Assembly: GCA_944472135.2 (NCBI GenBank)
Contig: OX235263.1
Location: 6,059,517-6,123,516, forward strand
Direction of reading: 5' to 3'
DNA: 64,000 nucleotides
From: Trichobilharzia regenti
Lineage: Eukaryota > Platyhelminthes > Trematoda > Strigeidida > Schistosomatidae
A program made the position numbers and the translations under genes. Of this stretch, positions 1 through 64,000 are shown one piece after another (the first letter of the stretch is position 1; every line of letters starts with the position of its first letter). The notes under the pieces are model-generated. The model did not search any database. It saw only the letters and a list, made by a program, of their open reading frames with translations, and was not told the DNA's origin.

Positions 1-87
1 TTGAAACGGAACTAATCCCTAAAGGCAAACTCTTGAATACGTAAAGCATCCACGGCATAGATATCTTCTAGTGTCATTTTGTCAGTC

Positions 88-1245
88 ATTATTGTATTAT
101 TATTATTATTATTGTTCCCCTGGGTTCCTAGTGGAACATAGGCCTTCAACTGCACGTATCCACTTGCTTCTGTCTTCTGCTACACTTTTCACCTGCATCC
201 ATGTTAGTCTATCCTTGCATTGAATTATTTTCTCTTTCGCCATTCTCCTCTCTTCTATTAGCTTCCAAGTGTCTGTTGAGAGCCATTCCTTGTCTTGTCT
301 CTTCTTTCTTCCTAGAACCGTTGAACACGTTTCGTTGAAAATCACCTGGTCTTCCACGCATGATTCCTCAGTGATGTCGTGTAGTGTTCCTGCTTTGCTC
401 TGGCAGTTGCAGTGAAAGTGTCTTTCGTGGTTGTGTCCTTCAGTAATTGAGTGTTGAACTTGCATTGTGGCCTATCACCGGCTATCCTCAAGGCTTTTAG
501 CTTCGCCTTGAAAGTCTCTTGTACTAGATAGTGGTCTGCTCCTCTCCTCGGCTTTGCGTCCAGTAGGCACCGTCTCCACTTTCTTGAAATTGAGATGAAG
601 TCTATTTGGTTCTTGGTGTGTCCATCTGGTGAAATCCATGTCGTCTTGTGTACATCCTTGTGTTTGAACACACTACCACCAATCACCAAATCATTGAAGG
701 CGCAGAAGTCTGAGAAGAGTTCACCATTGTCGTTCATTTCACCGAGGGCCTCACGACCCATGTTGAGTTCTCTTCCTGTATTGTCTCCTCCCAGTTCCTC
801 ATTCATATCACCCATCAGGATTTCGATATCGCCACTTGGGACGTTGTACATTTCTGTTTATAGTTGTCTGTAGAAATCCTCCTTCTTCTCTTGTTCTGAG
901 ACGTTTGTAGGCGCATAACATTGAATGATTGTAAGCTCCCTTCCTTTTGAGTTGAACCTAGCTGTCATTATCTTGGGGGCGATTGGTTCCCACTGCATGA
1001 GAGCTTTGGCTGTTGTTGGTGACATCATGATAGCCACTCCCTTGGTGGGCTTGTGGTTGTCCTCTGGGTGACCGGAATAGATTACTGTCTCTCCAGTTGA
1101 CAGTTGGCACCTTCCACATTCGTTCCATCTGATCTCGCAGATTCTCAACACCTCTATTCTATATCTCCTCATTTCTGCGGCTACCTAAGCAGTCTTTCCA
1201 GTTTTGTACATTGTATAAATATTCCACGTCTCCATCCTTATTTTT
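88..1245 (-). mobile_element. RTE-clade retrotransposon copy with its reverse transcriptase deleted
   Basis: Read on the minus strand, this is the same element as the nearly full-length RTE at 50932-54465. The N-terminal endonuclease is present in two broken frames (about 1172-858 and 851-342), with the landmarks EIRWNECG, YAPTNVSEQ, GDMNEELGG and DFISISRKWRR. The frame at 465-109 then jumps from KEKIIQCKD straight to KSVAEDRSKWIRAVEGLCSTRN, the extreme C-terminus. About 590 residues, including the whole reverse transcriptase, are missing and the join is in frame. The 3' end is normal: the gttcctagtggaac motif followed by an ATT microsatellite. It cannot move by itself. Confidence 0.9.
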
Positions 1246-1439
1246 GCTTTCATCGATCATACGGATGGTATATAAGAGAAGTTTTAAAATTTAATAATAA
1301 TTAGCATGACAAATTAATCAAGAAGTATGTATGAAAACACAAAAATAAAACTCATACTACTAATAATAATGACGATATGTATGTCAAGCATGGACAGTAT
1401 GACGGAAACACAAACTATAAGAAATTTAAATCACCAGTA
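1246..1439. other. AT-rich stretch, nothing recognised
   Basis: This stretch has no coding signal and no match to other repeats in the window. It lies between the RTE fragment and a PLE remnant. Confidence 0.5.
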
Positions 1440-2140
1440 GTACTTCGATAAAAAAAACCTCAGAAAGCATCTTACTTACAATTCTTAACAATACAGGCGG
1501 GAATATAAGTGCCTAGCATTCAACCCCACAAACTCAATTAGAAACAAGCTTTGTCGTTCAAAGGATCAATCCTGAGGAGCCTTTAAGACAAAACAATTTA
1601 GTTTATCTAATACCCTGCCTGGAATGATTGTCAGGCTAAATACATAGGTCAAACTAGTAGAACAGGGGCAATCAGACTAGCCAATCATAAAAACCTAGCA
1701 GAATCCAGATCAGCTGACGCGAATAAGATAAGAAATATGAGGAAAACGATAGTTAAGCTATAGCACACACTACATGCAAATACACAAAACCATACAATAG
1801 GATGGATGGGATAAGATGACAGTTTCAAAAATATAATGTAGCAGCAATTTAGACGGAGAGATTGATAACGAGCTTATTAATCGAATCAACTGAGAGGAGT
1901 ACTTATAAGAGAAATGATTCAAAACCTGTCAGACTGGACATCTACGGAATTCTGCTACCCCTACGACGAATAGGAATGAATACTGGGAATTTTAAAACGA
2001 AAGTGTCAGTTGTTCTTTTCGAAACTACGTCATCCAGTAATCAGTAATGCTGTTTCACTGTGTCAGTGATATATCTAATAAACAAAAGTAATATGGGACT
2101 ACACACTACTACATTGCCAAGTTTTATACGTAGAGCTTAA
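1440..2140 (+). mobile_element. PLE-A 3' remnant (Penelope-like element)
   Basis: This is a decayed 3' part of a Penelope-like element. It matches the better copy on the minus strand at 49310-49935 over its length, including the remnant coding segment NSIRNKLC and the non-coding tail with tcgaatcaactg and acgtcatccagt. Stops and frameshifts break the GIY-YIG region. The same family recurs at 7.1-9.6 kb and 49-55 kb. Confidence 0.8.
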
Positions 2141-3400
2141 AAATCCCCATTGAGTCATATGAAAAAGAGAAGATTTTCAGCGAAGAGACGAGAACAGGAT
2201 GGAACACCAAAAAGATCTATCTACAGAAAGTCGACCTGGAATAGACAGCTTACTAACTTTCACAGTTGGTTACCTCTATACACCAAACGAAACCTGATCC
2301 GTTCACTCAGCTACAGAGTTCGCAGATTTCGCACCCAAAACACCATAGAAGATGAACTGAACAATCTCAAGAGAATCCTAGTCGAGAATTGTTATCCGGA
2401 ACGATTTATTCCGAAATCTATGAATCCTAGACCACAAAACCCGCCCACTCTTAGCATCCCAAAAAAACTGCTCTACATGAACCTTCAATTCAATGGAGAT
2501 ATGTCTGCGGAAACCCTAAAAAATCGACTGTCGTGCTCACTGAAGAAGACCTTCTTCGCAGCTGAACTACGACTAACTTTCTCCATGTGAACGCGAAGGA
2601 TAAGCTGCCACTACTGGCCTCATCAGTGTGTACTTATCAATTCATGTGCTCGTGTGGAGCCAGGTATATCGGCCGTACCCAGCGTTTGCTTTCCAAGCGT
2701 ATCACCGAACACTTATCAACATGGTTTTACAAAGGAGAAAAACGATGCCCCCAAAACTCCGTCTTAGAAAGTCTGATAGATTCCGGACACCAAACTACAC
2801 TTGTCATTCTAAATTAATTCCTTTTTACAACGATAAATTCTATGCTATTGAATTTCACACTATATTACGTAACGTTTTTGTTTCATTCGATTTGTCTACT
2901 AATCCTATAATTGCACACCCTTTTTCAAGTTCTATCCCTCCTATGAATTATTCCATGTATGACATCAATTGCTTTGCCACTTGACATTTAACTACGATTA
3001 TAATCACAAACATTTTAGTTTTAATTGAACTTCATATTATTATTATTATTTTATGCATTCACACCTAAGATTCAATTCCCTCATCGGATATAACTTCTTA
3101 AAAAAACCATATATATATATACGACTGTACAGCTTGATGATAAATTCGTTGAAAAGAGTCTCTTCGCTGAATGGTCACTTGTTTTGATTTTCTAAATGTT
3201 ACAATGGGAATTTTCCATGAGTTAAAAAATACCAAACTACACCTCAAACAAACTTAAAAGTCGTCTACAGAGTAAAAATTAGTCTTCTTGAAGGTGTACG
3301 AATCAGACTTCTTCAAACTACAGAAGCAATAGCAATTCACTTGCTAAGTCCTGAACTCTGCACACAGAAGAAGCTCGTTCAATCACTACATTTGTAATGG
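2141..3400 (+). mobile_element. PLE-B C-terminal half, split by a nested PLE tail
   Basis: This is a Penelope-like element covering the end of the reverse transcriptase and the GIY-YIG endonuclease. The frame at 2150-2590 has the PLE signature RKSTWNRQLTNFHSWLPLY and TKRNLIRSL. After a frameshift, 2587-2800 encodes the GIY-YIG core CTYQFMCSCGARYIGRTQR and KRITEHL. The C-terminus (TTEAIAIHLLSPELCTQKK) resumes at 3243-3395, after a 430-bp insertion. It is a dead copy because of the frameshift and insertion. Confidence 0.88.
2801..3230 (+). mobile_element. PLE 3' non-coding tail inserted in a PLE, 12-bp target duplication
   Basis: The 12-mer accaaactacac occurs at 2789-2800 and again at 3231-3242, exactly flanking this block. 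The disrupted PLE reading resumes across it. The insert resembles PLE 3' UTR (compare 55900-56100) and ends in the PLE tail motif with gcttgatgataaattcg. It carries no coding sequence. Confidence 0.8.
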
Positions 3401-3735
3401 ACGTAGTCTATCTTATTACCCGACAAGTAAATTCTACCTAATCTCTATTTTCCTTTCTTCTGTCTCTTCATTAGTATTATTTTGTCTTCTCAATTGTAAT
3501 ATTTTCCATTTTCAGCCTTCTTTGTTCTCTACCTCCACCCGACTTAATTTCTACACCTCACTACCACTTTTACTGACTTGACCAACGCTCGATTTCTAGT
3601 CATTTATGTTACATCATCCAACTTATTTGCTTAATTTCAGTTCTAATTTAAATGGCATTATTTTATACGTATATCTTGCGTATGCCTACTTGTTTTTGCT
3701 TACTTCCCACAGCCTACCTCATAATCTCGTTCTTT
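3401..3735. other. AT-rich 3' flank of a PLE
   Basis: This is a non-coding, pyrimidine- and AT-rich stretch after the PLE-B stop. It resembles PLE 3' UTRs in composition only. No gene is seen. Confidence 0.4.
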
Positions 3736-3740
3736 ACAGT

Positions 3741-3925
3741 GTGCGTCGGTGGCACAGTGGTTAGGACTCTCGCCGACCATGCACATGGTCCGGGGTTCGA
3801 GCCCACGCCGACGCACACCTGATATCTATGGTCGGCCTGCAAAATTGGGCTACCGATATCCACGCTGAAAATTCCACACTTGTACCAAAATACAGTGTGG
3901 AATCAAGCTGTAATAAAAAAAAAGG
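3741..3925 (+). mobile_element. tRNA-headed SINE with a CR1-like tail
   Basis: Positions 3743-3815 form a tRNA-like head: a 7-bp acceptor stem (gcgtcgg with ccgacgc), an A box (tggcacagtggttagg) and a B box (ggttcgagccc). The body ends in a tail with the motif gctgaaaattccacac and tgtggaatcaagctgtaat, then an A run. That tail matches the 3' ends of CR1-like elements here (5900-5940 and 11765-11805). Pol III transcription from the internal boxes and mobilisation by a CR1-like enzyme are inferred. Confidence 0.85.
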
Positions 3926-4490
3926 ATGTAGTAGAGTATAGGGTGATAGCAACAACGGTAGCAGCAGTCTTGTCTTACACTTGTCTTCACCTCATGTATA
4001 GGCATAATGTACTTATAATGTTGTTTACTAAAGCAAAAAATAAGAGGTTAAAATTTTACAGAAATGTACTCACATTTTTTAAACTTTTAAATACTATTTC
4101 TTCCAATCTAGCCTTAATGATGTTTTTTTCTATGTTTCTTTGTGTTTTCTCTGTTTCTATGCCTAGAAAAGTGTTTTTTTAAAAAAAGTGTTTACCCAAA
4201 ATATGCGTGTTGTTTATCATGTCAACTCTTGACCTTAAAATAACCTTAAAATAAAAAAAATCTGATTTAAATGAGGAATTTATTTATTTAAAGATACAGA
4301 TAATAAGAAGGTGACAAAAGATATTCAGAGTTCTTTATAATTTATCTCATCCCTTCGTTATCTATAGGGAAGCGCGGGCTTAGTTAAGTGTCTAACAAGC
4401 TTGAATGGAACTCGAACGAGTAACGACGAGATAGGCCTTAGGCTAAAGGTGGTATGGAAGAGATCATGTGAGGAGATGACAGGGACATCT
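3926..4490. other. No gene recognised
   Basis: This is AT-rich sequence. A short segment near 4310-4400 (with gcttagttaagtgtctaa) is repeated near 6095-6190 on the same strand, so at least part is an old dispersed repeat. Confidence 0.4.
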
Positions 4491-5953
4491 TATTAAATAA
4501 ACTTGCTGCAAGTTAAACAGAATGTTGGGCTTTTAACTGGTTACATTCCTATTTCTCAGAAAGAAAGCAGTACACCGTGTATAAAGGGAAGTCTTCCACT
4601 TCATTGCCTACTGAAGCCGGTACCCCTCAAGGCGCTGTCTTTCCTACTTTTCTTTTCTCTTTCTTCTTGCATGACTTGCCTCATTCTGATGAAATAAACT
4701 TTGTGAAGTACTCTGTTAACTCCCAGCTAGATTGTTCCAAAATAAATAGCTTTCTGTCGGGAGTCAGTAAATGGTCTAAGTCTAACGGTCTTCAAGTGAA
4801 TCCTTCTAAATGTCAAACTGTTAATTTCAGCTTAAGATGTAAACGACAGTTAAAAGAAGTCGTCAATTCTCATGACAGTTGTAAAATTGACGACAATGAT
4901 CAAGGAATCAAATCAGAAATTAAGTATCTTGGACTTTTTCTCTCTTCTGATCTCTCCTGGTCTTCTCATGTCTTAGCGATCTCCAGTAAAATATTCCGCT
5001 TGACATTTTTCATTAAGAAGTTGAGGCACTCGGGTATAACTCAACCCCTCTTCTTACAGTTCATAAACTCTTGCATCCTACCTATTCTTCTTTATTGTTC
5101 ACCCTTATTCTTTCCTGGTTTGCTTAAAAAGGACTATGTCACAATTCGTAGAATGCTGAAGACGGTCAGTCAGTAGAGTGAGTGGTGTCCCAGTGGACCA
5201 CATAGTTAACATCGTTGTCGATAGGCACTTGACTTCGTGCAATAAATTTGCTAGAGGGATTTTGTTTGACTTGGAGCATCCACTTTACCCTTTACTCAGC
5301 TTTCACCTTGCATCTCCTTCTCAGGTAGAACAAAAAGTAACTTCAGAAAACTGTATGCTCGCACGTCTAAGTATAAGAATTCTATGATACCATACTTTGC
5401 ACGTATTTAATGTGATGAAAATAGTGTCAGGCAAGAATTAACTAACCTTTTTTCATCTAGTAAATAAACAATTTCCTCCATCCATCCATCCTTATATACC
5501 TTCAAGTTTTACTTTTATTATTTCTATTATATTTATGGTCCTGTTACTTCTTCTGTTTTACTCTCATAATTGCAAACACCAACTTATCTCCATGACGGCT
5601 GTAATCTTTGTTTTTCCCCTCACCATATCATCATGTAAAGAGAACATTATATCCAATATTTTTAAACATGTTAGGATTTCTATACCGCATTGACAATACT
5701 GTGCGAAACAAGCCCACGGCAATTCTCACTTGTATTCTTATTATTATTACCCTAGCTGTTATCATTATTATTGCTATTTCCATTTTATGTGCTGCATGTT
5801 TTTGACACTACCTCTATTGTAAATGTGGAAAATTTTCTGTGTGATTAATTTTATTTATAATTTGAGGAAATTAGATGGAATATTGTGATTAATGCTGAAA
5901 ATTCCATTCTGTATCACAAGTACTAGCTTTGGAATAAAGTATATTATTATTCA
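4491..5953 (+). mobile_element. CR1-like LINE, 5'-truncated 3' half
   Basis: This non-LTR retrotransposon fragment has the reverse transcriptase fingers/palm motif GTPQGAVFPTFLF. The catalytic box is degraded (FVKYSVN where FVKYADD is expected). Further on are LQVNPSKCQTVNFS, IKYLGLFLSSDLSWSSHV and INSCILPILLYCSP, followed by a second frame (VPVDHIVNIVVDRHL). The 3' UTR ends in the family's terminal motif gctgaaaattccattctg and ggaataaag. It is inactive: the catalytic aspartates are lost and the frame is broken near 5175. Confidence 0.88.
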
Positions 5954-6390
5954 CAATCAGAGAGCCAGCTAAAGAGGACCGCTGAGAAAGAGTGACTTGG
6001 AGATGTTTTGTTGAAGTCCAATGTTCCACTCGGAAATCAAGGGAAAAATAATAATAGTAAAAATAAATTAGAATACAGTACGCTAGCGTTTACAAAAGGT
6101 CAATGCACTCTGCTAGTAGATATTTAGAATTCTTTAGTTCATCTCATGTGTTCAGTTTCAAGGCAGGCTTAGTTAAGTGTCTAAGAAAACGGGTAATAGC
6201 CCTAAGTAGGTCAAATAAAGACCTAAACGATGAAATGAAACAGATAGAAGATTAGCTGGTTGGTGTTAAATAACTAACTCAATAAACCCAATAAAATTCA
6301 TTAGGAGAATCAAAAAAATGTCAAAAGCAAAATAAGATTAATGGTGAAACTAATAATCACAACACAAATAAGAGAGAATGTAAGGCATCT
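5954..6390. other. Mostly unrecognised; short RTE/SINE-type 3' tail near 5990-6060
   Basis: Around 5990-6060 (+) the motif gttgaagtccaatgttccac with an AAT-rich tail resembles the 3' terminus shared by the RTE elements and SINEs here. The rest has no coding signal and no recognised repeat. Confidence 0.45.
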
Positions 6391-7120
6391 ACAGTAGTTT
6401 TACAATGTAAAGAGGGATATCTGAGGCCCTGCGTAGGATTCTCAATAAATCAGTAAATAGAGACAAGCTCTGTAGGCTAAAAGACCCTGTTGGTGTATCC
6501 AATTGAACAAAATAATATAATTTACAAAATACCCTCCAATGACTGTGAGTTAAGTCAACTACATAGTCAGCATGGAAGAATCCCTTCATTCATTATCTAC
6601 CGGTGCCTAATAAATTGCCAAAATCACCGAAGCATCGCATGTTCCAAACAACAGAGGCTATTGTAATTCACCTCAAACAACCAGTGCTCTGTATTCAAAA
6701 TAGGCAAGTCCAGCCAGCCCCTACTACTACTGCCCTGCACTCTTCGGCCTTCAGTAGAAACTATAAACTCATGAATTTCTAATAGTCTTATCTTTCCTAA
6801 TTTTACTGACATTCAGCTCATTTTTGATCGCACACTAGTCATTCAGTAACTAGTGTACTGTGTCTAGTTGTATCTTCGGTGCAGACTTAATTTTATCAGT
6901 CAAGCTTGCTTATTGTTATGTGGATGCTATCCAGCTGTAATCTGTCAATATTATTGATTTGATGTTATTTAAACATGAATGCTTTTCATCACACTAATTC
7001 ATTCATTCACTCACTATAATGTTTATATAACTGTAGAGCTTGATGACGAAGAGGTTATCGAAAAGAAGTGTACTCTTTGTTCAGTATTCATTCTTTGGAA
7101 AATTTCAGGAAATTTCAACT
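6391..7120 (+). mobile_element. Composite of two PLE C-terminal remnants
   Basis: About 6405-6580 reads as PLE-A (ALRRILNKS, KLCRLKDP). From about 6620 the reading becomes that of another PLE type, HRMFQTTEAIVIHLKQPVLC, with a tail shared with 19.2-19.65 kb and, inverted, 32.6-33.1 kb. The tail ends in gtagagcttgatgacgaag. The join between the two PLE types inside one block suggests template switching or nested insertion. Confidence 0.7.
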
Positions 7121-7560
7121 AAATAGCTCAAACTAGTAGATCAGGCAGGAGTAGTGAGATTGTCTGTCAGAACATAAGAATTTAGGCAAAGCTAGAATAA
7201 TTGACTCCACAGGCGAAGGTAAGTAATTTAGAAGAAAGCACTCAGCACTACACTGCACTGCACCGCATGCATTAACACACAACCACACAATAGGGTGGGT
7301 GGGAGAGGGTTAAAATTCTAAAAAGTAATCAATGTAGGTGGAAAGAGAGAGAGATTGATTACTGAATCTTGCCTGATTCATCGAGTCTACACTCAACACA
7401 ACACATGCAACAAAAATGACTCAGTGCAAATACCATAGATATGCATGGAAGATATTATTACCACTAGTCAGTCAGTCAAATCAGAGGATAATAATAAATA
7501 ATGTTAAAATGTATTCAATTCACATGATAACATTCCAACACGTTAATTTATCTTATATTG
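7121..7560 (+). mobile_element. PLE-A 3' region, left arm of an inverted PLE cluster
   Basis: This segment (agctcaaactagtagatcagg ... agggtgggtgggagagg) is PLE-A 3' sequence. It reappears inverted at about 8760-9010. No open frame remains. Confidence 0.7.
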
Positions 7561-7754
7561 ATTTTATTCAATCAAATGTCTAATCGCATCAATTTTTACT
7601 CAAGTTTATAAGTGAAGCCAGAAAGTTGTATGAGTGAATAGTACCTTGATATGATTATGACTGCCAGTAATAAATTGTGCCTGAAACGTGTGGTCATCAG
7701 CAAATAATACTAAATAAAGACCACTGTGTGATTTTATCATAATAAACATTTCAT

Positions 7755-8170
7755 CTAGATATGATAGAGAAGATTTGTAGCTCAGGTGGATGATTTTGAT
7801 GTGGTTTTGTTCTGTGAGCTGGATGGTTAGTTGGCGAAGCTTTCATCACGCTACTGGGTGATGAATGAATTTTATAGTTTTCTTTGTTCTCTTCTATTTG
7901 TCGTCGTTAGGATAGTAAAATTTTCCCGATATCTGGATGGAGAGGTGTTGAATCACACCTATTACACGTATTTGCAGTTGATTCGATAAATAAAGCTTCT
8001 GTTATCGATCTCTCCCTCCACTCTGTAGTTCTTGAAGAAAATCGGACAACTGGAATTCATCCTAGATGGCATGAAACCTAATAATCGAAATGTTTCATCA
8101 CCCTACTGGGTGATGAAAGCTTCGCCAACTAACCATCCAGCTCAGAGAACAAAACCACATCAAAATCATT
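7755..8170 (-). mobile_element. Inverted PLE-A terminal block with short inverted flanks
   Basis: The outer segments 7780-7865 and 8095-8160 are inverted copies of each other (motif agctggatggttagttgg). Between them, 7876-8092 is an inverted and almost identical copy of 9203-9421. This is the PLE terminal-repeat region, non-coding, in foldback arrangement. Confidence 0.7.
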
Positions 8171-8275
8171 TCATCTATAATGAAGAACAATGAATACGTA
8201 TGTGATGCCCACAGAGATTAGTGCTGATAACACATGAATGCAGTGGAAATGTACCGCTGGTGATATAATACTAGA

Positions 8276-8480
8276 ATGTCAGTGGTTCAATTGGTAGAAT
8301 GGTTACTCATTATGTTGGAAGTCCAGGGTTGGATTTTCTGATCACGCCCTACCTTAACTTTGCTCAGCTAGTAATAATGCCGGTAAAGGAGAAAGGCTGA
8401 GCACAGTGAGGCTTGTGACACCAATTCGTATAAAGAAAGATAGAACCCATCGCTATAAGTATAGAACTTGGGCATAGTGG
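8276..8480 (+). mobile_element. Degenerate tRNA-headed SINE
   Basis: A decayed head (gtggttcaattggtagaatg ... gtccagggttggatt) is followed by a body with ataatgccggtaaaggagaa. This is the layout of the SINEs at 14856 and 58122. The acceptor stem is lost. Identification is by layout and scattered identity only. Confidence 0.5.
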
Positions 8481-8499
8481 CAGAGTATAATTCCTTTGT

Positions 8500-9075
8500 G
8501 GATAAAACTTATTCTGATAAACCACGCAGTATTGTTATACAGTAATATTTACTGATGACCACACGTTTCGAGCACAATTTATTACTCCTCACAATCCTAT
8601 CAAGGCACTACTCACACAACTTTTTAACTTCGTTTATATAACGCCATTATTTCTCATCGCTTGACTTGATCGGTAGGTGTATTTTCCGTACCTACCGTAA
8701 GAGTGATGAGTCGCTTCTATTGCATGTATTGTGTTGGTGTAGTCTCGATGAACCAGGACTCAGTAATCAATCTCTGTCTACCTCCACCTACCAATATTAC
8801 TTCTTAGAATTTTAATCCTCTCCCATCCACCCTATTGTGTCATTGCGTGAATGCTTGTTAATGCATGCAGTGCAGTGTAGTGCTGAGTGCTTTCTTCTAA
8901 ATTACTTATCTTCACTGTCGGAGTCAATTATTCTAAACTTGGCTAAATTCTTATGTTCTGACAGGCAATCTCACTACCCTACCTGATCTACTAGTTTGAG
9001 CTATGCAGTTCACCCCACTCACAGTGGTTGCAAGGTATTTTGTAAATGATATTATTTTGTTTAATCAGGTCCACC
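8500..9075 (-). mobile_element. PLE-A 3' remnant, right arm of the inverted cluster
   Basis: On the minus strand this matches the PLE-A 3' region at 7121-7500 and 49600-49850, including the agggtggatgggagaggatt stretch. Coding sequence is degraded. Confidence 0.7.
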
Positions 9076-9202
9076 GGGTCATCACTACTGATACTTCAAG
9101 ACTTCAAACTTGAAGTTCTGAATTCTACTCAGAAAGGAAAGCAATTTTTAAAAAATATACTGAAATGTCTGACCCGCAAATATACACAAAATATTACTTA
9201 GC

Positions 9203-9605
9203 ACTAAAACATTTCGATTATTAGGTTTCATGCCCATCTAGGATGAATTCCAGTTGTCCGATTTCTTCAAGAACTGCAGGGTGAGGGAGAGATCGATAAC
9301 AGAAGCTTTATTTATCGAATCAACTGCAAATACGTGTAATAGGAGTGATTCAACACCTCTCCATCCAGATATCGGGAAAATTTTACTATCCTAACGACGA
9401 CAAATAGAAGAGAACAAAGAAACCTATAAAACTCAAGTTTCGAAGTCGTGTGATTATAATTGATGAAATGATTATAAACAATAAATTTTGTTCGAAACGT
9501 CATCCAGTATGTCATAATACTGTTTCAGTGATTGTGTGGTACATCTAATAAACAAACTAATATGGAATTACTTACTGCCACAGTGCCCAAGCTTTACACA
9601 TATAT
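9203..9605 (+). mobile_element. PLE-A 3' terminal tail
   Basis: This is a non-coding PLE-A tail with cgaatcaactgcaaatacg and acgtcatccagtatgtc, matching 1860-2130 on the same strand and 49310-49640 inverted. Its first 218 bp are present almost unchanged in inverted orientation at 7876-8092. Confidence 0.75.
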
Positions 9606-9609
9606 TCAT

Positions 9610-10292
9610 GAACCACCATTATTTAGAAAATCATTGAAAACCAGCGGAAAGCACTTGACACCTTGACGGTTGTTTCAGTGTACTCTGAGAATCTGTAACA
9701 ATGTGCCCCCTCCACCCAACCGACAGGAATCGAACCTTAGGCATTCAAGTTGCAGGATCAAGCCGGTTGACCATTTAGCCACTTGGTCCGGAATTCAATG
9801 ACCTAAGAATTTGAACTTTGTCAATACATGATGATATAGCTCTCTGCCTTCACCAATTCCTTCGGTGTCCACATTCACCTCATTGTGACAATGATAGATA
9901 CAAAACCAATATTTGAAAATTAATCTGATGCTCACTAGCAACTGGCCCTATTCAGACAGTTGACCTGGGGTTCTAATGGGAAGCCGTGACCAGTAGGGTA
10001 CAGCAGATCGAAGATGAGGCTGTAACTCATCGAAGAAGACATTGCGAAATGGTCGCTCTGTGTCGTGAATTGGCAGAAGTTACAATTCATGGGCCATTGA
10101 ATCGGTTCCCAGTGGCCAATGGTCTAAGAGCTCGCCTTGTAACCAGAAGGTCCTGGGTTCGAACCCCATCAGGTGGGTGCGTACTGATGAAGAGTCCCAA
10201 GCTGGGCTGACGAAAAAGCTGTCCAGTACTTCCAGGTTTTCCAGTGGTTCTCTAACTGATGTTAGCTCATGATGAAATCCTCCATGCAATGA
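9610..10292. repeat. Foldback repeat, copy 1 (tRNA-like boxes, hammerhead-like core)
   Basis: The right arm (+, about 9930-10292) is well preserved. It has an A-box region (ccaatggtctaagagc), a B box (gggttcgaaccc), then gtactgatgaagagtccc with gacgaaaa and ctgtccagtac, and ends ctaactgatgttagctcatg. The left arm (9610-9900) is a diverged inverted partner, with cgaatcgaacc and agccacttggtcc. The hammerhead core has A where C3 should be, and one stem is altered, so a working ribozyme is unlikely. Confidence 0.7.
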
Positions 10293-10299
10293 TAGATCT

Positions 10300-10828
10300 C
10301 ACTGATCACAACTTCCGATCACCATCAGTGAGCTGGTAATTTGTATTCAGACAAAGTTGACAAATAAGGAAAAGACTTAAACAGTGAAGAAGAAAATTTC
10401 CCCCCTTTCGATAATTCATTTTCATACTCCACTTTACAGTCGAAATTATACTTCACAAACAATTCATAAGACCAATAGCATAATGGCAAAATTTGCCCCC
10501 GAAAAACGTACTGCATAATATATGAGGTGTAGTCTAGAAGGCATGACTAACTGGGAATTAGAAAAGAGGCAAAAGTTGGGATGAGGTAATAAGTGCGTGA
10601 AAATGATGACTAATCAGTATACTTGTGTAGAATGGACAAGAACCAGTGGAAAGACGATAAAATCTGTATGAAAACTCAATGTCATAGATAAACACTCATA
10701 GACTGATAACAAAATAAGGATGATGAGAATAATAATAATATAGTAAACTTAGACGATAAAAGGAAGCAAAATTAAAGTAAGAACGTTACTCTGGCCACTG
10801 TGCGGAGAGTGAATGAATGTAGTGCATC
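10300..10828. other. No gene or repeat recognised
   Basis: This AT-rich sequence has no convincing coding signal and no match to other families in the window. A small AATAATA run lies near 10725-10740. Confidence 0.5.
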
Positions 10829-11835
10829 TGAATGCAGCTTAAGCTTAATCCGTCTAAATGTCAGGTAGTCAATTTCGCTTTCACACGTAAATGTGACCTA
10901 CAGTAACTAGTTAGCTCACATGGCCCCACTATCATTGACGACACAGAGGTTGAAAATACATCTAATGTCAAGTACCTTGGGCTGAGTTTTTCCACCGATC
11001 TTTCCTGGTCTTCCCACATCTTGCTAGTTACTAGAAAGATGTTTCGCTTAACGTTCTACATTAGGAAATTTAGGCAGTCTGGTATAAAGCAATCTTTACT
11101 TTCTCTGTTTGTAAATTCTTGTATTCTACCCATCCTCCCTTACTGCTCCCCATTAGTCTTTCCTGGACTACTTGAGAAAGACTTTGCTTCCCTGAGAAGG
11201 GCACTAAAAGCTGTTAGTAGGGCAAGTGGGATATCGTTAAACCAACTGGTGAACACTATTGTAGATAGACATATTATGTCATGTAAGAAACTAGCGAATA
11301 CAATATTGTCGGACCCCGAGCATCCTCTCTATACGCATCTATCTCCTTGCATTTCATCTGGTAGAACTAGAAGCAGCTATAGGAGGCTGGCTATATGCTA
11401 GGACTACCAAGTACAAAAACTCCACAATACCATATCTGGCACAGCTGTTATGTGATGAGAAATCCGTTAGGTATGACACGATAAACTTACTGCGTCACTC
11501 TAAGAAATAGTCTCATTAGTTTTGGCTTTCCTTTCCTCGTTACTATTACACTGTTGTTCTCATCTTCTATCACACATCAACTTTATATTTCATATCCTGT
11601 GGTGCATTGTTTGAAATGAAATACTCTACGCTGTTTTTCTATTTTTATTTATTTTATTTATTTATAACTTATTTACTTTATTTTTATTTATTTATCTTTG
11701 ATTTTAAAAATCTTATATAATTTATGAGGTAATTAGATGCAATATACTGTAATGCACGCTGAATATTCCATACCTGTACCACAAATACCGTTTGGAATAA
11801 AGCTGTTATTATTCTATTCTATTCTATTCTATTCT
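10829..11835 (+). mobile_element. CR1-like LINE 3' fragment
   Basis: The fragment begins in the CR1-like motif region (LNPSKCQVVNF). It continues through KMFRLTFYIRKFRQSGIKQS, FVNSCILPILPYCSPLVFPG, SLNQLVNTIVDRH and an SGRTRSSYRR segment. The 3' UTR ends ggaataaagctgttattatt and runs into a short ATTCT microsatellite (about 11805-11833). The catalytic part of the reverse transcriptase is absent. Confidence 0.88.
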
Positions 11836-11839
11836 GTTT

Positions 11840-12115
11840 ATGGATGTCGTATTTAAAATCCTTTCGTACGATATTTAGGGACTCCGTGTAGCATTGTGAA
11901 GCATCCATGCGGGGTTACTTGATACCCAGAGTTGACAAGGTGTTCAAGGATGGATCTGCCAGTGTTCTTCTTTTCACCTCTGACTAGCTCGCGAAGCTGG
12001 ACAGTGTTCTAGAATACGTTTAAGGACTTGACGTCGCTTAAGGCCGATACACTTTGCTCCATACGAACAGAAAAATTTATATATACGCATTGAGATGACT
12101 AAGAGCAATGCCTTT
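11840..12115 (-). mobile_element. PLE GIY-YIG fragment
   Basis: On the minus strand the sequence reads RIYKFFCSYGAKCIGLKRRQ then RILEHCPASRAS, a GIY-YIG endonuclease of the PLE-B type most like 48563-48750 (KRILEHCPAW). Only the endonuclease is left, with in-frame stops after it. Confidence 0.75.
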
Positions 12116-12460
12116 TTTCTTAACCTAAGAGTGGATAAACTGTCTAACAAAGTTTAAAATTCAGAGGTCATTGAATTTCATCCCAAGTGGTTGAATAATT
12201 ATCGAGACTGATGTCTTAACCTGAACATCTCAGATTTGACCCCTGGAGAGAGATGTTTGGTTCAGACTGCCAAAGATTCCAAAAATCTGATGTAATATCT
12301 TTCCATTGCTCCCTGGTTTTACAATACTCACTTAAACTGATGTTGATTGGTTCTTGACGAATGTCTAGCAATTGAAACTGAAATATTTTCCAGTCAGAGA
12401 ATAATTTGACACAATACACTTAACTGCATATAATGTTATAGGAGATACACTTTTAGTAAT
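12116..12460. other. No gene recognised
   Basis: This is non-coding sequence between a PLE fragment and a CR1 3' end. I see no repeat shared with the rest of the window. Confidence 0.4.
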
Positions 12461-13265
12461 TCTAATAAGATTAATAATAATTTGCTTTATTCGAAAAAAC
12501 ACTACTTGTGATACAGAATCGAATTCTCAGTATTTCACTACAGTATAGCATCCAGTTTGCACATTATCAATAAATAAAATTCTACATAGATTATGGGTAG
12601 TCTCAGTTAGTCAATTTTGACAACAACATATTAGCATATCGGTCGGTAGAAAAGCGAAAAGTGAACAGAATGTTTGAAAATGTTAGGAAAGTAGATAGTC
12701 GCTTATTTACTGGCGTCGGTGGTAACAAAACGGTCGAGATTTACAGAGTGTGAAAGAACGAAGAAGAATGTTTCAAGTAGAGTTTGTAAGGAAGAGAGGA
12801 ACAAAACAGCACATAACAAAAAAGAAAAGAAAGAAAATGTTGTACCTATAAATGATATGAGGAGTTGGAGAGACGAGATCCAGTTGTTCTACTGACTATT
12901 TAATAAGTTATAAGTTTCACACCTAAGTAGGGTATGGTTGGGTTTTTGTACTTTCTAGTGCGAGCATACAGTTTTCTGTGTAGACTTATGGTTCTTCCTG
13001 ATGAGATAGATACAAGGGGTGAGTTGTGAATGAAGAGTGTGAGTGGTGTGAGTTAGATAGAGAGAATAGATTTAGCCCATTTTTCACATGAGGAGTCCAA
13101 GTGCCTGTTGACCAGAATATTAGCAAGCTGGTTAAGTGGCACTTGTAAGAAATCTGTCGTCATATCACTGATAGGCACATTCGATCTACGTTTTATCCAA
13201 ATAAATAGATAAGTTATTATATTTTCCAGTTGTCCAGTGTAGGCTAAGTCAAGCAACTTTGTAGC
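12461..13265 (-). mobile_element. CR1-like LINE 3' fragment
   Basis: The minus strand encodes VPLNQLANILVNRHLDSSCEK, matching the C-terminal region of the copies at 10.8 and 18 kb. It then runs through a degraded C-terminus and 3' UTR to the family tail (aatttgctttattcgaa on the plus strand). It is 5'-truncated. Confidence 0.78.
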
Positions 13266-13424
13266 GTGTAATTAATTCATTCTTCAAAACGCACATGTCT
13301 ATATCGCTATATGATACACATCCTAAACTAATGCCTTTCTAAACTAACAGTTCAGGGTGAGGCAATAATGATGATCTGCTTTATTCCAAAAACTAAATGG
13401 GAGGAATGTGGAAGAAGCAACCTC

Positions 13425-14155
13425 CTTTGCCTACCTACCTACCTATCTGGGAAGCATTATTTCAACTACAGGTGGATGGAACTGATGAGGATATCAAAGC
13501 AAAGATCGAGAAAGCAAGGCAGGCCTTCATTTGGAATTGATAGTGTTCTCTGAGCTCCTTGGTTTAATTGCGGAGCCTTCATTGTTTTCAAGTCTGTGTG
13601 GAGTAGATCAACAGCACTTCTTAGTACGAAAAATAACATCCGAATTTTCAACTCTAGTGTTAAATCAGTGCTACTCACTATACGGATCAGAGACTTGGCT
13701 CCACGCCGTGTCACGAAGCATACTTCAAATAAACTACAGACCTTCATCAACAGTTGTCTTCCCTCAGTATTTTCCCCAAGATCAAATGGCCGGCCAGAAA
13801 AGATCAGCAATAGTGAAGCATCTCTGTCAATGAACGAACCAACGCAGCAGGAACGAATTGTGCAACAAATATGCAGGAAGAAATGCAGATGGATTGGCTG
13901 GCCATACTCTGAGACAAAAAAAAGCAACCAACATCAAGTGACATCACTCGCCAGACCATCGCTCGAGTGAAAGGCGAGTTAGTCGTCAGTTTGAGGGTGG
14001 TATGATATGGAGAAGGTCATGTGAAGAGGAGATGGAAGCATGTGAGCAGATGTGGAACGAGGTGAAAACGTTGGTGGAGAAGTGAAAGCAATGGAGACGT
14101 GCAGCTGAAGCCCAATGTTTCTCTAGGGATTAAAGGAAACAATAATAATAATTCC
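13425..14155 (+). mobile_element. RTE 3' fragment with an internal foreign segment
   Basis: This is the RTE C-terminal region (SIISTTGGTDEDIKAK, then NIRIFNSSVKSVL, GSETWLH and a WRWIGW-like segment). It ends at the usual 3' terminus and AAT repeat. At about 13530-13580 it holds about 50 bp (atagtgttctctgagctcc...) that is not RTE. The same text stands at the end of a PLE at 34360-34410 and inverted at 61640-61690. Multiple frameshifts make it non-functional. Confidence 0.85.
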
Positions 14156-14842
14156 CAAAACAGCACTTATGTGGTGCCGTGATACAGACAATGTGTACCA
14201 ATAGCATATGATTCTCGCATATTCCTATAGTTCAATACGACATTAACAACAGAATACTATATATATATTTGAACATTCTACTTCAAGTCGTTCAATGTTA
14301 GCCGAAATCGCAAGCTCAGTGATTGATTGGTTAAACGAATATAAACACTGTAGATATATATAAACAGCGCTTTGATTAATCAAAAATATGCCTCGACTTC
14401 CATGTAATGCCTTCAGATATTACACTTATAATACAGAATGAAATTCCGGACATTTGTCACAATGTTGCCTCTAATTTACTTAAAATATAAATAAAATTGA
14501 CCACAGGAACCACTGTAGGAATAAAGTCAAAAATGTGCAAAGTATAAAATGAGAATAATAACTATAATAATAATAATAGTAACTATAATTATAATAATGC
14601 CAGTGAGTTTGTTTCAAACATCATTTAGAATAACACATTTAAGCGAACAATATTGTTGTGGTTTCAATTAGATCTCATCAGACTTAACTCGAATAAACCT
14701 ACATAACTTTACAAATAAAAATTCAAATATAAACCAATCATGGTGTTTTGTCTATAGGATAATACGATGGTGAATATAAATTGTGCAATTAGTCATAATA
14801 GTAGTAATGATATTATTAATAGTATTAATAATAATAAGGGTC
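14156..14842. other. AT-rich, no gene recognised
   Basis: This stretch has no coding signal. It includes an AT run near 14260 and AATA-type simple repeats near 14545-14600. Confidence 0.45.
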
Positions 14843-14855
14843 TTATCAATAATAA

Positions 14856-15101
14856 TTGATTGCGTCGGTGGTATAGCGGTTAGCACGCTCGCCGACCATT
14901 CATATGGTCCGGGTTCGATCCCCGGCCGGCGCACTCCTTTACCTCACTGAGCCAGAAATAATCCTGGTAAAGAGAAAAGTTTGTGCATGAGGCTAGCAAC
15001 CCCACCCTGTAAAAATTAAACACTGCTACAGAAACTTCAAGCCACAAGCTTGGAGCCCTATGTTCCACTGGGAACGTGAAGGAAAAATTATTTTATTTAT
15101 T
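14856..15101 (+). mobile_element. tRNA-headed SINE with RTE-derived body, 13-bp target duplication
   Basis: The head (14862-14933) folds as a tRNA: acceptor stem gcgtcgg/ccggcgc, A box, and B box ggttcgatccc. A 5-bp anticodon stem closes loop ttcatat, which would give anticodon CAT. The body contains gaggctagcaaccccaccct and gctacagaaacttca, found in the RTE 5' leader at 51420-51470. It ends agccctatgttccac, as in RTE 3' ends. The 13-mer ttatcaataataa at 14843-14855 and 15102-15114 is its target duplication, so this is a clean insertion. Confidence 0.9.
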
Positions 15102-15114
15102 TTATCAATAATAA

Positions 15115-16432
15115 GGATGAAAAAGTGAGGCAATCTGTGATAACACGAATAATGAATAAAACAGCATGATTAAACAAACAAATGTTCAGGTAGAAGTAGT
15201 CGATAAAGGCTAAGACAAACAAATGAACCGATTCAGTAATGCTAGATTGTAAGGGAAGTAAATGAAACACGTTTATAATGAAGATAAGATTAAGGGATGA
15301 TGAGGGAGGGGTTGAAAATATAAACAAGGGGTGGTGTAGAAGTCTTTAGTTGGTTATGTCTTAATAGGCCAACAACCGAGGGATAATGGTTGTACGAATT
15401 TATTTTGAATGCCTAGTTTAGGTTTAATAGTTCGAATGTCTATCGCTTCAGCTGTGTGCAGTAGACGAATACGAAGTCTGTTAGAAGGATTCGGTGGAAT
15501 ACGATGAATTACTTTGAAGGCTCTCGTTTTCTCGACTACATGACCACTATCAATTAAATGTGACAGAATTGAGCTACGGATTGTTTTTGTCGGTCCTTTG
15601 CCAAACCACCACGATGGGAGATGTTCACTAACACGTTGGCTGAGCTGTCTAGTAGTAGTGTGCCCAACATAACTGTCACCCCAGGTGCAGTTGAACTGAT
15701 AAATGCACAAATGTAGCAAAACTATCTAGCTTAGCCTTCGTTTGCTTCTCAATCATTCGTTGGCTAGAGGATGACAAACATAGAGGTGCTGCGTAAAACG
15801 TTCTTCGTATACTCCTGGAATGTCTCTAGAATAAAATCTCACTTGATAAGTCACCATTACATTTTAACTTAATAAATAGAGGCTTATTACGTGCAGTCAG
15901 AGTCTCAGGTTTTCTCTCTGATGTTTTCATGTTTCTTTATGAAACTACTCGGATAGCCAGCCCATCTCCGTCAAGGAATCGTGAATATACTCAAATTCCT
16001 TTTGTAAGAGGTCATCCGTACATAACTTTCTCGCTCTGCTCTCAAGACATTTGACAACATTTCTTTTATATTTAATAGGCACGTAACTAAGGTAGTGTGT
16101 GCATTGCCCTGTGAATGTGCTTTTTCTGTACTCGCTTCTCCCAAGTGACCCATCTTCTCTCCTACTTAGCAATTCATCCAGGAAATGCAGTTTACTATCC
16201 TGCTCCTCTTCACATATAAAGGTAAGCGAAGGGTGGATGTTATTGAATTTCAGCAACAATTCGTCAATGTTAACATTCTTATCAGCTAAGATAAATGTAT
16301 CATCGATATATCGGTAATACATATCAAACTCCATGATGATGTCCTTCAATTTCCCGTTTTCAAGTTTTGCGAGAAAGAAGTCAGCTAGTATCGGAACTAA
16401 GGGTAAACCCAAACATTATTGTCGATAGAGTC
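15115..16432 (-). mobile_element. PLE with reverse transcriptase palm and GIY-YIG endonuclease (PLE-C)
   Basis: On the minus strand, 16412-15945 encodes the reverse transcriptase palm: GLPLVPILADFF, the catalytic box YRYIDDTF, LHFLDELLSRREDGSL, and the PLE motif YRKSTFTGQCTHYLSYVP. After a gap with frameshifts, 15719-15354 encodes the GIY-YIG domain (CIYQFNCTWGDSYVGHTTTR, QRVSEHLPSW) and the C-terminus LRIRLLHTAEAIDIRTIKP. This is one of the better PLE copies. The N-terminal reverse transcriptase is cut off at about 16432, where a CR1 fragment begins. Confidence 0.9.
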
Positions 16433-17318
16433 TGGAAATTTTAGCATGTTAAACAGTATTAAATCTAACGTTATAATGATATGACATGGTGAGGGGAAAA
16501 CCAAAAAATAACAATTATTACAGAGCTTGAATGAGAAAATGAATGCAAAATACGTGAAAGGATCATAAATATAAGAAGAATAATAACCGTAAAACTTGAT
16601 GGTTTAACGATAGAGAAGATTGTTTATTTACTACAGGAAAGAAGTTGAATTAGTTCGTGCCTGAGACTATTTCCATTACATAAAATACGTGCAGCAAAAT
16701 ATGGTTTAGTGGAATTTTTATCCTTTGATGTACGTGCATAAAGTTTTCTGAAAGGACTTCTTGTTTTACCTGAGGAGGAGACACAAGGTTGGAGCTGCAG
16801 GTGCTGAGGTGGATACTCACAGTCTAACAGAATTCCTTTAGCAAATTTGTTGCATGACATCAAGTGCCTATCATCAATGACACTGTCAACGATATGGCCC
16901 AGTGGGATAGCTGCCACTCGCCCCACTGACTGACATTCTTCAGAGTTCTACGAAGTATGATACAGTCTATTTGAGCAACCCAGGAAAGAATAATGGTGAA
17001 CAGTAAAGAAGAATAGGTAAGATGCACGAGTTGACAAACTGTAAGAGGAGGAAGGTTGGTTGGGTTATGCCTGAATGCCTTAACTTCTTCTTAATGTAAA
17101 AAGTCAATCGAAATATTCTTTTAGAGATCGCTAAGACATGGGAAGACCAGGATAGATCAGAAGAAAGAATTAATCCAAGATACTTAACAACTTCAGACTT
17201 GAATTCTATATCACTATTATCAATTTTGCAAAGGACATAGGAATTAACAGCTTCATCATTTAACTGTATTTTACATCGGAAACTTAAATCCTCTGCATAC
17301 TTAACAAAGGTGGATTAC
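16433..17318 (-). mobile_element. CR1-like LINE fragment
   Basis: The minus strand encodes IPLGHIVDSVIDDRHLMSC, a segment ending SSSGKTRSPFRKLYARTSK, and upstream a degraded CKIDN...VKYLGL-like segment. It stops partway through the 3' UTR and lacks the family's terminal motif, so it has been cut at both ends. Confidence 0.8.
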
Positions 17319-17990
17319 GAAAGAGTTGGGAATGATTAAATTAAAACGTGGTACAAGTTCTTTAGTCTTTTGACCTTTAATCTCTACCCTGTAGACAGGC
17401 ACAGATTATCTGCCTCAGATCCTAAGAATGCTGCACGTCTGCCTACAGGCTTTCACGTCTTTTCAACATGACTTCCATTTCTTCACTTCCCTATTCACTC
17501 CTAACTCAACACTTTCTATTCGAATTGTACTGGACGACCTGACTGGCTTGTGGCATCACTCTCCCACCTCCACAGAATATGTCCATTCCATTTCCATAGC
17601 CTTCTATGCATTTGATCGACAATAAAATCTTGTCTCTTTTACCAGCTATTAAAGTTCCTTGTTCCTTGCTTATCACTTCCAGTAGACTGGCCATCTAATC
17701 TACACTATTGAGCAGGCGAATGCATGTGTTTATGAAGATCTCCAACAACCTGTTGGAAATGAATTTCACGTCAGATCTTTGAATCATGTGGAAGCACTGA
17801 CTGACTTGAGATCGATGTTCCCAATTCTCATCTATTTCATTATGTTCTGATCTGTAGATCTTGCTTTCCTGATCTTGTCTTCAACATACTCAAATGTACG
17901 GACTATCTGCCTGTAGTTGCAATGATGTTTCTTACGGGAAGTACATGGAAGAGACGTCTTCATCGAGATGTCACCTGCCAGTTACAGCCA
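17319..17990. other. No gene recognised
   Basis: This contains moderately GC-balanced text with short open frames on both strands (for example 17428-17625) and no recognised domain. It may be an old LINE but I cannot support that. Confidence 0.35.
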
Positions 17991-18880
17991 ACTGGAGTAT
18001 CACTTTGTTTCTATTCTTCTCCCGATCATGTGTGTTTTTTTAACTGTATCAATCTAAATTGATGCATTTGTGTACGAGATCCTCCAAGGGGCTGTTACTG
18101 AAGCACAACTAACTGTCTCTGGCAGAATACAGTATACAGTTGATAAAGGCTAATCTGTCTCTGACTTGCTTGCTTACCGAAGCAGGTGTCTCTCGAAGTG
18201 CTGTTCTCTCTATCCACTTCTTTTTTCTATCCTCTTACATATATATCGCCTCTTTAAGAAGAAATCAACTTGGTTAAATACGCTGATGATTTGATTGTCT
18301 CGTTGCCAGTTTTGTCCAGGTATGACTATCTCAAAATGAATAACTTTTTGTTGGACATAAGTCAATGGTCCAATAAGCAAACTGATCTCACTTTAAATGC
18401 CTCCAAATGTCAGACAGTTAACTTAATCTTCAGGCATAAACATGATCCATACGAACTGGTTCGTATACAGTGTGCTTGTAAAATAGAAGGCACTGAAATA
18501 GAAACCAAGTCAAGCATTGAACCCTTTTGGGTTGTTCCAGCCTCTCACTCTTCTTGTTCATCTCATATCTTGTTGATTTCTCAAGAAGATGTTCCGTCTA
18601 AACTTCAACATTAAGAAGTTAAGACAACCAGGTAGGTACAGTCTGTTAACTCTCGCATCTTACTCACTGTAATGTACCGCTTCCTCATAGTCTGTTGTAG
18701 GCTACTAAAAAAGGACTATTTCATATTGAGGGGAAGGGTATTAAATATCGTCAGTAGGGCATATGGTGTGCCACTACTAGGTCAGTTCGTTACCACTTTA
18801 GTTGACAGACATCTGAACTCATGCTGGAAATGGACTAAATTCAAATTGTCTGACTCTCAACACTCCCTCGATTCCCAACT
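17991..18880 (+). mobile_element. CR1-like LINE fragment with intact YADD box
   Basis: The frame at 18254-18614 contains LVKYADDLIVSLPVLSRYD, keeping the catalytic YADD pair, then LTLNASKCQTVNLIF. A second frame (18672-18880) has KKDYFILRGRVLNIVSRAYG and LVDRHLNSC. Frameshifts separate them. Both ends of the element are missing. Confidence 0.85.
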
Positions 18881-19650
18881 CCCCCTAGTAGGTACAGTTA
18901 GAAAAATAATTACGAGGAAGTTGAGAAATTCATTTGAAAGAACTTTTAATGCTGGGTCATGTTTTCTGCAGCACCAATAGTAATTCCTTGACTGAAAGAT
19001 AAAGTACCTAAGTACACTAACACTACCTCTTCTTGCAAATTCCAGTTCAACTGACCTTGTTAAGTCAGTTATCTTGGTTGGTGGTTGATCTAGGAACTTG
19101 ATTTTCCATGATCGCTCGGAAACATCTTCCAGTACGGTTAAGTAAAGATCAGCTGCTCCGAACCGACCACAGAGACAGCCAGCCAGCCAGCATTGAAGAA
19201 TCCTTCTCCATCAACATCTACAGGTACTAAATGCATCGCCTAAAACATCCAGCTACCACATATTCCAAACAGCAGAGGCTGTCGCGATTCACGTGAAATA
19301 AACAGTGATTTGTGTGGAGGAGAAGCAAGAGAGTCCAGCCAACCAGACACTACTACTACTTCCCTGGCCTGGTTGAACTTCAGTGGAGACTATATATTCA
19401 TGAATTTGCATTATTATTATTATTATTTCTCCTGATTTGTCCGTCTTATTTTGAGTGTGTATTGTTATGTTGATGCTACTGAGCTTTAATCTATCACTAT
19501 TAGTGATTCAATGTTATTTAAACAGCAACATTAATGTTGTTCATAACACTAATTCATTCATTCATTCATTCACTATAATGTATGGATATATAACAGTAGA
19601 GCCTGATGAAAAAGAGGTTATCGAAAATGTGAATATTCTTTGTTCGGTAA
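18881..19650 (+). mobile_element. PLE remnant (GIY-YIG and C-terminus)
   Basis: A degraded PLE follows the CR1 fragment directly: ITRKLRNSFERTFNAGS, a worn GIY-YIG region, a TTEAI-type C-terminus near 19260-19330, and the tail motif gtagagcctgatgaaaaag. The whole block recurs inverted at 32620-33470, which fixes its limits. No frame is intact. Confidence 0.7.
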
Positions 19651-20040
19651 ACATTTTTTTTGAAAAAGATTACATGCCATCGTCTTATCCAAACTATCAA
19701 GTATCACTTATCGATAAGTATGCGTACAAACCTCGGCAGCACAATAATAATATGCTCACTAACCACTAGCAGCGTGCTTTTAGTTCGACTCCCGACAGAG
19801 ACACTCTCAAACCTCACCCCTAGTTTGGGCGTAAGACTGACTGTCAACACCATCCCATCCCGTAGAAAGGGGATAAGCCATCAATCTTGTGCGACAATAG
19901 TTCAATAATTATACTCCCCTCACTCAAGATTAAGTAATAAGAAAAACCAAACAGTTCACAGATAAGCGTAAACAAGACCGTCAAGTTGAATATGTCATGA
20001 GGGTAAACGAATATCTCACTCACCGTGTAAATTAATATTT
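19651..20040. other. No gene recognised
   Basis: A possible B-box-like text (agttcgactccc near 19785) hints at an old SINE. There is too little for a call. Confidence 0.35.
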
Positions 20041-20632
20041 AAACTAAGTTACAGGATTTCACCATAAGCTGACATTTTAGTAAGAGAACCGCTGAAAACT
20101 ACCATGGTCTACTGGACAGCCAGCTGTTTCCTCCTAGTTTGGTTTTCCAATGATTCTCTAACCGATGTCAGTTCATGATGAAATTCTGTAACAGATCTAA
20201 TTAAATCCCTGTAAACCGACAACTGAATATAAAACTGATGCTCACTAGTAACTGTCCCTATTCAGGTAGGTAGTTGCCTGGGTTCTAGTGAGACGTCGTC
20301 ACAGGCAGTGGGTGATTCAAGTCGTGTGTGAGCACAAACACTGGCCATCGATGATATTAGCTAGTAGAATTCGCGCCATATCGTGAACTAACTGATAGAA
20401 TTTGGAATTCATGGACTGGCCACTAGATTGGGTCCTAATGGTTGAATGGTCTATGTGCTCGCCTTGTAACTAAAACGTCCTTGAGTTCGAACCTCAGTGG
20501 GATGGGTGATTACTGATGAAGACTCTTGAATTAGAATAATCAGGCAGCTGTTTCGTCCTTCCAATGATTCCCTAAACGATGTCAACTCATGTTGAAATCC
20601 TGTAACCAATCAAATTAAATCCTTGTTAACCA
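20041..20632. repeat. Foldback repeat, copy 2 (degenerate)
   Basis: The right arm (+, 20250-20632) has gaatggtctatgtgctcgcc, the B box gagttcgaacctc, and the terminal text atgtcaactcatg. Another terminal segment (aaccgatgtcagttcatgatg, 20155-20185) lies just before it. The hammerhead-like part near 20510-20560 is disrupted. Confidence 0.6.
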
Positions 20633-20639
20633 AAACTTT

Positions 20640-21165
20640 ATTATTATTATTATTATTGCTCCTTTGGGTTCCTAGTGGAACATAGGGCTTCAACTGCACG
20701 GCTCCATTTTCTTCTGTCTTCTGCTGTACTTTTCGCCTGCATCCATGTTAGTCCATACTTTTTCAACTCCTCTTCACACGATCTCCTCCATGTCACCCTT
20801 GCACTGACGTCCCACAAGCCGCTTCCCTTTCGGGTTCCACTCGAGCAATGGCCTGACGCGCGCGCGATGTCACCCAGCGGTCTCCTCAGCGAGTGTCCGA
20901 TCCATCTCCACTTTCTCCTGCATATTTATTGGTTGGCGATTGGTTCTTGATTTGTTTGTCTGTTCCCATACTTCCTTGTTGGTGATTCTTTCAGGTCATC
21001 TGATCTTCAGTATAGAGCGAAGACAATTATTAATACAGGTCTGCAACCTTTTAGAAATGTTCTTTGTGACCCTCCAAGATTCTGATCCGTATAAAAGAAC
21101 TGATTTTACGTTTGTATTGAAAATCCGACTAGATTTTGTTGTTGATGCTGAGTGACGAAGATTTC
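20640..21165 (-). mobile_element. RTE 3' fragment
   Basis: This is a minus-strand RTE 3' end. It opens with an ATT microsatellite and the gttcctagtggaacataggg terminus, then the C-terminal coding region (complement of the EALCSS, SCEEE and WNPKGR segments) up to the KIRI/RSTT region. It is 5'-truncated at about 21165. A gcgcgc stretch near 20858 is unusual for this AT-rich window. Confidence 0.85.
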
Positions 21166-21194
21166 CAGATTGGTTGTTTCAGGTTGATGAATGT

Positions 21195-21350
21195 GTTTCT
21201 CGCACATGGTCCGGGGTTCGAGCCCACGCCGACGCACACCTGATATCTATGGTCGGCCTGCAAAATTTGGGCCACCGATATCCATGCTGAAAATTCCATA
21301 CTTGTACCAAAAATACAGTGTGGAATCAAGCTGTAAATAAAAAAATAAAA
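21195..21350 (+). mobile_element. tRNA-headed SINE with CR1-like tail, 5'-truncated
   Basis: The second half of the tRNA-like head (tggtccggggttcgagccc) is joined to the same body and tail as the SINE at 3741. It ends gtgtggaatcaagctgtaaa and an AAATA run. The A box and acceptor 5' strand are missing. Confidence 0.8.
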
Positions 21351-22164
21351 AATAAAAAAATAAAAACCAACACTTTAATATATATATAAAATATGTCTTG
21401 AAATTAGAAACAAAAACAGGGAAGGCTTTTAAGAAACAGCTGAGATAACCAGTTTTGTTTTGAATTTTTTCTCCTGTTCCCTTGTGAATAGATTGTTGTG
21501 TTTTCAGGTTATGAAAAGCATACACATATGCATATAGTTTAACGTAAACAATCTAGGAAAGTCATTCCCTCCCCCCAGAACAGACGAAGGATCCCCCACC
21601 GACTCACCCACTTCATACATCCCTCCCCAGCTCAAAAACATATCAAATACTCAAAGGAATAGAAGGAAATAAAGGCTGGAGCATTACAGTTGGTAAACAA
21701 AAACTGATTAAAGTAATTTCCTCCGATGTTGAAGTAATATCTTGTTATCAAAGTTAAATCGAAAGACTACAGAATTATAATTGTCATACTAACCTTAGAA
21801 GAAGTTTCCAGAGTTGTTTCTGATCCATCCTCTTTAAAACAGAAACCTTGATGTGTTCGGTGTACAATTCCCCACCCACCCACCCCACCCCCGTTAAAAG
21901 TAAGATGGTGCCATTGAAGTGGACTACACCAACTCTTAGCTTAAAGACAGAGAGTGAACAAGGTAGGGTTTGTTGACCAATTCATTTATTTTTAAAAGTT
22001 GACGAAATTTCAGAAGGGAAACAAGAGGCTCATACGTGATATCTATTAATTTACCTCATCCTTAGTATAGACGTGATGTTCCTTCTTCAATCAGAAGTGT
22101 ATACTGTCCAGCAGTTTCCTGTGTCCATCTTTGTTGTACTTCATGCATTTATTCCCCTTAACGA
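21351..22164. other. No gene recognised
   Basis: This contains short C-rich tracts (21570-21580, 21870-21893) and AT-rich text. No coding signal or shared repeat is seen, apart from the approach to the inverted repeat that begins at about 22165. Confidence 0.45.
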
Positions 22165-23446
22165 ATTTGAATAAATCAAGAACAACAGTGGAGGTTTGTG
22201 CAGAATAAGCAGATGGTACCATCCTGTGTTTATTTCGTTGGCTTCTCATCAGCTCAGCTGTCGCGCTTACAGCCTAAATAAATTATGAGGTTCACGTACA
22301 GAAAAGTTTTAACATACTTGCAAATTTTACATGTTGTCAGTTGACAGAAAGTTCCACAATTAGTATACAGTGCTCAGAAAATTGCGCTTATATAGTTTTT
22401 CTTACACAGGCAGTTCAAGTTAAAATAGAATAAATGTATGCATACAATGGTAAAGAAGTTACGTAATAAAGACGAGAGGTGAGTAAGATGCAGAGTGACT
22501 AATAAATTAGGTGACAATTCACTGAGGTCAACTCACGTCATAGAAAGAAGAGACAAGCAAAATTACAGATTATAAAGGGGGGTGAGGTCAAAGACAAAGA
22601 ATACGTAATCAGATGAGGGAATAAAGATATCCAGTTACCAGGATGGGCAAGGAAAGACTAATAACTGCCTCTTTCTGAACACATAAATCTGGTTTGAGGC
22701 GCTTGATAGAAATTGCTTCGGAAAACTTGAGGAGAATGGCGCTCCTTTTTCTATCGATAATTTTAAAGGATTTCTCGATTTCCATCTTATAACCCGTGTC
22801 GAGGAGATGCCTGGAGATGGCACTGCTCAAACAAAGCATTTGTTCCCCTTTCACAACGTGAGCTTTTTGATAGGTGTTCAGAAAATCGTAGATATGCCCT
22901 TCTTCTTTCTGTCCTTCCAGTGTAACTGCTCTCGCAGATACATGTTAATTTGTATATACAGTTAAAGTTAACATAAGAAGGATATCTATCGATTTTTGAT
23001 TGCACCAATGAAGAGCAAGTTGTTCGATAGACGGGAACGAGCTTAGCTGCAGGAAAGGCTATGGCTAGTGATGTACTCAGCCTTCTGTTGATCATTGCTG
23101 CAATGTTTTCACCTTTATAATCAAGCTAAAAGTAGATTGGCTTTTTTCTCACTGTGATTTTTTTTACACTTGTGACTTCAGATCTTTCATACTTGTTGAT
23201 GAACCTTTGAGGGTATCCATTGCTCTTCAATGTCTTTTCGAGGAACTCAACTTCTTCCTCTAATTTCTCTATAGAGCATACTATAGAGCGACGAAAATAT
23301 GTTAAAACTTTCCTGTGCGTAAACCTCATAATTTATTTAAGCTGTAAGCGGCAGCTGAGCTGATGAGAAGTCAACGAAATAAGCAGTGATGGTACCATCT
23401 GCTAATTCTGCACAAACCTCCACTGTTGTTCTTGCTTTATTCATCT
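22165..23446 (-). mobile_element. PLE-D with about 150-bp inverted flanking repeats
   Basis: The minus strand carries, in order, YFRRSIVCSIEKLEEEVEFL and LKSNGYPQRFINKYE (linker after the reverse transcriptase), a broken GIY-YIG (NCIYKLTCICESSYTGRTER), and the C-terminus FSEAISIKRLKPDLC. The two outer segments, 22165-22318 and 23296-23446, are inverted copies of each other (motif aacagtggaggtttgtgcag). The right arm includes coding sequence, so the left arm is a displaced inverted piece of the same element. Confidence 0.85.
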
Positions 23447-23454
23447 TTGTGGTG

Positions 23455-23990
23455 GTGAAAAGTGGCCACTGGAAGTAGAAGGCTTGAAAAGGCTAGTTGT
23501 CTTTGACGATATGTGTGTCTGCCTTATACCCCTGTGTGTTAAGTGGTATAATACTGCGACTAATAGTGAACTGAGGCGTAGAGTATTAGGTAATGAGTGA
23601 AAGGCGATCAGTGGGATTGTGAAGCTAGTATATCGATTAACATGGCTGAGATATATGTTACGTATACTGGGTCATCCATCACTTTTCTCCCCTTGAGTGA
23701 TGTTTGCTAACATAGGATTGGGTTGGAAAACAGTTAGGGGTGGTTAGATCAATTCATGAAATTATTGGCAGGGAGGTCTGATTTAACTGTCTGATTAGGG
23801 TCCTCAGAATGCTAAAGGATGATAACTTCAAAACTGTTCTCAATGGCACAGATACATTCACTCTTTTTGTAATCTCTCAGATCCTATAAATCTTCATGAC
23901 TCTTCATATACTCCGTTCATTCTAATCCCTTTTATTCTAAAGTTACATGTGTGACATTATTTAGATGACTAAAACTCGTTTCTAACCGGT
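23455..23990 (+). mobile_element. LINE-2 3' remnant, diverged
   Basis: This matches the C-terminal part of the second non-LTR family (best seen at 36340-36965 and 38320-39330) at low identity: tggctagttgtctttgacg-type text, gggtcatccatc and ttggaaaacagttaggg. No open frame survives. Confidence 0.55.
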
Positions 23991-24099
23991 TGGAAATATG
24001 ATCATCATCACAAGATTTGTGTTTGATCTAGTCTGACCTCTGGGTGCGTAGGGTTCAACTTTGTAAAATCACAAGATACTACATATAATCGATTGATTC

Positions 24100-24985
24100 A
24101 AACAGATCACTATGGTAATCTGACTTGTGCTTGTGAAAAAAATATGATTTTTGTTAATGTTTTTGATGTAGTTGTGTTATCTGAGCTAGTTGGATGATTT
24201 ATTTGTGAAGCTTTCACTGCTACCTACTAGGGAAGTGAGCTTTTAGATTTCTGCACGAGTTTATTAATCATCTCTCCTAGCGGGTGACCTTGAACGTGAC
24301 TGGTTGTTTTTGTGTGTTTTCACACCTTCTAGGTTACTTATATCGGAACTGATTGTTTCTTTGACTTGAACTTTAACCCTTTGTGTGTGATATTTCCCTC
24401 TTATCGAGTGGTAGATTTTGTCTATCTCGATGTATCTGTTGATTGATGATTCACTAGAATACCAGACCTCTAAAAATTCTGTAGCATTCTTGGTGTTTCC
24501 CCTGTCTAATATTTGAACGTTGGTTGTCCTAGTCGAATTGATGTCCATGGTTGTCTGTATGCAGTGATATGAGTGATGGAGTGGACATCATGTGTTTGAC
24601 GGCTAACATACGTTGATGGATACGAAGACGAAGGGGACGTCCACTTTGGCCAATGTAGTGTTTTTCGCAGTTGTTACAATTTATTTTGTAGATAATGTTG
24701 GTTTTATCTTCTTTCATTGTTGAGTCTTTCAGCTGACACAAAGCAAGCTGAGTAAAGTGATTTTGTTGGTTTGTGTGAGACGTCAATTCCTAAAGGTTTG
24801 AAGAGTCTAGCAGTGATTTTTGAGATGTCGTTTGTTTATAAGGGGTGGGGCGTTTTTCCTTGTGTTTTCTTTGAAGGCCTTTGATTTGATAGGTTGGCTT
24901 GGGGGTACATGTTGAAGTGCTCAGACTTAAGTTGACATGTCGATTTCTTGTGAAGAAAGCTCGACGGTGTTTCATTATTTAACTT
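24100..24985 (-). mobile_element. PLE-E, GIY-YIG half
   Basis: This is a distinct PLE lineage with the endonuclease core IIYKINCNNCEKHYIGQSGR then PLRLRIHQ (24786-24529). It is followed by a C-terminal region with EFLEVWYSSESSINRYIEI (24548-24264). Upstream frames near 24790-25033 hold the degraded linker. The 3' side ends in the ctgagctagttggatga type terminus seen at other PLE ends. Relatives stand at 34.3-35.9 and 60.2-61.7 kb. Confidence 0.85.
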
Positions 24986-25490
24986 GAAGTAAACTGGTGG
25001 ATGTTGACTTGAAATAGAATCCAAAATGCACATTTCGTCCTATTCGAGACTCGTTAGTTGGATGTACATCGTGCGTCGTCGGCACACTGGTAGAATGCTC
25101 GCCAACCACGCCTCATGTGGTCCAGGGTTCGATCCACGGCTGACGCACCCTTGAACCTCGCTAAGGTATTAATAAGACTGGTAAAGAGTGAAGGTTTGGT
25201 ATGAGGTCAGCCACCCTATCCGGTATAAAATAAATACCAGTGGTACCGGAACTTCAAGCCTCTAGCTTGAAGCCCTATCTTTCCGCGGAGAACGTAAAGA
25301 ATAAAAAATAAGTGGATGTACTGCATTCTTCGATAGATGATGATATTCCCATCGAGGCTCCAAAATAGTACCCATAGTTTCAAACGTCGAATTCTTATCC
25401 ACTAGACGACTAGGGTCATGAGAGCCACCTCCTGTGTAACGGACTCAAGTGCTAGCCACCATCCACCGATTTACTTACTAATTATTCAAG
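24986..25490 (-). mobile_element. Sm-alpha type repeat whose hammerhead is split by a SINE
   Basis: Minus-strand Sm-alpha text lies on both sides of a SINE (25068-25312). The ribozyme side reads GACGAAATGTGCA with core CTAACGA instead of CTGACGA, so G5 is changed. The tRNA-like head side lies at 25321-25450. The 9-mer tggatgtac at 25059-25067 and 25313-25321 is the target duplication of the SINE. Confidence 0.8.
25068..25312 (+). mobile_element. tRNA-headed SINE with RTE-derived body, inserted in Sm-alpha
   Basis: The head gtgcgtcgtcggcacactgg with B box ggttcgatccac is followed by a body with gaggtcagccaccctatccg and a 3' end agccctatctttccgcgg. The parts run in the same order as in the SINEs at 14856 and 58122. 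A 9-bp target duplication flanks it. Confidence 0.82.
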
Positions 25491-26168
25491 TGCTGGTTTG
25501 CAGAGATTTGATTTTATTGGTTACGGGATTTCATCGTGAACTGATATGGGTTAGAGGAGGACCATTGGAAAACTAACCAGAGAGTGCTGGATAGCTGTTT
25601 CGTCAGCATAGTTCTTGGGTCTCTTCAGAAGAACCCCTTGACTGGCATGGTTCGAACCCAGAACTTTTCAGTCACTGGGAGCTGATCCAATGACCAATGC
25701 ATGAATTCCACCTTCTGCCAATTCATGATATGGCGCAATCACTAGCGTATATCATCGATGGTGAATATTTCTCTTCACACTTGAGCTTCTCAACCCCACT
25801 GGTTACCACATGAGTTACCCGGCTTCTAGTGAGAAGTCATATGTAGTGGGATAAGGAAGCTCAAATGTGCAGATAAATACTTGTCATCGATGACACTGGT
25901 TTGTGGTCGCGGTGAGATCAAGAATTAGCAATAGGTTGGAATTCATGCATAGGTCATTAGATCAGGTCCCAGTGACTGAAGGGTTTATGAGCCCGACTTG
26001 TCACCAACCGCAAGGTCCTGGGTTCGAACACTGCCAGTGGGTGGGTACTTCTGAAGAGCCCCAAGGACTATGCTGACGATACAGCTATCCAGCACTCCCT
26101 GGTCAGTTCTCTAATAGTCCTCCTCTAACCGATATCAGTTCACGATGACATTGCGTAACCAATCAAAT
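25491..26168. repeat. Foldback repeat, copy 3 (both arms present)
   Basis: Left arm (-) is about 25500-25835 and right arm (+) about 25850-26165, head to head. Both carry the B box (ggttcgaac) and the hammerhead-like segment. On the minus strand the left arm has an intact core CTGAAGA, GACGAAACAGCTATC and cagcac, but stem I no longer pairs well. The right arm has CTGAAGA with GATA in place of GAAA. Confidence 0.8.
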
Positions 26169-26384
26169 CAAATTTAATTGGTGGATGGCGACAAGCAGTG
26201 GAATCCAGGATGCGCATTTCGTCCTATTTGGGACTCGTCATCTGAATGTACCTGCATTTCTCAGTGATTGATGATGTTTCAAGCGAGGTTCGAACCCAGT
26301 GACCATAGTTTCAAACGTCAAAGCTTTATCCACTGGAACACTTGGGCAACGAGAGCCACCTCTTGTGCAACGGGACATATTAAT
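26169..26384 (-). mobile_element. Sm-alpha type repeat with tRNA-like head
   Basis: On the minus strand the order is a tRNA-like head (B box gggttcgaacctc), a short spacer, then the hammerhead at about 26200-26250. It is followed by the tail ggattccactgc. The order of parts matches the Sm-alpha SINE-like family of schistosomes. Confidence 0.85.
26200..26250 (-). ncRNA. Hammerhead ribozyme of Sm-alpha type, core mutated
   Basis: Stem II (GTCC/GGAC) and GAAA are intact, and the palindromic stem III TGCGCA and AUC triplet are present. The core reads ATGACGA, with A in place of the conserved C3, which normally pairs with G8. This copy is probably inactive. Confidence 0.75.
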
Positions 26385-26820
26385 TTAATTTAATTTGAGA
26401 TTTTCCTGTCGACTGATTAGACCGAAGAGCTCGGTCTCAGGTTGAAATATTGGCTTCTTGTTCAGATGCTTCGACAATGTCTGGGCATTTAATTAGTATT
26501 TAATTGATAGATGGTGACTAGCAGTGGAATCCAGGATGTGCATTTCGTTTGAAACTACGGGCACTGGGTTCGAGCCTCGGTAGGAATATCATCACTCACT
26601 GAAAAATGCAGGCACATCCAGATGACGAGTCCCAAATAGGACGAAATGCCAATCCAGGATTCCACTGTTTGTCACCTCCACCAATTAAATTCTAATTAAA
26701 TGCCCAGACATCGTCGAAGCATCTGCACAAGAAGCCAACGTGTTAACCTGTGATCGAGCACTCCGATCCAATCAATCGACGAGGAAGTCTAAAATTCAAT
26801 TAAATCAAATCAAGTCTATG
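26385..26820. mobile_element. Sm-alpha inverted pair
   Basis: About 26385-26565 is Sm-alpha on the minus strand with a deletion inside the ribozyme (catttcgtttgaaactacgg). About 26566-26820 is Sm-alpha on the plus strand: B box gggttcgagcctc, hammerhead at 26614-26662, and the tail aaatgcccagacatcgtcg. The tails face outward, giving a palindrome like the one at 54503-54842. Confidence 0.8.
26614..26662 (+). ncRNA. Hammerhead ribozyme of Sm-alpha type, core mutated
   Basis: The layout is cacatccag, core atgacga (C3 replaced by A), gtcccaaataggac, gaaa, tgcca, atc, then caggatt. A base is lost after the cleavage site, so stem I is weakened. This is a recognisable but probably dead ribozyme. 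Confidence 0.75.
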
Positions 26821-27180
26821 CAAACCAATTCTTGAAGGTTAATTATTGTTATTATATATTTTGTCTGATTTTCAAATTTACGTTGCAATTTCTCAACTTA
26901 AGAGCGATTTGTACTTTTATCTGTCTTAATATTAATGAAGTCATGAACGAGATCAGTTTTATTCCCATAGATACACACACATATACTTATGTATATTGTT
27001 GTGTAAATGTGAAAATATTTATTTTATGTTGTCGGTTGTATATAATTAAAACTATGTGAAATTATTTGCATGTGACAGCTGACATCTTAAACTATCAGAC
27101 AATCATTCACAGATTTTGAATTCGATGGCATGTCATGATTACTTAAAGTACACACAAATTGAAATTGAATGAAATTCTCT
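26821..27180. other. AT-rich, no gene recognised
   Basis: A 75-codon open frame lies at 26832-27059. It is compositionally like the surrounding AT-rich DNA and has no recognisable domain. Confidence 0.45.
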
Positions 27181-27660
27181 AGGTATTATTTGCAGGGGAT
27201 TCGATTGATTATACGATTATCCATGAAGTGTCCTCCTTTGTTGGGAGGACTCTTTAGCAGTATTCAATGAAGATCTTCAGGTTGTAAGGCGAACGTGTCT
27301 ATCATTTAGCCACAGGGATGGAATTCAATGGTTCATCAGTTCTAAGTTTTACAATTCAAAAAAAATGTAGCGCGGTCATCAGCTAATGTCGTCAGCAAGT
27401 ATTTGTTCTGACACTCAAATTGGTGAACCTCGCTGTTCCTGACTTCCCCTATAGTTACTAGTGACCCAATACATGATAAAATTGCCTGGAATTCTAGTTG
27501 GAAGTTATGATCATCGAGGGTGCGTGAGGAGGGATTCTCGTCGATTTCTATGGCTGGCAGCCGCGCACTGGGTGCTGTTGAACAGTCCTCCCAGACGAGG
27601 ACAAAACAGCTGTCCAGTACTGTCTGATTTTCACCAATGCTCCTGTCACTGCAATCCATT
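27181..27660. repeat. Foldback repeat, copy 4 (degenerate)
   Basis: The left part resembles a minus arm (gacgaacgtgtct-type text and agccacagggatgg). The right part (27540-27650) has the hammerhead-like segment with gaggacaaaacagctgtcc and agtactg. The core is mutated (TTGAACA) and GAAA has become AAAA. Confidence 0.55.
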
Positions 27661-27879
27661 CGTGGTCAGTTTCAAATGAATAGATTTTACAATGTTTATT
27701 GTTCTTGCTGTACAATGGCAACTAACCGTATGAAATCTGATTATTATGATCGTTTAAAACAATTAGTTCATGGATAATCCCCATCCAGCATTCATGAAAA
27801 CAAAACACGTGGTTCAGCGAAGAGTCTCTTTTCGGCGGGAATTCATTTTCCACCTTAGGTGTACAATAGCAAATAACTA

Positions 27880-28495
27880 CAGGTGGAACTGACGAGGATA
27901 TCAAAGCCAGAATCGGAAAAGCAAGACAAGCTTTCATCACTCTCAAATCTGTGTGGAGGTCAACAGCACTCCTCAGCATCAAAAATAACATCCGGATTTT
28001 CAACTCCAATGTGAGGTCAGTCAGTGCTACTTACTATACGGATCAGAGACTTGGCGAGTCATAAAGAGCATCTCAAACAAACTTCAGACCTTCATTAACA
28101 GCTGTCTCCGCTCAATACTCAAGATCAGATGGCCGGCCAGAAAAGATCAGAAACAGGGATCTCTGGGAGAAAACCAACCAACCCACCAGGAACCGATTGT
28201 GAAACAAATAGGCAGAAAGAAATGGAGATGGATTGGCCATACGCTGAGGAAACCATCAAGTGACATCACTAGACAAGCCATCTCTCGAGTGGAACCCGAA
28301 AGGGAGGCGGCGAGTTGGTCGTCAGTGCGAGGGTGGGGTGACTTGGAGGAGGTCATGCGAGGAGGAGATGAAAGCATGTGGACAGACCTGGAGCAGGGTG
28401 AAAAAGTTGTCAGAAAACCGAAGACAATGGAGGTGCGCAGCTGAAGCCCTATGTTCCTCTAGGAACTAAAGGATACAATAATAATAATAATTTGT
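27880..28495 (+). mobile_element. RTE 3' fragment, young
   Basis: It is nearly identical to the C-terminal third of the element at 50932-54465: [36 protein letters not shown] and the gttcctctaggaactaaagg end with an AAT repeat. Small insertions and a frameshift break the frame (for example the duplicated gtcagtcagtgc near 28018). 5'-truncated. Confidence 0.9.
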
Positions 28496-28499
28496 ATGC

Positions 28500-28720
28500 A
28501 TGTGTACATTAAGTCTGTCAAACAAAAAAATACAATTGGTTATGGTTATTTTAACTGAACAGGTGAAGATTGGTAATTCGAGTTGCGTAATACAAAATCA
28601 GTCAAGAAAATTAAGTGTTAATTAAATTAGGGTAGTAACAAAGGTGATGAGTTGTCACAAAAGTTGTTAAAAAGAAGTTATGTAATAATATGAATAGTTC
28701 GATGATTGAGTTTTACTCAG
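28500..28720 (-). repeat. PLE 3' UTR segment
   Basis: This is an inverted match of 59025-59170, which lies directly behind a PLE reverse transcriptase fragment (motif acaactcatcacctttgtta). It is taken as PLE 3' sequence. No coding capacity. Confidence 0.6.
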
Positions 28721-28909
28721 TTAGTTCTCTTTATAAATTTAGACAAACCAATAAGACGACATAATTTGTCTGCATAATGTAATGCATTTGCGCAACACAT
28801 TTTGAGCAACCTGATCACACACACACAGACTTGTTATAGGCATATATATGTGTGTGAAAATAATAAAGAGTTAAGAAGCGACAAAATAAACTTAAGTCAA
28901 GTTAAGAGG

Positions 28910-29262
28910 ATATATTGAAGCTCCAACCAATCAAGTGTGAGGATGGAGTTCCCACGGATGACACTGGTTAGTCCCAGTCCCGCTAAATCACGAATTGTAG
29001 AAGTTAGAATTCATGAGCCGGCCGTTGAATCGGGTTCCAATGGCTGAATGGTATACGAGATAGTTTACCTTGTTACCGGAAGGTCCTGGGTTTGAACCAT
29101 GGTGGTGGGTGCGTAATGCCGATGATTCCCAAACTAGGATGAAATAGCTACTTGTCTGATACTTCCTAGATTTCAATGGTTCCCTAACTAATATCAACTC
29201 GTGGTCAAACTCGTAAAAACAAATCCAATCCTTGTAAACCGACTCTTGAAGATTACTAAACC
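28910..29262 (+). repeat. Foldback repeat, copy 5 (single arm)
   Basis: One plus-strand arm has ggctgaatggtatacgagat, ggtcctgggtttgaacc, then the hammerhead-like cgatgattcccaaactagga, gaaa and the terminal ccctaactaatatcaac. Stem II and the core are altered. This subtype shares atggtatacgag with the copy at 37.3 kb. Confidence 0.65.
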
Positions 29263-29689
29263 AAATAACAAAGGTAAAAGTACATCTACTAAAGTATCGA
29301 AACAAAGGTTACCAAAGAAGAAGGTTTAGTGTGATGACGAATTGTCGCTTTGAACACATAAAGGCGACTTAAATTCCCAACTGCCAGCTAGGCTTTAACA
29401 AACTTTTGGATACGCCCCAAACACACTTTATGGATAAGTTAAAAAGACGTGTACATATCAATTGTATGTACTCCATAAGATGTTTTGCACTAGAGGAGCT
29501 ACGTCTACTGTTCTCACTATTATTGGGTTCTGGTGACTCTATTTACTTCTGGAGCTATTTAGGAATATGCTCTGAAGACAGCCCTTACTTGTAGAGATCG
29601 ACGAGTCCTCCCTATATATGTGTTTCCATAAGTAAATTCAAATAGAGTTACTCTTTTTGGCAATATCATTCTCAAATTTTCTTAGAACC
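29263..29689. other. No gene recognised
   Basis: A 62-codon frame at 29406-29594 has no recognisable domain. It leads into the PLE that starts near 29690. Confidence 0.4.
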
Positions 29690-30950
29690 AATCAGAAATC
29701 AAGTTTCCTCTCAGTCACTCGGAGACTCCTTCGACTTTATCAATTCCAGTGAAAATGTCAATGTTCCTAATTAAACTGTTTTCTCATTAGACGTTCCACT
29801 AACTGAAACAATTTGCTACACATGAGAAAATATTGATTCAAAGGGGATAAACATTGGTATATCCACTGACTGTTTGAGGGAACTTTTATTGAGACGTATT
29901 CTAAATGTTCATTTTTCTTTCAATAACGAAATATATATGGAGAAAGGTTTGGTATAACTATGGGCTCACCATTGAGCCCATTGCTTGCGCATTTTTTCAC
30001 TCCAAAACTAGAAAACACACACCTAAAGAAAATGATTGACAGCTTCGGGTTTTACAAGAGATACGTAGACGATACTTTCACTATCCCCAATAACAAGGAG
30101 AATTTGGAAGGTATTTACCGCCATCTTGGGATTCAGTTCACATTAGAGAGGGGGTCCGACATAAAATATCTTTTCTGGAAGTTTAGTTAACAAGACGGAA
30201 CACCAAAAAGATCCATCTATTGAAAGCCGACCTGCAGTGGACAACTCACTAACTTTCATAGCTTAGTGTCCCTATATACAAAACGAAACCTGATCCGTTC
30301 ACTGAGCCATAGAATTCTCACAATTTACAGTCCTGACACTGTGGAAGAAGAGCTTTGAAATGAAATCTCCTTGAAAACGCCTGCATTGAGCGTTTAATCA
30401 CAACATTATGAAGCCTAAACCACCGAAACTGTCCACACTTTCTGCTCCCAGATGACTTCTGTACCTGGAGACTCATCATCAGAAATACCAAGAATCCGCC
30501 TGTCCCGCTCACTGAAGAAAACCTTCTTCTCAACTGAACTTCGACAAACTTTCTCTACAAAACTAATGATTTTGATGAACATGAAGAATAGGCTACCCCC
30601 CTGACTGGCATCACCAGTGTGCATCTATGAATTCAACTGCTCGTGTGAAGTTAGATGTGTCGACCGTACCCAGCGTTCGCTGTCCAAACGAATCATCGAA
30701 CACTTACCTCATGGTTTTATGAAGAGGAAGGATCCCTCCGTAGCTTCGTCCTGGAACACCTGTTCGAAGAATCTGGACACTAAGTTAACCCACAAACCAA
30801 CTTCAGAGTCATCCAGAGAATAGGCGGGAACCCTGCTAAAAGAGTACGACAAATCAAACTTCTTCGAACCACAGAAGCAATAGCAATTCACATGTTAAAT
30901 CCTGAACTCTGCATACAAAAAAGTTTGTCAATTCAATAAATCTCCAGTTG
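29690..30950 (+). mobile_element. PLE-F, reverse transcriptase to GIY-YIG
   Basis: The order of parts is: a degraded LDVPLTETIC-type segment near 29790; the palm motif GSPLSPLLAHFF with catalytic YKRYVDDTFT (29960-30190); a broken linker; the GIY-YIG core CIYEFNCSCEVRCVDRTQRS (30617 onward), where the second core motif YIG has become CVD; and the C-terminus LLRTTEAIAIHMLNPELC ending near 30940. Several stops and frameshifts mean no product is expected. Confidence 0.88.
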
Positions 30951-30984
30951 ACCTGATCTATCTTAACATTAAATATGTAAATCG

Positions 30985-31192
30985 TGTTTTAGATCCAGTC
31001 CCATTGGCTTAATGGTCTACGAGCTAGCTCACCGTGTAACCAGAAGGTCTGGGTTCAGACCACACAGGTGGAAGCGTAGTGATGAAGATTCCCAAACTAG
31101 GCTGACGAAACATCTGTCCAGTACTCCCAGGTATTCTAGTGGTTCTCTAACTGATGTCAGCTCATGATGAAATCCTCCATCCAATCTTGTTT
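30985..31192 (+). repeat. Foldback repeat, copy 6 (single arm)
   Basis: One plus-strand arm contains ttaatggtctacgagc, gggttcagaccaca, the hammerhead-like part at about 31075-31125 (gtgatgaagattcccaaact, gacgaaacatctgtcc, agtactcc) and the terminal ctaactgatgtcagctcatg. The core has GTGATGA-type changes, so activity is doubtful. Confidence 0.75.
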
Positions 31193-31329
31193 TTTGTTTC
31201 TTAATTGTATTATTTTTTTCTCCCTCGCCCCCCCTCACCTCCTATTAAATTATTACCACTGTTGTTAACTTGACTAGCGTTCAGTTAATTTTGAAAATTT
31301 CCCGATACAAAATTAGAACAAGCAATAAA

Positions 31330-31770
31330 GGTTAATATATCAGGATATATATATATATATATGCTGCAAAACTTGTTATCCTTAACACCACCAAGCGAGT
31401 GTTTCAAGAATCTGGGAAAGACCAGTCACCAATCCTCGACACTTCAAACTACGTATATCAACTTGATGAGTGTGTTTGTGGAAGCAAATACGCATATATC
31501 GTACAGAAAGGCGATTGTCTACTTGCATGATGAAGCATTAGTCAAAGTGGTTGGAAACAGCTGAGTTCAAAGTGCTAGAAACCTCAATAACAAAACATCT
31601 AGTGAACTTTGGACATGATATCGACACTGTCAAGTCATCCATCCACTGTCGCCAGTCAGTAGACAAAGAAACAAGAAGATGCCTGCAATTCCAGAGGCTT
31701 GTGCAATTCGAGTTTATAAACCAGGTCTCTGTGTACAAAAGGAGATGGTTGTGACTCTAAATCTACCATG
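31330..31770 (+). mobile_element. PLE C-terminal remnant
   Basis: A worn GIY-YIG region is readable across frames (YVYQLDECVCGSKYAYI-like at about 31450-31500). It continues with SITKHLVNFGHDIDTVKSS (31575-31640), the segment that follows the endonuclease in other PLEs. An AT microsatellite lies just upstream (31341-31362). Confidence 0.65.
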
Positions 31771-32430
31771 GTAATACGTTTTACTTATATTCTACCTCTT
31801 ATTATTATTTTTGACTCATTTAAAACTATCCTTTATCGGTAATATTATCTTAACTCACTTCAACATTATTATTATTATAACTATTACTATTGATATTACT
31901 CTGTTTGCAATTCTTGTTATATTCTCTAATGACTAATTATTTATCTAAGTGATGTGTAATTGAAGCGTAATGCAATTTATCTTAATTTTGATCTCTCATA
32001 CTCCCTCGCTCTCCCCTTATCTATTTGAACATGACCTGGAAAACATTCGCACCCATCTTTCCGCATGACTAATTCAATGTAGTTTATTTGTACTTATCGG
32101 TCTTATATCTCCAATGTAATTTCAAAAGTATATATATGCACCCGTGTATGTAGAGTATTCAGCTGACGAGTTCTACAGTTAATTTTGATTGAATTTTGCT
32201 GATTCCCGTCAGTCATATTCATTCGCTCAATTTAATTAATTTATTTTAGTTTCTACCCAATTAACAATTCTAATGAGACATCTTGGGGGAATATTCCCTG
32301 TAGTGTTAAGATAATAATTTACTACATATGTGTGTATATGCAATTGTACATCTTGAGGACTGATATCGTTAAAAGTGATTGTGTCACCTTGCCTGCTATG
32401 GTAATTTCATAGACGGCCTTAGTATTCTAG
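31771..32430. other. AT-rich PLE flank, no gene recognised
   Basis: Simple ATT-type runs near 31800 and 31868. There is no coding signal. It is probably 3' UTR of the preceding PLE at first, then unknown. Confidence 0.4.
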
Positions 32431-32585
32431 GCTCTATTTGAAAGATATTCTTTATAATATATAGGTAGAGTGAATTTTCTGTAATATGTATATCAAGACA
32501 GAATTAGATGTAATATTGTGTATTATATGCTGAACATTCATTCCACATTCATTATATCAAAAGTATTGTTCAGAATAAAGTTAAT
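32431..32585 (+). mobile_element. CR1-like 3' tail only
   Basis: The terminal part of a CR1-like 3' UTR: ttagatgtaatattgtg, gctgaacattcattcc and cagaataaagttaattatta. It matches 5860-5950. An extremely 5'-truncated insertion. Confidence 0.7.
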
Positions 32586-32619
32586 TATTACAATTACTAT
32601 TATTTGTCAGCCTTATAAA

Positions 32620-33470
32620 CTTGTGTCTAGTCTACCTGTCTGTAGTATTCATACGGTCTCTCTCTCACAACACTAATTACACTCACCCTTGAAACCTGTA
32701 CTTTTGTGGATTGTGAACAAAGAATATTCACATTCTCATCATCAGGTTCTACAGTTATATATCCATCCATAACAGTGAATGAATTAGTGTTATTAACGAC
32801 AACATTAATTTTGTTTAAATAACATCGAATCAATATTAATAATAATATCAACCGATTACAGTTCGATAGCATCTACGTAACAATACACTGAAAATCAAAA
32901 AGGTAAATTAGGAAAATAATAATAAAAGTTCTTGAATTCATGGTCTCCACTATTGGCCAGGCCAGCAGGAGTAGCTGGAATTGCTTCTTCTGCACACACA
33001 GGGCACCGGTGGTCTTAGATGAATAGCAATACCTCCAGCTGTTTTTAGTATGCTGTACCCAGATGCTTTTGGCAATTTATTTGATACCCGATAGACGATG
33101 ATAGAGAAGGATTCTTCAATGCTGGCTGTCTTATTGACCAGCAGGTTTGGACCAGGTGGTCGTCTTCTAATATCGAACTGTTTATGGCTTTTACTACACC
33201 TTACTTAGCCGTACTGGTAGATGTTCCCGAGTGATCATGAAAAATCTAGTTCCTAGAGCAACTAGAGCCAATATAACTTAGTTAACAAGAGCAGTTGAAT
33301 TGAGAGATACAACAAGCGGTAGGGTTTGTCCAGGTACTTCATCTTTCAAACGAGGATCACTATCGGTCTTGTAGAAAACATAACTTTTAGTCTGGCAGCA
33401 TTGAAAGTTCCTTGAATAGATTTTCTTAACTTCTTCGTAATTATTTTAGTAGGTGCACAACACCCTTGAA
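32620..33470 (-). mobile_element. PLE remnant, inverted match of 18.9-19.65 kb
   Basis: On the minus strand: FNAARLKVMFSTRPI, a worn GIY-YIG reading ITREHLPVRLSK, then the C-terminal KTAGGIAIHLRPPVPC region and the tail motif with cctgatgatgagaatgtg. The order matches the plus-strand block at 18881-19650. Confidence 0.7.
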
Positions 33471-33589
33471 TTTCATTCGTATACACAAAGGCTTCTTATT
33501 TACAGATGGAGAACAGTCATCCTTTTCTGCTTTCTTAGTCATGTGTTTCTTGATGAACTTTCTGTACAGCTATTTTCATATCATCAGAT

Positions 33590-34258
33590 GTGTATACCGC
33601 TCAGCCGCTCCACCATCCTCTGTGGCTTTCTGTGAAACACAACCATTGAAAGAGAAGACATGATGAAAAGGCTGGCTAGTTGTCTTTGATCATAGGCATC
33701 TGAGTTTTGTCCCCCATGTTAGCTGGTGGTATAATAAGGTTAGCATAATTGAGGTTAAGCTTCGGTCAAGTGCTAGGTGTAAGGATGGGAAATCAATCGA
33801 CGAGGTTTTGAAGTCAAATCGACTGATATGGTTAGGGTTACGTATGCCTAGCCTAGCCATCGCCTTCCTCGATGTGCACTATTGGCTAACATAGCACACA
33901 TAGGACCAGGTTGGAAAAGAGCTAGTAGTGGTGGTCTAACCACGACTTTCATCTTTCGATGAAATCCATAACAGTTAGTTTAATCCAACCAGCGACGTTG
34001 CGAGTAGGTGTGGACTCCCTGATTGGGTTAGTCGGGATAGTAAGAACCAATGCCTGGAGACAAGTGGTGATATGGGTGGCTCGAAATTGTTCTCAGTGGC
34101 TAGCGCAGATGCATTCAAGCTTTGTTCTTCCATATCACTACTCTTTTTCTGTCACACTTCTGCTTATTATGTCTTTTGGATCTCCCTTTGCTCTCTTCTG
34201 CTGCTTTGTGTGCTACATGGAGTGTGTGGCACATCTGTGTAAAGTTCTACGTTGAAAT
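33590..34258 (+). mobile_element. LINE-2 3' fragment
   Basis: Second non-LTR family. It begins in the YSAAxRSVLLYGCETWPL region (here broken), passes a VKSNRLIWLGLRMPS-like segment and ends in the GDMA..RSQWLAQMHS-type C-terminus and 3' UTR (cgttgaaatcagtcag). Frameshifted throughout. Confidence 0.75.
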
Positions 34259-34299
34259 CAGTCAGTACCCACACGCCAACCTATCTAGAAGAAAAAGGT

Positions 34300-35880
34300 T
34301 TAGACTGAATCCTCTGATAATAGAGAAGATTTGTAGCTCAGGTGAATGATTTGCAATTAATAGTGTTCTCTGAGCTGGTTGGTTTAGTTGCGGAGCTTTT
34401 GTCGTCCCCCTGCTGGACAACATCTTCAACGAAATATTTAGGATAAAATGAACTGATTTAAATTCTCTATGAATCATAGAATTGCGTTTCCCATTAACCG
34501 TCTTTATATATGTATTAATCATTTTCTATTGACTTGGATTTTGAACTTTCTGGTCAAGCGATTTACATTTTAGTAGTTGGTATATTTGGTATATAATAAC
34601 ATGTTTCTTATTTGCATATTCTTTTGAGTACCAGGCTTCTAGGAGTTCCCTGACTGCACTTTCGGTGGTGTTTCCTCTGTTTAAAATTTCGACATTATCC
34701 CAATCATCAAACTGATGTCCATAATTGTCTATGTGCATTGATATGAACAATGTCTGCACACAGTTTCTTTGTGAGTAATTGGATTATTGCTAGTATAGTT
34801 GAGTATTTGATCTGTGTGCGTTGATTTTCTATGTACTTGTGTTTCTAAATTTCCTGTGAGGGTTCTCCTGATTAAGACATCTAAAAATGGGATTTTATTA
34901 TCTAGTTCTTCTTCCAGCATCAAAGATAGGACTTCAAGTGAACATAGATAAAACAGAGGTGATGAAGATTCCTAGCCAACATCAACAGCAACAACAACAA
35001 CAGACAACAAGCAGCATAAGTGGGAAGAACCTGAAAGAAACAGCCTCCTTCAACTACCTGGAAAGCATCGTCTCAACTACAGGCGGAACTGACGAGGATA
35101 TCAAAGCCAGAATCGGAAAAGCAAGACAAGCTTTCATTACTCTCAAATCTGTGTGGAGGTCAACAGCCCCACTCAGCATCAAAAATAAGATCCGGATTTT
35201 CAACTCCAATGTGAGGTCAGTCAGTGCTACTATACGGATCAGAGACTTGGCGAGTCATAAAAAGCATCTCAAACAAACTTCAGACCTTCATTAACAACTG
35301 TCTCCGCTCAATACTCAAGATCAGATGGCCAGAAAAGATCAGCAACAGGGATCTCTGGCAATGAGCAAACCAACCCAACCCAGCAGGAACCGATTATGCA
35401 ACAAATAGGCAGGAAGAAATGGAGATGGATTGGCCGTACGCTGAGGAAACCATCAAGTGATATCACTAGACAAGCCATCGCTCGAGTGGAACCCGAAAGG
35501 GAGGCGGCGAGTTGGTCGTCAATGCAAGGGTGACTTGGAGGAGGTCATGTGAGGAGGAGATGAAAGCATGTGGACAGACCTGGAGCAGGGTGAAAAAGTT
35601 GTCAGAAAACCGAAGGCAATGGAGGTGCTCAGCTGAAGCCCTATGTTCCTCTAGGAACTAAAGGATACAATAATAATAATAATAATAAGTTCTTCTTACC
35701 TTGTGAATTTGATATCTTCAAATATGTTGTTTATTAATTTCTCTTAATTATTACAAATGTATCATCAACGTAACGTACCCAGATTTTCAGTTTAATTATA
35801 AGTAGAGCTATTAATTCTAATCTTTGCATAACGGCTTCAGTTATTAATTGATGGGCGATCCACTATTAATTGTGAATCCT
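34300..35880 (-). mobile_element. PLE-E copy interrupted by an RTE
   Basis: Minus-strand PLE. Outside the RTE insertion (34915-35688) it encodes, in order, a palm region with RYVDDTFV (about 35790), a linker KINNIFEDIKF, then EEELDNKIPFLDVLIRRTL and VHRKSTHTDQILNYTSNNP. It then runs on to the C-terminal ELLEAWYSKEYANKKH (34759-34526). Its outer end (34340-34420) has the agtgttctctgagctggttg motif also found at 13.5 and 61.6 kb. Confidence 0.85.
34915..35688 (+). mobile_element. RTE 3' fragment inserted in a PLE, about 10-bp target duplication
   Basis: 5'-truncated and nearly identical to 53727-54465, starting at the catcaaagataggacttc region and including the glutamine-rich segment and AAT tail. 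The text agttcttctt at 34905-34914 recurs at 35689-35698, and the PLE frame resumes across it. High identity to the nearly full-length copy suggests recent insertion. Confidence 0.9.
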
Positions 35881-36280
35881 CTGATATTGAGTTGCTTAGT
35901 GGCAATTGACAGGAACCCCTAAATCTAGGTTTCATTGACCACTTGGTCATCATTTGGCGAATATGACCGATAGAATTCAATCAGTTCTAATGAGGTTACA
36001 TACTTACTCCTTACAGACTAATCAATGAGTCCTCTGAACTAGAGAGTTCCACTCGACAAACATATCAATGGCATATAAGACATCGTAACTGTCCCACTTA
36101 GCCCCCCCCCCACCTTCTAGATCACGCTTCATTTTACATATTACACTTCATAGAATATAATTAGTAATATCCGATTAATCTCATGAACTCTTTATTAAAT
36201 ATAGATATGATTGTACAGTGACTCTTAAAAAATGATTCTTTGAAAAGAAAATGTTCTTCCTAGTTTAAGAATCATCGGCA
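35881..36280. other. No gene recognised
   Basis: AT-rich, with a C run near 36104-36113. No shared repeat seen. Confidence 0.45.
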
Positions 36281-36345
36281 GTACACACCCACCACCACGG
36301 TTCAAAACCAGTACCTTCCGGTAACAAGGCAAACTAGCTCGTCTG
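36281..36345 (-). repeat. Foldback repeat fragment
   Basis: A short minus-strand piece with caccaccacggttcaaaacc and tccggtaacaaggcaaac. This is the B-box region of the 28.9-kb subtype, cut by the LINE-2 fragment next to it. Confidence 0.5.
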
Positions 36346-36965
36346 TCTGTCTGTTTTCGACATAGAACTTTGCACAAATGTGCGGAAGTTCAAGTCGCCA
36401 CACTCCGTGTAGCACGCGAAGCAAGAGAAGAAAGTACAAGAAAAGCATAATAGAAACAGTGAGCAGAGGTGTGAGACAAAGGAGTAATAACGAAGAACAA
36501 AACAGTTTCATTGGAGATCATAATTCACAAGGAGTGGATGCATCTGCGCTAGCCACTGAGAACGATTTTGAGCCATGTCACCAATTGTTTCCAACCATAG
36601 ATTTTTACCGTCCCGAGGACCCCAACCAGGAAGTCTACACCTTCCTACGTGGCTTAGACCAACTGTTGTGGATTTCATTGACTGGTGAGGCCAAGTTTTT
36701 GTTTGACCACCGCTAGCTTTTTTCCAGCCTGACCCTATATCCGCTAACATTGGTCGTCAAGGAAGGCGATGACCAGACATACGTAACACATGTCCTAACC
36801 ATTTCAGTCTTTGTAACTTCGCGACTTCGTCGATTGATTTCCCCTGTTTACCTAGCACTCGGCGCCTAACTTCAATGTTGCTCACCTTATTATGCCACTC
36901 TACACGGGAAATAGAGCGCAGGCACCTATGATCAAAGACAGCTAGCTGACCTTTTCATGTCTTCC
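36340..36965 (-). mobile_element. LINE-2 3' fragment with readable C-terminus
   Basis: The minus strand (36750-36508) encodes LADIGSGWKKASGGQTKTW, then a segment with LPGWGPRDGKNLWLETIGDM and RSQWLAQMHPLLVNYDL. Upstream text includes the reverse of VEWHNKVSNIEVR. Endings of this kind are common in RTE/jockey-like elements; the exact clade is not settled here. 3' UTR ends at the ctgtctgttttcgacatag motif. Confidence 0.8.
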
Positions 36966-37455
36966 ACTCTCAGTGGCCAGGTAAACTAGCTCGTATACCA
37001 TTCAGAGCCACTGGAACCCGATTCAACGGCCGGCTCATGAATTCTAACTACTTCTAACAATTCATGATTTAGCGCGACCCCAACCATTGTCGTAGGTGGG
37101 ATATCCATCCTCACACGTGACATCTGGATGAACCTCATTGGTCACAGTTTCTCACTAGAACTGTCTCCAGGAAACTCCATCCTGTGGCAATTCACTAACA
37201 AGCATCAGATTAATTTTCTATAGTTTGGTTTGTAGGGGTTAGAAGTTAGACTTCATGAGCTGGCCATTGAATCGTATCCCAATGGTTGAACGGTATACGA
37301 GCTTGCTGACTTGTAACCGGAAGGTCCTGGGTTCGAATCCTGACAGTCGGTGTGTACTGCCAATGATTCACAAACTAGGATGAAATAGCTGGCTGTCCAG
37401 TACTCCTAACAGGTTTTCCAATGGTTCTCTAACTGATATCAATCCATGGTCAAAT
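36966..37455. repeat. Foldback repeat, copy 7 (both arms, 28.9-kb subtype)
   Basis: Left arm (-) 36966-37195 (gctcgtataccattcagagcc). Right arm (+) 37240-37455 (ggttgaacggtatacgagc, gggttcgaatcc, then the hammerhead-like region, ctgtccagtactcc and ctctaactgatatcaa). The core reads CCAATGA, so the ribozyme is not consensus. Confidence 0.7.
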
Positions 37456-37459
37456 CGTA

Positions 37460-37920
37460 AAAAAGCGAAACTACTCCTTACAAACCAAAGCATAGAAAAT
37501 TTTCTTCGCTATTTATGTCGTTTTCTTTTCTTATGGCTTAGGGAATACTCAAAGTAACTCGACTAATTCAATCTCTTATACGTAAGTGTAACTTATACAC
37601 TGAGTGTGATTCGTTAATGAGCGACATTCAACATCCTCAATGAGATGAGCATTTCGATAACAATGTCGAACATGAAACTGACAAGCTTGTTAACTAAAAT
37701 TCCAAGCCAGAAAAGAACATTCTAAACATTCTAATCTAGAGTAATACACATATATATTCTCTACGGAGTCAAGCGACTGTAAAGTGCTACCTTGACGTAA
37801 TAGTCAGGCCAACTGAGCTAAAATTGCTGGAAGCGATGTTCCTACCGGTCCTATCATCCCAGAAAAGTCCTTTTGATAGTGGTTAGACTACAAGCACTTG
37901 ACATCATAATGTAGGGTTCA
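37460..37920. other. No gene recognised
   Basis: AT-rich, unannotated sequence between two foldback copies. Confidence 0.45.
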
Positions 37921-38318
37921 AATTTAAACACAGATCGATATCAAATGGAGAACTATTGAAAAATCAACCAGGGAGTAGTGGACAGCTGTTTCTTCAGTCT
38001 AGTTTACGACTTTCCGGGTACAAGGTACACTTGTAGACCAATTGTAGCCACTGAAACACGAATCAATGACCAATGTATGAATTCCAACTCTCACCCAATT
38101 CGTGATTTCAGCACGAACACAAGCCAGTGGTTGAATAGTCAACCAGCCTGCCTTGTAACCAGAAGGCCACAGCTTAGAACCCTAGCGGTGAATGTGTAGT
38201 GCCAATGAATCCCAAGCACTAGGCTGATGAAACAGCTGTCTAGTACTCACTCTCTGGTTCGCTAACTGATATCAATCCGTAGTGGAAAACTTGAAACACA
38301 TCAAATTTCTACAAACTA
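37921..38318. repeat. Foldback repeat, copy 8 (both arms, shortened)
   Basis: Left arm (-) about 37940-38100, with ggacagctgtttcttcagtc and accaatgtatgaattcc. Right arm (+) about 38110-38318, with ttgtaaccagaaggccacag, gatgaaacagctgtctag and cgctaactgatatcaatcc. Both hammerhead-like segments are degraded. Confidence 0.65.
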
Positions 38319-39330
38319 ACTCTTCCATGAGATGACAACCAGCACGTTGGCTCTACCACCTTCCGCCAAATTTAAGATGATAGTACAGGACTAGACTACA
38401 TTGACTCCTAGTTTAGAAATAGGGAGTGAAGAGGTAGAGCACGTTGATTGCTTCATTTATTTGGAAAGTTGCATCAGCCACAACGGGTGGACCTCTGACG
38501 AAATCTCAGTAGGGATACAGAGGGCTAGTTTCGCATATGCCAGTTCGAGCCGTCTCTGGTGTAGACGAGATATCCGGCTGGCTATCAAAAGGGCGGGTGT
38601 ACAGCACAGCAGTCGGCTCCGTCCTCCTTTAATACTGTGAGACCTGGCCATTGAGAGTGATAGACATGAAAAGATTAACTGTCTTTGATCATAGGTGCCT
38701 ACATTCTATCTCCCGTGTGAAGTGGTATAATTGGGTGAGCAATATTGAGGTTAGGCATTGGTCGAGTTTTAGGTAAGGAGGGGATATCAATCGACGAGGC
38801 CGTGAAATCACACCGAATGAGATGGTTAGGACACATGCTACGGATGCCCAGTCATTGCCTTCCTCGACAGTGGGCAATGTTAGCTGTCATAGGGTCAGAC
38901 TGGAAAGAGCTAGCGGTGGTCAAACCGAAACACGGCTTCACCAGTCAATGAAATCCAAAACACTTAGTTTAAGCCAGCCAGCCACGTAGGAAGGTGTAGA
39001 CTTCCTGACTAGTTGGGGTCTTCGGGACGGTAAAAATCAATGGTTGGAAAAAGACAATTTGTGATATGGCTCAAAGTGATCGTTCTCGATGGCTAGTGAA
39101 GATGCACCCACTCCTTGTGACTTATGATTTCCAATGAAACTTTATTGTTCTTCGTTATTACTATTCCTTTGTCTCACACCTCTGTTTACTGTCTCTATTA
39201 TGCATTTCTTCTACTTCTCGTGCTTTGTTTCCTACATGGAGTTTGGAGACCTGAACTGGTGCACATCGGTGGAAAGTTCTGTTTCGAAAACAGACAAACA
39301 GACAGTTGTCCCAATCAGGCTCTGCAATCA
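38319..39330 (+). mobile_element. LINE-2 3' fragment, longest copy
   Basis: Begins at the TLTPSLEIGSEEVEHVDCF region (38401). It continues FIYLESCISHNGWTSDEIS, QRASFAYASS and GRVLGKEGISIDEAVKSHRM, then WLGHMLRMPSHCLPRQWAML and AVIGSDWKELA, then the degraded C-terminus and 3' UTR. The catalytic half is absent. The SLEIGSEEV..YLGS block is the region after the palm in many non-LTR elements. Confidence 0.8.
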
Positions 39331-39464
39331 ACCACGCAAAAGTCATTACTCCTTCCTGCTTCCGTTTCATGTCAGAGGGAGGTAAGTCAGTGTACGAAGT
39401 CGACGAGGAAGAGAATTGTAAAACGATTCACAGTAAAAACAACATCACTTCGAAAGAATATTTT

Positions 39465-39505
<41 letters not shown>

Positions 39506-41956
39506 CTTTACATACAAATAATATATTGAATCACAAACACAGGCACACATACACACAAACGCATCAATAAACAATGCGAGGAAACTCTCATTAAGATCAG
39601 TCATAATAATAATAAATGGTGAATAGTTCTCACAAGACACTGTGATACGCAAGAAAAAAGAGTGTTTAAAAGCAATGTCAAACAACAACAACAATGAAAA
39701 CTGAATTTTTAAAAAAAACAAGACAAAACAATCCCCCCCCCCGGAAACTCTGTGCGGTAGGCATGGATGGATATATGCATATATACACACACACACAGTT
39801 ATGCATTTCTCAATGGGAAGACAAATAATATTATCATTATTGTTATTATTACTGTAAGGTGAATGGTAACAGTGTTCATAGGATTACGTAAGAGAGGATA
39901 AAACTTAAACATGGTTGTTTTCTTTGAGTTCGTGTGTGTGTGTGCGCGCGCGCTTTGAATCCGAAATCACTCTTTTAGTATATCACGACAAGAGGTATAA
40001 TGATACTGGCTGGAATAAAAGTAACAATTACGTAACCACTCAAACTACCCATCCACCCACTCACTCACACACAGACACACACACACTGGCACAAGATAAG
40101 AAAGCAATACAAGTGATGAATGAGTATAGAGAAAGACAATAAATTTACATGGATACACATTCACACATCAAGTGTTCAAGTGTACACATCACATAATCGA
40201 TAAGTGGTAATATACTACAATTTATTATTATGTCATCCCGAGTACACAGAATAAACTTTGGCGGTGGATGGGTAGTGTGTGTGTGGCAAGGAGTTTAAAG
40301 TGTAGGATTACGCAGTTATCACACCACATGTACACGTATTATAATAGTGATAAAAATCTATTCTGAAACAATTGAGATATTTATTGATAAAGGAGAGAAT
40401 TGAAAAAACAAGAAGACGAGGAGAAGACAGCACACAAAAAAGGCAGCTTGGCGAATTGATGAAACCACAAAAATAAGCACAAAAACGAATGATTGTAATA
40501 CCGATGATATTAATAATAATAATAATAGATAATCGATAAAAATGTAAACTTAAACAGAGACGCTAGTGATAATACAATATTACGTTAAATATTCACAACA
40601 ATGATGAACACATATCATTACAAGACAGACAGACAAACACTCACTCACACACACACATACACACACACACTGAGAAACGAAAGACAGATGGTAACAGGAC
40701 AAAGAACATACGAGGAGACGAAGCAATATTATCTTTGATGTGATTACACATTACATTACAAAAGCGATAAATGGATGGAATCCAATGTACACAGAAAAGT
40801 AAAGATATACATAGATAGATAGATAGGTAGATAGGTAAGTAGGTAGGTAGGTGTAAGTATGTATAAACGCTGAAATGTACACAGGGCACACATGCACTCA
40901 AGCACACACAAAAACACAGAGCAACAACAAAACAATGAAGTCTTTTATACAAAGAAAAAAACAACAATCAACACACATTTTCTTGTCTCGTCGTCTTTAT
41001 CGGTTACCAAAATAAGTACACAAGAGATTAGAAGAATCATTCACAAAAAAATAGCAGAAATATTATATATATACGTGCATATTAATAAAATAATAATAAT
41101 GAGAATGTACACCACGTCTGAGAACACTGAATGACTGTGTCTGCATTGCAAGAGAACACAGTGCATGTACCCCGCCACCACCACACCTCTCTTAACAGGT
41201 TGTCATCCATCGGAGAAGTTATTAATAGGAGTGTGTGTGTGTGTATGTGTGCTTCCGTGTGCTTTTGTGTGTGTGTGTATATGTGTCTGCGAATGTATAT
41301 TACGGGATAAAATTAAGGCACAATTCCTGCGTGTCAAGTAACCATATATCAAATAGGAGGCAAGGATGAGAGTTAGTCAGGCAAATAAATCGGAATATAA
41401 TCATTAAGAAAACATGATAGTCACACAGTTGAGTTGAATTGAGTTCATTTCAGTTCAGTTGAGTGGACACCGTTTCCAGGAAATGAAAACCCCGAATACT
41501 GAAGATAAAAAAGCAATACTTAGTGACAAACAACACAAGAAGTAAGATGAAGAAATATAAACAAAACAAGAAGAAGACAGTCAGAGAATGAGGGGGGAGG
41601 GAGAGACCGTGCCACCACCCCCCACCCCACACATACACAGACAGAGAGAGAGGAGACACAAGAATTCGAAGAAGAACTACCCCCGCCCCCACAATACTAC
41701 CACTTTACCATCCATCCATGTATCAATTATAGTCTAAAGAAGAGAAAAACACGACTAATGGAATGTTTGAAAACAATTTTTAAAAATAAAAAGAAACATT
41801 ACTCAAATAAACCATCTGGATAAATGTGGAAAAGGGGGGGAGAGGAGGAGGAGGAGTTAGGGGAAATGATTACAGAATAAAAATAATAATAATAGTAATA
41901 ATCGCAGTAGTAAGTAGTAGAAGTAATCGTCGCCGTCATCGTAGAAGACTAATCAA
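39331..41956 (-). other. Microsatellite-rich, transposon-poor region; probable MAP kinase 3' UTR and downstream
   Basis: This is the longest stretch without a recognisable transposon. It holds many simple repeats: CA/TG runs near 39785, 39930, 40065, 40650, 41235 and 41270; GATA/GTAG runs near 40810-40850; AAT runs near 39607 and 40510; C/G-rich tracts near 39733 and 41610-41690. It directly follows the stop codon of the MAP kinase exon on the minus strand, so at least its right part should be 3' UTR. Several TTTATT texts (minus-strand AATAAA) exist, for example near 40380, but I cannot choose the real poly(A) site. Open frames here are low-complexity. Confidence 0.6.
39463..39503. repeat. 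(TA)n microsatellite
   Basis: An uninterrupted alternating TA run of about 36 bp. Confidence 0.95.
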
Positions 41957-42067
41957 TCAATCTGGTTCACGAAATTGGCTGACTTCTTGGAATATTTTTT
42001 TCTTCAACTGTCTAACTGGCAGATTGTCTAATTCTTCTTCAAAACTGAAAGGTTTTTTAGCGACAGG
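41957..42067 (-). CDS. ERK-type MAP kinase, terminal coding exon (36 codons plus stop)
   Basis: After a good acceptor on the minus strand (a long T run ending ATTTTTATAG at 42068-42077), the exon encodes PVAKKPFSFEEELDNLP, then KKKIFQEVSQF and ends at TGA (41957-41959). This is the C-terminal tail that follows the kinase fold in ERK1/2-type MAP kinases: DPSDE, then P-x-A-x-x-P-F-x-F, a di-acidic ELD.LP segment, and a helix ending before the C-terminus. The join to the exon at 45472-45581 is in phase 0. Known role of the family: cytoplasmic and nuclear serine/threonine kinase activated by MEK. The catalytic part lies outside what I can find. Confidence 0.87.
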   Translation of the reverse strand, partial: PVAKKPFSFEEELDNLPVRQLKKKIFQEVSQFREPD

Positions 42068-42077
42068 CTATAAAAAT

Positions 42078-43110
42078 CATTTCAAAAAAAAAAAAAGATG
42101 AAGAACGTAACAAAAGCGTTACTTATTTACTAAATAGATAAAAACTTCAAGAAAAATACAATCACAGTGGGGAGAACCAGTCAGTCAGGTATTAACAACT
42201 GGTGAGAAATGATGAATGAGATGGATGTAGATGATGCCGACAATAATGGAGGATGAAATGTACAACCTTATCGGAGAACCAACACTTTCCGATCGCATGT
42301 TGCACGCCGTCATCGATCTGTTGCCTGGCTCGTGTCTTCTGTTGTTATATTTGGTGTCGCTGCCTACCGACAGACAAATGGAAAGCCTATGCCCTGCACT
42401 ACTTGATGGAGACATAAGGATCTTCGGGCAGGACTTCGAGGCTTCTGAGCAGTTGAGTGGCGCTCGAGATCTGTCAGTGATGGGGCTGCTACTTGGAACG
42501 CTGCTGGGAGGTCAGGAGAAAGCAGCATGCGGAGGTGTGAGGCGAAATACTGACGAATGTGCGACAGGGTCAGGTAAACAGTTTCCAAAGTGGGGGAAGG
42601 ACCACATATGGTCACTTTGAGATAGGGGGTTACGCAGACACAATCACAATGGCAATAAAAGAGAAACGAGTGAACATCTGCGAGAGCCGAGATTCCAGAC
42701 AACAACACAAACGAACAAAGCCTCTAGAACCAAGAAGACCGAACCAACTTCAGTCGCAAGTCTTAGACGAGGGGACGAGTGTGATGAGAGCTGGCTGTTA
42801 GCTAGATTGGTAGACAGTGATTTACGTCAATGTTTGTGTCGCAAATAATGGTCGTGAGAAAATATGAACAAAACTGATTCGACAACCAACCAGAGCAGAC
42901 TTTGAGTAGGCAGATACAGTCAACATATAGATGATATGACAGTCAAGAAACAGTCACAAAGAGGTGCACGGTCAACTTTCTCTGAGAAGCAACCAATCAG
43001 AAGACTGTGTTCGTTTGCTTAAACAATCCATAATAATGTACATGAAAATCTATAAATATGTGTTGATTTCCTTAATAAAAGGTCTGTTGCCAGGTCCTTG
43101 TCTTCTGTTG
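42078..43110 (+). other. Intronic sequence with an unexplained 130-codon frame
   Basis: Apparently unique DNA inside the MAP kinase intron. The plus-strand frame 42231-42620 (129 aa, starting MMPTIMEDEMYNLIGEPTL) has a hydrophobic stretch SCLLLLYLVSLP and later MGLLLGTLLGG. It overlaps comparable frames on the minus strand (42364-42708 and 42185-42415). Openness in three frames points to a low-stop, GC-richer segment rather than a gene. No domain recognised. Confidence 0.4.
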
Positions 43111-43114
43111 TTAC

Positions 43115-43235
43115 ACTGGGAGGTCCTGGACAGTTGTTTCAGCCTAGTTTGAACTTTGAAGCTGTAAGTACCTGGTCAATCACTCCTTCCTCAACGATAG
43201 AGATTGGATCTGGGATGTTTGAATTGCAAGGCGAC
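43115..43235 (-). repeat. Foldback repeat fragment
   Basis: Minus-strand piece of the hammerhead-like region: on the plus strand, ggtcctggacagttgtttca and gcctagtttgaac. Truncated on both sides. Confidence 0.5.
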
Positions 43236-43424
43236 TCTGCTTAAACTACTGGAGTTACCAGAATTTCCCCATTCATCGAAATGCTACTTAAAGTCTTCTG
43301 AAATTCTTATTCTTTTAATTATGTAATTATGTCAGAGAATCATTACATAAACTCACGCTGAAATATTTAATTACCTTTCAACAAAATGCTGTGTGATTTT
43401 TGAAAGAAATGATGAAAAGAATGT

Positions 43425-44300
43425 GCAGAATTGGTTGTCTCTTCACATGAAACAATATTACGTCACTTGAGAAACCTCACCACGGATACAGAAGGCTCGT
43501 TTGGCATTTGCCAACCAGCATACGTCATCTCTGGCTTACTAGATGTCACTTACGTCCGGGTGGTTATCGATCAAAGTACATGTGTCCTGCTAAGCAGTGG
43601 TTCGTTCCGTCATCCTTTATGATTTGCTGTGAGTGAGACATGGTCATTGATTGTGGAAGACATGAAAAGGCCAGTTAGTTGTCTTTGGTCATAGATGTCT
43701 CCGTTCTATCTCCGTGTTAAGTAGTATAATAGGGTGAGCAATATTCAGGTCAGGCAATGGTAAAGTGCTAAGTGGTAAGGAGGGAAAATCAATCGAGGAG
43801 GCTGTGAAATTACATCAATTGAGATGGTTAAGACTTGTGTTACTCATGTATGCCTAGTCATCGCCTTCCTCGACAGTGGGCAATATTTGATGACATAGGG
43901 TCAGGCTGAAAAGAGCTAGCGGCGGTCAAACCAAAACATGGCACCAGTCAATGAAATCTACAATAGTTAAATTAAACCAGTCAGCCACGTAGGAAGGTGT
44001 AACTGACTGGCTGAGTGGTTGAGCTCCTTGAGATGGTATAATCCAATGAAGGCTGGAGACAATTGGTGATATGACTCAAAATCGTTCTCAATGGATGGCG
44101 TAGATGCATCTACCCAATGAAACTATATTGTTCTTCCATACTGCTATTCTTTTTGCCTCATATCTCTGTTTACTGTCTCTATTATGCATATTTTCTACTT
44201 TCTTCTGTTGCTTTGTGTGCTACATATAGTGTGGAGACTTGAACTGATGAGCATCGATGCAAAGTTCAATGTTGAAAACAGATAGAGACAGACAGTCAGT
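43425..44300 (+). mobile_element. LINE-2 3' fragment (left member of a tail-to-tail pair)
   Basis: C-terminal region of LINE-2: a degraded LINHEG-type start near 43440, RLVCHLPTSIRHLWLTRCHLRPG-like text near 43500-43570, then CNYI.LRWLRLVLLMYA-like text and the GDMTQNRSQW..-type ending near 44060. 3' UTR ends near 44290 with gaaaacagatagagacagac. Inside the MAP kinase intron. Confidence 0.7.
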
Positions 44301-44960
44301 CAGTCTACGTCACATGATATACTTCAGATTGCCTGTATGTTTTCAACAGAGAACTTTGCACCAAGATTGCCACATTCCCTCTACGTAGCACACAAAGCAA
44401 GGGAAGAAAGTAAAAGGAAGCATAATAAAGACAGTAGACACGGATATGAGACAAAGGAATAGTAATAACGAAGAACAATATAGTTTTATTAGAAATCATA
44501 AGTCACAAGGAGTGGATGCATCTGCACAATTGAGAACGATTTTATGCCGTATCATCAATTGTTTCCAGCCGTTGATTTTTACCGTCCCGAGCAGTACACC
44601 CGCCCTTTGGTCGATAGCCAGCCGGATATCACGTCTACCAAGCCAGAGACGGCGTAAATTGGCATATGCGAAACTAGCCCTCTGTATCCCTACTGAGATT
44701 TCGTCAGAGGTCCACCTGTTGTGGCCGATGCAACTTCCCAAATAAATGAAGCAATCAACGTGCTCTACCTCTTCACTCCCTATTTCTAAACTAGGAGTTA
44801 GTGTAATCCAGTCCTGTAACATCATCTTACATTTGACAGGAGCGAATCGCATGCCAAACATTCGTAGATTGCCAGCTAGTGAAGGTATTCAGAAGACTCT
44901 GCTGTATTTTATCAGCGTCCTTGTCTAGAAGGACTATATCATCTGCATATTCTAAGTCAA
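44301..44960 (-). mobile_element. LINE-2 3' fragment with internal deletion (right member of the pair)
   Basis: The minus frame 44861-44496 reads FGMRFAPVKCKMMLQDW, TLTPSLEIGSEEVEHVDCF, GIQRASFAYANLRRLWLGRR. It then jumps from DIRLAID to GTVKINGWKQLMI, skipping about 150 residues present in the copies at 36-39 kb. The tail meets that of the plus-strand copy near 44300. Confidence 0.8.
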
Positions 44961-45139
44961 CAAGATTATTACCCGGTGGTAGCAAGTCAATCGCTGATTA
45001 TTACTGTACAAGTAAATCCTGTATGAAGAGAAAAACTATTTTGGAACAAAATACGCTGAAAAATTATGTACTATGTGTCAACATAGTGTCTCGGCTAAAG
45101 CTTTGCTATTATTAGTAGTAGTAGTGGTAGTAGTAGTAG
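44961..45139. other. Intronic; (GTA)n simple repeat near 45110-45140
   Basis: A run of tagtagtagtggtagtagtag. Otherwise AT-rich with nothing recognised. Confidence 0.6.
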
Positions 45140-45375
45140 TCTGACTTCAGTTAAATGCCTGCTACACGCAAGAGGTGGCTCTCATGACCCACTTACTTGG
45201 GCTAGTCAATAAGACTATGGTATTTGAAACGACGATTACTACTACGTTCCAGGCTCAGTATGAACACCATTCATCACTCACTGGGTGGATGATAAGTGGA
45301 TATGCAGGTACATCCGCAGTTGATGAGTCCAACAAAAGGACGAAACGCGTATCGAATAGATTCTACAGCTAACCA
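45140..45375 (+). mobile_element. Sm-alpha type repeat in the MAP kinase intron
   Basis: Plus-strand Sm-alpha layout: agaggtggctctcatgaccc, a worn tRNA-like head, catcactcactgg, then a hammerhead-like segment at 45308-45365. It lies about 100 bp from the penultimate exon, antisense to the gene. Confidence 0.75.
45308..45365 (+). ncRNA. Hammerhead ribozyme remnant of Sm-alpha type
   Basis: tacatccgcag, core ttgatga (C3 replaced by T), gtccaacaaaaggac, gaaa, cgcgt, atc, then gaatagattc. Stem II and GAAA are intact, but the core change and a damaged stem I make activity unlikely. Confidence 0.65.
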
Positions 45376-45471
45376 TCAACATTAAACCAAGAAACATGTT
45401 ATGACATATATAATGTTTAAAAACAATTCATGAAAAACAATAATAATAATAATTACAACAACAATATTTAC

Positions 45472-45581
45472 CTCATCACTTGGATCATAATAATGCTCAA
45501 AATAAGGATGAGCTAATGCTTCTTCGACAGAAATACGTGTTGTTGGATTGAATGTGAGTAAGCGATCCAGTAGATCGATTG
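45472..45581 (-). CDS. ERK-type MAP kinase, penultimate coding exon (end of kinase domain)
   Basis: A 110-nt exon bounded by an acceptor (TTTGAACAG) and a donor (GTAAATATTG). It starts with the last two bases of a codon and then reads [36 protein letters not shown]. This is kinase subdomain XI of ERK-type MAP kinases, including the invariant Arg of the TTRIS segment and the AHPY..YYDPSDE signature. No stops interrupt it and both splice sites are sound, so this is a live gene rather than a retrocopy. The preceding exons would lie at higher coordinates; I did not find them before the window end, which implies a long intron or exons beyond 64 kb. Confidence 0.9.
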
Positions 45582-45819
45582 CTGTTCAAAAATAATAACA
45601 CGTAACGATGTAAATTAAAAGTATAACAGTTAGATAGGTGGAAAATTATTTCAATCTCATTGTTACGATACACATATACGATAATCATGGCTGCTGTTAT
45701 TCTTAAGAAAGGAGTAGTGTAGTGTACTTGTTCTTCAATGTGACACTACATTATCATCAGAAGCAAAATATTCGAAATAAATCATGACTACAGCATTTAA
45801 AATTATCTATCACATTCCT
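45582..45819 (-). other. MAP kinase intron upstream of the penultimate exon
   Basis: AT-rich intronic sequence directly 5' (minus strand) of the exon. Nothing else recognised. Confidence 0.5.
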
Positions 45820-46400
45820 TACTAATCTTAATTTTGCTCTACGAGTTCGTCTTCTACATACCTACAGTTGAAGCAATCAGAATCCACCTGTGGAAGAAGG
45901 CAAACCTGTGTATGTTTAGAAAAATTTTTGTACAGACACTTTCCTTACCTTGGCCATCGTTACATGATTGTATAAACCGGACTACTTCGCAACCCACCCC
46001 CACCCCCTGGCTAAACTTTTAAAAACTATAAAAAAATTATAATTGTCCAAATTATTTTAGTTTTTATTTATTTGACCACTTCATCTTTAAATACGTGTTA
46101 TCCTAGTAAAATTAATTTATGCTAACCATTTCTACATTTTAATTGTGTGTATTGATTTGCTTCGTTAATTATCACCCCACTGCTTGACATGGTGACACTG
46201 ACTAATTCTTGTTAACAAACATATCAGTGCCACTTGATGATTGGTAAACTGTTGCGCCACACGTGTATATTAGAGTAGAGCCAGAGTGAGATGAGGATCT
46301 AATTGAAAAAAGTAAAGATTCCTTCGCTCAATCTTTCTGTTTTCTAAATGTCTAAATAAGGATTTTTTTTCTCCATCACTACTTTCTCAGGTTCTGAGAG
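45820..46400 (+). mobile_element. PLE C-terminus and 3' tail
   Basis: Encodes TVEAIRIHLWKKANLCMF then FVQTLSLPWP, the usual end of PLE-B type proteins (TTEAI..LKP.LCxQK). A 3' tail follows, ending in the motif gagatgaggatctaattg and ccttcgctcaat. Heavily 5'-truncated. Confidence 0.75.
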
Positions 46401-46584
46401 TGGAATATATAGGATTTCAACTGGAAGCAAATCGCCATTTCATCACATCCTGTTTTCCACAGTTCTCTTCAACTGGTTCCACACTATAATGTCCACAATC
46501 TTTTATCGCCTCTTCAAATGACCTCTTCCTCCATACCATCATCAAAGTGAAGTTCAACAGCTCCTTGTTTTCCATTTCGGTTAT

Positions 46585-47065
46585 TCTCGACAACCTGCCT
46601 ATCTGTCTGTCCATTTTCGACATAGAACTTTGCACGATGTGAACCAGTTCAAGTCGCCACACTCCCCTCCATGTACCACACAAAGAAAGAGAAGAAAGTA
46701 GAAGAAATGAATAATAGAGAGAGTAAACAGAGGTGTCAGGCAAAAAGAATAGTAATAACGAAGAACAACATAGTTTCATTAGAAATTATAAGTCACAAGG
46801 AGTGGATGCATCTGCGCTAGCCATCGAGAACGTTCACTTTGAGCCATATCACAAATTGTCTTTCTCCAGCCATTGATTTTTACCGTCCCGAAGACACCAA
46901 CCAGTCAGGAAGTCTACACCTTCCTACGTGGCTGACTGGCTTAAACTAACTGTTTTGGATTTCATGGACTGGTGAAGCCGTGTTTTGGTTTGACCACCGC
47001 TAGCTCTTTTCCAGTCTGACCCTATGTCAGCTAACATTGCCCACTGTCGAGGAAGGCGATGACTA
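46585..47065 (-). mobile_element. LINE-2 3' fragment
   Basis: Begins (3' side) with the ctgtctgtccattttcgaca motif and runs through the complement of the RSQW / GDMA, GWxPRDGKNQWL and SGWKKSGGQTKT regions to about 47065. Close to the copy at 36340-36965. Confidence 0.78.
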
Positions 47066-47144
47066 GGAAGTCTGCCTAACGTGCGATGTCAATCAACAGT
47101 CTGCTCAGCAAGTATGGTAAATCCATCAATCTTCATTTCCTCCT

Positions 47145-47360
47145 ACACATTTATTAGTGACCTGAAGGTCCTGGGTGCAATCCGTATCGGTGAGGTCATG
47201 GATGACTACTGCCGAGGCGTCCCATCATCAAGGGTGAAATTAACGTCCACTACTACCTGGTCTTCAGTAATTCTTTAAATGGTGTGTATTAGCTCACGAT
47301 CAAGTTTGAGATTGATCTAGCAAACAGATCCCTACAAACCAACGCCTGTAAAGAAATTAA
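47145..47360 (+). repeat. Foldback repeat, degenerate single arm
   Basis: Worn plus-strand arm: gtgacctgaaggtcctggg, tgactactgccgaggcgtcc, agctcacgatcaagtttgag and ccctacaaaccaacgcctg. Called from the order of short matches. Confidence 0.45.
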
Positions 47361-47397
47361 TTCTAATGGTTTACTGAGTAAAATGTTTCCGAATGTC

Positions 47398-47477
47398 ATG
47401 GGTGGTTCAACGATAGAATGCTAGCTAACCACATGTACATGGGGCCTAAGGTTCGTACGATTCCCTCACGTACAATC
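47398..47477 (+). mobile_element. SINE tRNA-like head abutting an H2A copy
   Basis: gggtggttcaacgatagaatg, gctagctaaccacatgtac, then aaggttcgtacgattccc: a diverged version of the SINE head at 58124-58196. It ends immediately at the ATG of the histone copy. The SINE body does not follow here but about 470 bp further on. Confidence 0.65.
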
Positions 47478-47824
47478 ATGAGTGGTCGCGGCAAAGGTGG
47501 AAAGTCTCGTGCAAAGGTAAAGACTCGATCTGCTAGTGCTGGTCTTCACTTCCCAATTGGTCGTGTACATCGTCTTTTGCGCAAGGGTAACTATGCTGAA
47601 CGCATCGGTGCTGGAGCGCCCGTCTACTTGGCAGGTGTTCTCGAATACGTTCACGACAACAAGTAGACCCGTATCATTCCTCGACACTTGCAATGGAATT
47701 GGCTATCCACAACGACACGGAGTTGAACAAACTGTTCGGTGGTGTTACCATTGCCTAGGGTGGTGTCCTGCCTAACATCCAGGCTGTGTTGCTGCCTAAG
47801 AAGACCAAAAAGGTGAAGGCCTAA
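47478..47824 (+). pseudogene. Histone H2A pseudogene
   Basis: Starts [20 protein letters not shown], then [20 protein letters not shown] and [14 protein letters not shown], an unmistakable H2A N-terminus and histone fold. About 12 codons of the central helix are then deleted (LEY runs into VHDNK). A Lys codon has become TAG, a 5-nt insertion shifts frame after RHLQ, and a second TAG replaces a Gln codon, before the normal ending KKTKKVKA and TAA. With the remaining frame it would be about 115 codons. No product. Since histone genes lack introns, absence of introns does not prove retroposition. Confidence 0.92.
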
Positions 47825-47939
47825 GATCATTGGTGTGTGTGGCTTGGTAGCCAGAGAACATGTCGAAAACAGACACAGACAGACAGACGATTCCCGCAAC
47901 AGACGCATTTCTAAACTTTGCCTACTTTACTAAACCATA

Positions 47940-48085
47940 GTTAAACCTGGGAAAAAAAGAAAGGAGAGATGGGTATGAAGCTGGCAACCACCTCACCACC
48001 CCCCCCCCAAAAAAAACCAATATTAGCACGCTACTGAAAATACAAAAGCATTGAAGTCCAGCCGAAACTCAAAACAAAGGCATAG
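47940..48085 (+). mobile_element. SINE body beyond the H2A copy
   Basis: gaaaggagagatgggtatga, agctggcaaccacctcacc, a C/A run, then gctactgaaaatac and agtccagcc. In order and spacing this matches the body of the SINEs at 14856 and 58122 (ggaaaggttgggcatgaggc ... gctacagaaactt). Together with the head at 47398 it suggests one SINE split by the H2A segment. Confidence 0.55.
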
Positions 48086-48149
48086 GATACGATAGCCGAA
48101 GAGCCGACAACAACAACAAAAAAATTAAGACGACGCAAAACCTTGACCA

Positions 48150-48405
48150 GCACAATAATTTCGTCTCATCAGTTAATTTGTTTATCCTCAATCATGTGAT
48201 GTGATGTGTACACAAAATGTTCGAAATCATTATTTCACTTCATAAACATCAAGGTCGTGTCTCTCCACCCCCCCCTCTGTGAATACTTAACAGTCAGTGT
48301 TTATGTTATTAGACAGTCGATTAGACCTAATTCCGGTTAAATTCAGACATATACACTTTCAGGTCAAATTATATACGACGATAGACTTCAACTCATCTAA
48401 GCGTA
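48150..48405 (-). repeat. Unnamed dispersed repeat, inverted match of 59285-59550
   Basis: About 250 bp matching, in inverted orientation, the block at 59285-59550 (agacagtcgattagacctaa, gaaatcattatttcacttca). Non-coding. Lies just before a PLE here, but behind a PLE at the other site. Confidence 0.7.
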
Positions 48406-48484
48406 TTGATGTAATATACCCGATGTGAACTGAAAACGAATTTAAAACAATTTAACTGAATGATTCAAGAAAACCAGGTTTTAA

Positions 48485-48900
48485 TCAACTGCAGCCACCG
48501 TACGTATCACATTCTCCTGCAGACAGTAAATCCAGTCTAACGTTAAGGACAAGATACCGCTTTTGGCCACTACAATGTGTATTTATCAATTTACTTGCTC
48601 GTGTGGAACAACTGATATCGGCCGTACGCAACGTCAAGTCCACAAACGCATTCTGGAACACTGTCCAGCTTGGTTAGCGAGAGCAGCAGCTCTATCCTCG
48701 AACACCTTGTCATCTCCGGAAATCGAGCACCCCCCCCGCCCACTTGCATGAATGCATCACAGTGATACATACACAGAGTCCCTCAATATCGTACAAAGAG
48801 ACTTAGGATACGCCATATGTACATAGCTGAAGCATTAGCTATTCGAGACCTAAAACCGGACTTCTGCATTCTACACCGATACATACATTGACTCACCACC
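48485..48900 (+). mobile_element. PLE GIY-YIG fragment
   Basis: TMCIYQFTCSCGTTDIGRTQ, then VHKRILEHCPAWLARA: the PLE-B type endonuclease. The C-terminus follows across frames to AEALAIRDLKPDFCIL-like text near 48830-48880. No reverse transcriptase. Same subtype as 11840-12115. Confidence 0.82.
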
Positions 48901-49309
48901 CTACCGTGGCCAGAGTAAAGTTCTTACTATAATTTTGCTATACTATAATTTCCTTCATTATATGAGTTCACTATTATTATTATTATTATTATTATTGTAA
49001 TTATTACTTTTATTATCAATATTATTGCCATCATCCACATTTTATATGAAAACACATTTTGTAGCCTTTCCACTAGTTCCTGTCCATTCTACATGATGCG
49101 CTTATTGATTAGTCATTATCTCACAATATGAAATATTCCCGTATCACAGGAATTAAAAGTCAATCTGAATGTGAAGAATATTCTTTTCATAATAATAATA
49201 ATAATTTCTCCACTTCAGGCTCTTACAACAATGACAAAATTTAATATATATTTGTTATCGTTACAAGTGATGGCCAATTTAATTAAAGACGGCGGATACA
49301 TTTATTATA
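48901..49309. other. AT-rich PLE flank
   Basis: ATT-type simple repeats near 48972-48997 and AAT near 49190. No gene. Confidence 0.45.
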
Positions 49310-50931
49310 TGTGTAAAACTTGGGCACTGTGGTGGTGGTAGTAAGTAATTCCATATTAGTTTGTTTATTAGACGCATCACATAGTCAGTGAAGCAGTATT
49401 ACTGTTTAGTGGATGACAAAGTTTCGAACAAAATTTATTGTTCACAAACATCCTATCAATTATAATCACATACGACTTCAAAACTTCAGTTTTATAGGTG
49501 TCTTTGTCCTCTCCTATTTCTCGTCGTAGGCGTGGTAGCAGAATTTTCCAGATACCTGGGTGAACAGGTGTTGAATCATTCCTATTACATGTATTTGCAG
49601 TTGATTCGATAAACAAAGCTTCTCTTATCAATCTCTCCCTCCCTCCACCCTGCTGAGACATTAGATTTTAAAACTGTCATCCTATCCCATCCATCCTATT
49701 GTATGGTTGTGTGTAACTGCATGTAGTGCTATAGCTGAACTATCCTCTAGATTTCTTATCTTATTTGGGTCAACCAATCTAGATTTTGCTTAGTTTTTAT
49801 GTTCAGCTAGTCTGATTGCCCTGTTCTACTAGTTTGACCTATGTATTTCACCTGACAATCATCACACACAGGTTATTAGATAAACTAAATTGTTGTGTTT
49901 TAAAGGCTCCACAGGATTGATCCTTTAACCGACAAAGCTTGTTTCTAATTGAGTTTGTGGGTTTGAATGCCACTTTTATTCCTGCCTTGTTAAGAATTCT
50001 GCGTAAGGCTTCTGCGGTTCCTTCTTTGTATGGAATTATTGTTGATGATTTATATTCCTTATTGTTGGTGTCGTCATTAATATTATTATTATCATCATCA
50101 TTATTACCATTATTATTATCACTATCGCTACTATCATTATTTATTTTATTTTTACATTTCCTTACATATTTCCGGACTAATTTATCCGGGTAATTATTAA
50201 GTTTCAAGGCTTCTTTCTGTCTTAGATTTTCCTTGGTACTACTAAGCTTTTGTGCTCTGTCACCTAAACATTTCACCAATCCTCTTTTTACTGACATAGA
50301 TTGGATGGGATGATCTGAAGTTCGACTACCTGTTCGAATGTGTAGGTTTTCTGTAAACACTAGTGTTTAACTTCCAGTCTTCTTTCCTTTTTACGTTGCA
50401 GTCTAACATTTGAAGTTCCCTTTCATGACTTTCCAATTCATAAGTGAATTGAATTACCCCCCACCTGGAGTTAATGTGTTCAAAAATCTATCTGTGTTCT
50501 AAGTACCATAAATGTGTCATCTACATAATTATGGAGTGGGGGCGAACGTTTCAATTGCTATATTTTCCCACCTATCCATGAATATATCTGCTACAACCGG
50601 GGATATTGGTGATCTCATGGCAACTCCCTCAGTTTGTTTGTATATTTTCCCTTGGAATTTAAATACTGTAGAAGTCTGGCAAAGCTGCACTCTCAGCATT
50701 ATATCCTCAAGTGGCACTTTTGTCCTAAGTTCGAGTTCTTGGTCAGAAATGAGTTCGTTTCTGACTGCCTCTATAGCCATATTTATTGGTATACATGTAT
50801 ATAAACTGGCAATGTCAAAACTAACCATTTTTTCTTCATTATCTAATTTTAAATTATCTAATCTGTGTTTTAGTTCATAAGAATTAGTTAGTCTAGATTT
50901 CGAGTGGCTTTTTAGAGGATTTAATACCATG
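49310..50931 (-). mobile_element. PLE-A, best copy, C-terminal part
   Basis: Minus strand. 50930-50529 encodes the reverse transcriptase core (NPLKSHSKSRLTNSYELKHR, VSFDIASLYTCIPINMAIEA, a GVAMRSPISPVVADIFMDRW palm motif). 50360-49848 encodes the linker and the start of the endonuclease region (LVKCLGDRAQKL, EALRRILNKAGIKVAF, NSIRNKLCRLKDQ). The non-coding tail runs to 49310. An acidic Asn/Asp-rich insert (about 50193-50060) lies in the linker. The element is split at 50931 by the RTE and continues at 54857-55040. Confidence 0.88.
50922..50931. repeat. Target-site duplication of the nearly full-length RTE, left copy
   Basis: taataccatg, repeated at 54466-54475 on the other side of the element. 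Confidence 0.85.
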
Positions 50932-53900
50932 ACCCATGGACCTTGAGCGCGCTTTTCGACTATTACGCTACATTTTGGTCATAAATAAAATCTCTTATTA
51001 CTCTAAAATTTTATGCAAAGTGTTTGCGGAAATTATCACAATTATTAACCTTTCGAACACTGAATCCAAAAAATACAATCTTATTGACAGATAATACACA
51101 TAACTCACTGTTTGGATTTGTGGAATTTTTAAACATAAACACATCTATAATTGTATATATTGTTGGATTTATATGTTCAAGTTGCTCCAAGTCAGTGAGT
51201 TTATGGTTAAGATATCATTTTAGTTAACTGTACTGAACTATATTGCATGTTGTCTTATTGTATAGTTGTCGTCGCTTTTTGCCCTTTTTTCTGTGAACTG
51301 TTTCCTTTGTTGATGTTGTTCTCATTGTTTGTCCGTTATTTTCTGATTTTGAGGGGAGCAACCCAAAAAGTTGCTTCTCTCTAAACTTTTACTTAATGTA
51401 ATCATTCTTTTCTCAGGCGTGAGGCTAGCAACCCCACCCTGTAAACAAAAATTGCTACAGAAACTTCAGTATGTGAACCTCCTTGCACCAAAAGAAAAAG
51501 TCTGTGTAGGAACATGGAACGTCCGAACTATGTACGAGACTGGAAAGCTGCCCAGATCGCCAACGAGATGAAAAGATACGGAATACAAGTGCTGGGAATA
51601 TGTGAGAGCAGATGGAATGGGAGTGGACTCACCAAATTGTCAACAGGTGAGTCAGTGATCTACTCCGGTCACCCAGAAGATAACCACACGCACACCGAGG
51701 GCGTGGCTATCATGATGTCACCAACGGCAACGAAAGCCCTGATACAATGGGAGGCGATTTCGTCCAGGATAATGACCGCCAGGTTCAACTCCAAAGGAAG
51801 GAAAGTGTCAATCATACAATGTTATGCACCCACAAACAACGCAGACCTCGAGAAGAAAGAAGAATTCTACAGGCAACTACAGGCAACAATGGACAATACT
51901 CCAGCTGGCGACATGAAAATACTAATGGGAGACATGAACGCCAAACTGGGACCAGACAATACGGGAAGGGAACTCATCATGGGTAGAGAAGCTCTAGGAG
52001 AAATGAATGAAAACGGAGAACTCTTCGCCGACTTCTGCGCCTTCAACGAACTGGTGATTGGTGGCAGTGTATACAAGCACAAAGATATCCACAAGGCTAC
52101 ATGGGTGTCACCAGACGGGCAAACCAAAAACCAAATCGACTTCATCTCAATCTCAAGGAAGTGGAGGCGCAGCCTACTGGACACAAAAGCAAGAAGAGGA
52201 GCAGACGTTGGCTCAGACCACTATCTCGTACAAGGGACAATCCAAATCAAATTAAAAGCTTTCAGGGAATCAGGAGCTGCAGATAGACCACAAGCCAAGT
52301 TCAACACTCAAAAGCTGAAGGACCAGGCTACAAAGGACATCTTCATTGCAAGCATAAAGGACAAAGCCGAGACACAAATCAACACTAGCGAAGAGGTCGG
52401 CGTTGAAAAGCACTGGAACAACTTGAAAACGGTGTGGAGCCAAACCTGCATAGAAATTCTAGGCAGAAAAAAGAGACAGGACAAACAGTGGCTCACTACG
52501 GACACTTGGAAACTAATAGAAGAGAGAAGGACAGTGAAGCAAAAGATTATCCAGTGCACGGACGAGCAACAAAAACAGGAGCTGAATGCAAGCTACAATA
52601 CACTGAACAAAAGAGTGAAGAAAAGTGCCAGGGAAGACAAAAGAAAATATTATGAAACCATGGCAAACGAAGCAGAACAAGCTGCAGGCAAAGGAGACCT
52701 CGCCACACTCTACCAAACAACTAGGAACCTTTCGGGCAAACGTTCGACACAGATTAAGCCAATAAAGGACGACAATGGAAAGTCAATCACCAAAGAGGTG
52801 GAACAGAGAAAGCACTGGGTTGAACACTTCAAAAGACTTCTAAATCGTCCGCCACCTACAACACGTCCAGCAATACCAACAACGGAAGCAGAACTACCAG
52901 TGAACACTGACCCCCCGACGAAATCAGAAGTCCTGAATGCAATCAAGATGCTTAAAACTGGGAAAACACCGGGACCAGATGGAATCCCAGCAGAGGCTTT
53001 GAAAATAGACCCAGAGACAACAGCGGACTTGATGACACCACTACTGGAGAAGGTGTGGAAAGAGGGCAAAGTACCCGAGGATTGGAAGAACAGTTACTTA
53101 TTCAAACTTCCAAAGAAAGGAGACTTAAGTCAATGTAAAAACTGGCGTGGAATTATGCTTCTGTCCATTCCAAGCAAGATACTAAGTCGCATCATCCTGG
53201 AGAGAATCAAACAAGCCCTAGATGAAAAACTTCGTCCGGAACAGGCTGGATTCAGGAGAAACAAATCATGTATTGATCAAATCGCCACTCTACGGATCAT
53301 CATTGAACAAAGCTTGGAATGGCAGTCACCTCTCTATCTCAACTTCATCGACTTTGAAAAGGCCTTCGACAGCGTCGATCGAGAGGTCATTTGGAAACTA
53401 CTTCGCTACTACGGGGTCCCATCGACAATTATACACCTCATCCAACAGTTATACGACAATGCTGCATGCCAAGTAATCCACAACGGGAAACTTACGGAAG
53501 CCTTCGAAGTGAGGACGGGAGTGAGGCAAGGCTGTCTACTATCACCAATGATCTTCCTGATTGCAATTGATTGGATAATGCGACAGACAACGGCAACCAA
53601 CGAGGGAACAGGCATAAAATGGACTGACACAAAAGACTTGGAGGATCTGGATTTCGCCGATGATATATGTCTGATTTCCCATAAACTGGAAGATATGCAA
53701 GTGAAAAGTAACAAGTTGGCAGAAGAAGCATCAAAGATAGGACTTCACGTGAACATAGATAAAACAGAGATGATGAAGATTCCTAGCCAACATCAACAGC
53801 AACAACAACAACAGACAACAATAAGCATAAATGGGAAGAACCTGAAAGAAACAACCTCCTTCACCTACCTGGGAAGCATCGTCTCAACTACAGGCGGAAC

Positions 53901-54465
53901 TGACGAGGACATCAAAGCCAGAATCGGAAAAGCAAGACAAGCTTTCATTACTCTCAAATCTGTGTGGAGGTCAACAGCAATCAGCATCAAAAATAAGATC
54001 CGGATTTTCAACTCCAATGTGAAGTCAGTGCTACTATACGGATCAGAGACTTGGCGAGTCATAAAGAGCATCTCAAACAAACTTCAAACCTTCATTAACA
54101 ACTGTCTCCGCTCAATACTCAAGATCAGATGGCCAGAAAAGATCAGCAACAGGGATCTCTGGGAGCGAACCAATCAGGAACCGATTGTGAAACAAATAGG
54201 CAGAAAGAAATGGAGATGGATTGGCCATACGCTGAGGAAACCATCAAGTGACATCACTAGACAAGCCCTCGAGTGGAACCCGAAAGGGAGGCGGCGAGTT
54301 GGTCGTCCAAGGGTGACTTGGAGGAGGTCATGCGAGGAGGAGATGAAAGCATGTGGACAGACCTGGAGCAGGGTGAAAAAGTTGTCAGAAAACCGAAGTC
54401 AATGGAGGTGCGCAGCTGAAGCCCTATGTTCCTCTAGGAACTAAAGGATACAATAATAATAATAA
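50932..54465 (+). mobile_element. Nearly full-length RTE-clade LINE (SR2/SjR2-like)
   Basis: Bounded by the 10-bp duplication taataccatg, this 3.5-kb element has a leader of about 580 bp, one long frame with endonuclease and reverse transcriptase, a very short 3' UTR (ctaaaggatacaat) and an AAT microsatellite end, all typical of RTE elements. Leader bases 51420-51470 are shared with the SINE bodies. Four other copies in the window (27.9, 34.9, 60.7 kb and the 0.1-kb deletion derivative) match it closely or recognisably. It interrupts PLE-A. A one-base loss near 51548 breaks the start of the protein, so this copy is probably not autonomous as it stands. Confidence 0.92.
51514..54444 (+). CDS. 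RTE endonuclease/reverse transcriptase, 976 codons
   Basis: Domains in order: an APE-type endonuclease (about residues 1-250) with the metal/catalytic landmarks GICESRWNG, YAPT, MGDMNAKLG (about 136-144), DFISISRKWRR and GSDHYLV (about 233); a linker; and a reverse transcriptase (about 480-770) with TPGPDGIPAEALK, KNWRGIMLLS, motif A FIDFEKAFDSV (about 611), GVRQGCLLSPMIF and the catalytic box DFADDICLI (about 714). A poly-Gln run (about 760) and the usual C-terminus [29 protein letters not shown] follow. The first dozen residues come from the wrong frame. The normal start (GTWNVRTMYETGK) is in the frame of 51371-51571, and one base is missing near 51548. The deleted copy at 88-1245 retains an extra base there. 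Confidence 0.93.
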   Translation: MERPNYVRDWKAAQIANEMKRYGIQVLGICESRWNGSGLTKLSTGESVIYSGHPEDNHTHTEGVAIMMSPTATKALIQWEAISSRIMTARFNSKGRKVSIIQCYAPTNNADLEKKEEFYRQLQATMDNTPAGDMKILMGDMNAKLGPDNTGRELIMGREALGEMNENGELFADFCAFNELVIGGSVYKHKDIHKATWVSPDGQTKNQIDFISISRKWRRSLLDTKARRGADVGSDHYLVQGTIQIKLKAFRESGAADRPQAKFNTQKLKDQATKDIFIASIKDKAETQINTSEEVGVEKHWNNLKTVWSQTCIEILGRKKRQDKQWLTTDTWKLIEERRTVKQKIIQCTDEQQKQELNASYNTLNKRVKKSAREDKRKYYETMANEAEQAAGKGDLATLYQTTRNLSGKRSTQIKPIKDDNGKSITKEVEQRKHWVEHFKRLLNRPPPTTRPAIPTTEAELPVNTDPPTKSEVLNAIKMLKTGKTPGPDGIPAEALKIDPETTADLMTPLLEKVWKEGKVPEDWKNSYLFKLPKKGDLSQCKNWRGIMLLSIPSKILSRIILERIKQALDEKLRPEQAGFRRNKSCIDQIATLRIIIEQSLEWQSPLYLNFIDFEKAFDSVDREVIWKLLRYYGVPSTIIHLIQQLYDNAACQVIHNGKLTEAFEVRTGVRQGCLLSPMIFLIAIDWIMRQTTATNEGTGIKWTDTKDLEDLDFADDICLISHKLEDMQVKSNKLAEEASKIGLHVNIDKTEMMKIPSQHQQQQQQQTTISINGKNLKETTSFTYLGSIVSTTGGTDEDIKARIGKARQAFITLKSVWRSTAISIKNKIRIFNSNVKSVLLYGSETWRVIKSISNKLQTFINNCLRSILKIRWPEKISNRDLWERTNQEPIVKQIGRKKWRWIGHTLRKPSSDITRQALEWNPKGRRRVGRPRVTWRRSCEEEMKACGQTWSRVKKLSENRSQWRCAAEALCSSRN

Positions 54466-54475
54466 TAATACCATG
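54466..54475. repeat. Target-site duplication of the nearly full-length RTE, right copy
   Basis: taataccatg. The PLE-A sequence continues directly (gctgaatatttag). Confidence 0.85.
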
Positions 54476-54502
54476 GCTGAATATTTAGATAATTCATAAG
54501 TA

Positions 54503-54842
54503 TACAATCGGTGGATGGTGGTGACTAGCAGTGTGGAATCCAGGATAACGCGCATTTCGTCCTATTTGGGACTCGTCAGCTGGATGTACCTGCATTTCTC
54601 AGTGAGTGATGATGTTCCCGCCGAGGCTCGAACCCAGTACCCATAGTTTCAAACGCCAAAGCGTTATCAAGTAGACCAAATAGGACGAAATGCGCATCCT
54701 GGATTCCACTGCTAGCTACCATCCACCAATTGTATACTAATTAAATGCCCAGACATCGTCGAGGCATCTGCACAAGAAGCCGACATGTCAACCTGAGACC
54801 GATCGGTCCAATCCATCGACGGGAAAATCAAAATTCAATTCA
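54503..54842. mobile_element. Sm-alpha insertion with inverted 5' part, 14-bp target duplication
   Basis: The 14-mer ataattcataagta at 54489-54502 and 54843-54856 brackets one insertion. Its right half (about 54670-54842) is plus-strand Sm-alpha: the 3' half of the hammerhead (aggacgaaatgcgc) and the tail aaatgcccagacatcgtcg. Its left half (about 54503-54669) is minus-strand Sm-alpha with a complete hammerhead and tRNA-like head (B box ggttcgagcctc on the minus strand). One duplication around both halves indicates a single event with 5' inversion, as twin priming by a LINE would give. Confidence 0.85.
54535..54590 (-). ncRNA. Hammerhead ribozyme, Sm-alpha type, core intact
   Basis: Minus strand: stem I ATCCAG pairs with CTGGAT, core CTGACGA, stem II GTCC/GGAC, GAAA, then a stem III region TGCGCGTT and triplet ATC. 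Predicted cleavage between 54544 and 54543. It is the only Sm-alpha copy in this window with an unaltered core. Known for the family: these ribozymes self-cleave. An extra few bases in stem III relative to the other copies may alter activity. Confidence 0.85.
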
Positions 54843-54856
54843 ATAATTCATAAGTA

Positions 54857-55045
54857 GGTGAATTTCTAAAATCAAATATAGGCCTAATAGGATATCCTGA
54901 TTTATGAACTTTGACAACACCATACATGCTACTGGAGTTATTAGTTTTGAGCATTAAATTCAACCACTTAGACTCACCTAGAAACGGCTTTATTCGGCGA
55001 ATAAGGTCGGCTGTGGATTTCTTAACTTTATTCATAACTGTGTCT
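54857..55045 (-). mobile_element. PLE-A, N-terminal reverse transcriptase part
   Basis: Continuation of the PLE at 49310-50931. The minus strand encodes TADLIRRIKPFLG, MYGVVKVHKSGYPIRPIFD and FRNSPTYELLN, the conserved PLE motif (YG.PK.HK....RPI) before the palm. Taken with the other part it shows one element cut by RTE and Sm-alpha insertions. The extreme N-terminus is missing. Confidence 0.88.
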
Positions 55046-55099
55046 ACTGTGCGGGTACATTTTTACGTCGATTAGTTCAAGAGGTGACAAAACAAATAC

Positions 55100-55815
55100 T
55101 ACTGCTTGTGTGACAAACTTGCTCTGGGGTAAACTCAATCACAAAATTACCCTCGATGAATTTGATTATTGAGTAAATAACCGTTTTCTGCGGTTACCCA
55201 AACAGCTTTATTAACAGAAACACGAAAGAAAAACAGTCTAAACTGGTCACCGACTCAGTTCCAAAGAAAACCATTTTTATGACTTTGGAATTCAAAGGTG
55301 ATCAAGCTTCAGATATGCTCAAAAAAACTGTCTCTCTAGTTCAGTCAATAAAACGTTCTTTGCTGCGAAATGTTGCTACAAATGACCTCCACCAGCCGGA
55401 AGTTGTTCTCCATCTATGCAAAAGATATGCTCCCCCGTCTGGCAGTCTCCATATGCATCTATCAGTTCACCTGCTCCTCTGGTGGAGCAAGGTACATTGG
55501 CCGTAGACAGAGGACACCGGTTTCCACACGGATACGAGAACATATTCCAGCAGCATGGTTGTACAAGGGAGAAAGGAAGTGTGTGAGAAGCTCAATTCTA
55601 GAACACCTGATCGAATTTCTGTCACTCTGTCGACCCTGACCATGATTTCAAGATCATACACAGAATCTATGCCAACTTGCTGGCCGCGTTTTTTCTGTTA
55701 CAGACTTCTAAAGACAGAGGAGGCCCTCACCATTCTTGAATTTAAGCCAGACCTTTGTGTACAAAAGAAATATGTACAATCCTTACTTCTGACTTTGGCC
55801 GTAGAAGGATAGACA
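55100..55815 (+). mobile_element. PLE-B type fragment, linker to C-terminus
   Basis: FMTLEFKGDQASDMLKKTVS (55279 onward), then SICIYQFTCSSGGARYIGR (55440-55505), REHIPAAWLYKGER, SSILEHLIEF, and the C-terminus LLKTEEALTILEFKPDLCVQ ending at 55812. Two frameshifts divide it. The endonuclease core itself is well preserved. Confidence 0.88.
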
Positions 55816-56139
55816 TTTATTTATTTTGTTTATTTAGTTATTCTATGTACCTTGCTCTTATTATTACGATTATTATTATTACTATCACTGTTATCACTCT
55901 GAATTGTTTCCGTTTGTCCCAATAGTCATTCTAAATCCAAAATTATTAATTTTCATTTTTACAATATTGAATTCTATCTTATCTAATTTCACAGGGTGTT
56001 ATGTAACATTTTATATTCGCCTACTAATCTATAATTATGTACCCCTTTCCAACATCTATACACCTTATGAATTATTATTTTATATATGACATTAATTGTT
56101 CTGCTACTTGACATTTAACCATGATTATAATTGTATGGA
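55816..56139 (+). other. PLE 3' UTR, AT-rich
   Basis: Resembles the PLE tail inserted at 2801-3230 (tattgaattctatctta, cctactaatctataatt). No gene. Confidence 0.55.
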
Positions 56140-56600
56140 GGATTTCACCATGAGCTGACATCAGTTAGAGAACTACTGGAATACCAGGGAGTACTGGACA
56201 GCTGTTTCGTCAGTCTAGTTTGGGAGTCTTCAGCAGTACGGACCCACCTGGCGGGGTTCGAACCAAGGACCTTCTAATCACAAGACGAGCTCGTAGACCA
56301 TTCAGCCACTAGGACCAGATCCAATGGTTCTTGAAATCTAACTTCTGCCAATTCACGACACAGAGCGACCACTTCGTAATGTCTTCTTCGATGAGTTACT
56401 GCCTCATCTTCAACCTGCTGTACCCTACTGGTCACGACTTCCCACTAGAACCCAGGCTAACTGCCTGAATACGGCCAGTTGCTAGCGAAAACAGCTGTCC
56501 AGTACTCCTGGCTGGTTTTGCAGTGGTTCTTTTTCTAACTGATGTCAGCTCATGATGAAATCCTCCATGCAATCAAACAAAAATCCCTACAAAACAAATA
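56140..56600. repeat. Foldback repeat, copy 9
   Basis: A nearly full left arm (-) 56143-56475 is followed by a short right arm (+) 56480-56600 holding only the outer end (ctgtccagtactcctgg ... ctgatgtcagctcatgatg). The left arm has the B box (ggttcgaacc) and, on the minus strand, gtactg, core CTGAAGA, GACGAAACAGCTGTC and cagtac (56191-56239). Core, GAAA, stem I and palindromic stem III are intact. The first base pair of stem II is lost (ctccc instead of gtccc). Confidence 0.82.
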
Positions 56601-56629
56601 CTTAAAGAAAAGCAAATGTCCAACGATTG

Positions 56630-57110
56630 ATTTCAGTTGAGCACAGAAAGCAACCACATGAGATTTTAAGGAATAAAGACTTGATGTTGATCTGATCCCG
56701 ATAAAGGTACTGGCATTGTCCTGATAAAAATATCGCCAGTACTACGTCAATAAAATATGATCCATCATATCAGATGAAAACAAATTTTCAAAAGAAAGTA
56801 ACCAGAAAGATTGGAAACGGAATAAATTGAAGGGAGGATAAAACATATGCTGGAGAAGATGAAGAACGAATCGATTATCAGCTCTGAATTATATGAGTTC
56901 TGTAATTCCCCGGTTATATGCTCTACAAAAGAACGTACCACTACGTCCAATCTTGGATATGACAAATTCATCATATTATGCTACTGCCAGCCAAATGGAT
57001 TGCAAACATTCTCCTACCTATCAGAGATAATCTCTGTCAGCAAGGAGTTGTTTCAGATTCATTTGAATTCGTCGATTTAAAAAGTAAGTGATGCTAATCG
57101 TATCCGGGAA
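56630..57110 (+). mobile_element. PLE N-terminal reverse transcriptase fragment
   Basis: Readable across frames: a DKGTGIVLM-like segment near 56700-56730, PRLYALQKNVPLRPILDMTN (56905-56970), then ATASQ and LPIRDNLCQQGVVSDSFEFV (57010-57075). This is the part of a PLE before the palm domain, cut at both ends. Confidence 0.75.
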
Positions 57111-57129
57111 GAAAATGATATCAATTACA

Positions 57130-57345
57130 AAGTATTGTTTTCAGTGGAACATTGGAGTTCAAGCAAAAGCTTTAAGTTTCGGTACCAGTGGTGTTTATTT
57201 GTACGGGATGCGATTGCCAGCCCCATGCTCAACCTTCCGTCTTTACCAGTTTTATTACTTACTGGCTTAACGAGGTTCGAGAGTGCATCGGCCAGGGGTC
57301 GAACCCCGGACGAGCATTCTACTCTCTGTGCCACCGACCCACCGA
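57130..57345 (-). mobile_element. Degenerate tRNA-headed SINE
   Basis: Minus-strand SINE. The head (complement of ggggtcgaaccccggacgag with ccaccgac) lies at 57285-57345, the body (gccagccccatgctcaacct) at 57215-57245, and the 3' end (tttcagtggaacattggag) at 57145. Same order as the SINE at 58122. Confidence 0.7.
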
Positions 57346-57565
57346 CGATGCTGGTGATTAGTCACAAAACAGATTAGTAGAATGTGCGGTAGGCAAAACT
57401 GATAAGCCAATTCAAGGATATGTAGAGGTATCAGGTAAGTGAGTGGCTGGTACAGCGTATGCATTTTAAAGAGGAGATAGTAAGACTGAAATAACTAATC
57501 TGTTATTTTCTACGTAAAATTATATCCGCTGCATATAATTCGCCATCAATTGTAACGATAACAAA
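57346..57565. other. No gene recognised
   Basis: AT-rich spacer between a SINE and a foldback copy. Confidence 0.4.
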
Positions 57566-57895
57566 TATTATGGAGGATTTCATCATGAGCTGACATCAGT
57601 TAGGGAACCACTGGAAAACCTGGGAGTACCGGACAACTGTTTCGTCCTAGTTTGGGATTCGTCATCAGTACGCACCCACCGGGGTTCAGGTCCTTGTGGT
57701 TCAATGGTCTACGAGCTAGCCCGCTGGCCTTGTAACCAGAAGGTCCAGGGCTCGAAACCCGGTGGGTGCGTACTGCTGAAGAGTCCCAAACTAGGACGAA
57801 ACAACTATCCAGTACTCCCTCCAGGTTTTCAAGTGGTTCTTTAACTGATGTCAGCTCATGATGAAATCCACCTCCAACCAATCAAACAAAATCCC
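57566..57895. repeat. Foldback repeat, copy 10 (compact, with the best hammerhead)
   Basis: Left arm (-) 57572-57685 is truncated and holds only the outer end with a hammerhead-like segment (core AUGACGA). Right arm (+) 57686-57890 holds a head with tggttcaatggtctacgagc, the box text gggctcgaaaccc (B box altered), the ribozyme at 57770-57815 and the terminal ttaactgatgtcagctcatg. The arms meet head to head near 57686. Confidence 0.82.
57770..57815 (+). ncRNA. Candidate hammerhead ribozyme in the foldback repeat
   Basis: Parts in order: GTACTG (57770-57775), core CTGAAGA (57776-57782), GTCC, loop CAAACTA, GGAC (57794-57797), GAAA (57798-57801), CAACT, triplet ATC (57807-57809), CAGTAC (57810-57815). 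Stem I pairs perfectly over 6 bp and stem II over 4 bp. All conserved core bases (CUGANGA, GAAA, NUH) are present. Stem III is weak: other copies have the 8-nt palindrome ACAGCTGT here, this one ACAACTAT. Predicted cleavage after 57809. Activity is inferred, not shown. Confidence 0.7.
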
Positions 57896-58105
57896 TACAA
57901 AACCAATACTTGAAAACAAATATCATATTTTATCATTGTAGTAAGGACCTGATGTGCAGAAATTATTATGAAAAGAATATTCTTCACATTCAAACTGACA
58001 CTAAGTCAAAGAATCGACTGTAAAAACTCATATTTGAATTCAACTCTTTCTTCTATCTGTTCACTTCACATGAATTATAATCACACATATACGCTCAGAT
58101 GGATA
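57896..58105. other. No gene recognised
   Basis: AT-rich spacer before a SINE. Confidence 0.4.
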
Positions 58106-58121
58106 TATATATATAATACAT

Positions 58122-58350
58122 GTGCGTCGGTGGCATAGCGGTTAGGACGCTCGCCGACCATGAACATGGTCCGGGGTTCGATCCCCGGCCGACGCAGTCC
58201 TTTACCTCACTTATCCAACAATAAGGCAGGTAGAGAGGAAAGGTTGGGCATGAGGCTAGCAACCCCATCCTGTAAAAATTAAGAATGCTACAGAAACTTA
58301 AAGCCTCTAGCTTGGAGCCCTATGTTCCACTGGGAACGTGAAGGATATAT
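58122..58350 (+). mobile_element. tRNA-headed SINE with RTE-derived body, best-preserved head
   Basis: Head 58124-58196: acceptor stem gcgtcgg/ccgacgc (7 of 7 pairs), A box tggcatagcggttagg, anticodon stem gacca/tggtc, T arm with B box ggttcgatccc. The body has gaggctagcaaccccatcct and gctacagaaactt, and ends agccctatgttccactggga. It sits in an AT repeat (atatatataatac on both sides), which is probably its target duplication but is hard to delimit. Confidence 0.9.
58124..58196 (+). promoter_or_regulatory. tRNA-like Pol III promoter region of the SINE
   Basis: 73 nt with cloverleaf potential and both internal promoter boxes in good condition. Position 33 of the anticodon loop is G instead of U, and the sequence is joined to the SINE body, so I read it as the SINE head rather than a tRNA gene. 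Confidence 0.75.
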
Positions 58351-58359
58351 ATATATATA

Positions 58360-59036
58360 ATACCAAAGGTATGCAGAATTTCTGCAACCTGTAAGGAGAC
58401 AATTAAGTACGCACTCGCTCCGTGACACTTTCCGGTTCATCAACTGCTTACAAAACATGAATGTATCTAACAAAATTATGCTGTCCTTCGACATTGAATC
58501 ACTTTTCACCAATGTCCCACTCACGGAAACGGTCTGCTTCATATGCAGATATATGGATGACAACCATCTCAATATTGGAATACCGACAACATATTTGAAA
58601 GAATTATTATTGAGATGTACTCTAAACGTCCAGTTCACATTCACCGACACCATCTACAGACAAAAAGATGATATTGCAATAGAATATCCGTTGGGTCCAC
58701 TACTATCAGATTGCTTCGTGGCAAGTCTCGAGAGAGGTCCACTAAAGCTGAGCATTGACAATTTGCGACTGTATAAAAGATACGTGGACGAAATTTTCAT
58801 TATTTGTAACAAAAGCAATGACCCCAATCTACTGCTGAAGACATTTAACTGTTGCCGCCATCCAGCAATAAGATTCAGTTTTGAAATGGAAAGCGAATCA
58901 AAAATTCCGTTTCTTGATGTGGAACTAATAAGAAGAGCTGATGGGAGCCTAATTTCGTATTATCTACTTTGTTCCTATGTGTATCCTGAGAAAAACTCAC
59001 TCATCAAACTATTAATTTTATTACATAACTTCTTTT
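58360..59036 (+). mobile_element. PLE reverse transcriptase fragment, one long frame
   Basis: The frame 58457-59036 encodes IMLSFDIESLFTNVPLTET, LKELLLRCTLNVQFTFTD, IYRQKDDIAIEYPLGPLLSD, the catalytic region LYKRYVDEIFIICNK and SKIPFLDVELIRRADGSL. The usual YVDDTF box reads YVDEIF, so the second aspartate is lost, and MGSPLGP has become EYPLGP. After about residue 170 the PLE text stops abruptly and AT-rich 3' sequence begins. Confidence 0.88.
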
Positions 59037-59280
59037 AACAACTGTTTGTGACAACTCATCACCTTTGTTACTACCCTAGTTTCATTAACACCTAATTTTC
59101 TTGACTTGTAATACCAATCTTCACCTGTTTAGTTAAAATAACCTTAATTAATTGTATTTTTGTTTGACAAATTTGATGTACACATGCATACAAAATAACA
59201 CATACATATTTGCGATTGTACAGCTAAGAAAATGAATTCGCTGTCGAAAAGAGACTCTTCGCTAATCTACGTGTTTTGTT
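59037..59280 (+). repeat. PLE-associated 3' segment
   Basis: First 140 bp match 28500-28720 inverted. The end (gtacagctaagaaaatgaattcg ... actcttcgct) is the tail motif found behind several PLEs. Confidence 0.6.
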
Positions 59281-59284
59281 TTCA

Positions 59285-59550
59285 TACATATAATTCTCAG
59301 TCATTTGACCTGAAACCTCATCTGTCTGAATTTACCCGAATTAGGTCTAATCGACTGTCTAATTAATATAAACACTGACTATTACGTATTCACAGAGGGG
59401 GAGAGACAAGGAGAGAGAGACACGGTTTTAGTGTTTATGAAGTGAAATAATCATTTCAAACATTCTGTGTACACACCACATTACATTACATCACATCACG
59501 TAGTATCACATGACCGAGGATAAACAAATTAACTAATGAGACGAAATAAA
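59285..59550 (+). repeat. Unnamed dispersed repeat (see 48150-48405)
   Basis: Shared, inverted, with 48150-48405. Contains aggtctaatcgactgtctaa and a purine-rich stretch (gggggagagacaaggagaga). Non-coding. Confidence 0.7.
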
Positions 59551-59609
59551 ACAAAACAAACAGAGAGAAGATTCCTATAATAAAAGTCCGAACAGCACAC
59601 AGCATATAT

Positions 59610-60135
59610 GAACACACCAGTGTGTCAGCCGTAGGATACTCGCCAACCACACTGCCACACATGGCCTGGAGTTATATATCGCCACCTGCCAACTCATTCC
59701 TTAACCTCATAAAGTCTATAATAAGGCTGTAATAACAGAAGGCAAGACACGTAAGCTAAGGCATATTTTTTTTATATTGATCAGACCACTGTTTATATAC
59801 CCTACAGTTTGTATTCGTTAACCAATCAATTAGTGAGCGTGCGATTTAGGTTTACATCAAAACAACATCAAATAGAATGTCCAATATACATAGTATTCTG
59901 TTGCCAATGCCGTATCGAACTGTGGGAATATATGAGAACCATATTCCGTTGGCACATACTGTCTGTATCACACCACCAACACCACAAGACTAGTAAAGAA
60001 GGAAGGTTGAGTGTGAGGATAGTAGCTACCTCACTCCGTAAAATTAAAAAAAGAAACCCACTACAAGTGAAACTTGAAAACCCAAGAGGCTTCAAGTTCT
60101 TCTATGCTACGCTCGGAACGTAAAGGAATAATATA
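59610..60135 (+). mobile_element. Two degenerate tRNA-SINE pieces
   Basis: 59617-59760 shows a worn head (gtgtgtcagccgtaggatac, tggcctggagtt) and the start of a body. 59990-60135 shows a body and 3' end (gaaggaaggttgagtgtgag, gctacgctcggaacgtaaag). The gap between them has no SINE text, so these are either two copies or one interrupted copy. Confidence 0.55.
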
Positions 60136-60189
60136 CACAAACAATGTGGACCATTTCATTAAGTGCCTAAGCGTCATTTGAGACATTTA

Positions 60190-61690
60190 AAATAAGGATC
60201 AATATGACTAAGACTCGTCGATAACACCTTCGTGCTATACAAAACGAGACCTACACACAGCTCATTCTTGAAGAAACTGAACAATTAAACTCCCAGCATT
60301 CAGTTTATTTCGGAAATTGAGTTAGACACTGTTTAAAAGAGTTTAAACACATTGTAGCACTCCAGAGGTGAAAAGAATGGAAGAAAAATACCTACAAAGG
60401 GTCTTCAAAAAGAATTGATATCCCCCTCATAATTTCATCAAAAAGTGTTTAAAATCGAATTAGAACACCAACAAGGAATCATCATCAAAGATCAGAAGAA
60501 AATTCATCCTTACAACACACATGAAAAATATCTCTGAAATAACAGCTAGAATACTGAAACCGTTTGATATAGATATAGCACACAAGCCAGTCAAATCGCT
60601 TAATTCGATATTATGCAAACCAAAAGATCCAACAGAAAAAGGAGATAAAATTAATTATCATTATATCCTTTAATTCCTAGAGGAACATAGGGCTTCAGCC
60701 ACGCGTCTCCATTGCGTTCGGTTCTCTGCTAAAGTTTCCACCTGGTTCCAAGTCTACCCACATGCTTTCATCTCCTCTTCACATGGCCTCCTCCAAGTCA
60801 CCCCACCCTCTCACTGACGACCAACTCGCTACTTCCTTTCGGGTTCCACTCGAGCGATGGCTTGTCTAGTGATGTCACTTGATGGTTTCCTCAGCGTATG
60901 GCCAATCCATCTCCAATTCTTTCTGCATATTTGTTTCACAATCGGTTCCTGATTGGTTCGCTCCCAGAGATCCCTGTTTCTGATGTTTTCTGGCCATCTG
61001 ATCTTGAGTATTGAGCGGAGACATCTGTTAATGAAGGTCTGAAGTTTGTTTGAGATGCTTTTTATGACTCGCCAAGTCTCTGATCCGTATAGTAAGTAGC
61101 ACTGACTGACTCACATTGGAGTTGAAAATCCGGATCTTATTTTTGATGCTGAGTGTTGTTGACCTCCAAACAGATAAAATTAATACCATTTACAAAATAA
61201 ATTGTATGAACTGTAACACGCATTACATCGGCCAATGTGGGCGTCCCCTTCGAATCAGAATCCAAGGACACAAATCAGCCGTGAAAAGACACGATATATA
61301 TATTCTTTAGTATCAAGGCACATAAACAATTATGGACATTAGTTTGATTGCGATAATGTCGAAATCTTTAACAGAGGACAGACACCAAAAGTGCAGTCAG
61401 GGAATTCCTAGAAGCCTGGTACTCAAACAAATCAGCCAGTGATTAACAAACACGGTATTATAGACCAAATATACCAACTAATAAAAAGCAAATCGCTTGA
61501 CGAGAAAGTTTAAAATCCAAGTCAACAGAAAATGATCAATACATATGTAAAGATGGTTACCGGAAGACACAATTATATCACTCGTGAAAAATTTGAATCA
61601 TTTCACTTTATGATAAATATTGCGCTGAAAAGGAATGTTGTCCAGGAGGACGGACGACGAAAGCTCCGCAACTAAAACAAACAGCTCAGA
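60190..61690 (+). mobile_element. PLE-E copy interrupted by an RTE
   Basis: Outside the RTE (60656-61171): EEKYLQRVFKKN, a linker with ISEITARILKPFDIDIAHKP and SLNSILCKPKDPTEKGDK. The frame resumes exactly after the insertion as INTIYKINCMNCNTHYIGQ, CGRPLRIRIQGHKSAVKR (GIY-YIG core). The C-terminal region (EFLEAWYSN-like) follows to about 61560. The terminal motif tccgcaactaaaacaaacag lies near 61660-61680. Confidence 0.88.
60656..61171 (-). mobile_element. RTE 3' fragment inserted in PLE-E, 13-bp target duplication
   Basis: Minus-strand RTE 3' end (tttaattcctagaggaacat is the complement of the terminus) through the complement of the [16 protein letters not shown] and KIRIFNSN regions, 5'-truncated. 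The 13-mer agataaaattaat at 60643-60655 and 61172-61184 is its duplication. Here the 3' end carries little or no AAT repeat. Confidence 0.9.
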
Positions 61691-61699
61691 GGACACTAT

Positions 61700-62540
61700 T
61701 AATTGCAGATTTTAGACTTTTTTAGACTACCTCTTCAAGAGGAAAGGAAACAAATACCTGAATACGTCTACATTCAGGAAGGCAATACAATTCAGCAAAT
61801 ATTTAGACTTTGGATTATCAGCCGTCACCAGCGTAAAGGTATCAGCTGTCTCAAGTCTTCTCAGACGAGTACACTCTTTGATGACAGATGAGAAGGAAAA
61901 ATCAGAATAAATATCCACAGGAAAAATAACTACCCAAAGAACTTGATGGCCAAAACCAACATCAACATTATACATGGTTAAAATGTATTCTGAAGGTATG
62001 GGACCTCAGTAGTTGTCATTGCATATAGACCGGACACACATACCGGACGATATCTGAAGGCTACTCAATAAACACAACATCGGAGTTTTCTTCAAAATAT
62101 CAGACACTCTAGAAAGCAACCTTGTCCATGTACAAGACCGAACTTCAAAAGATTCTCAATCTAATTGTGTCTATAAAATAAACTGCTTGGAATCTGATGC
62201 AATATACATCGAACAAACATCATCACAGAGAGAAATCAAGGTAAATAGAAGAAGTGAAAACACTGTACAGCCGACTGTATTCAACCACCGAGAAATTCAG
62301 TTAGTGAACTAGAAAAGCTTCAAAAATTGTCAGCCGTAGGTCGTCTACACGCGACGCTGTAAGAGTCAGGCCATAAAATAGATTTTAACAATATCAAAAC
62401 AATCCAGAAAGATTTCAGAAATCACAAAGAACACGTCCGATATACCAGAAAGAAGCATTTGATATCTCTAAATCGTCTAAATAGGAATGACGCACTAAAT
62501 CCACGCACATACACACAGCGGCCCATTAAGTGACAAAATC
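61700..62540 (+). mobile_element. PLE of a fourth GIY-YIG type
   Basis: 61735-61890 (across frames): KYLNTSTFRKAIQFSKY, then SAVSSLLRRVHSLMTDEKEK, the post-palm region of PLEs. 62150-62230: NCVYKINCLESDAIYIEQTS, a GIY-YIG core in which YIG has become YIE. Then KLQKLSAVGR.H-like and SGHKIDFNNIKTIQKDF text to 62540. Frameshifted and dead. Confidence 0.75.
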
Positions 62541-62589
62541 AACACACAAATATGATAAGCAATTTCACTATGTAAAGGCATACGGTTTT

Positions 62590-63246
62590 TCATGGAAGAT
62601 TTCATCATGAGCTGACATCAGTTAGAAAACCACTGTTTCGTCCTAGTTTGGGACTCTTCGTCTGTACGCACCCACTAGCACGGTTCGAATTTAGGACCTT
62701 CTGGTTACAAGACGAGCTAGCTAGTAGACCATTGAGCCACTGGGACCCAGTTCAATTGTCCTTGAATTCTAACTTCTGCCAATTCACGACATAGCGCGAC
62801 CACTAGCCAAAGTCTTCTTCGATGAGTTACAGCCTGTTCTTGAACCTGCTGTATGCTACTGGTCAGAGCTTCCTACTAGAACCCCAGGTTAACTGCGTGA
62901 AGAGGGCCAGTCGGTTGGAAGCCGTACCAGTAGGGTACAGCAGGTTGAAGATAAGGCAGTAACTCATCGAAGAAGACATTGAGAAGTGGTCGCGCTGTGT
63001 CGTGAATTGGCAGAAGTTAGAATTCAAGGACAATTGGACTGGGTCCCAGTGGCTCAATGATCTACTAGCTAGCTCGTCTTGTAACCAGAAGGTCCTGGGT
63101 TCGAACTGTGTCGGTGAGTGCGTATAGCTAAAGAGTCCCAAACTAGGACGAAACAGCTGTCCAGTACTCCTAGGTTTTCCAGTGGTTCTCTAACTGATCT
63201 GATTTCAGCTCATGATGAAATCCTCCATGCAATCAAACCAAGATCC
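62590..63246. repeat. Foldback repeat, copy 11 (longest palindrome)
   Basis: Left arm (-) 62592-62914 and right arm (+) 62920-63243 meet head to head, giving a near-perfect 650-bp palindrome. Each arm holds, from the centre outward: actcatcgaagaagac(att), tcgtgaattggcagaagtta, an A-box region (ctcaatgatctactagc), a B box (ggttcgaac), the hammerhead-like segment and ctaactgat...cagctcatgatg. The right ribozyme segment reads CTAAAGA with GAAA, palindromic stem III and GTC. The left one is partly deleted. Confidence 0.88.
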
Positions 63247-63590
63247 ACACAAAACCAATGCCTGAAAAAAACATACTGTTTTCATAATTTCATACGCTTA
63301 TCAAATCCAATAATTTACAGATGGCTTTTTTCATCTTTACCAACTGAGCAACTTGACAATGTAAAACTAATTATTTCATATTGAAGAACGATGATTAAGT
63401 TGTTTTATATAAGCTGAGTGGATTTTGTAAATTCTGGTCTAATAATACTACTTTGATAAAGCTATTAACATCAGCACTAAGTAGCGAAACGTCAGTGAAA
63501 ACAACAAATATCGTTTTCAAGAATCAGTTTCTAGGGTTTCTATTTGTTTGACATTAGATCACAGATTAATATCCGTTAGAGAACCATAGA
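63247..63590. other. No gene recognised
   Basis: AT-rich. The texts agtagcgaaacgtcagtg and tcacagattaatatccgtta do not match a family I can name. Confidence 0.4.
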
Positions 63591-64000
63591 GAACCAAAAC
63601 CGACAAACTGGTCGAAGAAGCAGCCAGCGAAGACAAACCTCCAGGTGAACATAGACACGACGGAGGTTATGAAAATAACCAACCAACCAAACAACAACAA
63701 CAGCAGCAACATCCAACTCCAATCAACATCAACGGGAGAGACTGGAAAGAGGTTACCTCATTCACTTATCTAGCTAGGGAGCATTGTCTCAACTACACGA
63801 AGTCGGAACGGACGAGGATGTCAAATCGACCGAGAATCGGGAAGGCAGGCGACATACACACACATTCATCAACCAACTGAAACCAATCTGGAAATCTTCA
63901 TCACTCAGCATCAACAACAAAATCCAGTCGGATTTTCAATACAAACGTAAAGTCAGTTCTTCTATAAGGACCAGAAACTTGGTGGGTGGGTCACAAAGAA
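63591..64000 (+). mobile_element. Diverged RTE fragment running off the window
   Basis: Corresponds to 53700-54040 of the nearly full-length RTE at lower identity: TDKLVEEA, a VNIDTTEVMKI-like segment, a Gln/Asn-rich part (caacaacaacagcagcaac), TSFTYL.GSIVSTT-like text, and the ISINNKI-like segment near 63905. Several small insertions break the frame. It continues beyond 64000. Confidence 0.75.

Follow-up and report, generated by a model that had tools for sequence, protein, structure and literature searches.

A stretch of 64,000 nucleotides of Trichobilharzia regenti DNA (the window) contains a repeat family whose hammerhead ribozyme is real rather than a chance likeness, presumably self-cleaving, and separate from the Sm-alpha-type hammerheads of the same genome; the foldback in which it lies would be a two-sided insertion of the type made by Penelope-like elements (PLEs). 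The family (the focal family) probably consists of non-coding, retrozyme-like or SINE-like retrotransposons with a length of about 394-400 nt, integrated by means of PLE machinery. Published work describes metazoan retrozymes as having no motif that reveals their partner and as seemingly devoid of promoters, and names PLEs only as candidates for the machinery spreading the thousands of hammerhead repeats in animal genomes (PMC7761336), or as a strong candidate for the partner of retrozymes (PMC7229834). The involvement of PLE machinery in hammerhead repeats has so far only been proposed, and the focal family is best read as a case of it. Its insertion ends, target site duplications (TSDs) and junctions match those of published PLEs, and the Sm-alpha-type copies do likewise in the three events in which both ends are seen. 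Double insertion in the Penelope manner points to the long-sought engine of the ribozyme-carrying elements of animals, and suggests a mode of PLE integration in which the two start sites are both used in a single event, each on its own side of the break.

The unit of about 394-400 nt, as read from oriented window copies and from tandem arrays, contains an A box, a B box, a type I hammerhead and an AC-rich tail, with more conserved sequence (195 nt in the references) 5' of the A box. The sequence-only reading had treated the foldback as the structure of the family, a view that was not borne out: window copies read tRNA-like boxes, hammerhead and tail, whereas a foldback results from the insertion of two copies head to head. 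A BLAST query with the foldback (57541-57910) finds about 15 places in the window, some of them weak. Two non-coding tandem arrays consist of 13 units of 394 bp (locus L031) and of 12 complete and two partial 400-bp units (L051); neighbouring units are 99-100% alike within both arrays, and units are 95.3-95.9% alike between loci. One unit from each array serves as a reference (A and B), numbered (R) to finish at the long end. On this numbering the A box lies at R196, the B box at R241 and the hammerhead at R261-306 with cleavage after R300, while the short end falls at R364/367 and the long end at R394/400.

Both references carry the two boxes, which resemble those of a type 2 promoter of RNA polymerase III. 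In the focal copy, TGGTTCAATGG at 57697-57707 and GGCTCGAAACC at 57749-57759 (reference form GGTTCGAATCC), both on the plus strand, are read as the A and B boxes by their likeness to the box consensus. The earlier description of a tRNA-plus-hammerhead family is right as to the boxes but not as to a recognisable tRNA, since ARAGORN (bacterial settings) reports no tRNA gene in the window or at seven loci. Other tRNA-like repeats, with polymerase III-like boxes by eye and no hammerhead, occur in the window at 58128-58200 and 57300-57345 (minus). A run of four T residues is found at R314 in both references, just 3' of the hammerhead. It could stop polymerase III before the tail, in which case tail-bearing templates would require read-through.

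The hammerhead in the right arm of the foldback (57770-57815, plus strand) reads GTACTG, CTGAAGA, GTCC, CAAACTA, GGAC, GAAA, CAACTA, TC and CAGTAC, and scores 43.2 bits against RF00163 in an Rfam scan of the window. Its complete core and perfect stems I and II, first noticed by inspection, were confirmed by Rfam. The palindromic stem III noted for the repeat is broken in this copy, with CAACTA in place of CAGCTG and pairs that Rfam flags as non-standard. Cleavage is predicted after 57809. The hammerhead of the opposite arm (57626-57671, minus strand) scores 42.0 bits; it has A at C3 and one broken stem II pair and is probably inactive. At the Rfam gathering threshold, Hammerhead_1 has seven matches in the window, four of the Sm-alpha type and three of the focal family, namely the two in the foldback and one at 63122-63167. 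Type I hammerheads of the focal family score up to 54.1 bits with RF00163. The intact motif was searched for with a pattern that covers the core, stems II and III and the 3' strand of stem I in 33 places (a single one left free) and allows a loop of 4-9 nt; it has 3603 exact matches (1808 + 1795) in the 954-Mb, 548-contig genome and none in the reversed control. These matches, together with an E value of 1e-7 in the window, rule out a chance origin. When 91 nt of an intact unit are folded thermodynamically, the z-score is -0.65, which gives no added support.

The focal insertion (57570-57914) is a head-to-head pair of two 5'-truncated arms of the approximately 400-nt element, with the short end on the left and the long end on the right. 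The left arm (57570-57687, minus strand) finishes at the short end and the right arm (57683-57914, plus strand) at the long end (..CCAATACTTGAA). Both sides carry the 9-bp TSD AACAAATAT, at 57560-57568 and 57915-57923 (plus strand). Two further head-to-head events in the window, at 56130-56606 and at 62588-63266 (the latter with the third focal-family hammerhead), have a short left end and a long right end, and no TSD of 8 bp was found for them. An older event at 20048-20615 is short/short without a TSD of 8 bp, and another at 25485-26169 has one untyped end. The remaining mapped copies, all on the plus strand, are single copies with short ends at 9918-10290 (with A at C3) and 30989-31186, an older divergent copy with a long end at 28957-29250, and older copies with long ends at 37241-37488 and 38124-38324. 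Next to the focal insertion, 58361-59035 (plus strand) reads, by motifs found by eye, as a decayed PLE-type reverse transcriptase, and a decayed fragment at 61176-61292 (plus strand) looks by eye like a GIY-YIG endonuclease.

The same arrangement is frequent in the genome. The mapped set comprises the window and 75 loci (L001-L090, from which L010-L022 were removed as array duplicates and L008 and L029 as overlapping); L001-L070 were picked by the intact pattern and all lie in the first 22 Mb of contig C1, and L071-L090 were picked by DNA similarity to a window copy. A head-to-head pair consists of a minus arm followed by a plus arm, with the 3' ends outward and 5' truncation at any point. There are 63 such events, of which 17 have an untyped end and were dropped. 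An end was typed as short if it fell at most 14 nt ahead of the short site or 9 nt past it, and as long within 12 nt of the long site, which lies 30-33 nt beyond. Among the 46 events typed at both ends, 41 are short/long, three are long/long and two are short/short, where free pairing of ends would give 23 short/long (p 2e-8). The 41 include two L056 events that duplicate L050, and the focal event, whose overlapping arms made a manual entry necessary. Of the 46 typed events, 32 have TSDs of at least 8 bp, compared with 2.4% in a null built from re-paired flanks. All 32 are short/long events, whereas none of the five exceptions carries such a TSD; a few of the 32 duplications sit in AT-rich simple sequence (e.g., L024, L028, L046 and L068). 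Nine short/long events, including the two in the window, have no TSD of at least 8 bp. At the junction between arms, an overlap of at least 2 nt occurs in 71% of 38 short/long events versus 16% in simulations, the former being an upper estimate as it derives from overlap of BLAST alignments. Single arms number 67 (36 with long, 16 with short and 15 with other ends), a count that includes the two focal arms. By eye, four of 19 flanks of seemingly single copies (those of L030, L032, L048 and L062) contain a small inverted piece of tail, and these four were later scored as head-to-head. The large number of single arms, and the choice of most loci for an intact hammerhead in 22 Mb of one chromosome, weigh against the PLE-type reading.

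The arms also bear on the template that was copied. Their 5' ends are scattered across the whole unit, and the cleavage site is read through in 167 of 179 arms (a figure raised by the choice of loci), so the RNA copied there was uncut or rejoined. The idea that arms end at the hammerhead cleavage site was rejected: only one arm in 179 starts at R299-303, and there is therefore no sign of cut linear RNA as the usual template. The two arms of an event may stem from one RNA or from two. Of rare variants, 14% are common to both members in 32 head-to-head pairs, 40% in 16 tandem pairs and 1.2% in 2080 random pairs. Arms with C and arms with A at C3 are mixed in 8 of 25 head-to-head events, which is also expected if A arises there during copying.

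PLEs with hammerheads are said to have been described by Cervera in 2014 and by Lunse in 2017. The PLE protein of PAc cleaves and extends both strands and uses two adjacent internal start sites in an AC-rich stem loop, the interval between them forming a 'tail' of 30-40 bp; hammerhead mutants of PAc insert in vitro all the same (PMC11167929). In Adineta the typical PLE insert shows an adjacent inverted pLTR, a TSD of 9 bp and, at one of its two inverted copies, a tail of 31 bp; the pLTR and tail extend 12 and 22 codons into the open frame (PMC3846280). The foldback is read as an insertion moved by PLEs because its short and long ends and its TSDs match this published signature. From the hammerhead cut to the short and long ends of the focal family are 64 and 94 nt, and the distance from hammerhead to start computed from the published figures for PAc is similar, at 85-92 nt (PMC11167929).

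PLE reverse transcriptases are abundant in the genome: all 150 candidates scored, out of 33807 first-look candidates, are matches. Many of the PLE copies listed have open frames of 815 aa, some of them spaced 3072 bp apart (C4:104482588-104489310, C334:3345-13139 and C1:18197000-18203722), and head-to-head pairs occur elsewhere. In one resident head-to-head pair on contig C8, the predicted outer ends (L104 and L105) are 32 nt apart and a TA repeat hides any TSD; this one event, the only one viewed, fits the short/long signature. The 815-aa PLE has no match to the focal-family tail beyond 13 nt (E 0.13), well inside its frame, and no Rfam match at E<=1. A second tandem element (L098, C1:146433700-146437100) likewise has neither a match to the tail nor an Rfam match at E<=1. 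It has many copies with a period of 2691 bp, and one piece of it abuts the focal-family copy at window position 29250. In these two tandem elements, then, no PLE with the focal-family tail or with a hammerhead was found, which counts against the PLE-type reading. Among the matches listed from open-licence PMC papers there was no demonstrated PLE partner of a hammerhead repeat.

A cycle can be proposed in which tandem copies would be transcribed, possibly from the internal A and B boxes, and the type I hammerhead would cut the transcript into unit RNAs that may be circularised. A PLE protein would bind the RNA near the hammerhead and the AC-rich tail and make a staggered double-strand cut in the target, offset by about 8-15 nt. 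Reverse transcription would then be primed from both broken ends; on each side it would begin at either of two internal start sites that lie 30-33 nt from each other, as read from the insertion ends. The two cDNAs would be joined head to head, mostly via microhomology of 2-3 nt, to judge from the junctions, and the product would be a foldback. Where an arm spans the hammerhead, the template would have been uncut or rejoined at the time of copying.

The promoter-like and ribozyme parts of the focal family resemble those of Sm-alpha, which has a tRNA-like promoter. Sm-alpha and Sj-alpha are reportedly SINE-like elements of schistosomes, in work attributed to Ferbeyre (1998) and Laha (2000). Four window hammerheads (26203-26247 minus, 54538-54585 minus, 26616-26660 and 25019-25063 minus; Rfam) are presumably of the Sm-alpha type. 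Both families have a type I hammerhead and a near-identical stem-loop II, but they differ in stem I, and the foldback query has no BLAST match at E<=1e-3 to the four window sites, the copies with which the comparison was made. Both are abundant: with C3 unspecified, a pattern for the Sm-alpha type matches the genome 4030 times. The proposal that the genome has, besides the Sm-alpha type, a second family combining tRNA-like boxes with a hammerhead is thus supported. No such second family in flukes was found among the matches listed from open-licence PMC papers. Sm-alpha and Sj-alpha themselves are documented as SINE-like schistosome elements with a hammerhead (PMC2770079, PMC8490949). Four Sm-alpha-type loci (L100-L103) were chosen for closely spaced minus and plus matches. 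Three of the four show, by eye, the pattern of the focal family, with one short and one long end and TSDs of 12-15 bp; the interval between the ends is about 115-120 nt, compared with 30-33 nt in the focal family. The fourth continues as a tandem, so that only part of its ends can be seen. Since Sm-alpha-type loci show these ends and duplications, the PLE-type mechanism of insertion seems to serve both hammerhead families.

Among known systems, the animal non-LTR retrozymes (Cervera and de la Pena 2020, PMC7229834, PMC7761336) resemble the focal family in their type I hammerhead, non-coding nature, reported range of unit sizes, tandem copies and TSDs, which are longer than 4 bp there and reach at least 8 bp here in 32 of the 46 typed events. 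Animal retrozymes are expressed as unit-length RNA, both linear and circular, and the focal family may be so too. It differs in its A and B boxes and in its PLE-type insertion ends. Hammerhead PLEs share head-to-head inserts with a tail on one arm, TSDs and an AC-rich tail (PMC11167929, PMC3846280), as well as the position of the hammerhead 5' of the start sites (PMC11167929). Unlike them, the focal family is non-coding, has polymerase III-like boxes and carries a type I hammerhead that is complete, in contrast to the minimal ones reported for PLEs (PMC7761336).

It is unlikely that the hammerhead is a functionless relic and that the tail alone matters for PLE-driven copying. That copies span the cleavage site, that PAc hammerhead mutants insert in vitro (PMC11167929) and that the fold z-score is only -0.65 would all fit such a relic. 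Conservation points both ways. References A and B differ at one of the 46 hammerhead positions, and R236-322 has 2 differences in 87 positions, compared with 16 in 150 in the rest of R116-352 (p 0.02). The single hammerhead difference is at N7, which may be any base. The 3603 exact intact motifs likewise argue against a relic. Young arms were defined as those at least 88% alike to a reference, with one intact arm removed per locus chosen for it and L031, L051, L056, L074, L081 and L083 left out. The exact motif is present in 16 of these 54. With C3 set aside, core sites show mutations in 2.2% of cases and flanks in 3.1%, against the idea of a relic, whereas the hammerhead as a whole is at 4.2%, in its favour; the latter value is due to C3, which is not C in 23 of the 54 arms (19 A, 2 T and 2 gaps) and is the most variable site of R200-351. 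In 73 arms without the exact motif, a set that excludes intact arms, the core is less conserved than the flanks (89.8% versus 92.5%), as a relic would be.

The loss of C3 is also evident genome-wide. A 35-mer with C3 and N7 free and the rest fixed has 5004 matches, and the pattern with C3 fixed and G5, N7 and G8 free has 3261, so at least 1743 motifs lack C3, a further point for a relic. The sequence-only reading had included C3 and G5 in the family core. For C3 this holds for the majority but not for all copies: the first 100 matches listed, with a 13-row array counted once, have C in 62 of 88 places, A in 25, G in one and T in none. G5 is retained, being changed in only 2 of 76 places listed, and G8 is changed in 2 of 76 (two arrays counted once each). 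In the Sm-alpha-type family the C3 base among 100 matches listed is C in 75, A in 20, G in 3 and T in 2. In the window, A at C3 is seen at 57626-57671 minus, 9918-10290, 26203-26247 minus and 26616-26660. In both families, then, between about a fifth and a third of the hammerheads that are perfect elsewhere have A instead of C3. These replacements show no visible clustering, which counts against a relic. Descent of the A-bearing copies from a single lineage was rejected, as their nearest neighbour has A in 4% of cases compared with 17.5% in shuffles (17 such arms of 92, in a set where many C-bearing arms were picked for being intact). No other alignment column is linked to the A beyond chance (best p 0.02 of some 230). 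The reverse transcriptase may misread C3 in a site-specific manner, C3 may be modified, or there may be several hidden source copies with A.

A hammerhead with A at this position is expected from hammerhead biochemistry to be inactive. A tentative and rather doubtful reading is that copying itself damages the ribozyme, newly turning C3 into A in something like a fifth to a third of the copies made, in two families of one genome that are unrelated in sequence, that such copies are dead ends, and that a cutting hammerhead is required of source copies because C3 remains in the majority through subfamily turnover. If true, this would be a natural demonstration that self-cleavage is required in the life cycle of animal ribozyme elements. 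The C3 anomaly renders the need for self-cleavage testable.

It is quite unlikely that the unit is the pseudo-LTR of an unseen autonomous PLE, with the dispersed copies being 5'-truncated solo pseudo-LTRs and not an independent non-coding family. The window-type tail does read open by eye (ATG TCA GCT CAT GAT GAA ATC CTC CAT GCA ATC AAA ...), for about 12 codons to the short end and about 22 to the long, which is the geometry of PLE pLTRs (PMC3846280), and the spacing from hammerhead to start is as in PAc. However, the frame of reference B is closed by TAA at codon 6, the 815-aa PLE has a different upstream region, and the units of the two arrays (13 of 394 bp, 12 complete ones of 400 bp) follow one another too closely to leave room for a PLE frame. 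The focal family as itself an autonomous PLE, with a reverse transcriptase and GIY-YIG frame, was rejected since units of 394 and 400 bp are too short. One place (C1:80371081, L099) spans both the copy and the PLE pieces found at window 28957-30350, but in the majority of the 43 matches listed the two occur as distinct repeats, and the window segment was rejected as a PLE with a focal-family pseudo-LTR. Locus L068 was rejected in that role as well; it looks like an insertion into a PLE, with a low-complexity TSD (AATTAATTAATT).

Movement of a SINE by a LINE (e.g., the RTE-like elements found here), with the inversions arising via twin priming, is highly unlikely. LINE-type reverse transcriptases with DUF6451 are present in the window and at the loci, and tRNA-like boxes are typical of SINEs. 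Twin priming leaves one outer end internal, however, whereas here both outer ends are 3' ends of the element, one short and one long, with TSDs. A foldback DNA transposon or MITE is scarcely credible and was rejected as contradicted by the loci seen, for although inverted repeats do lie between TSDs, the 5' ends of the arms are scattered over the unit, the outer ends are two different sites, arm lengths are unequal, and single arms and tandems occur.

The window also contains, at 51445-54441, an open frame of 999 aa that encodes a reverse transcriptase of LINE type together with DUF6451 and matches endonucleases weakly. The older focal-family copies at 10.1, 25.6, 26.0, 31.0, 38.1 and 56.2 kb have, by eye, two extra bases in stem II (..CTGACGAAAC for ..ACGAAAC) and are possibly an older form of the hammerhead.
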